From contig JAJZKW010000007.1 of assembly GCA_021803945.1 (NCBI GenBank), positions 1 through 46,523 on the forward strand: a stretch of 46,523 nt of DNA, in the 5' to 3' direction. The notes beneath the pieces are model-generated. The model was given only the letters and a program-made list of their open reading frames with translations. It had not been told where the DNA came from and did not search any database. Within the stretch, counting starts at the first letter, position 1. Each line of letters begins with the position of its first letter. The position numbers were made by a program, and so were the translations under genes. Below are positions 1-46,523 of this stretch, piece after piece. This DNA comes from Microcaldota archaeon (lineage in GTDB: Archaea; Micrarchaeota; Micrarchaeia; Micrarchaeales; CABMGC01).

Positions 1-985
1 GGGACTAAGCCCTAGCAAAGAGCGGGAGTAACTCTGACTCTCTTTAGGTAGCGTAATACCTCGTCACTTAATAGGTGACTTGCATGAAGGGCGTAACGAT
101 TCTTCCACTGTCCCAACTCGGGACCTGGTGAACTTACTACGTGGTGTACATGCCACGTTCTCTCAGTGGGTAGCGAAGTCTCTATGAAACTTGACTATAG
201 TCTGTTGCTGTTGTGTGATGGATACTGCACAGCGTAAGTGGGAGCGTCGAGGCTGCGTTTTCGGACGCAGCGGAGCGACAATGTAACACCACTCTGTATC
301 TATCGCGCGACTTACAAGTAAAATTGGACAACAGCAGATGGATAGTTGGACTGGGCGGTTGCTTTCGATAAGGAAACGAAAGTGATCTATGCTCTCCTTA
401 GCCGGTTTGGAAAGCCGGCGTTAAGCATAAAGGCAAATGGAGGGCTGACTGTATTCCGAAAAGCGTGGAATGCAGACGGGAAACCGAGACTTAACGAACG
501 TTGGATGGCCTTTTAATGGGCCACCAAGCTGTCAAACAAGTTACTCTAGAGGTAACCGGTTCGTGGCGGGTGAGAGTTCACATCGACCCCGCCGTTTGAT
601 ACACCGATATGGGCTTAGGTTATCCTGGGGGTGCAGGAGCCCCCAAGGGTTGGACTGCTCGTCCATTAAAAACCTACATGAGCTGAGTTCAGTACGTCGC
701 GAGACAGTACGGTAGCAACTACTGGGAGTGTCAGTGTCAGAGGATAACATCTTTTTAATACGAGAGGAACGAAAGATGGGCGCCTCTAGTGGACCGGTTG
801 TCGAAAGGCACTGCCGGGTAGCCACGCGCTAAGCGGATAAGCCCTGAAAGCATCTAAGGACGAAGCCGCATCCGAAACGAGACACTTAGGGTGGCCGTAT
901 TACACGGCTTTGATAGGGTGGGCGTGTAAGCAAGGAGCTTCGGCGACTTGTGAGCGCACCACAACTAAATCCTAAACCAATTACT
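1..985 (+). rRNA. 23S ribosomal RNA, 3' part (domains IV-VI)
   Basis: The window opens inside the large-subunit rRNA. In order one can follow helix 69 (about 26-40), the strand of domain V holding E. coli 2061 (178), the peptidyl-transferase loop with the GTAAC core (552-556), the A-loop (652-662), the strand with A2602 (706) and the sarcin-ricin loop core CGAGAGGA (761-768). Homology is continuous, so this is a real rRNA, but many positions that are nearly invariant elsewhere differ; see findings. The 3' end is placed by length against E. coli and is uncertain by about 20 bases; a strong hairpin at about 985-1010 follows. Open frames inside this region are chance. Confidence 0.93.
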
Positions 986-1074
986 TCTGGAAGTCTACCC
1001 AGACTTTCCAGGAGCCAAACAAACTTGCTTCTCCTAATTTTTTGTGCAGGCCTCTGATAGCTTGGCAAAAACAT

Positions 1075-1201
1075 GGATAAGATCAGAGACCATAGCGTCA
1101 GCCATGCCCAAAACAGGCGCTATCGCAGATGGAAGTGATTAGCTCTAGATATACGACACGCCGTTTGAAAAAAATCCAATAGTCTAATCGAGTTTCTTAC
1201 C
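1075..1201 (+). rRNA. Probable divergent 5S ribosomal RNA
   Basis: About 90 bases after the 23S, the stretch from ACCATAGCG (1089) to GGAAGTGATTAGC matches the order and spacing of the conserved 5S segments CCAUAGCG and GGAAGUUAAGC. The spacing is 56 bases against 53 in Haloarcula. Two candidate terminal helices exist: GGATAAGA (1075-1082) with TCTTACC (1195-1201), and GATCAGA (1081-1087) with TCTAATC (1173-1179), the latter with one mismatch. The ends are therefore uncertain. Position after the 23S is the usual archaeal place for 5S. The sequence is weakly conserved, so the call is tentative. Confidence 0.45.
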
Positions 1202-1206
1202 TGGCG

Positions 1207-1260
1207 TGCCAAGATAAGTTGGCAGCTAAGATATATACGCCTCATGCCTCTTTTTGTTTA
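1207..1260 (+). terminator. Hairpin plus T-run after the rRNA genes
   Basis: TGCCAA (1207-1212) and TTGGCA (1219-1224) form a perfect 6-bp stem with a 6-base loop. The T-rich stretch CTCTTTTTGTTT (about 1248-1259) follows. Archaeal termination mainly needs the T-run, so the rRNA transcript plausibly ends here. The rest up to 1330 shows nothing recognisable. Confidence 0.4.
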
Positions 1261-1330
1261 TCCAAAGTGCAGCGGCGCGATTCGTGTAAAAGGGCTTCAT
1301 GAAACGTTCGCGTAATGCGCAAAAGCCTTT

Positions 1331-2932
1331 TCAGGGTCCGATATCCCTGCTGAGGTATCTGCAAGCAAGCTGAGTCAGGAATCCGCCATAGCTGCATATT
1401 GCATTCTCGAGCTTCTGTATCCCTGAGTGTAGGAATTGGTTAGGAGTCTGCGAAGTTATCTCCACGCTCATTGTATCGGATCCTCCATTAGATGTTGTCA
1501 CTGACACTGTGCACACGCTACTGATGGAGAAATTGGTCGTTGGCGCTGTTATGGGCACGCTTATGTTGAGGGTCTGTCCCGCGTAAGCCTGATAGCTCAT
1601 CCCTGACTCGGCCCTTATGGATGGGCAGCCGTTCAACGATACCTTGAACAGCCCAGGAGTAGTCCCAGAGTTTTTGAATGTTATCTTAAGCATCCCTGCC
1701 CCGTCTATGCCTATCGGAGACGCCCTTGCCGCCAGTATCCTTACGGCACCTCCGGGAAGCGAGGCTCCGAGTAACTGGCCGTTTATCGTAAATTCCAACA
1801 CTGGATTTCCTATGAACCTGCTGGGCAATGTTATAGTCAAAGCCACCCTGCCGCTGTAGTTTGCCTCAGTTGCTGTGTAATTCGCTATACTCTGGCCATT
1901 TGCCATCATCCCTGATGCAAGCTGGTTTGACAACGAATAGTATAACGCGGCTGTATGGTTCATGCAGCTTACCGCAGCAGCAATGGACTTGTTGGAGAGC
2001 GCTGTCGATGATACTACATTGCACGAAGCCGACAGGAAGTTTACGTTGTTCGGGCTGTACAACGATCTTATTGCAGGTATCTTTCCCTGCGCGAACTTGT
2101 AGTACTGGTTGTACCATCTCTTATACGCGCCATACGTCTGCACATACCATTTCGTCCCGTTCAGGTTGCTTACTGCCGCATACTGCGAGCCGTTAGGAGC
2201 AGCAGCAATGGACATGTAATTCCCGCTCCACGAAGCCGAGACGAGCCTGTCTGCAGACACTGCACTTCCTGAATTGTATAGCATACCTATACTGTCCGCC
2301 TGCCCGTTTGCATCTACTGTGAAATTCGCTCCAGGCGCAAGCGCAGGTGCATCTGGAAGCCTTTCTGCGTAGCCTATCGTATGGGCATATATGCATACCC
2401 TTGCAACCACGACGTTCCTTGGGCTCTGCAGGAAACCTGGCTGCACTGTAACGTAAAAGTCCCATTCGGTGTACAGGCTGCTGTTTGATTCGCATTGCCT
2501 GGCTGCAGTTGCATTCTGGTACTGCATGCCCTGATATACAGAGCCGCCTGTCGTGTATGACGACATCAGCTGCACAGGGACTAGCCCCGGACCGCTAACA
2601 AAGTAAAATGCATTCTTTCCTCCAGGCGCGCCTGTTACGATAAGCGGGTATGCAGCAGTTACAGTCACTCCATTAGGCTCGCGGTATCGCATATCGCTCG
2701 CATTTATGTACGCGTACGCTCCCTGCCCGCTTCCGCTTGCATTCATCTGTGCAGTGAATGACCATTGATACGTGGAAGGAGGCTGGCTTGCGTTAAGCGG
2801 CTGCCCGGGATTCAGTAGATTTGCAAGATGTATGCCGTAAATCGATGGATTCGGTCCAGAGGCAGATAAAAGTCCTAGGAGAGCCATGGAGACTGCAACA
2901 GCTGCAAATAAGGACATTGTTTTGACTGCCAT
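1331..2932 (-). CDS. Exported protein of unknown function with C-terminal Ig-like domain
   Basis: The 533-residue product begins with a signal peptide or anchor (hydrophobic residues about 8-25). The rest is rich in Ser, Asn, Thr, Tyr and Ala with many N-glycosylation sequons, typical of archaeal surface proteins. Residues about 370-500 look like a beta-sandwich: a strand-rich segment, then ITFKNSGTTPGLFKVSLNGC and a second Cys in CTVSV. This layout resembles CARDB/NEW3-type domains and, more loosely, domain III of HAP2/fusexins. There is no C-terminal membrane helix, so the protein is either secreted or held by the N-terminal helix. No family is recognised with certainty. A TATA box lies about 40 bases before the ATG. 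Confidence 0.75.
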   Translation of the reverse strand: MAVKTMSLFAAVAVSMALLGLLSASGPNPSIYGIHLANLLNPGQPLNASQPPSTYQWSFTAQMNASGSGQGAYAYINASDMRYREPNGVTVTAAYPLIVTGAPGGKNAFYFVSGPGLVPVQLMSSYTTGGSVYQGMQYQNATAARQCESNSSLYTEWDFYVTVQPGFLQSPRNVVVARVCIYAHTIGYAERLPDAPALAPGANFTVDANGQADSIGMLYNSGSAVSADRLVSASWSGNYMSIAAAPNGSQYAAVSNLNGTKWYVQTYGAYKRWYNQYYKFAQGKIPAIRSLYSPNNVNFLSASCNVVSSTALSNKSIAAAVSCMNHTAALYYSLSNQLASGMMANGQSIANYTATEANYSGRVALTITLPSRFIGNPVLEFTINGQLLGASLPGGAVRILAARASPIGIDGAGMLKITFKNSGTTPGLFKVSLNGCPSIRAESGMSYQAYAGQTLNISVPITAPTTNFSISSVCTVSVTTSNGGSDTMSVEITSQTPNQFLHSGIQKLENAICSYGGFLTQLACRYLSRDIGP

Positions 2933-2966
2933 CTGCCTAACCTTTCAGTATATTAGATTAATGATG

Positions 2967-2977
2967 ATTTATAAATT
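2967..2977 (-). promoter_or_regulatory. TATA box of the exported protein gene
   Basis: On the minus strand AATTTATAAAT lies about 40 bases before the ATG at 2932, which would give a short leader. The remaining gap to 3150 shows no gene. Confidence 0.5.
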
Positions 2978-3150
2978 CATAGTGGGAAAGCCCATCCGGC
3001 CTTATCCACCCATAAAACCGAGCACACCTCCATACTCCGCATCCTTTCAATGGCTATCTAATCAAGTTCAAAAAACCCCAGGGTTCTAGGACATGTTCTG
3101 ACTCGGCATAGGCTGTGCAGTTGGCATAGCAATACTTGCCTCCTTTTTGC

Positions 3151-3975
3151 TTACGTACCAGAGGGCAGGGAAGCTACCTGACCATAATCAGTTGTGAAAT
3201 TGACTCCAGATTGAAATATGCTCACGTGCACAAACCTGCTGTTACCCACGCTTAATGTTCCGCCGAGCGTCACTGGTATATCATACTGCGCAGATACGCA
3301 TGCATTGAAGGTGAAGCTTGAAGGTACGAATCCTGTCCTGCCGACTATGGCGCCATTGACCATTACTGATCCTGATCCTAAAACAGAGTAGCAGGGCTGC
3401 CCGTTGTAGATATTGATTCCGTATGAGTTTGTACTAATGTTGCCTATGCTAGAGACATTGACGAGACCTCCGAGAGCAGATTCGAAATCGCTGTAAGAAA
3501 CGCTGTTAAGCGCCGTGCATGTATAGTTGCTGTTCGCAGAGGCGGACGAATTCCATGACTTTATGCAACTGTATCCTGACGTGCCGTTGTTGAGCGATAT
3601 GACCACTTCGCTGACATTGCCTACTACAGGCAGGTATGTGAAGTTGAATGTTGTCCTTGAACTGTTGTAGTACTTGAGGAAGCTGACCTGTATGTATGGA
3701 TCAGTGTCATTTACTACTATGGAGCCTATGTAAGATACGCTCATCATCGGGGTGGAAGCTTCCTTCTGCAGTACTATTGCCCTTATCGCGCTGTAATTGA
3801 GCTGTTTTGCTGTGAGTATCGCGCTTGGGAGAGACCCGTAGGTAAGGTAAGCGTAAGTTCCTGCCAATATGAGTATAATCAGCAATACTGCCGCTATCCT
3901 CACTCCCTTCCCGTGTTTCTTCGCTTTTGCAGCCTTCTGGTTCTGTTTCTGCCGCATCCTGCCCTTGTCAGCCAT
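3151..3975 (-). CDS. N-terminally anchored exported protein, unknown function
   Basis: The 274-residue product starts with a very basic tail (residues 1-26, many Lys/Arg/Gln), then one membrane helix (about 27-46, IAAVLLIILILAGTYAYL), then about 225 outside residues rich in Ser, Asn, Thr and Tyr with several N-glycosylation sequons. Two outside Cys pairs (around YSCIKSW, NYTCTAL and PCYSVL, NACVS) could form disulfides. I recognise no domain. The basic head and single helix give an N-in, C-out topology. It is transcribed alone on the minus strand between the exported protein downstream and the ferredoxin gene upstream. Confidence 0.75.
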   Translation of the reverse strand: MADKGRMRQKQNQKAAKAKKHGKGVRIAAVLLIILILAGTYAYLTYGSLPSAILTAKQLNYSAIRAIVLQKEASTPMMSVSYIGSIVVNDTDPYIQVSFLKYYNSSRTTFNFTYLPVVGNVSEVVISLNNGTSGYSCIKSWNSSASANSNYTCTALNSVSYSDFESALGGLVNVSSIGNISTNSYGINIYNGQPCYSVLGSGSVMVNGAIVGRTGFVPSSFTFNACVSAQYDIPVTLGGTLSVGNSRFVHVSIFQSGVNFTTDYGQVASLPSGT

Positions 3976-4066
3976 TGTAAAAACTCTATTACGATTGTAT
4001 TATCTGCAGTTTATTATATATTTTGCGTATGCCAGCCCAAAATCCGCAAATCTGGATATTGCAGCA

Positions 4067-4507
4067 CTATTTCATGTCCTCTTCATCCCAGGTGCCAGCA
4101 ACAGACTTCCTGCGATGGGGCCTATAAATGTACACTTTGCCCCACGGATCCTTCACCTTTATTCTTGTAGGCCTGAGTTTCGTGTACTTGGAGAGAGAGA
4201 ATTCGTCTGCAGCAGGCTCTTCTGTCACCATCGGCCCCTGCCTTGGCGTATATTCGGGTTCTGTATCTGTTTTAAGTATAGTTATACATGAGACCGGGCA
4301 CTCCTCTGGACAGATCATGCATCCTATGCACTTGTCCACCTGTATGGGATACTCTGTCATGTCAACGTCTATGTTGGCCTTCCCCATCTCGTCCTCCACG
4401 TTTTTGTGCCTTGCCCTAGTAAAATCGAGGGCGTTGACAGGGCACACATCGCCGCATATCCCGCACTGTATGCAGAGGCTGTTGTCGAACGTGTATTTGA
4501 ACGGCAT
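4067..4507 (-). CDS. Dicluster 4Fe-4S ferredoxin-like protein
   Basis: Two complete CxxCxxCxxxCP motifs are visible (Cys 12, 15, 18, 22 and Cys 60, 63, 66, 70 of 146 residues), each able to hold a 4Fe-4S cluster. The 37-residue spacer between them is longer than in small bacterial ferredoxins and closer to the NuoI/polyferredoxin type. The C-terminal 60 residues (TEPEYTPRQGPMVTEEP onward) are unlike standard ferredoxins. The gene starts 8 bases after the end of a membrane-protein gene on the same strand, so the two are very likely one transcript. An electron-carrying role is sure from the motifs; the partner is inferred. Confidence 0.9.
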   Translation of the reverse strand: MPFKYTFDNSLCIQCGICGDVCPVNALDFTRARHKNVEDEMGKANIDVDMTEYPIQVDKCIGCMICPEECPVSCITILKTDTEPEYTPRQGPMVTEEPAADEFSLSKYTKLRPTRIKVKDPWGKVYIYRPHRRKSVAGTWDEEDMK

Positions 4508-4515
4508 CTTAACAT

Positions 4516-5256
4516 CTATGCATTGGGCTTGCCTGCCTGCGGCGCATTCGTAGGCTGCTGCGTAGTCTTTATTACCGGCTTAGGCTCGGTCTTTATCGAC
4601 CCTCTTGGTTCGTCCCCCTGGATTCCGTACCTGAAGGCTATACCTCCGGCTACCGCAAGCAGTGCCAGGCAGAAATAGAAGGAGTATATGGACAGGGCCG
4701 GATTAGCCTGCGAATTGAAGTATGTATAGAAGAATCCCCAGATATTGCTTGTCGAAAGCGATACTGTAGGGGGCAGCCTTGCAAGCTGAGCTGCACTCTC
4801 GGTCACGGTTATCGTCCCGAATATATACAGCAGGCTCCCTGCTCCGACAAGGAGCGTAAGCACGCGGTTCCATCTCGGATCCTCGTCCGTGTCCTTTATC
4901 AGGAGTATCACTAGCGCGAAAGCGAAGAAGTCTATGGCAAGAGGCATGAAAGGAACCGATATCGGATAATCCTGGTATGTGCCAGGGTAGAAGAGCATGA
5001 ATCCAAGGAACACTATAAGGAATATGCTTGCGTCCCTAAGGAGTATGAAAAGCAGCCACCATATATCTGCAGCAAGCCTAAGAGTGAACTTCTTGAGTAC
5101 CCTGAGGAAATACCTCCTTGCTATCTGCATCGATATCGCAAGTATCATCAGGAGTGTAAGGAGCACAGTAATGGTACTTTCGGTATATATTGAGCCCGCA
5201 GTCACATATGTAGACACTTGAAGGACTATCCAGCTTAGGCCAAGCATGCTATCCAA
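4516..5256 (-). CDS. Multi-pass membrane protein, probable redox partner of the ferredoxin
   Basis: The 246-residue product has about six hydrophobic helices (roughly residues 5-20, 27-43, 66-88, 100-120, 133-150, 188-208) and a hydrophilic C-terminal tail rich in Lys, Pro and Gln. No quinone, haem or metal motif is obvious to me, and I cannot name a family. Its 3' end is 8 bases from the start of the dicluster ferredoxin gene. The inference is a small membrane complex passing electrons to or from the ferredoxin. Confidence 0.8.
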   Translation of the reverse strand: MDSMLGLSWIVLQVSTYVTAGSIYTESTITVLLTLLMILAISMQIARRYFLRVLKKFTLRLAADIWWLLFILLRDASIFLIVFLGFMLFYPGTYQDYPISVPFMPLAIDFFAFALVILLIKDTDEDPRWNRVLTLLVGAGSLLYIFGTITVTESAAQLARLPPTVSLSTSNIWGFFYTYFNSQANPALSIYSFYFCLALLAVAGGIAFRYGIQGDEPRGSIKTEPKPVIKTTQQPTNAPQAGKPNA

Positions 5257-5342
5257 AGCAAATGCTCGATTAAGGTATAAAAAGCTAACATCGTACCGAG
5301 CGAATCAGCAGAGAGCCGTTATCTACGTCTCCATCAGATCTA

Positions 5343-5606
5343 TCAGAAAGGGTTTATCCCGTAATTCGACTTAATTCCTTCGACATACTTACGTATCGCA
5401 TTCTGGTCCATGCCGTTTATGCGATTACCCAGGTCTTCATTCTCCACATACGCATCAACGAATTGCCAGATGTACCACCTTATGTAGTGGGTCTCCTTGT
5501 CGTCAAGTGCAGATCCGTCAAGGAACTTCTGAACTATCCTCTGCATCTTACCGCTGCTGTCGTATGTATAATGAAAGGGGTCCCTGTGTGGCTTATTATC
5601 GTTCAT
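5343..5606 (-). CDS. Small hypothetical protein
   Basis: The 87-residue product is soluble, acidic and largely helical, with a Trp/Tyr-rich centre (HYIRWYIWQFVDAYVE). It has no membrane segment and no Cys. I recognise no family. It lies 86 bases upstream of the membrane-protein/ferredoxin pair on the same strand and could be the first gene of that transcript. Confidence 0.65.
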   Translation of the reverse strand: MNDNKPHRDPFHYTYDSSGKMQRIVQKFLDGSALDDKETHYIRWYIWQFVDAYVENEDLGNRINGMDQNAIRKYVEGIKSNYGINPF

Positions 5607-5801
5607 TTAATCAGGATGGGATATGCGGCCTGCAAGCAATAAATGTGGTTTGGGGTGGGTTTGCAGGCCTTTAGCATAAGCACATACCCGCATTACATTA
5701 TGACAGACCCATTATATAAGAAGTAGCTTATATTTTTGCGGTTTTCGACTGCAATAAGGTAATAATCATATAAATTTTTAATATATTCATAATTATAGAT
5801 A

Positions 5802-5824
5802 GGTTATTCGACATAATAATAACC
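5802..5824. promoter_or_regulatory. Palindromic operator before the Lrp-like gene
   Basis: GGTTATT (5802-5808) and AATAACC (5818-5824) form a perfect 7-bp inverted repeat with a 9-bp spacer. It lies directly upstream of the AT-rich TATA region (about 5826-5840) of the regulator gene that starts at 5861. That is a usual place for autoregulation by Lrp-type dimers. The 5607-5860 gap otherwise holds AT-rich promoter DNA only. Confidence 0.45.
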
Positions 5825-5860
5825 AATATATTTAATTAAATTACCATAGTTATATATATT

Positions 5861-7267
5861 ATGCAAACTCTCCCCAGAAATATAGTCAAGGCCCTTGAGG
5901 ACCTCAAGAAGAGATATCCCTTCTATGTCACAGCGAAGAGGATAAACGGAAGGTACTACCTGTATAAGGAGATTGGTGTATGGGATAAAACCGAGAAAAA
6001 GGAAAGGATCGTCTCGGAGTATCTTGGCAGGATAACTGATGATGGAAATTATATAAAAAAGAAGCTCTCCGCGAAGGACGACATAGAAAATGCAAAGGCT
6101 CTCATCGCATCGCACGGTGGAGAGATAATCTGGCACAATCCTGAAGAAAACAGGGATATCGGGCCAAAACAAACCCCGGCAGTTCCATCGAGAAAAACGC
6201 CAGGCAGCGAAGAAAACCTGAAGATACTCACTGCATTAAGCATGAATTCAAGGATATCTATGAAGAGATTATCCGAGATAGCCGGAATAAACGAGTCCAC
6301 GGCGCATTACAAGGTAAGCGCCCTTGAAAAGAAGTTCGGAATCCGGTACATATCAGAGATTGACACAGAAAAGCTAGGTTTCACCACTTACCTAATCCTT
6401 GTAAAATTCGAGGAAGGCCTACCTACCTCAAAAGAAGCGGTCGAGGTATTAAAAAAAGAGCCTCGCATTCAGTTTGCGGCTGCTACAAAGGGCGATTTCG
6501 ATATGGTGATCTATCTCTTGGACGAAAACTCAAGAAGCGCCGAGGATAATCTGTGGAAGATCATGTCAGAAGGCGGTTTAGAGAACTACAAAGCCAAGTG
6601 GAACCTGGTGCCTTTCGGGCAGATTGGCTCTGTTGTTCCCCTCCGCGAAGAGTTCTTTACCGGCGTGCTGCAAGATAAACTACCATCAAGGAAACCAGAA
6701 AAAAACACATCAAATCAAATAAACCTAAGGAACAGGGAATTTTTATTGCTTAAAGAGCTGAACACAGATGCCGCAGTAGATTTCACTGAAGTGGACAGTA
6801 AACATGGCCTAGTAAAGGGCAGTTCGCGTTATTCATACCACAAATTGAAGGAATCAGGAATACTTATACGTACTACCATAACCATGGAGAATCTGCCGAT
6901 GAGGTATCTGGGTATGCTGATTGTTGAGACAGAATCCCCAAAAGAAGTAAAAAAGACAAGACACAAACTACTTCTCGATGAGCTTGAATACGGATACATC
7001 GCGAGTAAGTATGCATTAATGGGGAACATTGGCATGCCTGAAGGAATAATGCTTTTTGCTCCGATAGTAAACGAAGGAGACTTGGATAACTTTGCCGATC
7101 ATCTTAAATCAGAGTTCAAGGGCACGGTTGTGCGTACGCTGATAGCAACCGAGATACTGGTCGGGTCTTTATGCTACAGGAGACCGGACATGGCGCACTT
7201 CAAGCGGTACTCATACCTGGTTGAAAATGGGTACCTGGAAAGAAAAGCGCTTGTGAATTACGAATAA
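5861..7267 (+). CDS. Lrp/AsnC-like transcription regulator with extra N-terminal module
   Basis: The 468-residue product has three parts. Residues 1-100 carry a basic beta-rich module (RYYLYKEIGVWDKTEKKERI, then YLGRI) resembling the N-terminal module of some archaeal DDE transposases. Residues about 115-165 are a winged helix-turn-helix of the Lrp/AsnC type (ILTALSMNSRISMKRLSEIA, then ESTAHYKVSALEKKFGI), followed by a RAM-like ligand or dimerisation segment to about 250. A second half (about 280-465) seems to repeat the helix-turn-helix plus beta layout (NREFLLLKELNTDAAVDFTE). This is three times the length of a normal Lrp. It has its own promoter with a palindrome and is probably autoregulated. 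The targets are unknown. Confidence 0.75.
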   Translation: MQTLPRNIVKALEDLKKRYPFYVTAKRINGRYYLYKEIGVWDKTEKKERIVSEYLGRITDDGNYIKKKLSAKDDIENAKALIASHGGEIIWHNPEENRDIGPKQTPAVPSRKTPGSEENLKILTALSMNSRISMKRLSEIAGINESTAHYKVSALEKKFGIRYISEIDTEKLGFTTYLILVKFEEGLPTSKEAVEVLKKEPRIQFAAATKGDFDMVIYLLDENSRSAEDNLWKIMSEGGLENYKAKWNLVPFGQIGSVVPLREEFFTGVLQDKLPSRKPEKNTSNQINLRNREFLLLKELNTDAAVDFTEVDSKHGLVKGSSRYSYHKLKESGILIRTTITMENLPMRYLGMLIVETESPKEVKKTRHKLLLDELEYGYIASKYALMGNIGMPEGIMLFAPIVNEGDLDNFADHLKSEFKGTVVRTLIATEILVGSLCYRRPDMAHFKRYSYLVENGYLERKALVNYE

Positions 7268-7351
7268 AAATAAGATTAGGATAAGTCAGTTCGCCGCCTT
7301 AGTATGATCCATTCATCATCGTATCACCATCTAATTATTTATTAAACAATG

Positions 7352-7363
7352 GCATTTATAAAT
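7352..7363 (+). promoter_or_regulatory. TATA box of the methyltransferase gene
   Basis: CATTTATAAATG lies about 43-52 bases before the ATG at 7405. The start itself is preceded by GGTG, which fits an archaeal Shine-Dalgarno site. Confidence 0.5.
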
Positions 7364-7404
7364 GTATAACACACTCTAAGCCAAAGCGAGGATACGGTGC
7401 CATA

Positions 7405-8160
7405 ATGAAGAGAATTAATGCAAATATGGATGCGCACGGCCAGGTCATACTCAGCTATTTCAAAAAGCTGCATAGCTTTGATGTTGTTGAGAGAGATGAC
7501 GGATACATCAACATCGACGCAGGAGCTGACATGTACTTCTCAGAATACCAAAACTGGAGGAACCACGAAAAAGAGGCAATAAAATATGCAAAGGGAAGAT
7601 GCCTTGACATAGGCTGCGGCGCAGGAAGAGTGCTTCTCTATCTTCAGAGAAGGGGCTTAAAACCCACAGGAATAGACTCTTCCCCTATTGCAGTAAAGGT
7701 ATGCCGGCTAAGGGGTGCTAAGGACGCAAGGGCAATGGCCATAGAAGATATAGGAAAATTCAGCAAGGGCAGTTTCAACTCCATAATAATGTTTGGGAAT
7801 AATTTCGGACTCTTCGGAAGCCGCTCCAAGGCAAAGCGGCTGCTTAATACGCTCAGGGATATCACGTCCGAAGACGCAGTCATAATAGCCGAAAGCAGGG
7901 ACCCCTACCTTACTGATAATCCAATACATTTCAAGTACCATCAAAGGAACAGGAAGCTCGGAAGGATGCCCGGCCAGCTACGCATACGCATCAGGTTCCA
8001 GCAATACGCAACAGGCTGGTACGATTACCTTTACGTCTCAAAGAGAGAGATGGAAAACCTGCTGAGCCGAAGCGGATGGGAAATAGAGCGATTTATAGAT
8101 GCAGAAGGCTACAATAAGAACGGAGAGTTCATAGCCATAATAAAGAAAAAAGGCAAATAG
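7405..8160 (+). CDS. Class I SAM-dependent methyltransferase
   Basis: The 251-residue product shows the Rossmann motif I CLDIGCGAGRV (about 66-76) and the acidic residue of motif II after the next strand (GIDSS, Asp about 91). A motif IV-like strand follows (SIIMFGNNFGLF). The substrate cannot be read from the sequence; the fold is Methyltransf_11/25-like. It is 40 bases upstream of a DUF192 gene on the same strand, but that gene seems to have its own TATA box. Confidence 0.85.
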   Translation: MKRINANMDAHGQVILSYFKKLHSFDVVERDDGYINIDAGADMYFSEYQNWRNHEKEAIKYAKGRCLDIGCGAGRVLLYLQRRGLKPTGIDSSPIAVKVCRLRGAKDARAMAIEDIGKFSKGSFNSIIMFGNNFGLFGSRSKAKRLLNTLRDITSEDAVIIAESRDPYLTDNPIHFKYHQRNRKLGRMPGQLRIRIRFQQYATGWYDYLYVSKREMENLLSRSGWEIERFIDAEGYNKNGEFIAIIKKKGK

Positions 8161-8200
8161 CACCTGCTCTCCTTTTATAGGCCCGATTCGCAAAAGAGAG

Positions 8201-8749
8201 ATGTCTGGTAATATGTCTTTTGGAAAAGGCAGGATCCCTGCAGGCATGCCAATGCTCAGCAGGAAAGCCATCCTTATGTATTCTGCCTTGTCTCTCATTG
8301 CCGTAGCCGTAGCGCTGCTGGCTGTTTCATTGCACGCGAACCGCCCATCTGCGCAGTTTTCGTCTTTCATCTTCAATAATCACACCTATGCATTCACATA
8401 TGTCGCTTCGAACCTCTCCGAGTGGGAGACAGGCCTAATGAACAAGACAGTGACAAACTCTACCTTCGAGCTCTTCATATTCCCGACACCCAATATATAT
8501 CCGTTCTGGATGAAGGATACATACTATCCGCTGGATATAATATGGATAAACGGGACAAGGGTAGTCTACATAGCATATGCGATCCCCTGCTCATGGTACA
8601 GCAAGGGCCAGTCCTCATGCATAATTTACAATCCGTATAACTCTTCAGCACAGGGAGATGGGCATATCGCCAACTATGTCATAGAGGCTCCCGGCGGGTT
8701 TGCCAACGCTACCGGCATGTCTGTTGGAGATACTGTCAGGATAACCTAG
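8201..8749 (+). CDS. Membrane-anchored DUF192 protein
   Basis: The 182-residue product has one N-terminal helix (about 24-46) and an outside DUF192 domain. The family signature is clear: the start of the domain with a GLMNKT segment, then PFWMKDTYYPLDIIWI and a following VVYIAYAIPC segment. The function of DUF192 proteins is unknown; they are commonly exported. A second in-frame ATG lies at 8213. A TATA-like sequence (TTTTATAG, about 8172) lies upstream. Its last 14 bases overlap the end of the convergent HerA-like gene. Confidence 0.85.
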   Translation: MSGNMSFGKGRIPAGMPMLSRKAILMYSALSLIAVAVALLAVSLHANRPSAQFSSFIFNNHTYAFTYVASNLSEWETGLMNKTVTNSTFELFIFPTPNIYPFWMKDTYYPLDIIWINGTRVVYIAYAIPCSWYSKGQSSCIIYNPYNSSAQGDGHIANYVIEAPGGFANATGMSVGDTVRIT

Positions 8750-10400
8750 AGACCATTTCGCCGAAATCCTCTGCTCCGACAGATGAAAACGCGATCACTT
8801 CTCCAAACAACCTCAAGTACTCAGAGACGTGCGAATCGTTCACTACTATTATTGTGCCGCTGTAGCCCTTCGCCCTTGAATCAACCATCCTCCTCGTAGA
8901 CTCGATGTCCTTGCTCCCTGTCTCATACTCGACTGCAACCCTCTTGCCATTTATCACTGCCATTATGTCCGGACCGTACGAATTGTTGTATACCTTGTTG
9001 TATATCCCATGCGCTGCAAGCTGCCTGCTTATTATCTGCACGGCTATGTCGTGTTCCGCGCTGTTACGCCCGCCTGATATGTACCACACGCCCGAATACT
9101 TGCCGCATGCAATACTGCACTCCTTCATATCTGCAGATTCAATCAGCGAGGCCACCTCCAGCCTGGCCGAATCCATGTCAAATCCGCCAAGCTGCCTCTC
9201 CAGGTCATCTCTAGCTATACCATCCCTTGACAGGGTCAATATCCTGTATCTAAGGTTGCCTGAACCCTCCACGTTCACATTGAACCTCACTATCGCAGGG
9301 TTCCTCGTCTGCGACCCGAATACTATTGCATATCCCCTACCCATGCTCCTCAGGGCCTTCTTCACCTCTGTGAACCTCCCTGACTCGTTCCCTCCTGATA
9401 TGAAGTTGGCGACGTAATTCAGCTCTTCCGGCTCCCTGATACCAAATGATATCATCATTGCCGCATTGCCCCTAAGGTCCTTGTCCAGGAGCTTCGCCCT
9501 CTGCGATATTGCTATCAGCCCTATCCCGTACTTCCTTCCCTCAGCAGCAATCTTCCCTATAACAGGGTTGTCGCCCAGCTTTTCCGCCTCGTCTATCACC
9601 ACATACAGCCTTGTCCTGCCCTGCTTTTCGGAACTCAGCATGTTTGAATACAACTTCCTGAGGAACCCTTCAATGTATATGCTCTGCGCCTCAGGAGTGT
9701 GCAGCCCGGAGAGAAGGAACACGCTGTTTCCCTTCATTACCTTCCCCATCTCAGCGCTCTTCTCAAATGCTCCCGTGTCTATCAGCGAAAGCCTCCTCTC
9801 AAGTGACTCAAGAATGCCTATTTCTGATGCCAGCCTCGCGTTCTTCTTGAAGACCTTTATAGTGAAGATGAGGTCATGTATGTTCGGCGACCTCCCCTTC
9901 TCCGAAAGTATCCTGTAGGTGTACATTATGCATTTGTATAATGCGTATCCCTGCACCTCTCCCAGCCTGAAGTTCCTCTTGAGCATCCCAGTTATCTCAC
10001 TTGCCCTCTCCTTCTCGACCATCCCATCGGTGTCGAACATATTTATTCCGTTCCTCGACGCATCATAGACATCAGCGCCTATGCTCCCCGAAAGCCCGAG
10101 ATACTCGTTGTGAGGGTCGAGTATTGCAACTCTCGCTCCAGAGCTGCATAATGCCCTTACTATCACCTTGCACGCGTTGGACTTGCCCCCTCCGCTGCCA
10201 CCCACTATCATCATGTGCGGATTTATCCACCTGTACGGCTCAACCCTGAACCGCATGAAGTGCCTTGCCTTCCATTTCCACCTGTTTTCCCCGAACGATA
10301 TCAATCCGAATCCCAGTTCCTTCACAACATTTCCAATAACGATATTGTTTTTTCCCATAAAACCATCCCAAGAAAAGTTCCGGGTTGCTAATCCAGGCAA
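8736..10400 (-). CDS. HerA/VirB4-type ATPase with winged helix and nuclease-like C-terminal domain
   Basis: The 554-residue product has a Walker A motif GGSGGGKSN (67-75) and a Walker B motif VVIDEAE (about 269-275) in a DUF87/HerA-type RecA core. Residues about 375-430 read as a winged helix. The C-terminal 120 residues contain GPDIMAVINGKRVAVEYETG (about 475-494). The Asp and the Glu-x-Glu on the next strand are placed as in PD-(D/E)XK nucleases, although the usual Lys is absent. HerA normally works with a separate nuclease, NurA, in end resection; here a nuclease-like part may be built in. The gene starts 2 bases after the endonuclease IV gene, forming an operon. Confidence 0.85.
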   Translation of the reverse strand: MPGLATRNFSWDGFMGKNNIVIGNVVKELGFGLISFGENRWKWKARHFMRFRVEPYRWINPHMMIVGGSGGGKSNACKVIVRALCSSGARVAILDPHNEYLGLSGSIGADVYDASRNGINMFDTDGMVEKERASEITGMLKRNFRLGEVQGYALYKCIMYTYRILSEKGRSPNIHDLIFTIKVFKKNARLASEIGILESLERRLSLIDTGAFEKSAEMGKVMKGNSVFLLSGLHTPEAQSIYIEGFLRKLYSNMLSSEKQGRTRLYVVIDEAEKLGDNPVIGKIAAEGRKYGIGLIAISQRAKLLDKDLRGNAAMMISFGIREPEELNYVANFISGGNESGRFTEVKKALRSMGRGYAIVFGSQTRNPAIVRFNVNVEGSGNLRYRILTLSRDGIARDDLERQLGGFDMDSARLEVASLIESADMKECSIACGKYSGVWYISGGRNSAEHDIAVQIISRQLAAHGIYNKVYNNSYGPDIMAVINGKRVAVEYETGSKDIESTRRMVDSRAKGYSGTIIVVNDSHVSEYLRLFGEVIAFSSVGAEDFGEMVSRLS

Positions 10401-10402
10401 CC

Positions 10403-11242
10403 CTATTCAACCATTTCCCTTACAATCCCTATCTCCTCTGCCTCCCCTATCTCAGGCCCTTCAGGAGTCTCAAGTATTATTATCTTCGAAGATATTTTGC
10501 CATGGTTCAGGAATCTCCTGAATCCATCCTTCCCTATATGGCCGAATCCTATGTTGGCATGCCTGTCAAGGCGCGAGCCCAGCTCCTTCTTCGCATCGTT
10601 CAGGTGTACAGCGAAGACCCTGTCAATGCTCAATATGCCAAACATCTCGTCGAGTACAGCCTCCTTTGTTATATCATATCCAGCGGCAAACAGGTGGCAT
10701 GTGTCCAGGCAGAATCCAAGCCTCCTATTTCCCACTTCATCATACACCTTCACAAGGTCCTCAATCCTGTCTCCAACGCTGTTCCTGTGGCCAGCTTCGT
10801 TCTCCAGTAGTATCATGGTGCCTTTGGCGCTATCCAGTGCAGAGTTAACTGAGTCCACAACCCTGGACAATCCGCCTTCCTTCCCATCTCCGAGGTGGCT
10901 TCCCATATGCGTCACAAGATGTCCTATTCCGAGCGACCTGCATCTCTCCATATTCCCTATGAGCGACTTTACCGACTTCGGATGGGAGACGGGATTTGAT
11001 GAAGCTATGTTTGGCAGGTATGGCATGTGTGCTATGGTGCCTATCCCTGTAGACTTCGCCTTCCTCCTGAACGCAGATATTGCCTTTTCGTCCATGTCAC
11101 TGAGCTCCCATCCCCTCGGGTTTGTCACGAATATTTGCATTGCAGTGCAGCCTATTCCAGCCGCTCTGTCAAACGCCATGTCAATGCTACCGGCTATAGA
11201 TACGTGTCTCCCCAAAGCAAGCATAAAACCAGCTATATTCAT
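10403..11242 (-). CDS. nfo: Endonuclease IV (AP endonuclease family 2)
   Basis: The family layout of this zinc-dependent AP endonuclease is clear along 279 residues: GRHVSIAGS near the start, TMILLENEAG, FCLDTCHLFAAGYD, FAVHLNDAK and a final IILETPEG. His, Asp and Glu ligands sit in the expected places. It cuts DNA at abasic sites in base excision repair. The better start may be the ATG at 11224, which gives the usual short N terminus. The gene is divergent from the YjbQ-family gene across fewer than 60 bases, and co-transcribed with the HerA-like gene. Confidence 0.93.
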   Translation of the reverse strand: MNIAGFMLALGRHVSIAGSIDMAFDRAAGIGCTAMQIFVTNPRGWELSDMDEKAISAFRRKAKSTGIGTIAHMPYLPNIASSNPVSHPKSVKSLIGNMERCRSLGIGHLVTHMGSHLGDGKEGGLSRVVDSVNSALDSAKGTMILLENEAGHRNSVGDRIEDLVKVYDEVGNRRLGFCLDTCHLFAAGYDITKEAVLDEMFGILSIDRVFAVHLNDAKKELGSRLDRHANIGFGHIGKDGFRRFLNHGKISSKIIILETPEGPEIGEAEEIGIVREMVE

Positions 11243-11279
11243 ATATCTTCAGCAATAATATTAATTTTATGTGGTTCGG

Positions 11280-11702
11280 ATGAAGATAAAGACTACGGAG
11301 ATAAACGTCAAAAAGCCTGACAAGGACGTTGATTTTTTTGATATAACTGGGAATGTGAGCGATGCTGTAGCCGCGGCAGATGTCAAGGAAGGCGTCGCGA
11401 ACGTATTCTCCCCAGGATCGACTGCAAGCGTCACTACAATAGAATATGAGCCGAACCTGCTCATAGACTTCAGGAGAGTGCTTGAGAAGCTGGTGCCTTC
11501 AGATATAAGGTATGAGCACGAGAAGGCCTGGGGCGAGAGGAACGGGCAGAGCCACATGCGCACCTCTATCTTCGGCCCAGGCGTCGTAATACCTATACAC
11601 GAGGGGAAGCTCATGACAGGACAGTGGCAGCAGATAGTGGTGATGGATTTCGATGTCATTCAGAGAAACCGCAGGATAGTGATACAAGTGATAGGAGAAT
11701 AG
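11280..11702 (+). CDS. YjbQ/UPF0047 family protein
   Basis: The 140-residue product matches the whole family: GSTASVTTIEYEPNLLIDF in the first half, then ERNGQSHMRTSIFGP, GKLMTGQWQQIVVMDFD and a closing RRIVIQVIGE. Members are small trimeric beta proteins; a thiamine-phosphate synthase side activity has been described for some, so the true role is open. I chose the ATG at 11280 over the GTG at 11271 because the product then starts with the usual MKIKTTE-type strand. The promoter is shared back to back with the nfo gene. Confidence 0.88.
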   Translation: MKIKTTEINVKKPDKDVDFFDITGNVSDAVAAADVKEGVANVFSPGSTASVTTIEYEPNLLIDFRRVLEKLVPSDIRYEHEKAWGERNGQSHMRTSIFGPGVVIPIHEGKLMTGQWQQIVVMDFDVIQRNRRIVIQVIGE

Positions 11703-11783
11703 CTTCTCAATCACTACTATATGCGCTGGCAGATATCGGAGCAATGCCAATAGCTGCAGGCAAGCAGGATCTTGCAGTCCAAT

Positions 11784-12338
11784 TCAAGCCATAGCGCTTC
11801 GCACTTCCTTCAGGATGCCAAGCTCATTTTCAGTAAGCGCCTCGCTCTTCCCGAACTTCGAGCTTGACAGCACGAAGTCCAGCAGCTCCTTCCTTTCGTC
11901 AGCCATCCTGGCAGTATTAAGCATAATCTTTTCAAGCCCCTTGATATCTGAGTATTTCCCAGTGTCATCAGCCCATCTCTCCGCGATTTCGCTAAGCCTC
12001 ATCAGCATGGCTATGGCCTGCACTGATAGCACGAATTTTTTCAGGGCTTCTATGCCTTCCACCTTTGCAGGGTCTGCCTCTTCGTATCTGCCTTCGAAAT
12101 AAGGTCTGTACTTCTCCAGTATCTCCTCCTTGCGCTGCACCAGGTTGCCTATAATGTACATATCCCTCTGCATTTCATCTGGCTTGTCAGGCAGGAGCGA
12201 AGTATATCCTCGTATATCCACCCTTCCTGCTTTAATCTCCTCGTGCAGGATGTCTATTGCTTCGAGTATTAACTCATCCTTCATCCTTGTTATCATGTCT
12301 TCGCATGCCATCCACGATGGAACGCTCCCGTCTACCAT
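11784..12338 (-). CDS. Hypothetical helical protein
   Basis: The 184-residue product is almost wholly alpha-helical and charged, with Glu/Lys/Arg-rich helices and no membrane segment or Cys cluster. A GGTGGT site stands about 5 bases before the ATG. I recognise no family. It is the only gene on the minus strand between the YjbQ-family gene and the 118-residue protein, and ends 80 bases after the YjbQ stop in convergent orientation. Confidence 0.7.
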   Translation of the reverse strand: MVDGSVPSWMACEDMITRMKDELILEAIDILHEEIKAGRVDIRGYTSLLPDKPDEMQRDMYIIGNLVQRKEEILEKYRPYFEGRYEEADPAKVEGIEALKKFVLSVQAIAMLMRLSEIAERWADDTGKYSDIKGLEKIMLNTARMADERKELLDFVLSSSKFGKSEALTENELGILKEVRSAMA

Positions 12339-12400
12339 AGCAAACCACCATAATATTAGCCTTAGATATTAAATTCATTGTGCCACCGGGCATCAGGCCA

Positions 12401-12757
12401 TTATACGGTGAACATGGCCGCAGAGCGACATGTTGGCCATGATCCAAAGTGTGTTGGTGGGGTGCAGGGCGTGCAGTTCGCCCCCTCCAATGTATTCTGC
12501 AATGTCATCTTGCCTTCCGATACGTGTATCTGTATGGCGTACCAGTGTTGCTTCTTGTACCCTATGCGGTTGAACTCCGCCACGTTCTTGAAGTCCTCGA
12601 CTACAGTATTTACCATGCCGCACAACTGAGACACTATCTCATTTGCAGCATCGTAGTCGAAGTCCGGAGGCACCAAAACTTCCATGTTGCTCCAGATTGC
12701 CCTTCTCAACGCAGCCCTCCGTCTCCTCTCGCTCATATCTTTTATTCCAACTCCCAT
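12401..12757 (-). CDS. Small hypothetical protein
   Basis: The 118-residue product begins with a basic helix (MSERRRRAALRRAIW) and has a central segment suited to an alpha/beta fold (FDYDAANEIVSQLCGMVNTV). The C-terminal 30 residues hold three Cys and several Pro (ANCTPCTPPTHFG) and look less structured. AGGTGAT lies 3 bases before the ATG, which supports this start. I recognise no family. Parts of both its ends recur in a short copy upstream; see the repeat at 12907. Confidence 0.6.
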   Translation of the reverse strand: MGVGIKDMSERRRRAALRRAIWSNMEVLVPPDFDYDAANEIVSQLCGMVNTVVEDFKNVAEFNRIGYKKQHWYAIQIHVSEGKMTLQNTLEGANCTPCTPPTHFGSWPTCRSAAMFTV

Positions 12758-12906
12758 TAAATCACCTAGAATCAGCCTGCCTCTTTTGTATAGCGCTAGG
12801 CATTACGCTTTCTGTGATTTATTTACTCAAGTAAAATATATATACTTTTCTATATTTTCTTATACTTAAAGAAACATTTATATTCTTTCCCTGAGCAATA
12901 CATACG

Positions 12907-12936
12907 CCAAAGTGTGTTGGCATCACCTAGAAACAG
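12907..12936. repeat. Short copy of the two ends of the 118-residue gene
   Basis: CCAAAGTGTGTTGG (12907-12920) is identical to 12444-12457 near the 3' end of the 118-residue gene. The adjoining ATCACCTAGAAACAG (12922-12936) matches 14 of 15 bases of 12761-12775, just upstream of that gene's start. The ends that lie about 300 bp apart in the gene copy are thus joined here. On the minus strand the copy keeps the ribosome-binding site. Confidence 0.4.
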
Positions 12937-12937
12937 T

Positions 12938-12955
12938 GGGCGGCATTTGCCGCCC
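12938..12955 (-). terminator. Perfect GC-rich hairpin
   Basis: GGGCGGC and GCCGCCC pair perfectly around an ATTT loop, 45 bases beyond the stop of the beta-CASP gene at 13000 on the minus strand. No long T-run follows, so it may be a transcript-end stabiliser or processing site rather than a terminator. Confidence 0.35.
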
Positions 12956-12999
12956 TAAACGATCAGGCTATTTCTCCCTCCATGCCGCGGCTATGTCAG

Positions 13000-13962
13000 C
13001 TAAACGTAATTTTCAAGCAGCATGCTCATGTTCGATGCCCGATTTATCGGATTCGCGTTGTATCCTTTCGCCTTTAGGTTCTTGGCGAAGGTATCGCATC
13101 CGGCCCCGCACGTATATATGGATCTAGGGTTGCACAGGTCTATGTATTCGACCGCCTGCGCGAAGTCAGCATGATCGCTCAATGCGAACTGGACATCGGT
13201 ATTGAACCTCCGCATCTTCGCAAATCCCGTTGCAACTGCAGTGAAGACCTTCCTCCCGACTGCTGACACGGCGTTCCTGGTCCTGTCCATGAGGTGCATG
13301 CTCACTATCCACACAGGATTTGAAAATGTCCCGTCCCCGATCCCATTTGGAAAGTCCTGCACCTGGTAGTCAAGCGATATCCCGTGCTTAGAATAGACCT
13401 TGCTCATCTTCTCGATGTTCAGGTCAACAAGCGGAGATACGCCCATATCATTGCATATCCTTATCAGTTCCTGCGCCTTGCCCATCGCGTATGCCCCGAA
13501 AAGTATGCTGCCTATCTCTCCCTTTTTCTTTATGTAGCTCTGTATGCTCCCCATCACCTCCTCCCTGTCATCAAAGGCGATGTTTGGATAGGGGTAAGTC
13601 GAATCGATTATGAGTGTGTCTGCATGTCGCACTTCTATCCTTTCTGCAACAGGCGACCTCTGCATCTGGTAATCACCTGTGTAAATGAGAGACTCTCCCG
13701 AGTCCTGCTCAACATAAAGCTGCTTTGACCCTAGCATGTGACCCGAATCAAGCATCTCGACCCCGCGGGGCTTCTCAGCAGCCTTGACTTCGTACCTTAT
13801 CCTAGTCTCTATCAGGTCCTTGGTGATGTCGCTGCACAGTATGCTGCTCGCCTTCCTGACTCCTCCGGTGTGGTCTGAGTGGGCATGCGATACGAAATGC
13901 ACGTTTGCATCAGCATCCCTTATATCAAGCCCGATTCTCGAATCGCCAACATATACTGCCAC
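13000..13962 (-). CDS. Metallo-beta-lactamase/beta-CASP family nuclease
   Basis: The 320-residue product has the metal-binding HAHSDH motif (26-31), a second His in DSGHMLGS, an Asp in YTGDYQ and the beta-CASP closing motif SDHAD (about 267-271). These define the mRNA 3'-end processing/Artemis/RNase J clan (COG1236-like). It is short and lacks the KH domains of archaeal aCPSF1, so it is probably an RNA or DNA exonuclease of the small type. The start is a GTG at 13962; no ATG fits in frame. It is divergent from trxB, and both promoters lie between 13965 and 14045. Confidence 0.87.
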   Translation of the reverse strand: MAVYVGDSRIGLDIRDADANVHFVSHAHSDHTGGVRKASSILCSDITKDLIETRIRYEVKAAEKPRGVEMLDSGHMLGSKQLYVEQDSGESLIYTGDYQMQRSPVAERIEVRHADTLIIDSTYPYPNIAFDDREEVMGSIQSYIKKKGEIGSILFGAYAMGKAQELIRICNDMGVSPLVDLNIEKMSKVYSKHGISLDYQVQDFPNGIGDGTFSNPVWIVSMHLMDRTRNAVSAVGRKVFTAVATGFAKMRRFNTDVQFALSDHADFAQAVEYIDLCNPRSIYTCGAGCDTFAKNLKAKGYNANPINRASNMSMLLENYV

Positions 13963-14048
13963 AAGGTCGCCGATTAGTCGATTGCCATAAAAACCTTATA
14001 TACTTTCTGTGGCATAATGTAAATCCTGGTATAATTACGCGTGGTCAA

Positions 14049-14963
14049 ATGGTGGAGAGATTGATAATAATCGGTTCGGGCCCTGCCGGGCTCTCAGCAG
14101 CCATATATGCTTCAAGGGAGGGCTTCAGCCCGCTTGTCATAGGTGGATATAACCCAGGAGGCCAGCTCCTTCTTACTACGATAGTCGAGAATTTCCCCGG
14201 ATTCCCGGAGGGAGTTGACGGCACCGCCCTTGTAGGGAAGATGAGGGCACAGGCGCAAAAGTTCGGTACCAGGTTCATAGACGAGAACGCTACGGCAGTG
14301 GATTTCAGCTCAAAACCGTTCAAGGTGGCTGCTGGAGATAAGACCTACGAAGCCGAATGCATAATAGTCGCGTCAGGAGCAAATGCGAAATGGCTGGGGA
14401 TAGAGTCTGAGAAGGCTTTCATTGGACACGGGGTATCCAACTGCGCCACGTGCGACGGCCCGTTCTACAAGGGAAAGGACCTGGTGATAGTAGGCGGCGG
14501 TGACACTGCAATGGAAGATGCGATGTTCCTTACAAGGTTCGCAAACAGCGTCACTGTTGTCCACAGGAAGGAGGAGCTAAGGGCCAGCAGGATAATGCAA
14601 GAGCGCGCAAAAGCGAATCCAAAGATAAAATTCATATTCAACACTGTGATAGACGAGATAAAGGGCGACAAATCCGTCAATGCGGTAAAGCTAAGGAATG
14701 TCGTGACAAACGATGTGACAGAGATGGCCGTGGGCGGAGTTTTCGTGGCCATAGGATACAGCCCAAACACAGAGATATTCAAGGGCAAGCTCAAGCTTGA
14801 TGAAACGGGATACATAATACCTATAGATGAGATAAAGACAGGCATAGACGGCGTATTCGTGGCCGGGGATGTCGCAGACAGGGTGTTCAGGCAGGCCGTT
14901 ACCGCAAGCGGAAGCGGAGTGAAGGCAGCCATCGAGGCGCGCGCATACCTTTCCAGCCTTTAG
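14049..14963 (+). CDS. trxB: Thioredoxin reductase
   Basis: The 304-residue product has all the expected marks: the FAD motif GSGPAG (9-14), the redox-active CATC (132-135), the second nucleotide motif GGGDTA (149-154), HRKEELRAS (172-180) and the closing GVFVAGDVAD FAD segment. It reduces thioredoxin-like proteins. The HRKEELRAS segment keeps the basic residues that favour NADPH. The ATG at 14049 is chosen because the flavin motif then begins at residue 6 as usual; an open frame upstream to 13905 is chance. A TATA box (CCTTATATA, about 13994-14002) lies upstream. Confidence 0.95.
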   Translation: MVERLIIIGSGPAGLSAAIYASREGFSPLVIGGYNPGGQLLLTTIVENFPGFPEGVDGTALVGKMRAQAQKFGTRFIDENATAVDFSSKPFKVAAGDKTYEAECIIVASGANAKWLGIESEKAFIGHGVSNCATCDGPFYKGKDLVIVGGGDTAMEDAMFLTRFANSVTVVHRKEELRASRIMQERAKANPKIKFIFNTVIDEIKGDKSVNAVKLRNVVTNDVTEMAVGGVFVAIGYSPNTEIFKGKLKLDETGYIIPIDEIKTGIDGVFVAGDVADRVFRQAVTASGSGVKAAIEARAYLSSL

Positions 14964-15097
14964 ACAGCACATGCAGGCGGAATCAAACCTCCCCATCATT
15001 GGCGAATGCGAAAGGGATAAAAGAATAAATGAAGCACAATACGTGACGCAATGATCGATATGGGATTCTTCATTACTGGAAATCCTGTGGTTATCCC

Positions 15098-17113
15098 ATG
15101 TTTCTTTTAGGAATGATCTTTTACATATCAAGCATAGTATTCGGAGCTGCCCTTTCAGATTTTTTCTTCTCAGAATACATCAGCCAGAGGCTCATAAGAT
15201 TCGCAATGGGCGTCCCTATGGGATTTGCTCTCGCAGCGTATATTGTCCTGGTACTGGATATCCTTGCCGGGGCGTTCTACGGCTCACTGGTGTTTTTTGC
15301 ATCAGTCCTGATGATTGCAGCATCATGCTATCTATTCGTGGCGAAGCTGCGTAACAGCATGAATGCACGCAAATTTGCAAAGGAGTTGAGGGATTACAGG
15401 GTGCTGTACTGCGGCATATTCCTGATTTCGCTGGTATTGATAATATTGCAGTACCAGGGCTTGCGCATGACCTCTCAAGGCATCACGGGAGGCGACAACT
15501 TCGGAGTCGATTTCCTTTTCCACCTTGGAATCGGCAATTCATTGATATACAACAAGTTTCCCCCTAATTTCCCATATGCGTCAGGCATCGCCAATGTCTA
15601 CCCGTTCATACCTGATTTCTTCTCGGCAATCCTCGTATATTCCGGGACTGGGCTTGTAGACTCATTCTACCTCATGAATTTCATGCTTTATTTCAGCCTT
15701 GTTGCAATAGGCTCATACCTCTTTTTCAGGCTTTCGAAAAACCAGTGGGTCCCAGCAGTAGCAATCATCATATTCATGTTCTGCGGGCAGGGGGTTAGCC
15801 TTCTCATTATGGGGATATTCAACATACCGTTGTACGGGCATCCATTCGCCTCGACATACGTCGAGATGCATACCGACTTCCTTTACCTAATAACATACCC
15901 TCTCTTCAACTATGAGCAGCCTCTGATAAACATCTTCGCCCCGCAGCACGAGTACCTTCTGGCTTTTCCTTACGCGCTGTCCATATTTTCCATCGGCTAC
16001 CTTGAGTTTGTAGTGGAATCCAGACGCAGGTCAAATGCAACCATACTGTTCCTCGGGCTTCTTGTAGGACTCATGCCTCTCATACACCCTCCTTCATTCA
16101 TCTTCCTTCTTGTGTTCGGGTTTGTCATACTTCTTTATTTGGCATACGCAAAAAAAGGATCCGAAAGAACAATCAAGCTTAAGAAATTGGCGCTATTGGG
16201 CATTGCGGCTCTGGCCGTATCGCTGCCAGAGCTCCTGTTCATCCACTCCCAGCACATTGCCAATCCGATCGTTTCCGAATCCATAACAAATCCCGTCTGG
16301 TACTCTGCAGGCGATGGCGTCCTCCCCCTAATCATCCTCCATGCAGGTTTTTGGCTGGAGGTTTTCGGTCCGATAATAGCAATCGGCATCGCAGGCATGT
16401 TCCTGCTGAACAGGAAGCAGCTTCTTCTTTTTGTGCCGCCGCTCATCCTGTTCGCAATAATAAACTTCTTCTGGTTCCCCCCAGGATTCGGAGACTCGAA
16501 CAAGTATACTCTATACCTGATATTCTTCTTGGGGTTTGCATGTGCCGTGCTCCTGCAAAGGCTCTTCAAGAGCAGACGCAGGCTGTTCAAGGCGATTGCG
16601 ATAATCCTCTTGCTGTCAATAATACTCAACGGATTGGCGGAAGAATACTTTGTCTTCAGCGCAGTGTATCCTGTAGCGAACAACCTGGCGCTCAATGCAA
16701 GCTCCTGGCTGCGAAGCAATACGAATCCAAACTCCCTGTTCGTAACCAATTGCTACCTCGGCACATTCGACTACCTCCCTACAATCGCCGCCAGGCGCAC
16801 ACTGCTTGATATCAAGACATACACTCAGCCTTTGGGAATATACAATTACAACATGACTCAGGTCTCATCTGCCATCGATGGCTTCATGCAGAATCCAAGC
16901 TGCGGATTCGTGGAAAAATACAACGTCAGCTACCTGGTCATAGACCGCCTTGACTACCTCCAGGGCCCGAACGCATGCGCTCCGGTGAATTATACAGAAG
17001 TGCTCGGCTCGCCAAACGTGACGATGGTGGCAAGGTTCTCAAATGCTACTGCCAACGAGGAAATAACAGTATTCAGGACCTCCTGCCAAAGCTCATCCAT
17101 ACCCAAAACGTAG
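15098..17113 (+). CDS. GT-C type multi-pass membrane protein (putative glycosyltransferase)
   Basis: The 671-residue product has about 13-14 membrane helices and a soluble C-terminal domain of about 150 residues outside. After the first helices comes a loop with GGDNFGVDFLFHLGIGNSLI; an acidic residue in the first large outer loop is the mark of GT-C enzymes. The outer C-terminal part (ASSWLRSNTNPNSLFVTNCY, then YNVSYLVIDRLDYL) is typical of the archaeal and bacterial families that resemble GT39 and DUF2298. A lipid-linked sugar transfer to surface polymers is inferred. The next gene, 84 bases on, encodes a carbamoyltransferase, which suits glycan decoration. Confidence 0.75.
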   Translation: MFLLGMIFYISSIVFGAALSDFFFSEYISQRLIRFAMGVPMGFALAAYIVLVLDILAGAFYGSLVFFASVLMIAASCYLFVAKLRNSMNARKFAKELRDYRVLYCGIFLISLVLIILQYQGLRMTSQGITGGDNFGVDFLFHLGIGNSLIYNKFPPNFPYASGIANVYPFIPDFFSAILVYSGTGLVDSFYLMNFMLYFSLVAIGSYLFFRLSKNQWVPAVAIIIFMFCGQGVSLLIMGIFNIPLYGHPFASTYVEMHTDFLYLITYPLFNYEQPLINIFAPQHEYLLAFPYALSIFSIGYLEFVVESRRRSNATILFLGLLVGLMPLIHPPSFIFLLVFGFVILLYLAYAKKGSERTIKLKKLALLGIAALAVSLPELLFIHSQHIANPIVSESITNPVWYSAGDGVLPLIILHAGFWLEVFGPIIAIGIAGMFLLNRKQLLLFVPPLILFAIINFFWFPPGFGDSNKYTLYLIFFLGFACAVLLQRLFKSRRRLFKAIAIILLLSIILNGLAEEYFVFSAVYPVANNLALNASSWLRSNTNPNSLFVTNCYLGTFDYLPTIAARRTLLDIKTYTQPLGIYNYNMTQVSSAIDGFMQNPSCGFVEKYNVSYLVIDRLDYLQGPNACAPVNYTEVLGSPNVTMVARFSNATANEEITVFRTSCQSSSIPKT

Positions 17114-17197
17114 CCATCCCGCGTTTTCCATTTTGTTGCCGTAAACCTTCACAATGTTTAATAGGTTTGCATTCTTAATGTACTTCGGAGAGGCGCT

Positions 17198-18937
17198 ATG
17201 GCAGTACTCGGAGTGCATGACGGCCACGACAACGGAGCAGCAGTGGCGGAAAGCGGCACTGTGCTCTGCGCCATAAACGAGGAGCGTTTCACCAAACTCA
17301 AAAATGACGTGGGGTTCCCCGTAAATTCAATCAAGTACATTGTAAAGGCCGCAGGCGACTCCGAGATAGATAAGATAGCCATAGCGAGGATAGACGGCGC
17401 CGCGATATTCACAAGGCTATTTCCGGTTCTTGATGTGCGGAGGAGGAAGCTATTCAGGCACGAGATTCCGAAACCATCAATGATTAATCTCCACATGTCA
17501 AACATGATCTTCAAGCTCACCCAGGAGCAGACGCCTAAATGGCTATGGAGCAGGCTGGGCAAAGGAATAGGCGCATATGCAATGGGCGCAAGGCTCAGGA
17601 AGATGAGGCTTGGAGACAAAATAGTATTTGTAGAGCACCATCTTGCGCATGCCTCAAGCGCATACTACTCTTCAGGGTTCAATGAAGCGCTTGTAATAAC
17701 GCTGGATGCCTCAGGAGACGGCATCTGCGGATCAGTGTCAATCGGAGAAAAGGGAGAGCTGACAAGGATAAAAGAGTTCAGAGCAGGCGCAAGCCTCGGC
17801 ATACTTTATGGCGCCGCTACCGTGGCCTGTGACATGAGGTTCAGCGAGGACGAGGGAAAGCTGATGAGCCTGGCAGCATATTCGTTCCCATCAGAGATAA
17901 AGGAGCTGAAGGAGTTTTCACGCTATGACGAAGCTAAGATGGAACTGGTAAGCTCATCTGGGATAAGGTATGAATTCCTCCTTGCAGAGCACATGAGGAA
18001 TACAATCCTCTGGAGATATAGCAGGGAGGCGTTTGCATACTCTGTCCAGAGATACGTAGAGACGCAGGTATTGAAGATGGTAAGGCAGTACATAAGGGAA
18101 ACCGGCATACACAATGTTGCGGTAGCCGGAGGGCTTTTCTCCAACATAATCATAAACATGCTCATAAATGAACTGCCTGAAGTGAAAAAGTTCTTCGCCT
18201 TCCCGCACATGGGAGACGGAGGTCTCGCGCTAGGAGCCGCATATTATACCGATTTCAAGGAGAACGGGAAGTTCAGCGCCAGGCAGATAAATGACATATA
18301 CTACGGGCCCGGCTATTCTGATTCTGAGGTCGAGGCTGCGCTGGCGAGGCACCGTAAGGCTAAGAAGATAGACTATGAAGAGGTAGATGATATAGCATCA
18401 TATACTGCAGACAGGATGATTGATGAAAACGAAGCGGTGCTCTGGTTCCAGGGAAGGATGGAATACGGCCCCAGGGCTCTAGGCAACAGGAGCGTGCTGG
18501 CCATGCCAAACGCCAACGAGAGCAGGGACAGGATAAACCTTATGATAAAAAGGAGGCCTTATTATCAGCCGTTCGCAAGCACGATACTCGAGGAAGAGGC
18601 CGGCAGGTTGCTCGACCCTTGCGTGGGAAAGAACAGATTCATGACCGTAGGGTATAAGGTGAGGGAAGGTAGGCGAGCGGATCTCATCGCTGCATCCCAC
18701 ATAGACGGCACCACGAGGCCACAGATGCTTGGAGAGGAGAACAGGCTGTTCAGGGATCTGATAAAGAAGGTTAGGAAGAAGAGCGGCACCGGTGCGCTGC
18801 TGAACACCAGCCTGAACAAACACGGAAGGCCGATAGCGATGAGTCCTGAGGACGCAGTCTGGACCCTTCTAAATACCGGAGCGACATCTCTGTCAATCGG
18901 GAATTTCTTCGTCAGGAAGCTGGCCAGGGCCAAATAG
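17198..18937 (+). CDS. Carbamoyltransferase of the NodU/CmcH family
   Basis: The 579-residue product opens with the family motif GVHDGHDNGAAV and ends with the YrdC-like nucleotide-binding half: EYGPRALGNRSVLA, then RRPYYQPFAS and NTSLNKHGRPI. The HHLAHASSAYYSSGF segment supplies the metal-binding His residues of the Kae1-like domain. These enzymes transfer carbamoyl from carbamoyl phosphate to sugars or antibiotics. Given the preceding GT-C gene, the likely target is a cell-surface sugar. Length and motifs look complete. Confidence 0.93.
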   Translation: MAVLGVHDGHDNGAAVAESGTVLCAINEERFTKLKNDVGFPVNSIKYIVKAAGDSEIDKIAIARIDGAAIFTRLFPVLDVRRRKLFRHEIPKPSMINLHMSNMIFKLTQEQTPKWLWSRLGKGIGAYAMGARLRKMRLGDKIVFVEHHLAHASSAYYSSGFNEALVITLDASGDGICGSVSIGEKGELTRIKEFRAGASLGILYGAATVACDMRFSEDEGKLMSLAAYSFPSEIKELKEFSRYDEAKMELVSSSGIRYEFLLAEHMRNTILWRYSREAFAYSVQRYVETQVLKMVRQYIRETGIHNVAVAGGLFSNIIINMLINELPEVKKFFAFPHMGDGGLALGAAYYTDFKENGKFSARQINDIYYGPGYSDSEVEAALARHRKAKKIDYEEVDDIASYTADRMIDENEAVLWFQGRMEYGPRALGNRSVLAMPNANESRDRINLMIKRRPYYQPFASTILEEEAGRLLDPCVGKNRFMTVGYKVREGRRADLIAASHIDGTTRPQMLGEENRLFRDLIKKVRKKSGTGALLNTSLNKHGRPIAMSPEDAVWTLLNTGATSLSIGNFFVRKLARAK

Positions 18938-18945
18938 CAAATATC

Positions 18946-20013
18946 TTACGCTATCATCCGTTGCCCCTTCCTGCTCACAAGATTAGACACTCTTACCCCA
19001 AGCTTCCTTATCTTCCTGCCCTTCTCCATATTGCTTCTGTATAGCTCTTTTGCCGTCGCAACAAGGGTATCAAGGTCGTTGGTGACCTTTATGCTCCTGC
19101 TGTGTATGTGCTCCGAAAAGTCTTCATAGCGCAGCTTTAGCGTAATCGTCCTAAAATTCAATTGGCCTCTGTTTACCTCCTCAATTACCTCATTGCTCAG
19201 TTTTTCGATTTCAGCTTCGATGGAGCCGTCATTGCTAGTGTCCTCCTGGAACGTGAACTCCCTGCCTATAGACTTAACTCCATAGTTCTCGCTAACTGCG
19301 CTTTCGTCAATTGCGTTGGCATATCTTACCAGTTCTGCACCGAACGCCCCGAACCTGTCTACCATCTGCATGACGTTTGCCTTTGCAAGCTGCTCAACGG
19401 TCTCGTATCCCATGGTCCTGAGCCTTTCCCTCGTCTTCTCCCCCACCCCGTATATCTCTCCGATGTCCAGCTTGGCAATGAAAGACTTGGCTTCGATGTC
19501 GTTCACCGCCTTTATCCCGTCAGGCTTCGCCTTCTCGCACGCAATCTTCGCGATCAGCTTGTTCGGCCCTATCCCTATAGAGCATTTTATCCTTGTCCTA
19601 TCGAGCACAGCCTTTTTTATCACGGCCGCATATTCTTCAGCCTCTCCATATCCTCCTACCCTCCCAGAGACGTCTATGAACGCCTCATCAATGCTTACCT
19701 GCTCGAACCTCTCCGAGAACCCCTTTATTACATCCATCGCGGCCTTTGATATGGTCTCATAGTAATCATAGTCAAGCGGAAGGAAGACCGCGTCAGGCTT
19801 CAGCCTGTACGCAACCGATATGGGTGTGCCGCTCCTTATCCCGTACTCCCTGGCCTTATAGTTGCATGTCATCACCACTCCCCTTCCTGCTCCGCCCTTC
19901 GGATCAGAACCGACTATCGCAGGCCTATCCTTTATCTCGGGATGCCTGAGCTCCTCGCATGCAACGAAGAAGTAGTCCATGTCAACAAGCATTATGATTG
20001 CCATCTCAACCAA
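18946..20013 (-). CDS. dinB: Y-family translesion DNA polymerase (Dpo4/Pol IV type)
   Basis: The catalytic motifs are intact: VDMDYFF (Asp 11 and 13) and SIDEAF (Asp 109, Glu 110). Helix-hairpin-helix motifs follow (IGPNKLIAKIA and IYGVGEKTRERL), then the little-finger domain (VKSIGREFTFQED). At 355 residues it has normal length; the final RKGQRMIA lacks a clear PCNA box. The true start may be the ATG at 20001 or 19992, since the family begins just before LVDMD. The 5' end overlaps the AMMECR1 gene by 8 bases. Confidence 0.94.
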   Translation of the reverse strand: MVEMAIIMLVDMDYFFVACEELRHPEIKDRPAIVGSDPKGGAGRGVVMTCNYKAREYGIRSGTPISVAYRLKPDAVFLPLDYDYYETISKAAMDVIKGFSERFEQVSIDEAFIDVSGRVGGYGEAEEYAAVIKKAVLDRTRIKCSIGIGPNKLIAKIACEKAKPDGIKAVNDIEAKSFIAKLDIGEIYGVGEKTRERLRTMGYETVEQLAKANVMQMVDRFGAFGAELVRYANAIDESAVSENYGVKSIGREFTFQEDTSNDGSIEAEIEKLSNEVIEEVNRGQLNFRTITLKLRYEDFSEHIHSRSIKVTNDLDTLVATAKELYRSNMEKGRKIRKLGVRVSNLVSRKGQRMIA

Positions 20014-20629
20014 GCTTCAGCTCCTCAACAATGCCCGAAGGCTCCCTCTCCCTGAATACCTGCGCTGTGAATTTGTATAGCTCTATTTCCGGCCTCTTCC
20101 ACGCATCGGGGCTCAACTCCGCCTTCATACAGACGTTCTGCAGGAATTCTTCCCTGCTCCATCCCTCCTGGATCGGTACCTCCGGAAGAAGTACGCCGCT
20201 CCTGAATCCGTATCTTATCATAAGCCCGTCCCGCCCGACTTTAATCTCCCTGAGCCTGTCCCTCCCTGTCCTCTGCGATATCGCCTCCGGATCTGCAAGC
20301 ACGCTCACCTCTATGACTATCTCATCAAGCTCCAGGTGCGAGACAGGCGCAAACCTAGCGTCTTCCGAAGATGCAGCTATCGCAGCTTCCACCAGCCGCC
20401 TGTTAAGCGGCCCGGCCGGATTCGGAAACCCTATGCACCCCCTAAGCGTCATAGTAGGATAATGCTCTATTGTTACGAATACGCCAGACGGAGTGCCGAA
20501 ACGCGAAATATGCTTCTCTACAATCCTCCTGTCGAACCCCGGCGATTTTATGTGCAGCTCTATGGCGCTCCTTGCAGCCCTTACAAGCTCCTTGCCGTCC
20601 TCAAGCGAATACTTCATGCCACCATCCAT
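20006..20629 (-). CDS. AMMECR1 domain protein
   Basis: The 207-residue product carries the signature LRGCIGF (62-68) and the full alpha/beta domain with ARFAPVSHLELDEIVIEVSV and GLMIRYGFRSGVLLPEVP. The biochemical role is unresolved; in many genomes AMMECR1 occurs with MEMO1 and a radical-SAM protein, neither of which is seen here. It overlaps dinB by 8 bases, so the two are translated together. The start has MDGGM, with GGTGGC between the two candidate ATGs (20629 and 20617). Confidence 0.92.
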   Translation of the reverse strand: MDGGMKYSLEDGKELVRAARSAIELHIKSPGFDRRIVEKHISRFGTPSGVFVTIEHYPTMTLRGCIGFPNPAGPLNRRLVEAAIAASSEDARFAPVSHLELDEIVIEVSVLADPEAISQRTGRDRLREIKVGRDGLMIRYGFRSGVLLPEVPIQEGWSREEFLQNVCMKAELSPDAWKRPEIELYKFTAQVFREREPSGIVEELKLG

Positions 20630-20742
20630 ATGTCATCTTGCAGCTCAGGTTTAAAAATAAGCAGCGCAGGACGTGCAGCCGCATTGCGCCAACCTGATCC
20701 ATGCAATCTGATTACGCACGTGCCATTTTTTTCGACAAAGCT

Positions 20743-20750
20743 TTTTATAC
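20743..20750 (+). promoter_or_regulatory. TATA box of the cobalamin-domain gene
   Basis: TTTTATAC lies about 100 bases before the chosen ATG at 20848. Transcription would start near 20772, which excludes the in-frame ATG at 20701. Confidence 0.45.
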
Positions 20751-20847
20751 CTCCCGATTTAAATACACAAGGAGTTGTGGCTTACCCAGTACAAATATAC
20801 TACATATGGTATGCAATGTATGCCGACACGGACAAAAAAGTGATAAA

Positions 20848-23145
20848 ATGGCATCGAAATTCTCTCGCGCAGGCAATCCTGCAAGAATGCGCTACCAAGA
20901 GGCAGTGCAAACTGCCGGGATCACACTCGACTCTTTTCTCTGCTCCGCAGGCTCACAGAAGAGGGACAGCGGAACAAACATGCTGCTGGACGAAAACCTG
21001 CGCAAGCAGGAAGACGACCTGCGGAAGAGGATGTCCAGATTCGTAGACTCGCAGGCACTGCCGATACTTGCAGACGCGATGCCAAATGCTACGGCAGGAA
21101 ACAGCCTCGAAGAAACAGCAGCGGCAATAAGGGGCATGGATCCGTTCACATCAGCGGAGCTCCTCATCGCCTTGACAGAGGTGAAAGACAGCAGACTGCT
21201 GCTGAATCCTGAATTCCTAAATTCAATAAGGTGCATAGATCCGTTCATATCCAGCGCACTGCTGTACGAGATAAGGATAACCGGCAACGCAAAGGCGCTT
21301 ACAGACCAGCGTATCTTCAACCACGAGGCCGAGCTGTTCTTCAGCAGGCTCGGTCCTGAGGCCGCGAGCGAATGGTTCAATTCAATAGGCAGGACAGACA
21401 ATGTAACTGATCTTACAAGCTCAGCTGTCCTAAGCAGCCATGTGCTCGATGCTGTAGCCGAAAAATCAAGGATTGCAAGCGAGCTTTCATACGCAATAGG
21501 CGAGACCCACAAAGTCGAAAAATTGACAAGCCCGGAATTCATGGATTTTATAGGCAGCCTCGAGACAAGTGTCGCGGCAGAGTACCTGTCTGCGATATGG
21601 TGCACGAAGAGACCAGATGAGCTCACCTCCAAGGGAATAATGGAAAGGATAGCCAGCGGAGAAGCCGATGTATGGAAGGACATAGCCAGATCCTACGCAA
21701 GGGGAAACACATCCCAAAGCAATACCATAGTAATATCCAGGCCCGGAGGCGACGCGCATGACCGCGGGGCCAAGCTGATAATACAGTTCCTTTTTGACAA
21801 TGGATACGATGTCAGGTATGTCGGCAATTCTGCAAGCTACGAAGAGATTGTGCAGACGGCCATAAGCGAGCATGCAAGCGCCATAGGCTTCAGCCTGTCC
21901 GGAGATTCAAATCTGCACACTGTTGCCGAAGTGATGCGCCATATGAAGGGCAATGGCCTAGGCAACGTCGCCATATTCGGCGGTGGAATGATGACGCATG
22001 ACCAAACCGTCAGTTTCGAAAGGGCAGGCGTTAAGCTATTCTCCAAAAACGTATCCTATAAAGGCATTGCCGATTTCCTCAGCGCAAATGCGATGCGCCT
22101 AAGCCTGGGAGCTGGAGCAGATGCTGCAGGCACAAGACCCACCAGTACAAGCGTATCGCCCGGCTTTGCTGCAGCGCGCTACGAGGCGCATGCGAAGAGC
22201 ATGCTATATGCCGCACTCTTCGCTGAGGCAAGGATGGAACGCATCAGATACTCCAAATCACACAGCCAATGGCAGGCAGCTCCAGTGTATGCTGAGTGGA
22301 AAGCAGTAGACTTAACGCAACCAAACCCATTCAGTAAAGAAACCTACGGAAACCGAATGCATCATGCCCTGCCAAAAAAACCAAAAATTACGGAGCTTGG
22401 GAAGGTCAGCTGCATGCCTAATGCATCCAGAGCTGCCGAGAGGCCGGAAAAAGAGCAAGTGCTAATAGAGCTGGCAAGAACTGGAAATGTCGCACCAAGC
22501 GTAGTGTCTATGCCAGCCCAAGCACCCACGAAGGGAAACGGGGACGCCATAACGCTGCAAACTTGGTCATACAAACTATTGCATCCCAAAGTTTCCATGA
22601 AATCCATCCGCCCAGGCTTAAAAACAGCATCGCAGGCAGTCCATGGGAACAGGACGCATGCGAAAATGGTGGATAGGGCACCGCCAAATCTTGCTGCATC
22701 AAGGATTCCAGTGCCGCAAGCCGCGCAATATCTTTACTCAAATCAGTTTGCAGTCATATTAGGGTTAGCAGCCGCGCAAAAAGTCCATGCAGTACCAGCA
22801 ACCCTCCAATCCTCAAACCGGACATTGTCAATAAGCTTTTCAGGAACCGCCCATCATCCAATAAAGGTCAATCACAATCCAACCATTGCAGCAATTAAGG
22901 GTTCTTCACTTCGCATTGATTGGAACAACGCGCTTCTGGTCCCCGTGCTGCCGCACGAAGAATACGGCGCACTGCACGCACCATTATCCAGCCTAGCTGC
23001 TGTGACGCAGGAATCCCTCCAGAAGCTCTTATCAGACCTAAAGGGTTCCATCATTCCAAAAGCGGCAGCTATTGTAATGGCAGCGTCCTGCACATACTTG
23101 GCCCGCCAGTCATTGCTTGTAGTCAAGCTCCTTCTCCATCTTTAG
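20848..23145 (+). CDS. Large protein with helical repeats and a cobalamin-binding domain
   Basis: The start at 20848 is chosen because GTGAT stands just before it and the TATA box excludes the earlier ATG at 20701; the product is then 765 residues. Residues about 60-280 hold about five helical repeats of 33-38 residues, with recurring blocks like [13 protein letters not shown] and a following AxxLxxI. Residues about 292-410 are a methylmalonyl-CoA-mutase-type B12 domain with all three marks: DAHDRG (302-307, DxHxxG), GFSLSG and FGGGMM. No mutase or methyltransferase catalytic domain is present. The last 350 residues are Ala/Pro/Ser/His-rich and look disordered. The gene overlaps the convergent MFS gene by 36 bases. 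The function is unknown. Confidence 0.75.
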
Positions 23146-24861
23146 CACCCGCTGTTCATCTTCGATTTCCTCCTTCTCTATCCTCTTTTCCATTTCCCCT
23201 CCGCCTCCATTTACGTATCTCCTGCCCCTAAGCACCGAAGCTATAGCGGCTAGGACCGATAGCACAGCGCCGATATAGAATGCGGTGTCCAGAGACTCCA
23301 TGAACGACGGCGCTATTGCGTCAGGGAACCAGGTCTTGCTAGTTATTTCGCTTATAGTAGAGTTGCTGAGGTTCCTGGTATCGTTTGGAGGCAGCTGCCC
23401 GAGTATGGTCTTAACCGGATTGTATCCAAGGAATGCGGAAAACAGGGCTGTGGTGGGAGGTATCCTTCCCGCATCTGCAGCGATATGCGTTGCTCCAAGC
23501 GAAGAGAGCGAACTGCTCAGGGCAGCGGGCAGCGAGCTGGCCAACCCAAGTATTATTATCGAGAAGAAAATGGCTATGCTCAACGTCGATCCTGTGTTCT
23601 GGAGCGTCGCCCTCATGCCTGAAGCAGCTCCCCTTTCTTCAGGGGGCACTGCGTTCATTATGGATGCTGTATTAGGCGCGGCGAACATGCCTCCTCCCAG
23701 TCCCATGACAAACAGCACTACAGCAAACGACGTGTATGAAAAGTTGAACGGAAGCGCTGCAAGCGCAATGAATGCCACTGCAGATATGAGCATCCCTGTT
23801 GTGGCCAGCAGCCTTGCTCCGTATTTATCCGATAGCCATCCGCTGAGCGGGCCCATAACAACGAAGCCTATCAGCATAGGCACCAGGTATATCCCTGACC
23901 AGAATGGAGTGGACCTGTAGCTGTATCCATGGAGCGGTAGCCAGATCCCCTGAAGGAGTATTATCAGCATTATGAACACCCCGCTCCTTCCTATCGCGCC
24001 AAGTATTCCCGCAAGATTCGCTGCAGAGAACATGCGTATCCTGAACAGTTCCAGCTTGAACATCGGGGATTTCACGCGCTTTTCTATGAAGAAGAACATT
24101 ACAATGAGGGCAATCCCAGTGATTATGGAAAGGACTACGAACGGGCTGTACCAGCCCATCGGGCTGGCGCCATAAGGCAGCATCCCGTAGGTAACTCCGA
24201 TCAGGAGCAACGTCAGGCCTGCAGCAAACGTGATATTTCCATAGACATCTATTCTCTGCTTGGACTGTATCCTGCCAAGCTCCTTCAACTTGAAGTAAGA
24301 CCACACCGTCCCGATTATGCCTATTGGCACGCTTACAAGGAACACAAGCCTCCAGTCTATTGCTCCAAGCACTCCTCCAAGCACCAGCCCCAGGACAGAG
24401 CCAACAAGGGCCGCTACCTGGTTTATGCCTAGCGCCTTGCCCCTCTCGTTATGCGGGAATGCATCAGTGAGTATGGCAGCGCTGTTTGAGAACAGGAATG
24501 CTGCCCCCACTGCCTGCACCATCCTGAAAAGTATGAGCTCAGTGGCTCCCAAAGTGCCTGTGCTCGGGGTAAGGAACAGGAGCACTGATCCAACGGTAAA
24601 TACCAGGAAGCCCATGTTGTACAGCCTCACTCTTCCGAAGATATCCGACAAGCGCCCGAACGTAACCAGGAGAGTAGCTGTTATTATATTGTATCCGAAA
24701 AGCAGCCACAGCAGATACTGGAACGCGTTTCCAGAGAGCGGGTTCAGCCCTATGCCGTTGAATATGGCAGGCAGTGAGATGAGGAGGATATTCGAATTTA
24801 TCGAGGCCATCAGCACCCCGAGCGTAGTGTTTGAAAGCGCTACCCATTTGTAACTTACCAA
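23110..24861 (-). CDS. MFS drug/proton antiporter of the DHA2 (14-TM) type
   Basis: The 583-residue product has about 14 membrane helices, the motif A loop [17 protein letters not shown] after helix 2 and motif C ([21 protein letters not shown]) in helix 5, as in EmrB/QacA exporters. An outer loop between the last helices contains [13 protein letters not shown] with sequons. The charged C-terminal tail ([20 protein letters not shown]) may be a short coiled coil. It probably exports hydrophobic or toxic compounds. Upstream is a dense set of repeats shared with the divergent hydrolase gene, suggesting a common repressor. Confidence 0.93.
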
Positions 24862-24874
24862 TAACCCCGCCCCG

Positions 24875-24945
24875 TAACAAGATTAATATTTAAAACAAAG
24901 TTAATATTTGACTGACTAATATAAATTAACAACCTTGTTATAAAC
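24875..24945. promoter_or_regulatory. Divergent promoter region with nested repeats
   Basis: Between the MFS start (24861) and the hydrolase start (24983) lie TAACAAG (24875-24881) with its exact inverse CTTGTTA (24934-24940), the direct repeat TTAATATTT at 24883-24891 and 24901-24909, and GTTAAT (24900-24905) facing ATTAAC (24925-24930). TATA-like sequences occur for both directions (TTATAAACC, about 24938, for the plus strand). The arrangement suggests one regulator acting on both genes. Confidence 0.45.
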
Positions 24946-24982
24946 CATAAACCTGAATGGCCTAATAAAACATCCGCAGTAC

Positions 24983-25834
24983 ATGTCCAGGCAAAAGATG
25001 CCAAACCTTGAACTATGGGGCGCAGATATGGATATAGAACACGAAGATATAAAATACGACATAAAAGACGATAAAATATCGGCTTACCTCTCGAAGCCTG
25101 CAGACGAAGGTAGGCATCCCGGAGTGGTGCTTATACACGAGATATTCGGCCTTGACGGTCATATAAGGAACGTTGCAGACAGGCTTGCGTCTGAAGGATA
25201 TGTTGTTGTAGCTCCGGATCTTTTTTCAAGCAGGCAGTTGTCAGAGACACTGACTCCGAAGAGCATAGGTGAGACAATGAAATTCATCATGTCGATGCCT
25301 GTCGACAAGCAGAGGAACGAAGCCTACCGAATGTCTGAGCTAGAGAAAATGGACGAGGGCGTGCGCAAGGCAATAATCGGGGCCTACGACACCCTTTTTG
25401 TAAAGAGGCCCACAGGTCTGATTACAGAGTATCTTTCATATGCCGTAGACTACTTGAAGCACCTTGATTCGGTAAACGGGAAGATTGGCAGCGTCGGATT
25501 CTGTTTTGGAGGGGGGATGTCGATAAACCTGGCATGCACAGGGAAGACAGAAGCATCAGTGATATTCTACGGCGAAAATCCGGATCCGATAGACAAGATC
25601 AAGAACGTCAAAGGCGCAGTAATGGGGCTCTACGGAGGAGAGGACAGCAGGATAAACTCAGGGGTTGGAGAATTGGTCAGAGCCCTTATATCCTTCAAGA
25701 AGGGCTTTATAGTGAAGGTATACCCTGGCGCGCACCATGCGTTCTTCAATGACACAAGACAAGCCCACTTCAACAAGGCCGCAGCCGACGACGCATGGAA
25801 AATGCTGCTCCAGTTCTACCGGGACAACCTCTGA
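24983..25834 (+). CDS. Dienelactone hydrolase family protein
   Basis: This is an alpha/beta-hydrolase of the DLH family. The nucleophile is Cys in GFCFGGGM (about residue 173), the acid is Asp in YGGEDSRI and the base is His in YPGAHHAF. VLIHEIFGLDGHIRNVADRL near the start is the usual oxyanion-hole region. At 283 residues it is slightly long because of an insert (about 115-150). Members hydrolyse dienelactones or other small esters. A start at 25028 (MDIEHEDI) is also possible and closer to the family norm. It is divergent from the MFS exporter, so the two may belong to one detoxification unit. Confidence 0.9.
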   Translation: MSRQKMPNLELWGADMDIEHEDIKYDIKDDKISAYLSKPADEGRHPGVVLIHEIFGLDGHIRNVADRLASEGYVVVAPDLFSSRQLSETLTPKSIGETMKFIMSMPVDKQRNEAYRMSELEKMDEGVRKAIIGAYDTLFVKRPTGLITEYLSYAVDYLKHLDSVNGKIGSVGFCFGGGMSINLACTGKTEASVIFYGENPDPIDKIKNVKGAVMGLYGGEDSRINSGVGELVRALISFKKGFIVKVYPGAHHAFFNDTRQAHFNKAAADDAWKMLLQFYRDNL

Positions 25835-25857
25835 GATTCCCGTGCATGCAATCCGGC

Positions 25858-25910
25858 CGGGCCTATGAGATTTGAACCCGCGGCCTCCGCAACGGTTTTT
25901 CGAAATCAGG
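25858..25910 (-). other. tRNA-Ser-like 3' remnant
   Basis: On the minus strand the order is an anticodon-loop-like TTCGAAA (25898-25904), a variable-arm-like hairpin GCGG/CCGC (25880-25890), a T-arm with loop TTCAAAT (25870-25876) and a 7-base acceptor-like strand (25858-25864). This is the order of the 3' half of a type II tRNA such as Ser. The T-stem is poor (GCGGG against CTCAT, one mismatch, two G-U) and no D-arm or 5' acceptor strand follows. I read it as a decayed tRNA fragment, possibly an old integration scar. A split-tRNA half is a less likely alternative. Confidence 0.35.
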
Positions 25911-25962
25911 CTGTAATCTTTTCAATGCGATACGCATATCCATACTCCTTTATTAAGCATAA

Positions 25963-26014
25963 TTTGATATTCAGATATCAAAACATTTAAATAACTTGAT
26001 ATTTAAATATCAAG
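25963..26014. promoter_or_regulatory. Two tandem 20-bp palindromic operators
   Basis: The first site is TTTGATAT-TCAG-ATATCAAA (25963-25982); the second is CTTGATATTTAAATATCAAG (25995-26014), a perfect palindrome. Both share the arms TTGATAT/ATATCAA with a 4-base centre, and the centres are 32 bp apart, about three helix turns. A TATA-like ATTTAAATA (25985-25993) lies between them and the ATG follows one base after the second site. Binding would block start-site access. Confidence 0.7.
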
Positions 26015-26015
26015 T

Positions 26016-27341
26016 ATGGAAATAGAGCAGCTGGCCTCCCAGAATCCTTGGTGGTCTGATAAGGGCACGATAAACAAGGACGACAAGGTGAAAAAGGTTC
26101 TTGAAACCAAGGGGAGAATACAATTCCGCCTGAGCGGAGAAAACCAGGTACTGATAGGCCCAAGGCAGTTAGGCAAGACGACAGCCTTGAAGTACGATAT
26201 TTATAAGAAAATAACCTCGGAGCAGATAGACCCATCTGCAATAATGTACTACTCTTTCGACACAGTAAGGGACTTCGAGGTTATAAAAGACGTATTAAAC
26301 ACATTTGTCACTGATGATGACAAGAAGTATGTGTACCTTGACGAAGTAAGCTTTGTTGACGGATGGCAGAGGGCGGTAAAGCAATTCCTCGATACGGGGA
26401 AATCCAAGAATGTCACTTTATACATCACAGGATCGTCTTCGATAAACCTAAGAAAGGAACTCATGCCGGGCAGAAAAATAAAGTTCCTCGAGTTCCTGCC
26501 GCTGTCCTTCAGGGACTTCCTGCTCGGATTCGGGTCAGAGCAGCTAAGGCGCTTCATAAAGGGCAATAGCGCCGATGACTTTAAAACTGCCTTGAGTGCA
26601 GCGGCCGGGCTGCTGACGCACTCGGATGAGATAGGCAGGTGGTTTGACATCTACATCAAGGCCGGAGGATACCCGGATGCGATCTTTGACTACATTGCAA
26701 ATGGCAGGATAAGCGATGATGTATATGATGTGCACTGGAATGCATTCATCTCAGATGTCAGCAAGGATAACAGGAGCGTGGAGATAGCGACGGCCATAAT
26801 CTACGGCATAGTGGGAAGCTATTCCTCCAAAATAAACCTATCAAGCATTGCAAGGATGCAGGGGATAAAATCACACGTCACCGTCAGGGAGTATCTTGAA
26901 GCATTCGATGACCTATTCGTATCGAAAAGCGTTTTCCCCGTAGCCGGTAAAAAATACGTGTTCAGGAAGGAGCGGAAGGTGTATTTCAACGATCCATTCC
27001 TTTATAACGTATTCGCAAAAAAGACAAACCTTCCGGACAAATACAGCGAATCCAAAATCGTTGAGGGCATCCTGTTCAACCATCTATACAGATTTGTTAA
27101 CAAGGCCAAAACAATCGCCGAGCCAAAAACGTCAGTAGGATTTTATTCAGGAAAACGCGAGGTAGACTTCGTAATAGGCGGTTTCGGATTTGAATTGAAG
27201 TGGCAAAACGATGTTAGCAAAGCTGACTTCCCAAACGTAGGGCTGAGGGACAAGGTGCTCCTCAGTAAAAAAACATTGGACATCAAAAACACAGACGGCA
27301 TCACAATCCTTCCATTACCGTTATTCCTTTCTGTACTATGA
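26016..27341 (+). CDS. AAA ATPase with C-terminal nuclease-like DUF4143-type domain
   Basis: The 441-residue product has a P-loop GPRQLGKTT (48-56), Walker B YVYLDE (105-110) and the strand end TGSSS (138-142). Then come helical and winged parts, with ARMQGIKSHVTVREYLEAF as the DNA-binding helix region. At the C terminus are REVDFV (about 381-386) and FELKW (about 392-396), the Asp and Glu-x-Lys of a PD-(D/E)XK fold. Such ATPases are common in archaea and of uncertain role; mobile or defence roles are often proposed. The mRNA is probably leaderless, with the second operator directly at its 5' end. Confidence 0.85.
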   Translation: MEIEQLASQNPWWSDKGTINKDDKVKKVLETKGRIQFRLSGENQVLIGPRQLGKTTALKYDIYKKITSEQIDPSAIMYYSFDTVRDFEVIKDVLNTFVTDDDKKYVYLDEVSFVDGWQRAVKQFLDTGKSKNVTLYITGSSSINLRKELMPGRKIKFLEFLPLSFRDFLLGFGSEQLRRFIKGNSADDFKTALSAAAGLLTHSDEIGRWFDIYIKAGGYPDAIFDYIANGRISDDVYDVHWNAFISDVSKDNRSVEIATAIIYGIVGSYSSKINLSSIARMQGIKSHVTVREYLEAFDDLFVSKSVFPVAGKKYVFRKERKVYFNDPFLYNVFAKKTNLPDKYSESKIVEGILFNHLYRFVNKAKTIAEPKTSVGFYSGKREVDFVIGGFGFELKWQNDVSKADFPNVGLRDKVLLSKKTLDIKNTDGITILPLPLFLSVL

Positions 27342-27510
27342 ATCAAATCAGCAACAGCGCGAAACAAGCCGCTTCATCAGGCGCGATTTGGGAGTCGTAG
27401 CCGCCGCAACCGAAAGATTTTATAGATGCTTCGCAAGAAAACCCACACCGTTTACGGGCGGAAGGATGCCACGTGAATCTATTTGCAAGGGTTATTACAA
27501 TTCCTGTGAC

Positions 27511-27540
27511 ATCCTCCCGCGATTGAAATTCGTGGGCTTC
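27511..27540 (-). mobile_element. IS200/IS605-type right-end hairpin
   Basis: CCCGCGA (27516-27522) and TCGTGGG (27530-27536) form a 7-bp stem (one G-T) with loop TTGAAAT. On the minus strand this lies 28 bases after the stop of the TnpB remnant. It has the form of the subterminal hairpin and the end of the omega-RNA scaffold in IS605-family elements. Confidence 0.6.
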
Positions 27541-27563
27541 CAATGGTGTCTTTTTGATATTCA

Positions 27564-27728
27564 TCATATCGAAGCACCATGTTTAGTTCCTGATTCAGCG
27601 ACATCTGCTTCCATGTGCGGAAGTCTTACAATGTCTCCAGAGGCGTGACTTCCCGAATGTCCTTCGGTAGTTGGACTCTTTTCAAGTCCAAGTCTCAGTA
27701 TATTCTTTGATGCATTCGTTGTATTACT
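27564..27728 (-). pseudogene. tnpB: TnpB C-terminal remnant
   Basis: The 55-codon minus-strand frame between a TAA (27729-27731) and TGA (27564-27566) reads NASKNILRLGLE, then SGSHASGDIVRLPHMEADVA and a closing SGTKHGASI. This is the extreme C terminus of archaeal IS605-family TnpB, just after the zinc finger and last catalytic Asp. The rest of the gene, the tnpA and the left end are missing. The IS end hairpin follows directly. It is a decayed element, so no active nuclease is expected. The surrounding stretch 27342-27860 holds nothing else I can recognise. Confidence 0.7.
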
Positions 27729-27861
27729 TTATTGGGCTGCTATAATCCCTTTCTAACACTTCTTCAGCAAAATATAAAAATATAGCCAAATCTATTCGTG
27801 TCTAACCCTATCTTAGAAAAGATAACATTTGTGGCTTCTGCATATAACCCCGCTGCCGAGG

Positions 27862-27936
<75 letters not shown>

Positions 27937-27980
27937 GTCCGTATTTAACTATTCCGCCAGGAATAAATAATAGCATGCAC

Positions 27981-28955
27981 TTAGCGGTCTCTAGGGGTTT
28001 TTCCGATCTTTCCCGCCAATCTCTTGAAGTCATTGAGCATGAGCGCATGATTCGCACTGAACCTAAGCGCTGCAGACGGATGCAAAGTTATGAAATACCT
28101 TATACCATCCTTCAGTATCTCCCTGCCGTGGTTCCTCTTCACCTCTCCGACACCCAGCACAGACTCTGACGCAAGGTTGCCAAGCAGCACTGCATACTTC
28201 GGCTTTATCAATCCAATCTGCCTGAAGAGGAAGCTCTTGCACAGTCCGACTTCCTTAGGCGTAGGCATGCGGTTCCTTGGAGGAAAGAACTGCACGACGC
28301 TTGTTATGTAAACATCATCCCTTCTTATGCGAGATCTTTCCAGGACCGAATCCAGCAGCCTCCCACTCCTTCCTACGAAAGGCCGGAGCAGCCTGTCCTC
28401 GTTCGCTCCAGGCGCCTGCCCTATGAGCATTAGTCTTGCGTCAAGCCTGCCTTCCCCAGGGACGAACCGCGGACTGAGACTCCACTCCTTTGTTGATGCA
28501 GGCAGCCTTGAATATTCGCTGTTAACCTCTTGCATGGCCTTCTTCCTCCGTATATACTCAATGACCCTGGGCATAAGCTGCACAATGTCCTTGTACTTCA
28601 GCCTCTTGACTGCAGTCTCGTAGCTGCACCAATCGTAAGAAAGGTGCTCATGCGATATCCTCACCCTGCTGCTGCTGACTTCTGCAAGGAAGAACTTCAC
28701 TCCTTTTGCGATCCTGCCCCCATTTCTATAAAAGAAGTACTTTGTGGATTCAGAGAAGAAGCCATCAAACTCCGCGTTTATCCCTGTCTCCTCCAGTATC
28801 TCCCTTCTGGCTGCCTCGGTCTCGCTTTCCCCCTTCTCTATATGGCCCTTCGGAAGGTCGTACTCTCTGTTGCGCTTCTTCAGTATAAGGAAGAGCGACC
28901 TGCCTCTCTCATATCTGTAGATGAATGCTCCAGCAGAATATTCAGATATTGTCAT
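27981..28955 (-). CDS. Nudix hydrolase fused to a family-4-like uracil-DNA glycosylase
   Basis: Residues 1-140 are a Nudix domain with a complete box (G37 to I59, REILEETGI). Residues about 150-324 are a family-4 uracil-DNA glycosylase: motif 1 GQAPGANED (179-187), RPFVGRSGRLLD, DVYITSVVQFFPP and motif 2 LHPSAALR (291-298). Normal members hold a 4Fe-4S cluster with four Cys; here only Cys 239 remains. The site of the usual VVKC is VVQF, and the N-terminal Cys pair is absent. Nucleotide-pool cleaning and base removal are thus joined in one chain. The gene overlaps the archaeosortase-like gene by 4 bases. Confidence 0.9.
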   Translation of the reverse strand: MTISEYSAGAFIYRYERGRSLFLILKKRNREYDLPKGHIEKGESETEAARREILEETGINAEFDGFFSESTKYFFYRNGGRIAKGVKFFLAEVSSSRVRISHEHLSYDWCSYETAVKRLKYKDIVQLMPRVIEYIRRKKAMQEVNSEYSRLPASTKEWSLSPRFVPGEGRLDARLMLIGQAPGANEDRLLRPFVGRSGRLLDSVLERSRIRRDDVYITSVVQFFPPRNRMPTPKEVGLCKSFLFRQIGLIKPKYAVLLGNLASESVLGVGEVKRNHGREILKDGIRYFITLHPSAALRFSANHALMLNDFKRLAGKIGKTPRDR

Positions 28956-30436
28956 TTGATTATACCTCTGAGCGAGCAGTATTCCATATCAAGCTTGCTG
29001 TCGAACGAATTGACGTTCAACGCGGCCATGTTCGAAACCGCCCCGTACAGCTCCTCATACCATGTCTGGCATTCCGGCTGCGCTGCTTTGCTGTAATCCA
29101 GCGATATCACATACATGTCAATGACGCTGCTGCCGTAGCCCTGCGAATACGGGACCATCTCATAATATACGAAGCTATTGCTGCCGTTTCCCAGCCCATA
29201 CACATAGGATATGTTCGCCCCGTCGAGGAACTCCTTCCATGCTGCAGTGCTGCTGTGCAGCAGGCTCTCAGCGCTGGAATTCCGCGCCCCGAATATCACA
29301 ACGGTCCGGCTCCCGGCTCCTGAGGCATTCGCCATCACTATCTCTACGCTCGCGTTCGCCATACCAATAATGCTGTAAGACTTTCCAGGATAGGAAATGT
29401 AAGAGTCATAGAGCGCATTTACCGCTCCCAGGCCGAACGTAGGAGGGCCACCAGTCGATATCAACTGCCCCGAGGCTGCGCCTTGGTAGCTCGCAGATAC
29501 CAGGAGATAAGCCAAGGAGAAGGCAACCGCGATCGATATGCCTGAAATGCTGTACCCCTTTACAGGCCTGCCTAGCCCTATCTTCGGATAGGCAAGCCCG
29601 AACTTACCTGCTGCCAGCAGCATTACTATTATGTCTGCATAGAAAAGCAGCTGGCCTATGACTGCATGCACTCCTAGAGTGCTGCTGTTGGGCCCGTAGG
29701 CGAACCAGGCGAGCGTTATGGAGAGCATGCGTATGAAGTTGAATGCGAGCATAAGCAGCACCCCACAAAGCGCCCATGCTGCCCTCCTCGACTGCTTTCC
29801 CTCAAGGAAATAAGCTACAGGCAGCAGGAAGAGCAGGAGCCCAATCAATGCGCCTATGCCCACGCACGCATTCCCTATGCTTATCCCGTTCCCGTTGAAA
29901 TAGATGGTCAGGGGAGCCACGAAAGAGGCGGACGGCATGAACAGCTTGATTATGTGGTATATCGCGCCTGAGTTTATAGAGGCGAAGTACATATTCTGGT
30001 TTACTATCGGGAAGAGGAGGAGAGGCGAAGCCAATAGCGCATATACCGATATCCATGCGAACCTGCCGAGGTTCTCAATCCCGAATATCAAGGATGCAAG
30101 CGCAGCGATCCCAACCGGAAGTATGAGCATGTCCATCCTGTATCCGAAAAACATCGGGCCCAGGTATCCGCGCAGGTCTAGTGCCAGTACTATCAGCGTT
30201 GCAAAGAGCACTACTCCCAGAGCAAGGCTGCGCGAATCCACATCAGGCACGATCCTCCCGGAATGCTTGAGCATGAACAGCGCGAAGATGGGAAGCATCA
30301 GTATCGGTATTATGACATAAGTGGACGGATCAGTATCGCTTATGTACGGATTGGTTATGGCTGCGGAGAACACGAGCATCAGGGAAAGCAGTGCTGCAAA
30401 CAGCACCAACCCGAACCCCCACCTAAATCTCATCAA
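28952..30436 (-). CDS. Archaeosortase/exosortase-family membrane protein
   Basis: The 494-residue product has about ten membrane helices in the first 330 residues, then an outer domain of about 150. The three residues of the exosortase/archaeosortase active site are visible in order: Cys 191 in GNACVGIGAL, Arg 236 in NFIRML and His 257 in LGVHAVIGQLLF. These enzymes cleave C-terminal sorting tags and attach surface proteins to lipid. The extra outer C-terminal domain, with sequons, is unlike small archaeosortases and recalls the exosortase-linked EpsI position. I see no PGF-type sorting tag on the surface proteins in this window. It shares a transcript with the Nudix-UDG gene. Confidence 0.8.
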   Translation of the reverse strand: MMRFRWGFGLVLFAALLSLMLVFSAAITNPYISDTDPSTYVIIPILMLPIFALFMLKHSGRIVPDVDSRSLALGVVLFATLIVLALDLRGYLGPMFFGYRMDMLILPVGIAALASLIFGIENLGRFAWISVYALLASPLLLFPIVNQNMYFASINSGAIYHIIKLFMPSASFVAPLTIYFNGNGISIGNACVGIGALIGLLLFLLPVAYFLEGKQSRRAAWALCGVLLMLAFNFIRMLSITLAWFAYGPNSSTLGVHAVIGQLLFYADIIVMLLAAGKFGLAYPKIGLGRPVKGYSISGISIAVAFSLAYLLVSASYQGAASGQLISTGGPPTFGLGAVNALYDSYISYPGKSYSIIGMANASVEIVMANASGAGSRTVVIFGARNSSAESLLHSSTAAWKEFLDGANISYVYGLGNGSNSFVYYEMVPYSQGYGSSVIDMYVISLDYSKAAQPECQTWYEELYGAVSNMAALNVNSFDSKLDMEYCSLRGIIK

Positions 30437-30526
30437 TCAACACCAGATTGTCCTCAGTCGATATGGACTTCATCATTCTTCAGTAGTTACTCTTGTCTTC
30501 ATAGGACAGATGTATATGTATTGGTA

Positions 30527-30536
30527 CATATATATA
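30527..30536 (+). promoter_or_regulatory. TATA box of the archease gene
   Basis: CATATATATA ends 22 bases before the ATG at 30559, so the transcript has a very short leader or none. Confidence 0.5.
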
Positions 30537-30558
30537 GATTCATCCGGTATACAGGATC

Positions 30559-30990
30559 ATGGAGAAGTTCAGGTATCTCCCTCACACCGCTGACATGCAG
30601 TTCATGGCATTCGGCAAGGACTTCAGTGAAGCCCTAGAGAACTCCGCGCTCGCACTGCTCAGCACGGTCCTCGACGTCAAAAAAGTGAAGAAGTTCAGGG
30701 CCAAGACCTTCTATTCCACAATAAAGGAATCTGCAGACGACAGGGAAGGCCTGGTATGGTACACGCTCCAGGACATACTTTCGGCTGTCGAGTCAAGGCA
30801 CATCGACGCCTTTTCCTTCGAGGTAATATCGCTCAAGACCACCGGCAAAATGAAGCTAGTGGGAAAGCTTTCATACAAGAAAACCGGAGGCAACTACGCC
30901 ATCTTTTCAGTTAAAGCCGTCACCCCTTACGACTTGAAGGTCGAGAGCAAGAGGGGCAGGTGCAGCATACAGGTAGTAATGGACGTCTAA
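30559..30990 (+). CDS. Archease
   Basis: The 143-residue product has the family start MEKFRYLPHTADM with the HTAD motif (9-12), and the closing AVTPYDLKVE strand with the metal-binding Asp. Archease activates the tRNA ligase RtcB by helping its guanylylation. No rtcB is in this window. Length and motifs are normal. It has its own promoter and is divergent from the archaeosortase-like gene. Confidence 0.93.
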   Translation: MEKFRYLPHTADMQFMAFGKDFSEALENSALALLSTVLDVKKVKKFRAKTFYSTIKESADDREGLVWYTLQDILSAVESRHIDAFSFEVISLKTTGKMKLVGKLSYKKTGGNYAIFSVKAVTPYDLKVESKRGRCSIQVVMDV

Positions 30991-31062
30991 TCCACTTAAT
31001 TCTCCCTCATCCCCTCTAAGCTTCGCTATCTCGCCTGCCTTTCGAAAGTAATATATATTTTG

Positions 31063-31094
31063 TCATACAAGTCATACATAGATGATTTGTATGA
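31063..31094. promoter_or_regulatory. Operator at the first toxin-antitoxin start
   Basis: TCATACAA (31063-31070) is repeated as TCATACA (31072-31078) and faces its exact inverse TTGTATGA (31087-31094), which covers the ATG at 31091. A TATA-like AATATATATTT (about 31050) precedes it. The position fits autorepression by the ribbon-helix-helix antitoxin. Confidence 0.5.
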
Positions 31095-31318
31095 ATATTA
31101 CAATAAGGAACCTTCATGACAGCATGTTCAGGAAGTTCAAGGCAAAGGCGGCTGAAGATGACCTGAAATTGGGCGATGCACTTACACAGGCTATAGCTCT
31201 CTGGTTGAAAAAAGACGGAAGTAAACCCAGATCTAAGCTCAAAAGCATAGATGTGTTTGACTGGGGGAAGGGCACCGAAAAAACAAGCGTTGAGGTCGAC
31301 AAGATATTATATGGTTAG
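31091..31318 (+). CDS. VapB-type antitoxin (ribbon-helix-helix)
   Basis: The 75-residue product starts MNITIRNLHDSMFRKFKAKA, a short strand and helix as in CopG/RHH antitoxins, and has a second helix with LGDALTQAIALWLKK. The C-terminal 25 residues (FDWGKGTEKTSVEVDKIL) are the toxin-binding tail. I chose the ATG at 31091; one at 31082 is in frame and equally leaderless. The PIN toxin starts 3 bases after the stop. Confidence 0.8.
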   Translation: MNITIRNLHDSMFRKFKAKAAEDDLKLGDALTQAIALWLKKDGSKPRSKLKSIDVFDWGKGTEKTSVEVDKILYG

Positions 31319-31321
31319 TTC

Positions 31322-31726
31322 ATGATATTACTTGACACCAGTCTTATAATCGCCTATTCAAATAAGGCAGACATGCAGCATAAAAGGGCTGTTCATGTAT
31401 TTGATGATATAGACAGCGGCATGTACGGGACGCCAGCCATAACTGACTATATCTTCGACGAGGTGGTTACTGTCATGCTCGCAAGAACAAAAAACTTCAA
31501 GACAGTAGTTCAGACCGGAGAAAAGCTTCTTGCTTCAACTTTGTTCTTTAAGTTGGATTCCGAAATTTTCGGTCTTTCATGGGACATCTTCAAAGCGCAG
31601 GAGAAGATGCGACTTAGCTTTACAGACTGCAGCATACTTGCCACATGCAGAGTTAACAGGATAAATACTATAGCTACTTTTGACAAAGCACTAAACGAGG
31701 AGAGCAAACTAGAAGTGGTGGATTAA
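31322..31726 (+). CDS. VapC-type PIN-domain toxin
   Basis: The 134-residue product has the PIN acidic residues: Asp 5 in LLDTSLI, Glu 47 in DYIFDE, Asp about 99 in SFTDCSI and a last Asp in IATFDKAL. These ribonucleases cut tRNA or rRNA when freed from the antitoxin. The last 18 bases overlap the end of a second PIN gene on the other strand. Confidence 0.88.
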   Translation: MILLDTSLIIAYSNKADMQHKRAVHVFDDIDSGMYGTPAITDYIFDEVVTVMLARTKNFKTVVQTGEKLLASTLFFKLDSEIFGLSWDIFKAQEKMRLSFTDCSILATCRVNRINTIATFDKALNEESKLEVVD

Positions 31727-32143
31727 CTTTGCTAATTCTACACTCAGTTCCTCATGATTATCAATTATTTGATTGTCAAAGGTAAGCAGAGGAGCTTTAT
31801 TCGATATCGAAGCAGCCACATAGAATGAATCATAGACGGTTAGTTTATGCCTCTTGGCGATATTAATTGCACCATGCACCAGTGTTTCAACAGGTATCTT
31901 TTCTACATTGTCCCAGAACTCCATAATTTCCTGGATTGCCACAGTCAAACTACTGTCCTTCAGGTCTTTTATAAGCACATTGTGCTTCCACAATGCGTTT
32001 AGGACTTCTGCAATAGCTACGCTAGGCGACGCTATTATTTCCCCATCAGATAGAAACGCTTTAATCGTGCTCCGTGTCTCTTTAGAAGACGGCTCTTCAA
32101 GAGCTAATTTAACAATAGCACTCGCGTCGATTACTATCATCAT
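31709..32143 (-). CDS. Second VapC-type PIN-domain toxin
   Basis: The 144-residue product shows Asp 6 in VIDASAIVKL, Glu 46 in AIAEVLNAL, Asp 105 in TVYDSFYVAA and Asp 123 in LLTFDNQ, the full PIN set. It is more AT-rich than the housekeeping genes around it. The start overlaps the stop of its antitoxin by 4 bases (translational coupling), and its end overlaps the first toxin gene by 18 bases. Confidence 0.9.
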   Translation of the reverse strand: MMIVIDASAIVKLALEEPSSKETRSTIKAFLSDGEIIASPSVAIAEVLNALWKHNVLIKDLKDSSLTVAIQEIMEFWDNVEKIPVETLVHGAINIAKRHKLTVYDSFYVAASISNKAPLLTFDNQIIDNHEELSVELAKLIHHF

Positions 32144-32361
32144 ATATCCCTATCCTGACGTATGAGTTCCGTACTATCCATCTTCACTTTCATCGATTTA
32201 GAATTTTTCTGCATCTTTTCCAAAACTGCGAGCATTTTAAGTGTTTTTATCTTATTGCTTATATCTGCCCTTAATTCATCGCTCCAGTTTATTTTGTAGC
32301 TGTCCATTTGTCTTTTCAAACTCTCAGGCAACCTTATGGTTATAACGCTTTCCATTTCCAT
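32140..32361 (-). CDS. Second antitoxin (ribbon-helix-helix)
   Basis: The 73-residue product begins with SVITIRLPESLKRQMDSYK, the strand-helix of RHH antitoxins, then a helix with DELRADISNKIKTLKML. The ATG at 32361 is preferred to the GTG at 32364; one at 32355 also fits. The gene is coupled to the PIN toxin that follows on the minus strand. Confidence 0.8.
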   Translation of the reverse strand: MEMESVITIRLPESLKRQMDSYKINWSDELRADISNKIKTLKMLAVLEKMQKNSKSMKVKMDSTELIRQDRDI

Positions 32362-32379
32362 CACATCATTTTATGTGAT
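32360..32379. promoter_or_regulatory. Operator at the second toxin-antitoxin start
   Basis: ATCACAT (32360-32366) and ATGTGAT (32373-32379) form a perfect 7-bp inverted repeat with a 6-base centre, overlapping the antitoxin start. An AT-rich TATA-like stretch (about 32382-32395) is upstream on the minus strand. Confidence 0.5.
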
Positions 32380-32466
32380 AAAGATATATAAATGTATTTA
32401 CATATAGTAATACTTAATGTAAATACAATATATGATAAGCATAACGGATTGCAGCTAGGGAACATG

Positions 32467-32537
32467 AGCCGGGAGAGGAAATCGAATCCTCCTGTTCCGC
32501 TCTGCAGGCGGACGCATAGCCAATCTGCCATCCCGGC
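32467..32537 (-). tRNA. tRNA-Cys (GCA)
   Basis: The minus strand gives acceptor GCCGGGA/TCCCGGC, a short D-arm, anticodon stem TCCGC/GCGGA around loop CTGCAGA (anticodon GCA) and T-arm GAGGA-TTCGATT-TCCTC. The discriminator base is U, the known identity base of tRNA-Cys. No intron or encoded CCA. The remaining DNA between 32380 and 32760 shows no gene. Confidence 0.93.
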
Positions 32538-32792
32538 TTTATTTACTATTTTGATAAAGGGTATAATAAATCCTTCAGGGACCATCGCAACCATTGGCGC
32601 CATCCTGCAATGACATTGCGAGGTCTCAAATTTAACAACGTGAGCGGGAAATCCCCGCCATTCATTGGCGGCGGATATTGTCTCTTACAATACTGATTCA
32701 AACATACCCTGGGTATACTATTAACCGTTGGATGACTTCATAAGGCTCCAGTACCGAAACGCAAGCTATTTATATTTGGCTATCAAAAGATG

Positions 32793-32811
32793 ATTATCAT
32801 CGAATGATAAT
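32793..32811. promoter_or_regulatory. 19-bp palindromic operator at an AAA ATPase promoter
   Basis: ATTATCAT (32793-32800) and ATGATAAT (32804-32811) flank the centre CGA. The TATA box TATTTATATTT (32767-32777) is about 25 bases upstream, so the palindrome covers the expected transcription start. GTGAT (32819-32823) before the ATG at 32826 is the ribosome site. Confidence 0.6.
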
Positions 32812-32825
32812 TACAAAGTGATAAC

Positions 32826-34256
32826 ATGATTTTTGTGGACAGGGAAGCCGAGTTCAAGGCACTAAAAGAGTCATACTCACAGAAGCGTTCATCGCTAGTA
32901 GCCGTTTATGGCAGGAGGCGCATAGGAAAGACGGATCTCATCACCCGTTTCGCCAGAAGCATGAAGGGCAGCATATATTACATGGCTACGAAAGAAGGAG
33001 ATCAAAAGCAGCTGAAGGGGCTATCAAGCCTGATAGGCCTTGAGCTTGGAGACGATGAGCTTGCGCGGTTCGGGGCGGTAGACTGGGAGGCTCTATTCCT
33101 AAGAATCAAAAACAGGCCAGGCAAAAGGCGCATCCTGATTGCAATAGATGACTTCCCGTATCTTGCAGGATCAAATAGCGCAATATCCTCGATCTTCCAG
33201 AAGGGCTGGGACCTTTACCTGAAGGATGCCAACGTGATGCTGGTATTGTGTGGTTCAAGCATAAGCATGATGCACAGCGAGGTGCTGGATTATTCTGCTC
33301 CCCTTTATCAGAGAAGCACCTCAATACTGGAGATGAGACCCTTAGGGATCAAATACGCGCTGTTTTTGAATCAGAAGCTCAAGTTTGAAGACAAAATGTA
33401 CCTGTATTTCATATTCGGCGGCATACCTGCATATTATTCCTATACTGAAAAATGCAGCAGCTTGTCCGAGGTGATATCTGACATATTCAAGCAGGGCAGC
33501 ATCTTCCTCGATGAGCCAAGCACAATACTCTCAGAGGAGACAAAAAACGAGGCCAGGTACATAGACATACTAGACCTCATATCCAACGGGATCAACAGGA
33601 CAAACGAGATAGCCTCAAAGGCAGGCATACAGCCAAGCAATACAAGCAGATATCTGGATGTGCTTGAAAGGATAGGCATAATCGGCAAGATATTTCCGGT
33701 AACCGGGAAGCAGGACAGGCGCTCAAAGCGGGGAATATACGAGATAAAGGACAACTATCTGCGCTTCTGGTTCAGATACATAAAAAGAAACCGCGAGGCT
33801 ATAAACACTTCAGGCGCATCCACTGTCGCTAAAAAAGTTGCAGGCGAACTAAGCGCAATTGGTGGCATCGCATTCGAGAGCTTCGCAGCGGAACTGGTAA
33901 GGCTTCTTTCCGGCAAGCAGCTCCCCCTCCTATCCAAAGTTGGCAAGTGGTGGGGCAAGGATCCGAACAAGCGTGCATCCGCAGGGCAAGAGGAGATAGA
34001 CATAGTGGGGATAAATGAGGACACAAAGGACATACTGTTTGCAGAATGCAAGTGGACAAACTCCAAGGCGGATGCCGCACTGTATAAAGAGCTCAAAAGG
34101 AAGGCGTCTCTGGTACTGTGGAATATCGGCACAAGGAAGGATCATTTTGCCATCTTCTCAAAGTCAGGATTCACAAACTCCCTCAAGAGCATTGCAGAAG
34201 AGGAAAGGGTCGATCTCTTTGACCTTGGCGCAATAGAGAAAATATTAGCGAAGTAA
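32826..34256 (+). CDS. AAA ATPase with DUF234-type C-terminal domain
   Basis: The 476-residue product starts with FVDREAEFKAL, typical of archaeal AAA (arCOG-type) ATPases, with P-loop GRRRIGKT (29-36) and Walker B ILIAIDDFPYL (about 102-112). A winged helix follows (GINRTNEIASKAGIQPSNTS). The C-terminal part has EEIDIVGI and LFAECKW, matching the Asp and Glu-x-Lys of a PD-(D/E)XK nuclease fold, as in DUF234. The role of such proteins is not settled. The palindrome at its promoter suggests tight control, perhaps by its own winged helix. Confidence 0.87.
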   Translation: MIFVDREAEFKALKESYSQKRSSLVAVYGRRRIGKTDLITRFARSMKGSIYYMATKEGDQKQLKGLSSLIGLELGDDELARFGAVDWEALFLRIKNRPGKRRILIAIDDFPYLAGSNSAISSIFQKGWDLYLKDANVMLVLCGSSISMMHSEVLDYSAPLYQRSTSILEMRPLGIKYALFLNQKLKFEDKMYLYFIFGGIPAYYSYTEKCSSLSEVISDIFKQGSIFLDEPSTILSEETKNEARYIDILDLISNGINRTNEIASKAGIQPSNTSRYLDVLERIGIIGKIFPVTGKQDRRSKRGIYEIKDNYLRFWFRYIKRNREAINTSGASTVAKKVAGELSAIGGIAFESFAAELVRLLSGKQLPLLSKVGKWWGKDPNKRASAGQEEIDIVGINEDTKDILFAECKWTNSKADAALYKELKRKASLVLWNIGTRKDHFAIFSKSGFTNSLKSIAEEERVDLFDLGAIEKILAK

Positions 34257-34365
34257 GCCGGAAACTCCCACAGAATTTATCAGGCATGGTTTCATCCGCG
34301 TGCGCGCATTGCAGAGTAATATATAATAAATCCTCCAGAGATAGTTATTGGTGGTTTCAGTGAGA

Positions 34366-35472
34366 ATGGCGTTCGGATCTATACCAAAAGAATTCGTGTC
34401 AGATACCCAAATCTTCGACTTCAAGGACAATGTGTCAGAGGCGCTCCCTAAAGTCGAGAAGTTCGGCGCTGTAGTAGTTACAAGGGACGGGCAATGCTAT
34501 GGGATAGTGGATGACAGGGCAGTCGCCAGCTTCGGTAATACGAGGATCCCAAAGGATATCGCAGTAGGCAAGTTTGCAAGGAGGTCCGCAGCCCTATCGA
34601 AGGATTCGGAGATCAAGAGCGCGATAGGCATATTCTACTCTTCAGGCCTGAAGGCGCTTCCGTACGTGGATAACGGAGTCCCTAAGGGAATAGTAAAGAG
34701 GTCCGCCATACTCAAGGCGATCCTCTCAATGCACCTCTTCTCAACGGTCAAGGTAGACGACATGATGTCAACCCCTGTCATTGCCATAGATGCCGAGACA
34801 AGCTTCGAGAAGGCCAGGGCCGCAATCACGGACCACAAGGTCAACAGGCTCATCGTAATCGACAAAGGCAAGTTCTTCGGGATACTCACCTCTAGGAACA
34901 TAATGCAGTATGCCATGAGGATGAACAGGCGCATGCCCGAGTTCAGCGGCGGAAAGGACAGGCATACTCATGTAGGGGATATATGCGAAAAGAACCCATA
35001 CACGATCGAGCACGGAAGCGCTGCGGAAGATGCGATAAGGACATTCGTGGAGAAGGACATCTCATCCCTGCCTGTGGTCAGGGGCGGCAAGCCGCTGGGA
35101 ATCCTGACTGTCAGGGACGTCTTCGAGACCGTGGTGAAGAACGCCAACGTGCAGAGGAGGAACATAGTCATATCCGGACTTGACTCAGGCACAAAGGAGT
35201 ATGAGCAGGAGATCATGGCAGAGCTTGAGTCGCTTGCAGACAGGGTGGACAGGTTCAGCGGGAACAGGGTCGATTACATCTCCCTGAATATCAAGCGCAT
35301 AAAGTCAAAGGAGTACGAGATGAGGAGCAGGCTGGCCCTTTCAAAGGGAGGCGCAATATCAATATATACGCACAAATACTCGCTTGAAGCCGCGCTCAAG
35401 GACATAATAGACAAGACATACATCGAGGCGCATGACAAGAACGATATTAAAATTACAGGAAGGAAGGTGTAG
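34366..35472 (+). CDS. Four-CBS-domain protein with HPF-like C-terminal domain
   Basis: I chose the ATG at 34366; a GTG at 34348 is in frame but sits at the expected transcription start. Four CBS repeats follow one another (blocks such as YGIVDD, VPKGIVKRSAILKAIL, FFGILTSRNIMQYAM and PLGILTVRDVFETV). Residues about 275-365 then show a beta-alpha-beta pattern: ISLNIKRIKSKEYEMRSRLA, a GGAISIYTHKYSLEAALKD strand-helix. This recalls the S30AE/HPF ribosome-hibernation fold. CBS pairs usually bind adenine nucleotides, so an energy-sensing ribosome factor is an inference. The prepilin gene starts directly after its stop. Confidence 0.85.
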   Translation: MAFGSIPKEFVSDTQIFDFKDNVSEALPKVEKFGAVVVTRDGQCYGIVDDRAVASFGNTRIPKDIAVGKFARRSAALSKDSEIKSAIGIFYSSGLKALPYVDNGVPKGIVKRSAILKAILSMHLFSTVKVDDMMSTPVIAIDAETSFEKARAAITDHKVNRLIVIDKGKFFGILTSRNIMQYAMRMNRRMPEFSGGKDRHTHVGDICEKNPYTIEHGSAAEDAIRTFVEKDISSLPVVRGGKPLGILTVRDVFETVVKNANVQRRNIVISGLDSGTKEYEQEIMAELESLADRVDRFSGNRVDYISLNIKRIKSKEYEMRSRLALSKGGAISIYTHKYSLEAALKDIIDKTYIEAHDKNDIKITGRKV

Positions 35473-35949
35473 ATGCTAGACAAAAGATATGGGTTCAAAG
35501 CGCAATCAAGCCTTGAGCTGCTGCTGACGCTGTCCTTCGGCCTTGCAGTACTGATCCCCATAGTGATAGTGGCATTCATACAGGTTTCGAACACGAACGC
35601 ATCGCTCTCAGCAGTGGCTTCGCAGCAGGCGGCAAGCAAGCTCTCGAGCGTAGCCACGCTGGTCGGCAGCGAGGGGCCGCCAGCCAGGCAGCTGGTCCAG
35701 ATAAGCGTGCCGCCAGGAGTTATAGACATATATGTTGGAAACACGATTGACGGGGTAGGGCATGAGATAATATTCAAGATAGTCTCCCCGTCCAACGCGA
35801 GCTACATAACCACATACACTCCTGTGAACGTAAGCGGCAACCTGGGAGGAATATCCACTCAAGGCACATACCTTGTCAATGTAAGCGCGCAGAGCCAGTG
35901 CCAGTCTAACCAGAACGTGCCATGCGTGTACATGCAGCCTGTGGTGTAA
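35473..35949 (+). CDS. Type IV pilin-like protein (class III signal peptide)
   Basis: The 158-residue product starts with a short basic head, then KAQSSLELLLTLSFGLAVLI. This is the class III signal peptide of archaeal pilins: the prepilin peptidase site lies before the Ser-Leu-Glu part, and the Glu at +3 or +4 and the hydrophobic helix follow. The mature outer part is small and rich in Ser, Val, Asn and Gln, with Cys pairs near the end (QCQSNQNVPC). The start codon follows the stop of the CBS gene with no gap, so the two are co-transcribed. Confidence 0.8.
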   Translation: MLDKRYGFKAQSSLELLLTLSFGLAVLIPIVIVAFIQVSNTNASLSAVASQQAASKLSSVATLVGSEGPPARQLVQISVPPGVIDIYVGNTIDGVGHEIIFKIVSPSNASYITTYTPVNVSGNLGGISTQGTYLVNVSAQSQCQSNQNVPCVYMQPVV

Positions 35950-36109
35950 CGTCTCAAGAGGCGGGATCCTCCGAGTCCCTATCGGAATTGAGTCTACAGG
36001 CCCATCCGTTCGCATGGTTGCACATTTTTGACATCAACGTTCCGCCTGCGCATATCACCGTTTTTATCCATACCGCTTCGGATAAGCCAATCCCCGAGCC
36101 ACAATCCGG

Positions 36110-37381
36110 TTATCGGGATTCCAGGATCCATTTCCATATGGGTATGCATTTTATCTTCTTCCTGCCTCTGGTCAGCGTCTTTTCAATATCCCAAGTTATG
36201 ATTGTCAAATTCTTGCATCTAATTGCTTTAGATGCGCCAAGGAGAGACCGTGTCTCCCTTTTCTCGTTGCCCTCGTTGAGGTCATAAGTAACTTGGATAA
36301 GCTCTGCCACACGTTCACCCTTTTTTGTGACAAAATCCACTTCCCTCTGCAGCTGATCATGCCAATAATATATCTCGAGTGTAGGTTCATAATAAAACTT
36401 TTCCCTGAAAAGTGCCAATGCTACGAGATTCTCCATAAGCTTTGATTTATTGTCTATTATCTTGAAACCAAGTGCGTCCAAGATGCCGTTATCCACGCAG
36501 TAAATCTTCTTCTGAGAACGTTCCTGCTCCTTCAGCCTTGCCGAATACGAATTGACTATGAATATAAGATAGGCATCCTTCATGTAGCGTATGTAGTTTT
36601 TGACTGTGTGCGTGCTGCTTATATCAAAATTTTTCCTGATGTTATTATAGCTTATCCTATTCGTGCTATTGGATATTACATACCTCGCGAAATCCCTAAA
36701 TGTGGCCTTGTATCTTATGTTGTATCTCTTCTCAATGTCCTTGGTCAATATATCTTCATATATCTGGGATAGATACCTCACGCCGAATTTGTATGACTCC
36801 GGAAAGCCACCCAGACGCATGTAAATGCCAAACTCTTTCTTCACGGACGCTATTCCTGCTGTGGTGCGTATGTCTGCCTTCATCGAACGGTATTCGAGGA
36901 ACTCCCTAAAAGAGAAAGGCATGACTTCAAACTTCACATACCTGCCAGTAAGCCTGGTTCCAAGCTCATTCGAAAGGAGTCCAGCATTGCTCCCCGTGAC
37001 TATGACTTGTTTTGTCTCCCTGAGCCTCGATGCGAAAAGCTCCCAGCCTTTGACATTCTGCACCTCATCGAGTATTATCGTTTCAGGATCTCCATATACG
37101 CTGGCTATGGCCTCCTTCACATATATCAAATCTCCAGCCTTCAGGCCATCAAGAGAGGGATCATCAAAGTTGACATATCCATAGCTTGATTTTGAAAGGA
37201 GCAGCGACGTTACGGACTTGCCGCATCTCCTAACGCCGCTAAGAACTGTCAGCCCGGCCTGCCTCGAATAGGTTGAAATCTCCCTCATGAACTCCCTTTC
37301 TATTATGTTCTCGTTTTTCAGCTTTGTCCCTATTTCATCCTTCTGGTCTGCAACTACCCTCTCAATGATGCCAACTTCCAT
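36110..37381 (-). CDS. AAA ATPase with DUF4143 domain
   Basis: The 423-residue product has P-loop GVRRCGKS (49-56), Walker B TIILDEVQ (about 99-106), the VTGSNA segment and FSFREFLEY, all typical of the AAA_14/DUF4143 family. After a winged-helix part (NFDISSTHTVKNYIRYMKDA) comes the nuclease-like REVDFVTKKGE with a degenerate second half (ELIQVTYD in place of Glu-x-Lys). The family is found near mobile DNA and toxin genes; the role is unknown. It lies against the direction of the flanking pilin and LamG genes. The TATA box TTCTTATATTT (minus strand, about 37402-37412) is upstream; no palindrome is seen there. Confidence 0.87.
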   Translation of the reverse strand: MEVGIIERVVADQKDEIGTKLKNENIIEREFMREISTYSRQAGLTVLSGVRRCGKSVTSLLLSKSSYGYVNFDDPSLDGLKAGDLIYVKEAIASVYGDPETIILDEVQNVKGWELFASRLRETKQVIVTGSNAGLLSNELGTRLTGRYVKFEVMPFSFREFLEYRSMKADIRTTAGIASVKKEFGIYMRLGGFPESYKFGVRYLSQIYEDILTKDIEKRYNIRYKATFRDFARYVISNSTNRISYNNIRKNFDISSTHTVKNYIRYMKDAYLIFIVNSYSARLKEQERSQKKIYCVDNGILDALGFKIIDNKSKLMENLVALALFREKFYYEPTLEIYYWHDQLQREVDFVTKKGERVAELIQVTYDLNEGNEKRETRSLLGASKAIRCKNLTIITWDIEKTLTRGRKKIKCIPIWKWILESR

Positions 37382-37569
37382 GTGTATTGCTACTGCACAA
37401 AAATATAAGAATTATTGCATTAGAAACGCAGAGACGAAGGCGCAACTACCTTTGCCACGGTATGCCGCATCCGTTTAGGCGGCCGATTCTCAATCTTCCC
37501 ATGTTTCCGCTGCGCCTCAGTGAAAGTCCCTTCCCTTTGCGCCAATCAGTCAATCCAACCTTTGCGAGG

Positions 37570-37908
37570 CTAATATTGCAATATGCTGTCTTCAGTTATG
37601 GATATAACATGCCCTTTTGCCGAATCCATCGCAATCAAAACACTTTTGGCAATATCTTCATAGTTTTTTGTGTTTATAGGGACTGCGATGTGTATGATGC
37701 CTACCATTGTTGCCCGGATCCTCAATTCGGTAAGCAAAAAATCTTTGTCTCTTGTAAGAATTATTCTGCTTTCCTTTATTGCAAGCGCAATCACTTCCAA
37801 GTCATTTATTCCTCTATATCCTGTTTCATTAATCCACAGAATATCTATGCTCTTCTCCCTGAGTGATTTGACTAGGAGGGTATGTACATTCTCGTCAGCC
37901 AGAAGCAA
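37570..37908 (-). CDS. DUF5615 PIN-like putative toxin
   Basis: The 112-residue product has LLADENVHTLLVKSL at the start, DLEVIALAIKE in the middle and IILTRDKDFLL, the acidic pattern of the DUF5615 PIN-like family. The product is thus a likely ribonuclease toxin. The gene overlaps the DUF433 gene before it by 14 bases, as usual for this pair. The 37382-37569 gap holds only promoter DNA. Confidence 0.85.
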   Translation of the reverse strand: MLLADENVHTLLVKSLREKSIDILWINETGYRGINDLEVIALAIKESRIILTRDKDFLLTELRIRATMVGIIHIAVPINTKNYEDIAKSVLIAMDSAKGHVISITEDSILQY

Positions 37909-38158
37909 GTATCGTCACCCTTTTCATCATTCCGTATGCAAATCTTATTGCCTCGGTTACTGCCTTTTTAGGTATGCGATATTGTTCAGAGATCTCATCA
38001 GGGCTCATGCCTCCGGCCATGTCTTCGAGAATGTCCTCAACAGTGATTCTTGTTCCTTTTATAGTGAGTTTCGGTATGGCGTGCACACTGCTTTTAACGT
38101 CAATGTAGGAGTAGTGTTCTGTTATCTTATTTCTTTTGGCGATTCCCAATTTACGCAT
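37895..38158 (-). CDS. DUF433 putative antitoxin
   Basis: The 87-residue product has the DUF433 pattern: PKLTIKGTRITVEDILEDMA, GGMSPDEISEQYRI and a final helix with VTEAIRFAY. It is a small helix-turn-helix protein paired with DUF5615 toxins in many archaea and bacteria. A TATA box (CATATATATAAT on the minus strand, about 38172-38183) lies just upstream. Confidence 0.85.
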   Translation of the reverse strand: MRKLGIAKRNKITEHYSYIDVKSSVHAIPKLTIKGTRITVEDILEDMAGGMSPDEISEQYRIPKKAVTEAIRFAYGMMKRVTILASG

Positions 38159-38291
38159 ATCTACAACCGCATTATATATATGTATTGCGCTTTTTAAGCC
38201 TTTACTTGTTCAGATCCTAAGTTGATTCCTAGGCTAATTGCTCAGTATTGAGAAGGCGAATCAGGAACATATCCATTGAACATAACCGAGT

Positions 38292-38432
38292 CTAATACTG
38301 CATATACCCTGAAGCCTGCGCGCCGGTGTAAGTAATGGCAGTGGGCACGTAGTTGTTTCCGTTTCCAGAGTATCCGTTCGCGTTGCCGTTGAGCTCAGTT
38401 TCCGCCCCATTCACCCTGCGAAGCCATGATAT
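38292..38432 (-). pseudogene. Relic of a LamG-type surface protein gene
   Basis: A 46-codon minus-strand frame between TAA (38433-38435) and TAG (38292-38294) reads ELNGNANGYSGNGNNYVPTA. This closely matches the linker after LamG domains in the plus-strand operon (PLSGNANDYSGNGNNGTE, near 40600). No start codon or LamG core remains. It points to a lost minus-strand LamG gene or a rearranged copy. The rest of 38159-38505 holds only promoters. Confidence 0.5.
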
Positions 38433-38514
38433 TTAGCGATGCCTATCCAAAAATCCATAATGTTTATAAGCAAAAGGACTCAATTAAGACCATCCACAGT
38501 TTGAAGTGCGCTCC

Positions 38515-41500
38515 ATGAGGCTCCAGATAGCATTCGATTATTTGATGGTCTTCTCGTTCGTCATGCTAGTGTTCGTGCTGCTCTTCTCCACCATAGCGAA
38601 GCAGAGGATAGAGTTCACCAGCGAGCAGTCCTTCGCGCAGCTGCAGGTAATAGCGCAGGTGATATCAACCGAGATAGCGAACGCCGGCCAGGCCGGGAAC
38701 GGATATTCGGCCACATTCAAGCTGCCATCGGAGCTCAGCATACTCGCATACAACGTCTCCATAACTAAGTACGGGTCTGTAATAGTCTCCACTGACGTAT
38801 TCGGGCAGACCGTCAAGGCTGTGGCATCGAGCGGCCAGTACAACGTTGTCTCGAACTCGACATACCTGCAGCCTCCTGGCAACACCTACTACAACATACC
38901 TACATATTCAGGAACAGGGTCGATAACCCTGCAGAACGCCTTCGGCTCCGTATGCATAGACTACAGCTGCCCTTCCTCCGTCGCCCAGCCCACGCAGATA
39001 TCCTTCTCATCGCAGCAGACAAAGGCCATAAGCTTCAGTGGTCTGAATAGTTATGTCTCTCTTGGCAATTCAGCTGTATTAAGCCCAGAAGCAGGAAGCA
39101 ATGGAAAGATGACATTTTGTATGTGGTATCTTGTAAAATCCTTAACTAATTATCACGGGCCGATGCTTAAAGGTGAAAGCTCACCAAGTTCTGGAAATGC
39201 TTGGGAATATACTTTGGACCAGAATGGCAATAGCGGCCAAGGATTCACAGTTTGGACATCCGGAGGAGGTAATATCGCATACTATTCTTCCGGCAGTTTA
39301 CCTTCAGTAAACAAATGGTATTTTGCATGCTTTACCTATAACTATCCTGCCTCTTCGGCATATTATTACCTAAACGGAGTACAGTATGCTGCAACATTTA
39401 ACAGTATTCGTGGAGTTGCGTCAGCAGGTACTGGGCAATTAGTAATAGGAGCAGGAGAAGGAGGCTATTCTAATATAGACGCAGCTGATATCCAAATCTA
39501 CAACACTCCTTTATCCTCTCAACAGATATCTCAGTTATATCAAGAAGGAATAAGCGGAGCTCCGATTCCTGGAAATAGCCTCGTAGGCTGGTGGCCCCTT
39601 AATGGAAATGGGAAAGACTACAGCGGAAATTATGCCAACCTGGCTTTCGTCGGCCAGCACAGTTTCCCTTCAGTGTCGCAGCTGCGCGCAGCTGCGCTGA
39701 ACGGCACCGGGAGCACGATAAGCAACGCATTGATAGGATTCTCAAGCACCATCGGAAACTTCACTGCAGGCCCTTCTTCATTCAACTTCACCAACAGCAG
39801 CGGAGTCGCTTCTGCATACCTGAACCAGATTCAAAGCTCAGGAACTGCCAAGGTCAGGGCAACGGTATTCAATGGTAACTCTTCAACAAGCGCAAACATG
39901 ATTGCATGGTGGCCCATGAACCTGGGACAGGGCAGCAGCATATACGATATAAGCCCGAATAGCAATGGGCCTGCTTACCTGTCAGGAAACATCGTGGATG
40001 CATCCTGGGCGTCGCCAAACTACGTCGCAGGTTTTGACGGACAGAGCGGTTATATCCAAGTGTCCGACAGACCTTCACTCAGGGTAGGAAACCCCTATTT
40101 TACCTTTTTTGCATGGATAAATCCATCAAGCATATCTGCATGCAGCCTAGGCGGAGAAAATTGCATCATCTTCAACAAGGAAAATTCGTATGAATGGGCG
40201 CTTACTACCGGAGGCCAATTATGCTGGGCAATTGACAATTCAGTTCCAGGGTGGGCTTGGGAATGCACAAATATCTACGTACCTGTAAATAAATGGTCAT
40301 CATTAGCGCTTACATACAACGGTGCTGACGTTGTAGCGTATATCAATGGGGTTGCAGCAAATGTCATGAGCGCGAGCGGACCAGTGGGCAATGCGGTGTG
40401 CGGCACCTGCGGGCCCAATGCCCTTAGGATAGGGGCAAGGAATGCGCCCAACATTGCTACTAATTTCTTCAACGGATCCATGTCGAACGTCCAAATCTAC
40501 AATACTCCCCTCTCGCAGTCAGCCATCCAGTCTTTATACCAGCAAGGTATAGGCGGAGCTCCGATTCCTGGAAACAGCCTGGTCGGATGGTGGCCTCTAA
40601 GCGGCAACGCAAACGACTACAGCGGGAACGGAAACAACGGTACCGAATTAGGCAACCTAAACATGATCCCTTATACTGTCCAGCCACGTAGCACATCACA
40701 CATACTTGCTGCGTACTTCAACGGGGCAAGCAGCAGCATAGTGAGTCCATTAGCTACAAACGCAGTGGTAGGCACTACAATATCTTCATGGTTCTATGCT
40801 GCAAATACAAACGCGTTAGGTACCATAGTGCTGCTCGGATTGAATGGCGGAACGAATGGCTACGGAGTTTACGAAGGCGGATCTCCCAGCCCATGTTCTC
40901 CCGGCACACTTTCTATATTGGAGTCAGATGTGCGTTGGATATGCACAGGAGTATCAATATCCGCGGATACATGGTACTATGTGTCTTTGGTATCCTCAGC
41001 AAGCGGCTCTTCCGATGTAGTGTATAATCTTTATCTAAACGGCGCAGATGTGTACACCTCTCCGCCAGAGTCCCTGCCTTCTGCTCCAACCGTCAGTACG
41101 ATAATAGGTGACGACAACTCTCCCGCGCACTTCGATGGATACTTATCTAATGTGCAGATATATACCGCTGCGCTATCCTCTCCCCAAGAATATGCACTAT
41201 ACAGCCAGGGAATATCTGCTTTCCCTCTTGCAGGAGCGAGCCTGGCCGCATGGTATCCGCTGGACGGCAATGCCGACAATTACGCCCAGCCACCTGGCAA
41301 TGGCCTGCCAACGGATATAGCCTACTATGCACAGAGCCTTAATGCTCCATTCATCACCCCATCAATCTCCGGATACGGTATAAATTTCAACGGCCAGAAC
41401 AGCATTATCACAAATTCAAACAACGCTCTCCTGAACAACCAGCCAAATTTCTCAATATCAGGATGGATATATCTGAACAATTATACTAATCCTGCAATAG

Positions 41501-41961
41501 GCACAGGGATGATATATTCCGAAGGCAGTCCAGGGCTAGACCTTTACCTGAGCGTAACCTCTTCCGGACAGCTTCAACTTGGTACATGGAATGCAAATAC
41601 TGTTGGAAATTGGGTTGAATATGCCTCTCCATATGTCATACCCCTTCACACATGGACATTTGTGACCGCCACATTGTCCAAAGGCGGAGCTAATACGGGC
41701 ACGTTCACGCTGTACACTAACATGAAGTCATCGTCAGGTTCAGGGCAGGCGGAATCGAATTCCGCAGCTCATTATCTAGGTATAGGTGCTAACATTGGCA
41801 GCCAGTTCGGCAACGGCCAGCCCTTCTACGGTTTCAATGGCACAATAGCAGATCTCCAAGTCTACAATACAGCACTCAATCAGCAACAGGTAAGCCAGCT
41901 CTATAGCGCAGGAATGCCTATCTCGTCTTCAATAAGCGTGCCTTTAGGTGGAGTGTCTTGA
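38515..41961 (+). CDS. Giant surface protein: pilin-like N terminus plus four LamG domains
   Basis: The product is about 1,148 residues from the ATG at 38515 (a GTG at 38506 is in frame). RLQIAFDYLMVFSFVMLVFV is a pilin-like (class III) head and helix; about 140 scaffold residues follow. Then come four LamG/concanavalin A-like domains, at roughly 39,020-39,560, 39,890-40,540, 40,700-41,210 and 41,370-41,920. Each begins with an F-N/S-G-x-x-S strand and ends with an xVQIYNT-LSxxQI-LY-GI block, and the first two are followed by PIPGNSLVGWWPLNGN. LamG domains bind glycans or proteins. An adhesin on a pilin-like anchor is inferred. The TATA box TGTTTATAAG lies at about 38460. The gene overlaps the next start by 4 bases. 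Confidence 0.85.
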   Translation: MRLQIAFDYLMVFSFVMLVFVLLFSTIAKQRIEFTSEQSFAQLQVIAQVISTEIANAGQAGNGYSATFKLPSELSILAYNVSITKYGSVIVSTDVFGQTVKAVASSGQYNVVSNSTYLQPPGNTYYNIPTYSGTGSITLQNAFGSVCIDYSCPSSVAQPTQISFSSQQTKAISFSGLNSYVSLGNSAVLSPEAGSNGKMTFCMWYLVKSLTNYHGPMLKGESSPSSGNAWEYTLDQNGNSGQGFTVWTSGGGNIAYYSSGSLPSVNKWYFACFTYNYPASSAYYYLNGVQYAATFNSIRGVASAGTGQLVIGAGEGGYSNIDAADIQIYNTPLSSQQISQLYQEGISGAPIPGNSLVGWWPLNGNGKDYSGNYANLAFVGQHSFPSVSQLRAAALNGTGSTISNALIGFSSTIGNFTAGPSSFNFTNSSGVASAYLNQIQSSGTAKVRATVFNGNSSTSANMIAWWPMNLGQGSSIYDISPNSNGPAYLSGNIVDASWASPNYVAGFDGQSGYIQVSDRPSLRVGNPYFTFFAWINPSSISACSLGGENCIIFNKENSYEWALTTGGQLCWAIDNSVPGWAWECTNIYVPVNKWSSLALTYNGADVVAYINGVAANVMSASGPVGNAVCGTCGPNALRIGARNAPNIATNFFNGSMSNVQIYNTPLSQSAIQSLYQQGIGGAPIPGNSLVGWWPLSGNANDYSGNGNNGTELGNLNMIPYTVQPRSTSHILAAYFNGASSSIVSPLATNAVVGTTISSWFYAANTNALGTIVLLGLNGGTNGYGVYEGGSPSPCSPGTLSILESDVRWICTGVSISADTWYYVSLVSSASGSSDVVYNLYLNGADVYTSPPESLPSAPTVSTIIGDDNSPAHFDGYLSNVQIYTAALSSPQEYALYSQGISAFPLAGASLAAWYPLDGNADNYAQPPGNGLPTDIAYYAQSLNAPFITPSISGYGINFNGQNSIITNSNNALLNNQPNFSISGWIYLNNYTNPAIGTGMIYSEGSPGLDLYLSVTSSGQLQLGTWNANTVGNWVEYASPYVIPLHTWTFVTATLSKGGANTGTFTLYTNMKSSSGSGQAESNSAAHYLGIGANIGSQFGNGQPFYGFNGTIADLQVYNTALNQQQVSQLYSAGMPISSSISVPLGGVS
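39487..39600 (+). repeat. LamG cassette 3' edge, copy 1
   Basis: This stretch encodes the closing strand and linker of a LamG domain and is nearly repeated at 40486-40600 (copy 2). Shared DNA blocks include TCCAAATCTACAA and AGCTCCGATTCCTGGAAA. The similarity at silent positions exceeds that inside the LamG domains. Confidence 0.6.
40486..40600 (+). repeat. LamG cassette 3' edge, copy 2
   Basis: AACGTCCAAATCTACAA at the start of this copy is identical in the copies at 44528 and 46408, which belong to two other genes. The linker part (GGAGCTCCGATTCCTGGAAA) is shared with copy 1. Confidence 0.6.
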
Positions 41962-42494
41962 AGGGTCAATTCTGGTCAATAGACATGATCTTTGCGATAG
42001 TCATATTCTCAGGTGCGATAATCATGCTCAGCGTAGTGTGGCTTAACATCAACAACCAGCTGTCCATAAGCTACGGGTTCGGGATAGGCACAATGCAGCT
42101 GCAGCTTAACTCCCTGATCCAGAGGCTGCAGTCCCCAGGCTCCCCGCCTGATTGGAACTCGTTCGTCTCTGTCAACAGCGTAAGCACATGGAGCAACGTG
42201 AGCATAGGCCTAGGCACAGGCAACGGCACCTCGATATCAACCAATAAGCTGCTCACCTTCATGGCGATGGCGAACAGCAACTACGAGTCCACGAAGCAGC
42301 TTCTTGGAGTAGGCTATGACTATTACATAACAATATCCTCCCAGGGGCAGTATAACATGTCAATAGGGTCCAATCCAATACCAAACAACGCCACTGCCAT
42401 ACAGGTCGCCACAGTGCCGATAATACTGAACAACGGCCAGGCCGGCACAATGAGAATCATAGTATGGACGAATACGACTTTCGGAGTGGGTTGA
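41958..42494 (+). CDS. Pilin-like anchored protein
   Basis: The 178-residue product begins MKGQFWSIDMIFAIVIFSGA, again a basic head, a Gln and a long hydrophobic helix as in archaeal pilins and FlaF-like proteins, although the canonical +5 Glu is an Asp nearer the helix. The outer part is Ser/Asn-rich with sequons and no Cys. The start is TTG and overlaps the stop of the LamG gene by 4 bases, so translation is coupled. It may be a minor pilin that anchors its large neighbours. Confidence 0.8.
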   Translation: MKGQFWSIDMIFAIVIFSGAIIMLSVVWLNINNQLSISYGFGIGTMQLQLNSLIQRLQSPGSPPDWNSFVSVNSVSTWSNVSIGLGTGNGTSISTNKLLTFMAMANSNYESTKQLLGVGYDYYITISSQGQYNMSIGSNPIPNNATAIQVATVPIILNNGQAGTMRIIVWTNTTFGVG

Positions 42495-42637
42495 CGCCAT
42501 TCATGCTGCCTTTTTGCAAAGCAGGCGACTGCCCTGGCAAATAAGGAAGCTCAAACCGTTTTCGAATCTCCTGGTGAAGAAAGGCATATATTCATTAAAT
42601 GCAATAAAAGTACGTCCGACCCCAGTTCAGAGATGAT

Positions 42638-44839
42638 TTGATAAAGGGATTCGTATTCACCCTCGATGCGCTTTTCGCGCTTCTCCTAGCAGGCATAGGC
42701 ATATCCTTGCTCCTCTTCTTTGCATACACTGCCCCTACCCCATACTATGTGCAAGCATCGTCCTCCAGCTCCCCGCTCTCCGGCTTCGCCTCTGCCAAGC
42801 TTGGCTCTTTATCGAGCATACCTCTGGTAAATTTCATAGCGCAGCAGGATGCAGCCTCAAACCAGACATGGCCCATGCCGATTAAGGACCAGTACAACGA
42901 TGGCGGAAACAACAACGGCCCCCAGGCCTTCACCCTGAACTATGTCTTCAACGCCACTGCGGCCATAGTCAACGGCACAATAGTGTCTGATTACGGAAAC
43001 GTATACTTCGGCGCAGGGAATGTCATATATGCCCTAAACGTGTCCACAGGAAACACCTCATGGACTTCAAATACCCTGTACAACTCAGTGCTGAACACAG
43101 ACCCTGTTGTCAATGCGGACCTGCTGTACGGTGGGTTCCTGATATACGCGACACAGGCTGACATAGTCGCGCTAAGTGCCTACAACGGCTCAGTTGTATG
43201 GTCGTCCCCTACGCCATACATCGCTGGCAACAAGGTGAAGCTCTACCTATACGACGGGAAGCTAATAACGTATGTTTATGACTCCTCTTCTCCGTCATCC
43301 TCCCCTCTTTATGCCATATACGCAAACAACGGCACAACCGTAGGCTCCTCGACGCAGCACCAGAACGTAATACAGTACCTTGCAATCTCCAACGGCCAGA
43401 TAGTCGCATCCTCATCAAGCGGCTCAATATCGATGTTTACGCAGATACTCAACAGCTCATACTCTGCAGGGCAGATCTGGACAATGACTCCGTCATGCAG
43501 CCCTTATCCAATAGGCCTTGCAGCGTATTTAGACATTATAGCCTACGGGTGCGGTGACAATGCAAACCTAAACTCAGTGAGCAACAGCCCTATCTTTTCT
43601 GCAGTTCAAGGATCGGCAGTTTCAGGAGTATCGATATACTCAGATAGCATAGCATTCCAGGATTCATCAGGAGTTTCGTTGTACAGCGCTGCAGGGAGCT
43701 ATTCGTACCAGTGGTCAGAATCGATACCCTCTTCTTATGGCACTGCCGTATTGAATGCTACTCCTGCGATATCCTCTTCCAGCGTCTATACATTATGGTC
43801 GAACAAGTACCTGCTCATGCAGAACCTCTCGACAGGAGCGATAACTGCAAATACGTCCATACCTTATTCAGGCTCAATCAATCCTTACATGGCGCTAGCG
43901 TACGGGAGGCTTTTTGCAAGCGTAGGATCTCACCTCATGGCATTCGGGAGCTGCCCGGTCAATACGAACGACTCCATACTCTCCGCAATAGGCACGCTGT
44001 ACATAAACGGCAGGGGGAGCTGCGCAAGCTACATACTCAGCAAGCTGCAGCAGCCATCCAACTACGCAATCACAATAAACGGCCTCGTTCAGCAAAACGC
44101 AGCGCAGTTCAATGGAGCGAGCAGTCAAATAAATGTAATTTCTACATCGCTTCTAAGACCTAATTACATAACATTATCGCTATGGGTCCAACTAATCTCC
44201 ACAGGTAACTATCAGTATATAGTCGATACCTCTAGCGATAGCCAGACTAGTACGTCTGGAATGACATTTCAAGTTACTCCCGGGCTCAACGGCTACTATA
44301 TCACATTCGGTAACGTCATAAACAACGGATTTACATCATTTAATATTGGTTCTGGCTGGAACCAATTTGTTTTCACTTATGCTGGAGCAAATGTTTATAC
44401 CTATGTGAACGGACAGCAAGAGTCCACTTTTACTGCAAGTGGTAACATTATTGGCTGGAACAGCGATCCGATTGTGCTGGGCGAATCTGAAGGCGGCAAT
44501 GCAGTCTGGATGAAGGGCAATCTTGCAAACGTCCAAATCTACAATACCTCCCTTTCCCCAAGCCAAATAACTACTCTATATCAAGAAGGGATAGGCGGAT
44601 CTCCGCTTCCGGCAAGCGGCCTGGTCGGGTGGTGGCCGCTGAACGGGAATACGAACAGCTATGCAAACCAGTACACTGCAGGGTACCCTACGGATATCCA
44701 GTTCCAAACAGCATCATACAACTCCGTTTCCCTTCAGAGTTCCTATTCTGTGACAAGCCAATCCGTTCCCATACCTCTCCTGAATTACTCAAAAGGCGCA
44801 TATAAATTATATAATGTGGGTATATACTCATGGAAGTGA
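42638..44839 (+). CDS. Anchored surface protein with PQQ-type beta-propeller and LamG domain
   Basis: The 733-residue product starts from TTG with MIKGFVFTLDALFALLLAGI, a signal anchor like the neighbours'. Residues about 100-430 contain repeated blades of the PQQ/WD-like kind (VIYALNVSTGNTSW, IVALSAYNGSVVW, LYAIYANNGTTV). Residues about 490-650 are one LamG domain, ending in the shared NVQIYNTSLSPSQITTLYQE block and GLVGWWPLNGN. The propeller may bind ligands or partners. It shares the cassette edge at 44528 with the other LamG genes and overlaps the next gene by 10 bases. Confidence 0.85.
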   Translation: MIKGFVFTLDALFALLLAGIGISLLLFFAYTAPTPYYVQASSSSSPLSGFASAKLGSLSSIPLVNFIAQQDAASNQTWPMPIKDQYNDGGNNNGPQAFTLNYVFNATAAIVNGTIVSDYGNVYFGAGNVIYALNVSTGNTSWTSNTLYNSVLNTDPVVNADLLYGGFLIYATQADIVALSAYNGSVVWSSPTPYIAGNKVKLYLYDGKLITYVYDSSSPSSSPLYAIYANNGTTVGSSTQHQNVIQYLAISNGQIVASSSSGSISMFTQILNSSYSAGQIWTMTPSCSPYPIGLAAYLDIIAYGCGDNANLNSVSNSPIFSAVQGSAVSGVSIYSDSIAFQDSSGVSLYSAAGSYSYQWSESIPSSYGTAVLNATPAISSSSVYTLWSNKYLLMQNLSTGAITANTSIPYSGSINPYMALAYGRLFASVGSHLMAFGSCPVNTNDSILSAIGTLYINGRGSCASYILSKLQQPSNYAITINGLVQQNAAQFNGASSQINVISTSLLRPNYITLSLWVQLISTGNYQYIVDTSSDSQTSTSGMTFQVTPGLNGYYITFGNVINNGFTSFNIGSGWNQFVFTYAGANVYTYVNGQQESTFTASGNIIGWNSDPIVLGESEGGNAVWMKGNLANVQIYNTSLSPSQITTLYQEGIGGSPLPASGLVGWWPLNGNTNSYANQYTAGYPTDIQFQTASYNSVSLQSSYSVTSQSVPIPLLNYSKGAYKLYNVGIYSWK
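44528..44640 (+). repeat. LamG cassette 3' edge, copy 3
   Basis: AACGTCCAAATCTACAA is identical to copies 2 and 4; the linker part differs more (CTTCCGGCAAGCGGCCTGG). The upstream edge at 44098, GCAGCGCAGTTCAATGG, matches 45987 in the next gene with one change. Confidence 0.55.
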
Positions 44840-46523
44840 CCAGATGGCTAGGGAGCTCAAAGGGGCAGCTCATGTCCCTCGCAGTGACCGTATTCATAAT
44901 GCTCATGGCTTCGGCACTGCTTCTGTACGTAATAGTGGGCTTGGGGTACGACAGCGTTACGCAGTCATCAGTGGTATCCTCAAGCTCAATAAATTACGGC
45001 ACGATACTGCAGAAGAATGCAGTATCTTTTGCCACAGGCAGCGCCTCAGCTGCACTTCACACCCTTTTTGTATATGAGTACAACGCATCTCTAAGGAAGG
45101 GAAACCTGATATCGAACTTCAGCCAGTTCATGCAGTACCTGATGGTAAACGGGACTCTTCCCAACGTGCAGCCAGGAACTCCAGCCGCTAATAAGATATT
45201 AAACCTCATGTCAAATTCTACATTCGCCTCGTATAATTCAGAGATATCATCAATTACCAATGCAGGGTCCAGAATCATAACAATCTCAGAATCAAAGCCG
45301 CACATATTCCAGGCAAACCCGTATTCCATAAATGTGCAGTATACTGAATATGCCAAGATAAACACCACATCAGGGATATTCTCCTTCACCATTCCGGTCA
45401 ACGCCTCAGTGCCTATAAACAACACCCCTGACTTATTTTACGCGCAGCAGGGAATATTCAGGCCAATGGCATTCGCAGGACTTAGCAACCTGGTCTCTGT
45501 CATAGGCAACGATTACGCCACGTATGGGAATACGAGTTCATTCACGTACGGCACTGCATATGTAATCCCAAGCCCTGCATCATGCACCTCTCCAGTAAAC
45601 CTCGTCCCGTCTCCGCTCAATTCGCATCCGTACAATTCCATGCTAATAATAGTAACAGCGAACGCAGTGGCGCTGACTTCTGGAGGCTGCACCACCCTGA
45701 ATGCATACGGAGGCCTCATTACAAACCTGCTGTCGACCCCTCCTCCTGTCCCATACCTGAATTTTTCCACTACTAACAACGCGCTAAAGTACCTGCAGAC
45801 AGGCCAGCACCTTCTCCTTTACGGACCAAGCCTTGCGGCTCTAAACATAACAAACCTTATAGACAAGATAAATGCGCATTCATACTTCACCTCCCCTTTT
45901 GCATCATCGTTCATAAACCGGTCTATTGGGAACTTCCAGCCAAGTTCGCAAAGCGGCATATTCACATTTGCGCCTTTCGGAAGGCAGGCAGCGCAGTTCA
46001 ACGGACAAAGTAGTTATATCAATGTTGGTGATTCACCAACCCTGAATCCTACCAACGCAATTACCATCGGAGCCTGGATAGATCCTACAACTGCACTTGG
46101 CCCTGTCATTGTAGCACGAAGAGACACATCAGCCTACTCATATGAATTTGCAATCTCCAATAGCGGGTTGTTGCTAGGCAGGATAAATTCCAATGCAAAT
46201 GCCGCACAATCAATAAGTACTATACCTCCAAGTGTTTGGACATACGTAGTGATGACTTACAACGGTTCAACAATTAGGCTATATACTAATGGAGCTCAAG
46301 TGGCAAGCTATGCTTACTCTAACACCATATCAAGCACGAATATCATTACAACTATAGGAGAGCGTAATTATACAGGAGCGCAAGCCTATTTCAACGGCTC
46401 AATTTCAAACGTCCAAATCTACAACACTTCCCTGTCGCAGACGCAGATAGACACCCTTTATCAGGAAGGCATAAGCGCGCTGCCGATTCCAGGGAACAGC
46501 CTGGTCGGCTGGTGGCCTCTGAA
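44830..46523 (+). CDS. Anchored LamG surface protein, 3' end outside the window
   Basis: An open frame of 564 codons runs from the ATG at 44830 to the window edge without a stop. It starts MEVTRWLGSSKGQLMSLAVT followed by a hydrophobic helix (FIMLMASALLLYVIVGLG), again a pilin-like or signal-anchor head. About 350 scaffold residues follow with many Ser, Asn and Thr and sequons. A LamG domain runs from AAQFNGQSSYINVG (about 45987) to NVQIYNTSLSQTQIDTLYQE (46408 on), then the usual GNSLVGWWPL at the edge. A GTG at 44836 is an alternative start. It is the fourth gene of the operon. Confidence 0.85.
   Translation, partial: MEVTRWLGSSKGQLMSLAVTVFIMLMASALLLYVIVGLGYDSVTQSSVVSSSSINYGTILQKNAVSFATGSASAALHTLFVYEYNASLRKGNLISNFSQFMQYLMVNGTLPNVQPGTPAANKILNLMSNSTFASYNSEISSITNAGSRIITISESKPHIFQANPYSINVQYTEYAKINTTSGIFSFTIPVNASVPINNTPDLFYAQQGIFRPMAFAGLSNLVSVIGNDYATYGNTSSFTYGTAYVIPSPASCTSPVNLVPSPLNSHPYNSMLIIVTANAVALTSGGCTTLNAYGGLITNLLSTPPPVPYLNFSTTNNALKYLQTGQHLLLYGPSLAALNITNLIDKINAHSYFTSPFASSFINRSIGNFQPSSQSGIFTFAPFGRQAAQFNGQSSYINVGDSPTLNPTNAITIGAWIDPTTALGPVIVARRDTSAYSYEFAISNSGLLLGRINSNANAAQSISTIPPSVWTYVVMTYNGSTIRLYTNGAQVASYAYSNTISSTNIITTIGERNYTGAQAYFNGSISNVQIYNTSLSQTQIDTLYQEGISALPIPGNSLVGWWPL
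46408..46520 (+). repeat. LamG cassette 3' edge, copy 4
   Basis: AACGTCCAAATCTACAA is identical to copies 2 and 3, and the linker CCGATTCCAGGGAACAGCCT is close to copy 2. The open frame continues past the window edge. Confidence 0.55.

Follow-up and report, generated by a model that had tools for sequence, protein, structure and literature searches.

Family-4 uracil-DNA glycosylases (UDGs) hold a 4Fe-4S cluster by means of four cysteines, and it has long been debated whether this cluster serves structure, DNA recognition or charge transfer in UDG families 4 and 5. UdgX, a family-4-related enzyme of the same superfamily, contains a 4Fe-4S cluster together with a GEQPG motif and a KRRIH R-loop that includes His109. 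SMUG2 and the BdiUng-like UDGs of Bradyrhizobium are superfamily members outside the classical families, with broad substrates (PMC8307549); they are likened to the protein studied here by description only. A DNA glycosylase and a Nudix-type domain occur in one chain in MutY/MUTYH (PMC9266487), where the glycosylase is of the HhH type with an Fe-S cluster and the Nudix-like domain is C-terminal, non-catalytic and reads 8-oxoG. Known Ap4A hydrolases such as NUDT2 and those of C. elegans (1ktg) and Aquifex (3i7u) are stand-alone enzymes.

We analysed positions 1-46,523 of the forward strand of contig JAJZKW010000007.1 from a Microcaldota archaeon (assembly GCA_021803945.1), a stretch of 46,523 nucleotides referred to below as the window. 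It contains a 324-residue open reading frame with a Nudix hydrolase at its N-terminus and a family-4-type UDG at its C-terminus, in a single chain (Table 1). Unlike in MutY/MUTYH, the Nudix domain is N-terminal, its catalytic residues are intact and the glycosylase fold is unrelated. With the family-4 UDGa enzymes of Thermus thermophilus (Tth, 1ui0), Tma (1vk2) and S. tokodaii (4zbx), the UDG half shares the fold (Z 28, some 180 residues aligned), the motif 2 His, Asn89, Glu47, Phe54 and a loop of equal length between ligand positions 3 and 4; it differs from them in the loss of three of the four cluster ligands, in Glu41Gln, Asn80Ser and Lys83Gln, and in the added Nudix domain. UdgX is somewhat more distant in structure (Z 25), and the UDG half reads GQAPG and has no KRRIH-type loop, the R-loop residues of UdgX being insertions relative to the profile of the fusion; the UdgX motif is thus absent. 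The Nudix half has the Nudix box and the SHEHxxYxW segment in common with Ap4A hydrolases (Z 20-21, 29-32% identity) and, as far as its sequence indicates, is an Ap4A-like domain fused to a glycosylase. In the open-access literature that we searched, no description of a Nudix-UDG fusion or of a cluster-free family-4 UDG was found, nor any biochemistry for a member of the fusion family. Within that literature the fusion is previously undescribed, and we regard it as a real and large variant of the known systems.

Architecture of the fused protein

Pfam recognises NUDIX (PF00293) at residues 8-122, with 56.0 bits against a cut-off of 21.1, and UDG (PF03167) at residues 166-302, with 100.8 bits against 24.3; Pfam and NCBIfam together place the family-4-type domain at residues 162-314. 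The protein matches the family-4 sequence profile TIGR00758 (UDG_fam4; 139.9 bits, cut-off 125.3) and stays below the cut-off of the stricter archaeal model NF040953 (Arch_udg; 134 versus 250 bits). An AlphaFold2 model of the fusion (mcb59e927752c), built with 63 natural sequences, has a mean pLDDT of 96.5 and a pTM of 0.92. Its UDG half has the UDGa fold, superposing on Thermus UDGa 1ui0 over 181 residues with a Z of 28.6 and an rmsd of 1.9. In the model, a single helix leaves the Nudix domain, enters the UDG domain and ends near the expected start of the CxxC segment.

Table 1 Features of the fusion gene and its neighbours in the window
Feature	Positions	Strand	Evidence or remark
Nudix-UDG fusion gene, 324 aa	27981..28955	-	ORF and translation; ATG at 28955, TAA at 27981
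Nudix hydrolase domain, Ap4A-hydrolase type, aa 5-130	28566..28943	-	PF00293; structure and profile matches
Nudix box G37-x5-E43-x7-R51-E52-x2-E55-E56-x-G58	28782..28847	-	regular expression
Single helix joining both domains, aa 122-148	28512..28592	-	AlphaFold2 model
UDG domain, aa 150-318	28002..28508	-	TIGR00758; 1ui0 Z 28.6
Former CxxC segment, now N145-x2-Y148-x2-L151...W158-x-L160-S161	28473..28523	-	CxxC 0/114
Motif 1 GQAPGANED; Gln180 = Tth Glu41, Glu186 = Tth Glu47	28395..28421	-	alignment of 114
Motif 3 region YITSVVQFFPPRNRMP; Ser219, Gln222, Phe223, Asn228	28263..28310	-	alignment of 114
Cys239 = Tth UDGa Cys100, sole ligand position left	28239..28241	-	kept 110/114
Motif 2 HPSAALR; catalytic His292 = Tth UDGa His155	28062..28082	-	His 114/114
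Exosortase/archaeosortase-like gene, upstream, 4-base overlap with fusion	28952..30436	-	PF09721, TIGR04178
Archease gene, divergent	30559..30990	+	PF01951; neighbour cluster in 68/79 loci

An earlier note on this DNA, made from the sequence, had proposed the fusion, suggested looking for it in other Micrarchaeota and named a misassembled stop as a possible cause. The fusion is real: one order of Micrarchaeota, in which they occur in two families, yielded 114 distinct fused homologues, and the spacing between W109 of the Nudix domain and G167 of the UDG domain is 57-59 residues in 104 of them. We therefore give next to no weight to a misread stop, a chimera or a decaying gene, for which nothing but the odd residues speaks. 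Against it stand the identical fusion and residues in 114 proteins, one of them (L215) from Candidatus Micrarchaeum sp. A_DKE, whose chromosome is complete, two further copies on Thermoplasmata contigs of about 1.9 Mb, the conserved gene order, and selection that is purifying for either half (where dS > 0.3, the pairwise dN/dS of each is mostly 0.03-0.18).

The solved structures closest to the Nudix half of the model are the Ap4A hydrolases 1ktg, 4ijx and 3u53 (Z 20-21, and 21.2 for 1ktg), Ap4A/Ap6A hydrolases being the nearest, and profile searches matched 1kt9 and 3u53. By regular expression, the Nudix box pattern is present in 112/114 fused proteins, with the catalytic Glu52 in 113; the segment S-x-E-H-x-x-[YWF]-x-W is likewise present (S101 in 110, E103 in 113, H104 in 111 and W109 in all 114). 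Human Ap4A hydrolase has a conserved X-loop tyrosine, Tyr87 in its numbering (PMC5389931); here Tyr76, which aligns with the X-loop Tyr of 1kt9, is variable in the family, and Tyr73 is conserved in 104/114. Judging from residues and model, the Nudix half is apparently catalytically intact and Ap4A-hydrolase-like. The earlier note had taken it for a nucleotide-pool cleaner, which fits less well: a MutT-type (8-oxo-dGTP) enzyme is a weaker match than the Ap4A hydrolases. Nor need the Nudix half be a dUTPase, because a dCTP-deaminase-like gene (L245) is present elsewhere in the window genome.

Cluster ligands and base pocket of the glycosylase half

Positions in the UDG half are numbered after Tth UDGa 1ui0, a numbering that reproduces Glu41, Glu47, Phe54, Asn80, Asn89 and His155 of PMC5387724. 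Mapping on 1ui0 bears out the statement of the earlier note that only Cys239 is left and that VVKC has become VVQF: the CxxC pair, expected before VPGEG, is absent, Cys84 is replaced by Phe223, and the fourth ligand, Cys100, is kept as Cys239. The same holds across the clade, so that the cluster-free variant proposed for one protein extends to all 114 fused proteins. CxxC and Cys84 are each found in none of them, and the full set of four family-4 cysteines is therefore present in no member; the third-ligand position is Phe in 110 and Tyr in 3, and Cys100 is conserved in 110. Substitution by other cysteines, also raised by the earlier note, is ruled out because the whole chain has just two, Cys110 in the Nudix domain and Cys239; no other Cys position is conserved in the family.

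At the old CxxC segment other residues are now conserved, namely N145 (113/114), Y148 (113), L151 (107), W158 (112), L160 (114) and S161 (113). Structural alignment puts model residue 140 on residue 2 of the 1ui0 chain, and residue 165 falls on residue 26 by sequence; by these offsets Leu151 would mark the approximate place of the first lost ligand and Ser154/Thr155 that of the second. With Leu151, Trp158, Tyr148 and Phe223 in or around the ligand positions, the former cluster site is predicted to be packed with protein, hydrophobic residues filling it, a reading to be taken with the fact that an AlphaFold model cannot reveal a cofactor. An active cluster-free form is plausible since Cys-to-Ser mutants of the P. 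furiosus and A. fulgidus family-4 UDGs are reported to have lost only about 40% of activity (PMC5295032). A role of the Nudix domain as structural stand-in for the cluster is disfavoured, given that a stand-alone sister protein (L091) and seven Nudix-less relatives are cluster-less too.

As to the cause of the loss, adaptation and compensated drift in a small genome are equally likely. One particular adaptation, to iron-poor or oxidising surroundings, had been suggested by the earlier note, and the carriers do belong to Micrarchaeota and Thermoplasmata, both of which include acidophiles (PMC8975820). We consider it very improbable. The window genome retains an endonuclease III with an intact C-x6-C-x2-C-x5-C motif, a second HhH glycosylase with four Cys and, in the window at 4067-4507, a 4Fe-4S ferredoxin-type protein, and a general avoidance of Fe-S proteins is thereby rejected. 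Moreover, Ca. Micrarchaeum harzensis A_DKE, a member of the order, was cultured without oxygen at pH 2 and with 20 mM ferric sulphate (PMC8975820). Most other family-4 carriers in the sampled Thermoplasmata order retain stand-alone family-4 UDGs, and each of the five that we read has all four Cys. Because of the iron-rich growth of A_DKE and the Fe-S glycosylases kept in the window genome, iron shortage is not the cause of cluster loss. Acidity, which the earlier note also named, may have played a part.

The catalytic residues are conserved. His155 of motif 2 is invariant, the water-positioning Asn89 is found in 113/114 (His292 and Asn228 in the window protein), and Glu47 and Phe54 are kept in all 114. 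The earlier note had described the motifs as kept except for a Glu-to-Gln change; this is correct for Gln180, His292 and Asn228 and overlooks two further replacements, Asn80Ser and Lys83Gln. Across the fused proteins, Glu41 is Gln in 112 and Gly42 is Ala in 113 (the window protein reads GQAPG where family 4 has GE(A/G)PG, and GEAPG has thus become GQAPG), Asn80 is Ser in 109 (Ser219) with Asn retained in 5, and Lys83 is Gln in 112 (Gln222). At ten Tth positions the clade-wide signature is Q-A-E-F-S-Q-F-N-C-H, with CxxC absent. By sequence and model, the protein should for now be called family-4-derived rather than a family-4 member, because profile and fold match and the ligands, GE(A/G)PG and Asn80 do not.

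Uracil is held in Tth UDGa by two hydrogen bonds from Asn80, to N3 and O4 of the base (PMC5387724), and Asn80 is propped by Lys83 (PMC5387724, PMC10776899); the equivalent Lys of UdgX supports the Asn and is required for folding (PMC10776899). Asn80Ala costs Tth UDGa about 40-fold, and Glu41Gln lowers k2/Km 888-fold, the sole rescue being a Gln-Asp doublet that restores k2/Km to within 5-fold (PMC5387724). The doublet in the fusion is Gln-Ala. Given these roles, the recognition side of the pocket appears to have been rebuilt as a set, and since the changes at all three positions are costly in Tth UDGa or UdgX, a weak or different activity is possible.

We consider it fairly probable that the glycosylase half derives from family 4, is active without a cluster and recognises bases in an altered way, and that a rigid connection links it to a dinucleoside-polyphosphate hydrolase that is active as well. 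The UDG half would work without an iron-sulfur cluster and probably excises uracil, perhaps also other deaminated bases, from DNA. His292 would stabilise the leaving base and Asn228 position the water, as in Tth UDGa; with the Asn80-Lys83 pair rebuilt as Ser219-Gln222 and Glu41 as Gln180, the enzyme should depart from classical UDGa in the bases it recognises or in its rate. The Nudix half would be an active Ap4A-type hydrolase, kept at a fixed distance from the UDG by the one shared helix. We infer the activity of both halves from conserved residues and the model, and that the two activities may have a joint role.

Two other readings of the pocket were weighed. Firstly, the rebuilt residues (Gln180, Ser219, Gln222) might have shifted the main substrate away from uracil to hypoxanthine, xanthine, an oxidised pyrimidine or the like. 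Asn80, with its bonds to uracil N3 and O4, and its supporting Lys83 are both changed in more than 95% of members (PMC5387724, PMC10776899), and in other families changes at the Asn80 position alter the activity range, MUG K68N being an example (cited in PMC10776899). However, five fused members retain Asn80 while otherwise showing the full signature, Ser is also found in three four-Cys Micrarchaeota UDGs (L073, L076, L081), and the window genome (902 kb, 94% complete) has a single PF03167 gene, the fusion, with no other UDG-superfamily gene to handle uracil. We hold a shift of main substrate to be rather unlikely. Secondly, the UDG half could be a non-catalytic binder that no longer cuts efficiently and, as a uracil-DNA sensor or tether, recruits the Nudix enzyme to DNA, as the 888-fold and about 40-fold losses of the Tth mutants (PMC5387724) might suggest. 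We find this improbable: little or no variation is seen at His155, Asn89, Glu47 and Phe54, seven genomes retain the UDG half although its Nudix partner is gone, and the window genome has no other UDG. An active glycosylase remains our preferred reading.

Distribution, genome context and history

The fusion is present in most of the 79 relatives searched, and a phylum-wide search with PF03167 found a UDG in 156/301 genomes, mainly in the two families of the window's order. When the motif YITS[VIC]VQF was sought in about 85,000 prokaryote species genomes, it gave 107 stretches, 97 of them relatives; the titles among the 80 matches listed are Micrarchaeota and some Marsarchaeota, Thermoplasmata and uncultured archaeon. 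One record titled Marsarchaeota (L165), from a genome of about 0.9 Mb, encodes a fusion 60% identical to that of the window; its deposited name is probably wrong and the organism a Micrarchaeon.

The gene order archease, archaeosortase, fusion is retained in most related loci, and in 67/79 the archaeosortase is the same-strand upstream neighbour of the fusion, a conserved partner outside the enzyme itself. The window also contains a gene for endonuclease IV (Nfo, TIGR00587; 10403-11242, minus strand), which acts at the next step of base excision repair, one for a DinB-type polymerase (18946-20013) and genes that on visual inspection resemble PIN-domain toxins, together with a small partner gene (VapBC-like; 31082-32143).

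In a tree of UDG domains, the fused proteins and their Nudix-less derivatives form one group (support 99/93). Its sister is L091 (genome G179), a stand-alone UDG from another family of the class (support 100/98), in which CxxC is absent, Trp occupies the third ligand position, ligand 4 is kept and Glu41 and Lys83 are intact. Since this Nudix-free sister already lacks ligands, cluster loss probably preceded fusion, as judged from one sister sequence; most simply, ligand loss and Asn80Ser came first, and the fusion followed with Glu41Gln and Lys83Gln. All four Cys are present in twelve further Micrarchaeota UDGs of the stand-alone kind. The seven Nudix-less relatives retain the whole UDG signature, the Nudix half having been lost later in these genomes with the signature unchanged; L065 only looks like a further case, because its contig is broken there, and was left out. 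Also within the fused group, on a long branch, lies the stand-alone L103 (G101, another family), which keeps CxxC; Tyr occupies its third ligand position and Gly its fourth. A natural clade with three ligands lost, the fourth kept and the pocket changed makes the cluster question testable without engineered mutants, and the Nudix-free sisters and the stand-alone four-Cys relatives add further natural comparisons.

Genomes of two genera have other UDGs. In genus g33, three genomes (G053, G264, G073) are without the fusion and encode an unrelated stand-alone UDG (L070, L111, L112) that reads VVKS or VSKS and lacks every ligand Cys; in G053 and G073 a separate Nudix gene is present besides. In genus g3, which belongs to the window's own family, the genomes read have no fusion, and L071, L113 and L114 are family-5-like UDGs with CxxC and VVKC.

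Ten Thermoplasmata genomes of 1.0-2.0 Mb carry the fusion (G301-G304, G366, G367, G370-G372, G398), the label being that of the deposited titles of four of them, with the others in the same order. In a quick tree, their copies (L258-L267, L278) form a single group inside the second Micrarchaeota family (SH-aLRT 92, 90, 88). This nesting suggests transfer of the fusion from Micrarchaeota to Thermoplasmata, which include known hosts of Micrarchaeota (PMC8975820, PMC5498576); a DNA-repair gene would then have moved, apparently, from DPANN episymbionts into a host group. A stand-alone family-4 UDG above the family cut-off occurs in none of the ten carriers and in 56/107 other genomes of that order. 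Because several near neighbours of the carriers lack both the fusion and a stand-alone family-4 UDG, the incoming gene may have restored a function already lost instead of ousting a resident gene.

Taken furthest, the fusion could represent a distinct class of the UDG superfamily, cluster-free and derived from family 4, with a Gln/Ser/Gln pocket and a new base specificity. In the same rigid chain, a dinucleoside-polyphosphate hydrolase would adjust repair through its substrate or product (e.g. Ap4A under stress), and Thermoplasmata would have received the gene from their episymbionts, the Micrarchaeota; we advance this tentatively and hold it to be rather unlikely. One of the Thermoplasmata genomes, G398, has a second, diverged copy of the fusion, which reads GQSPG and VLKF and has lost the last Cys.
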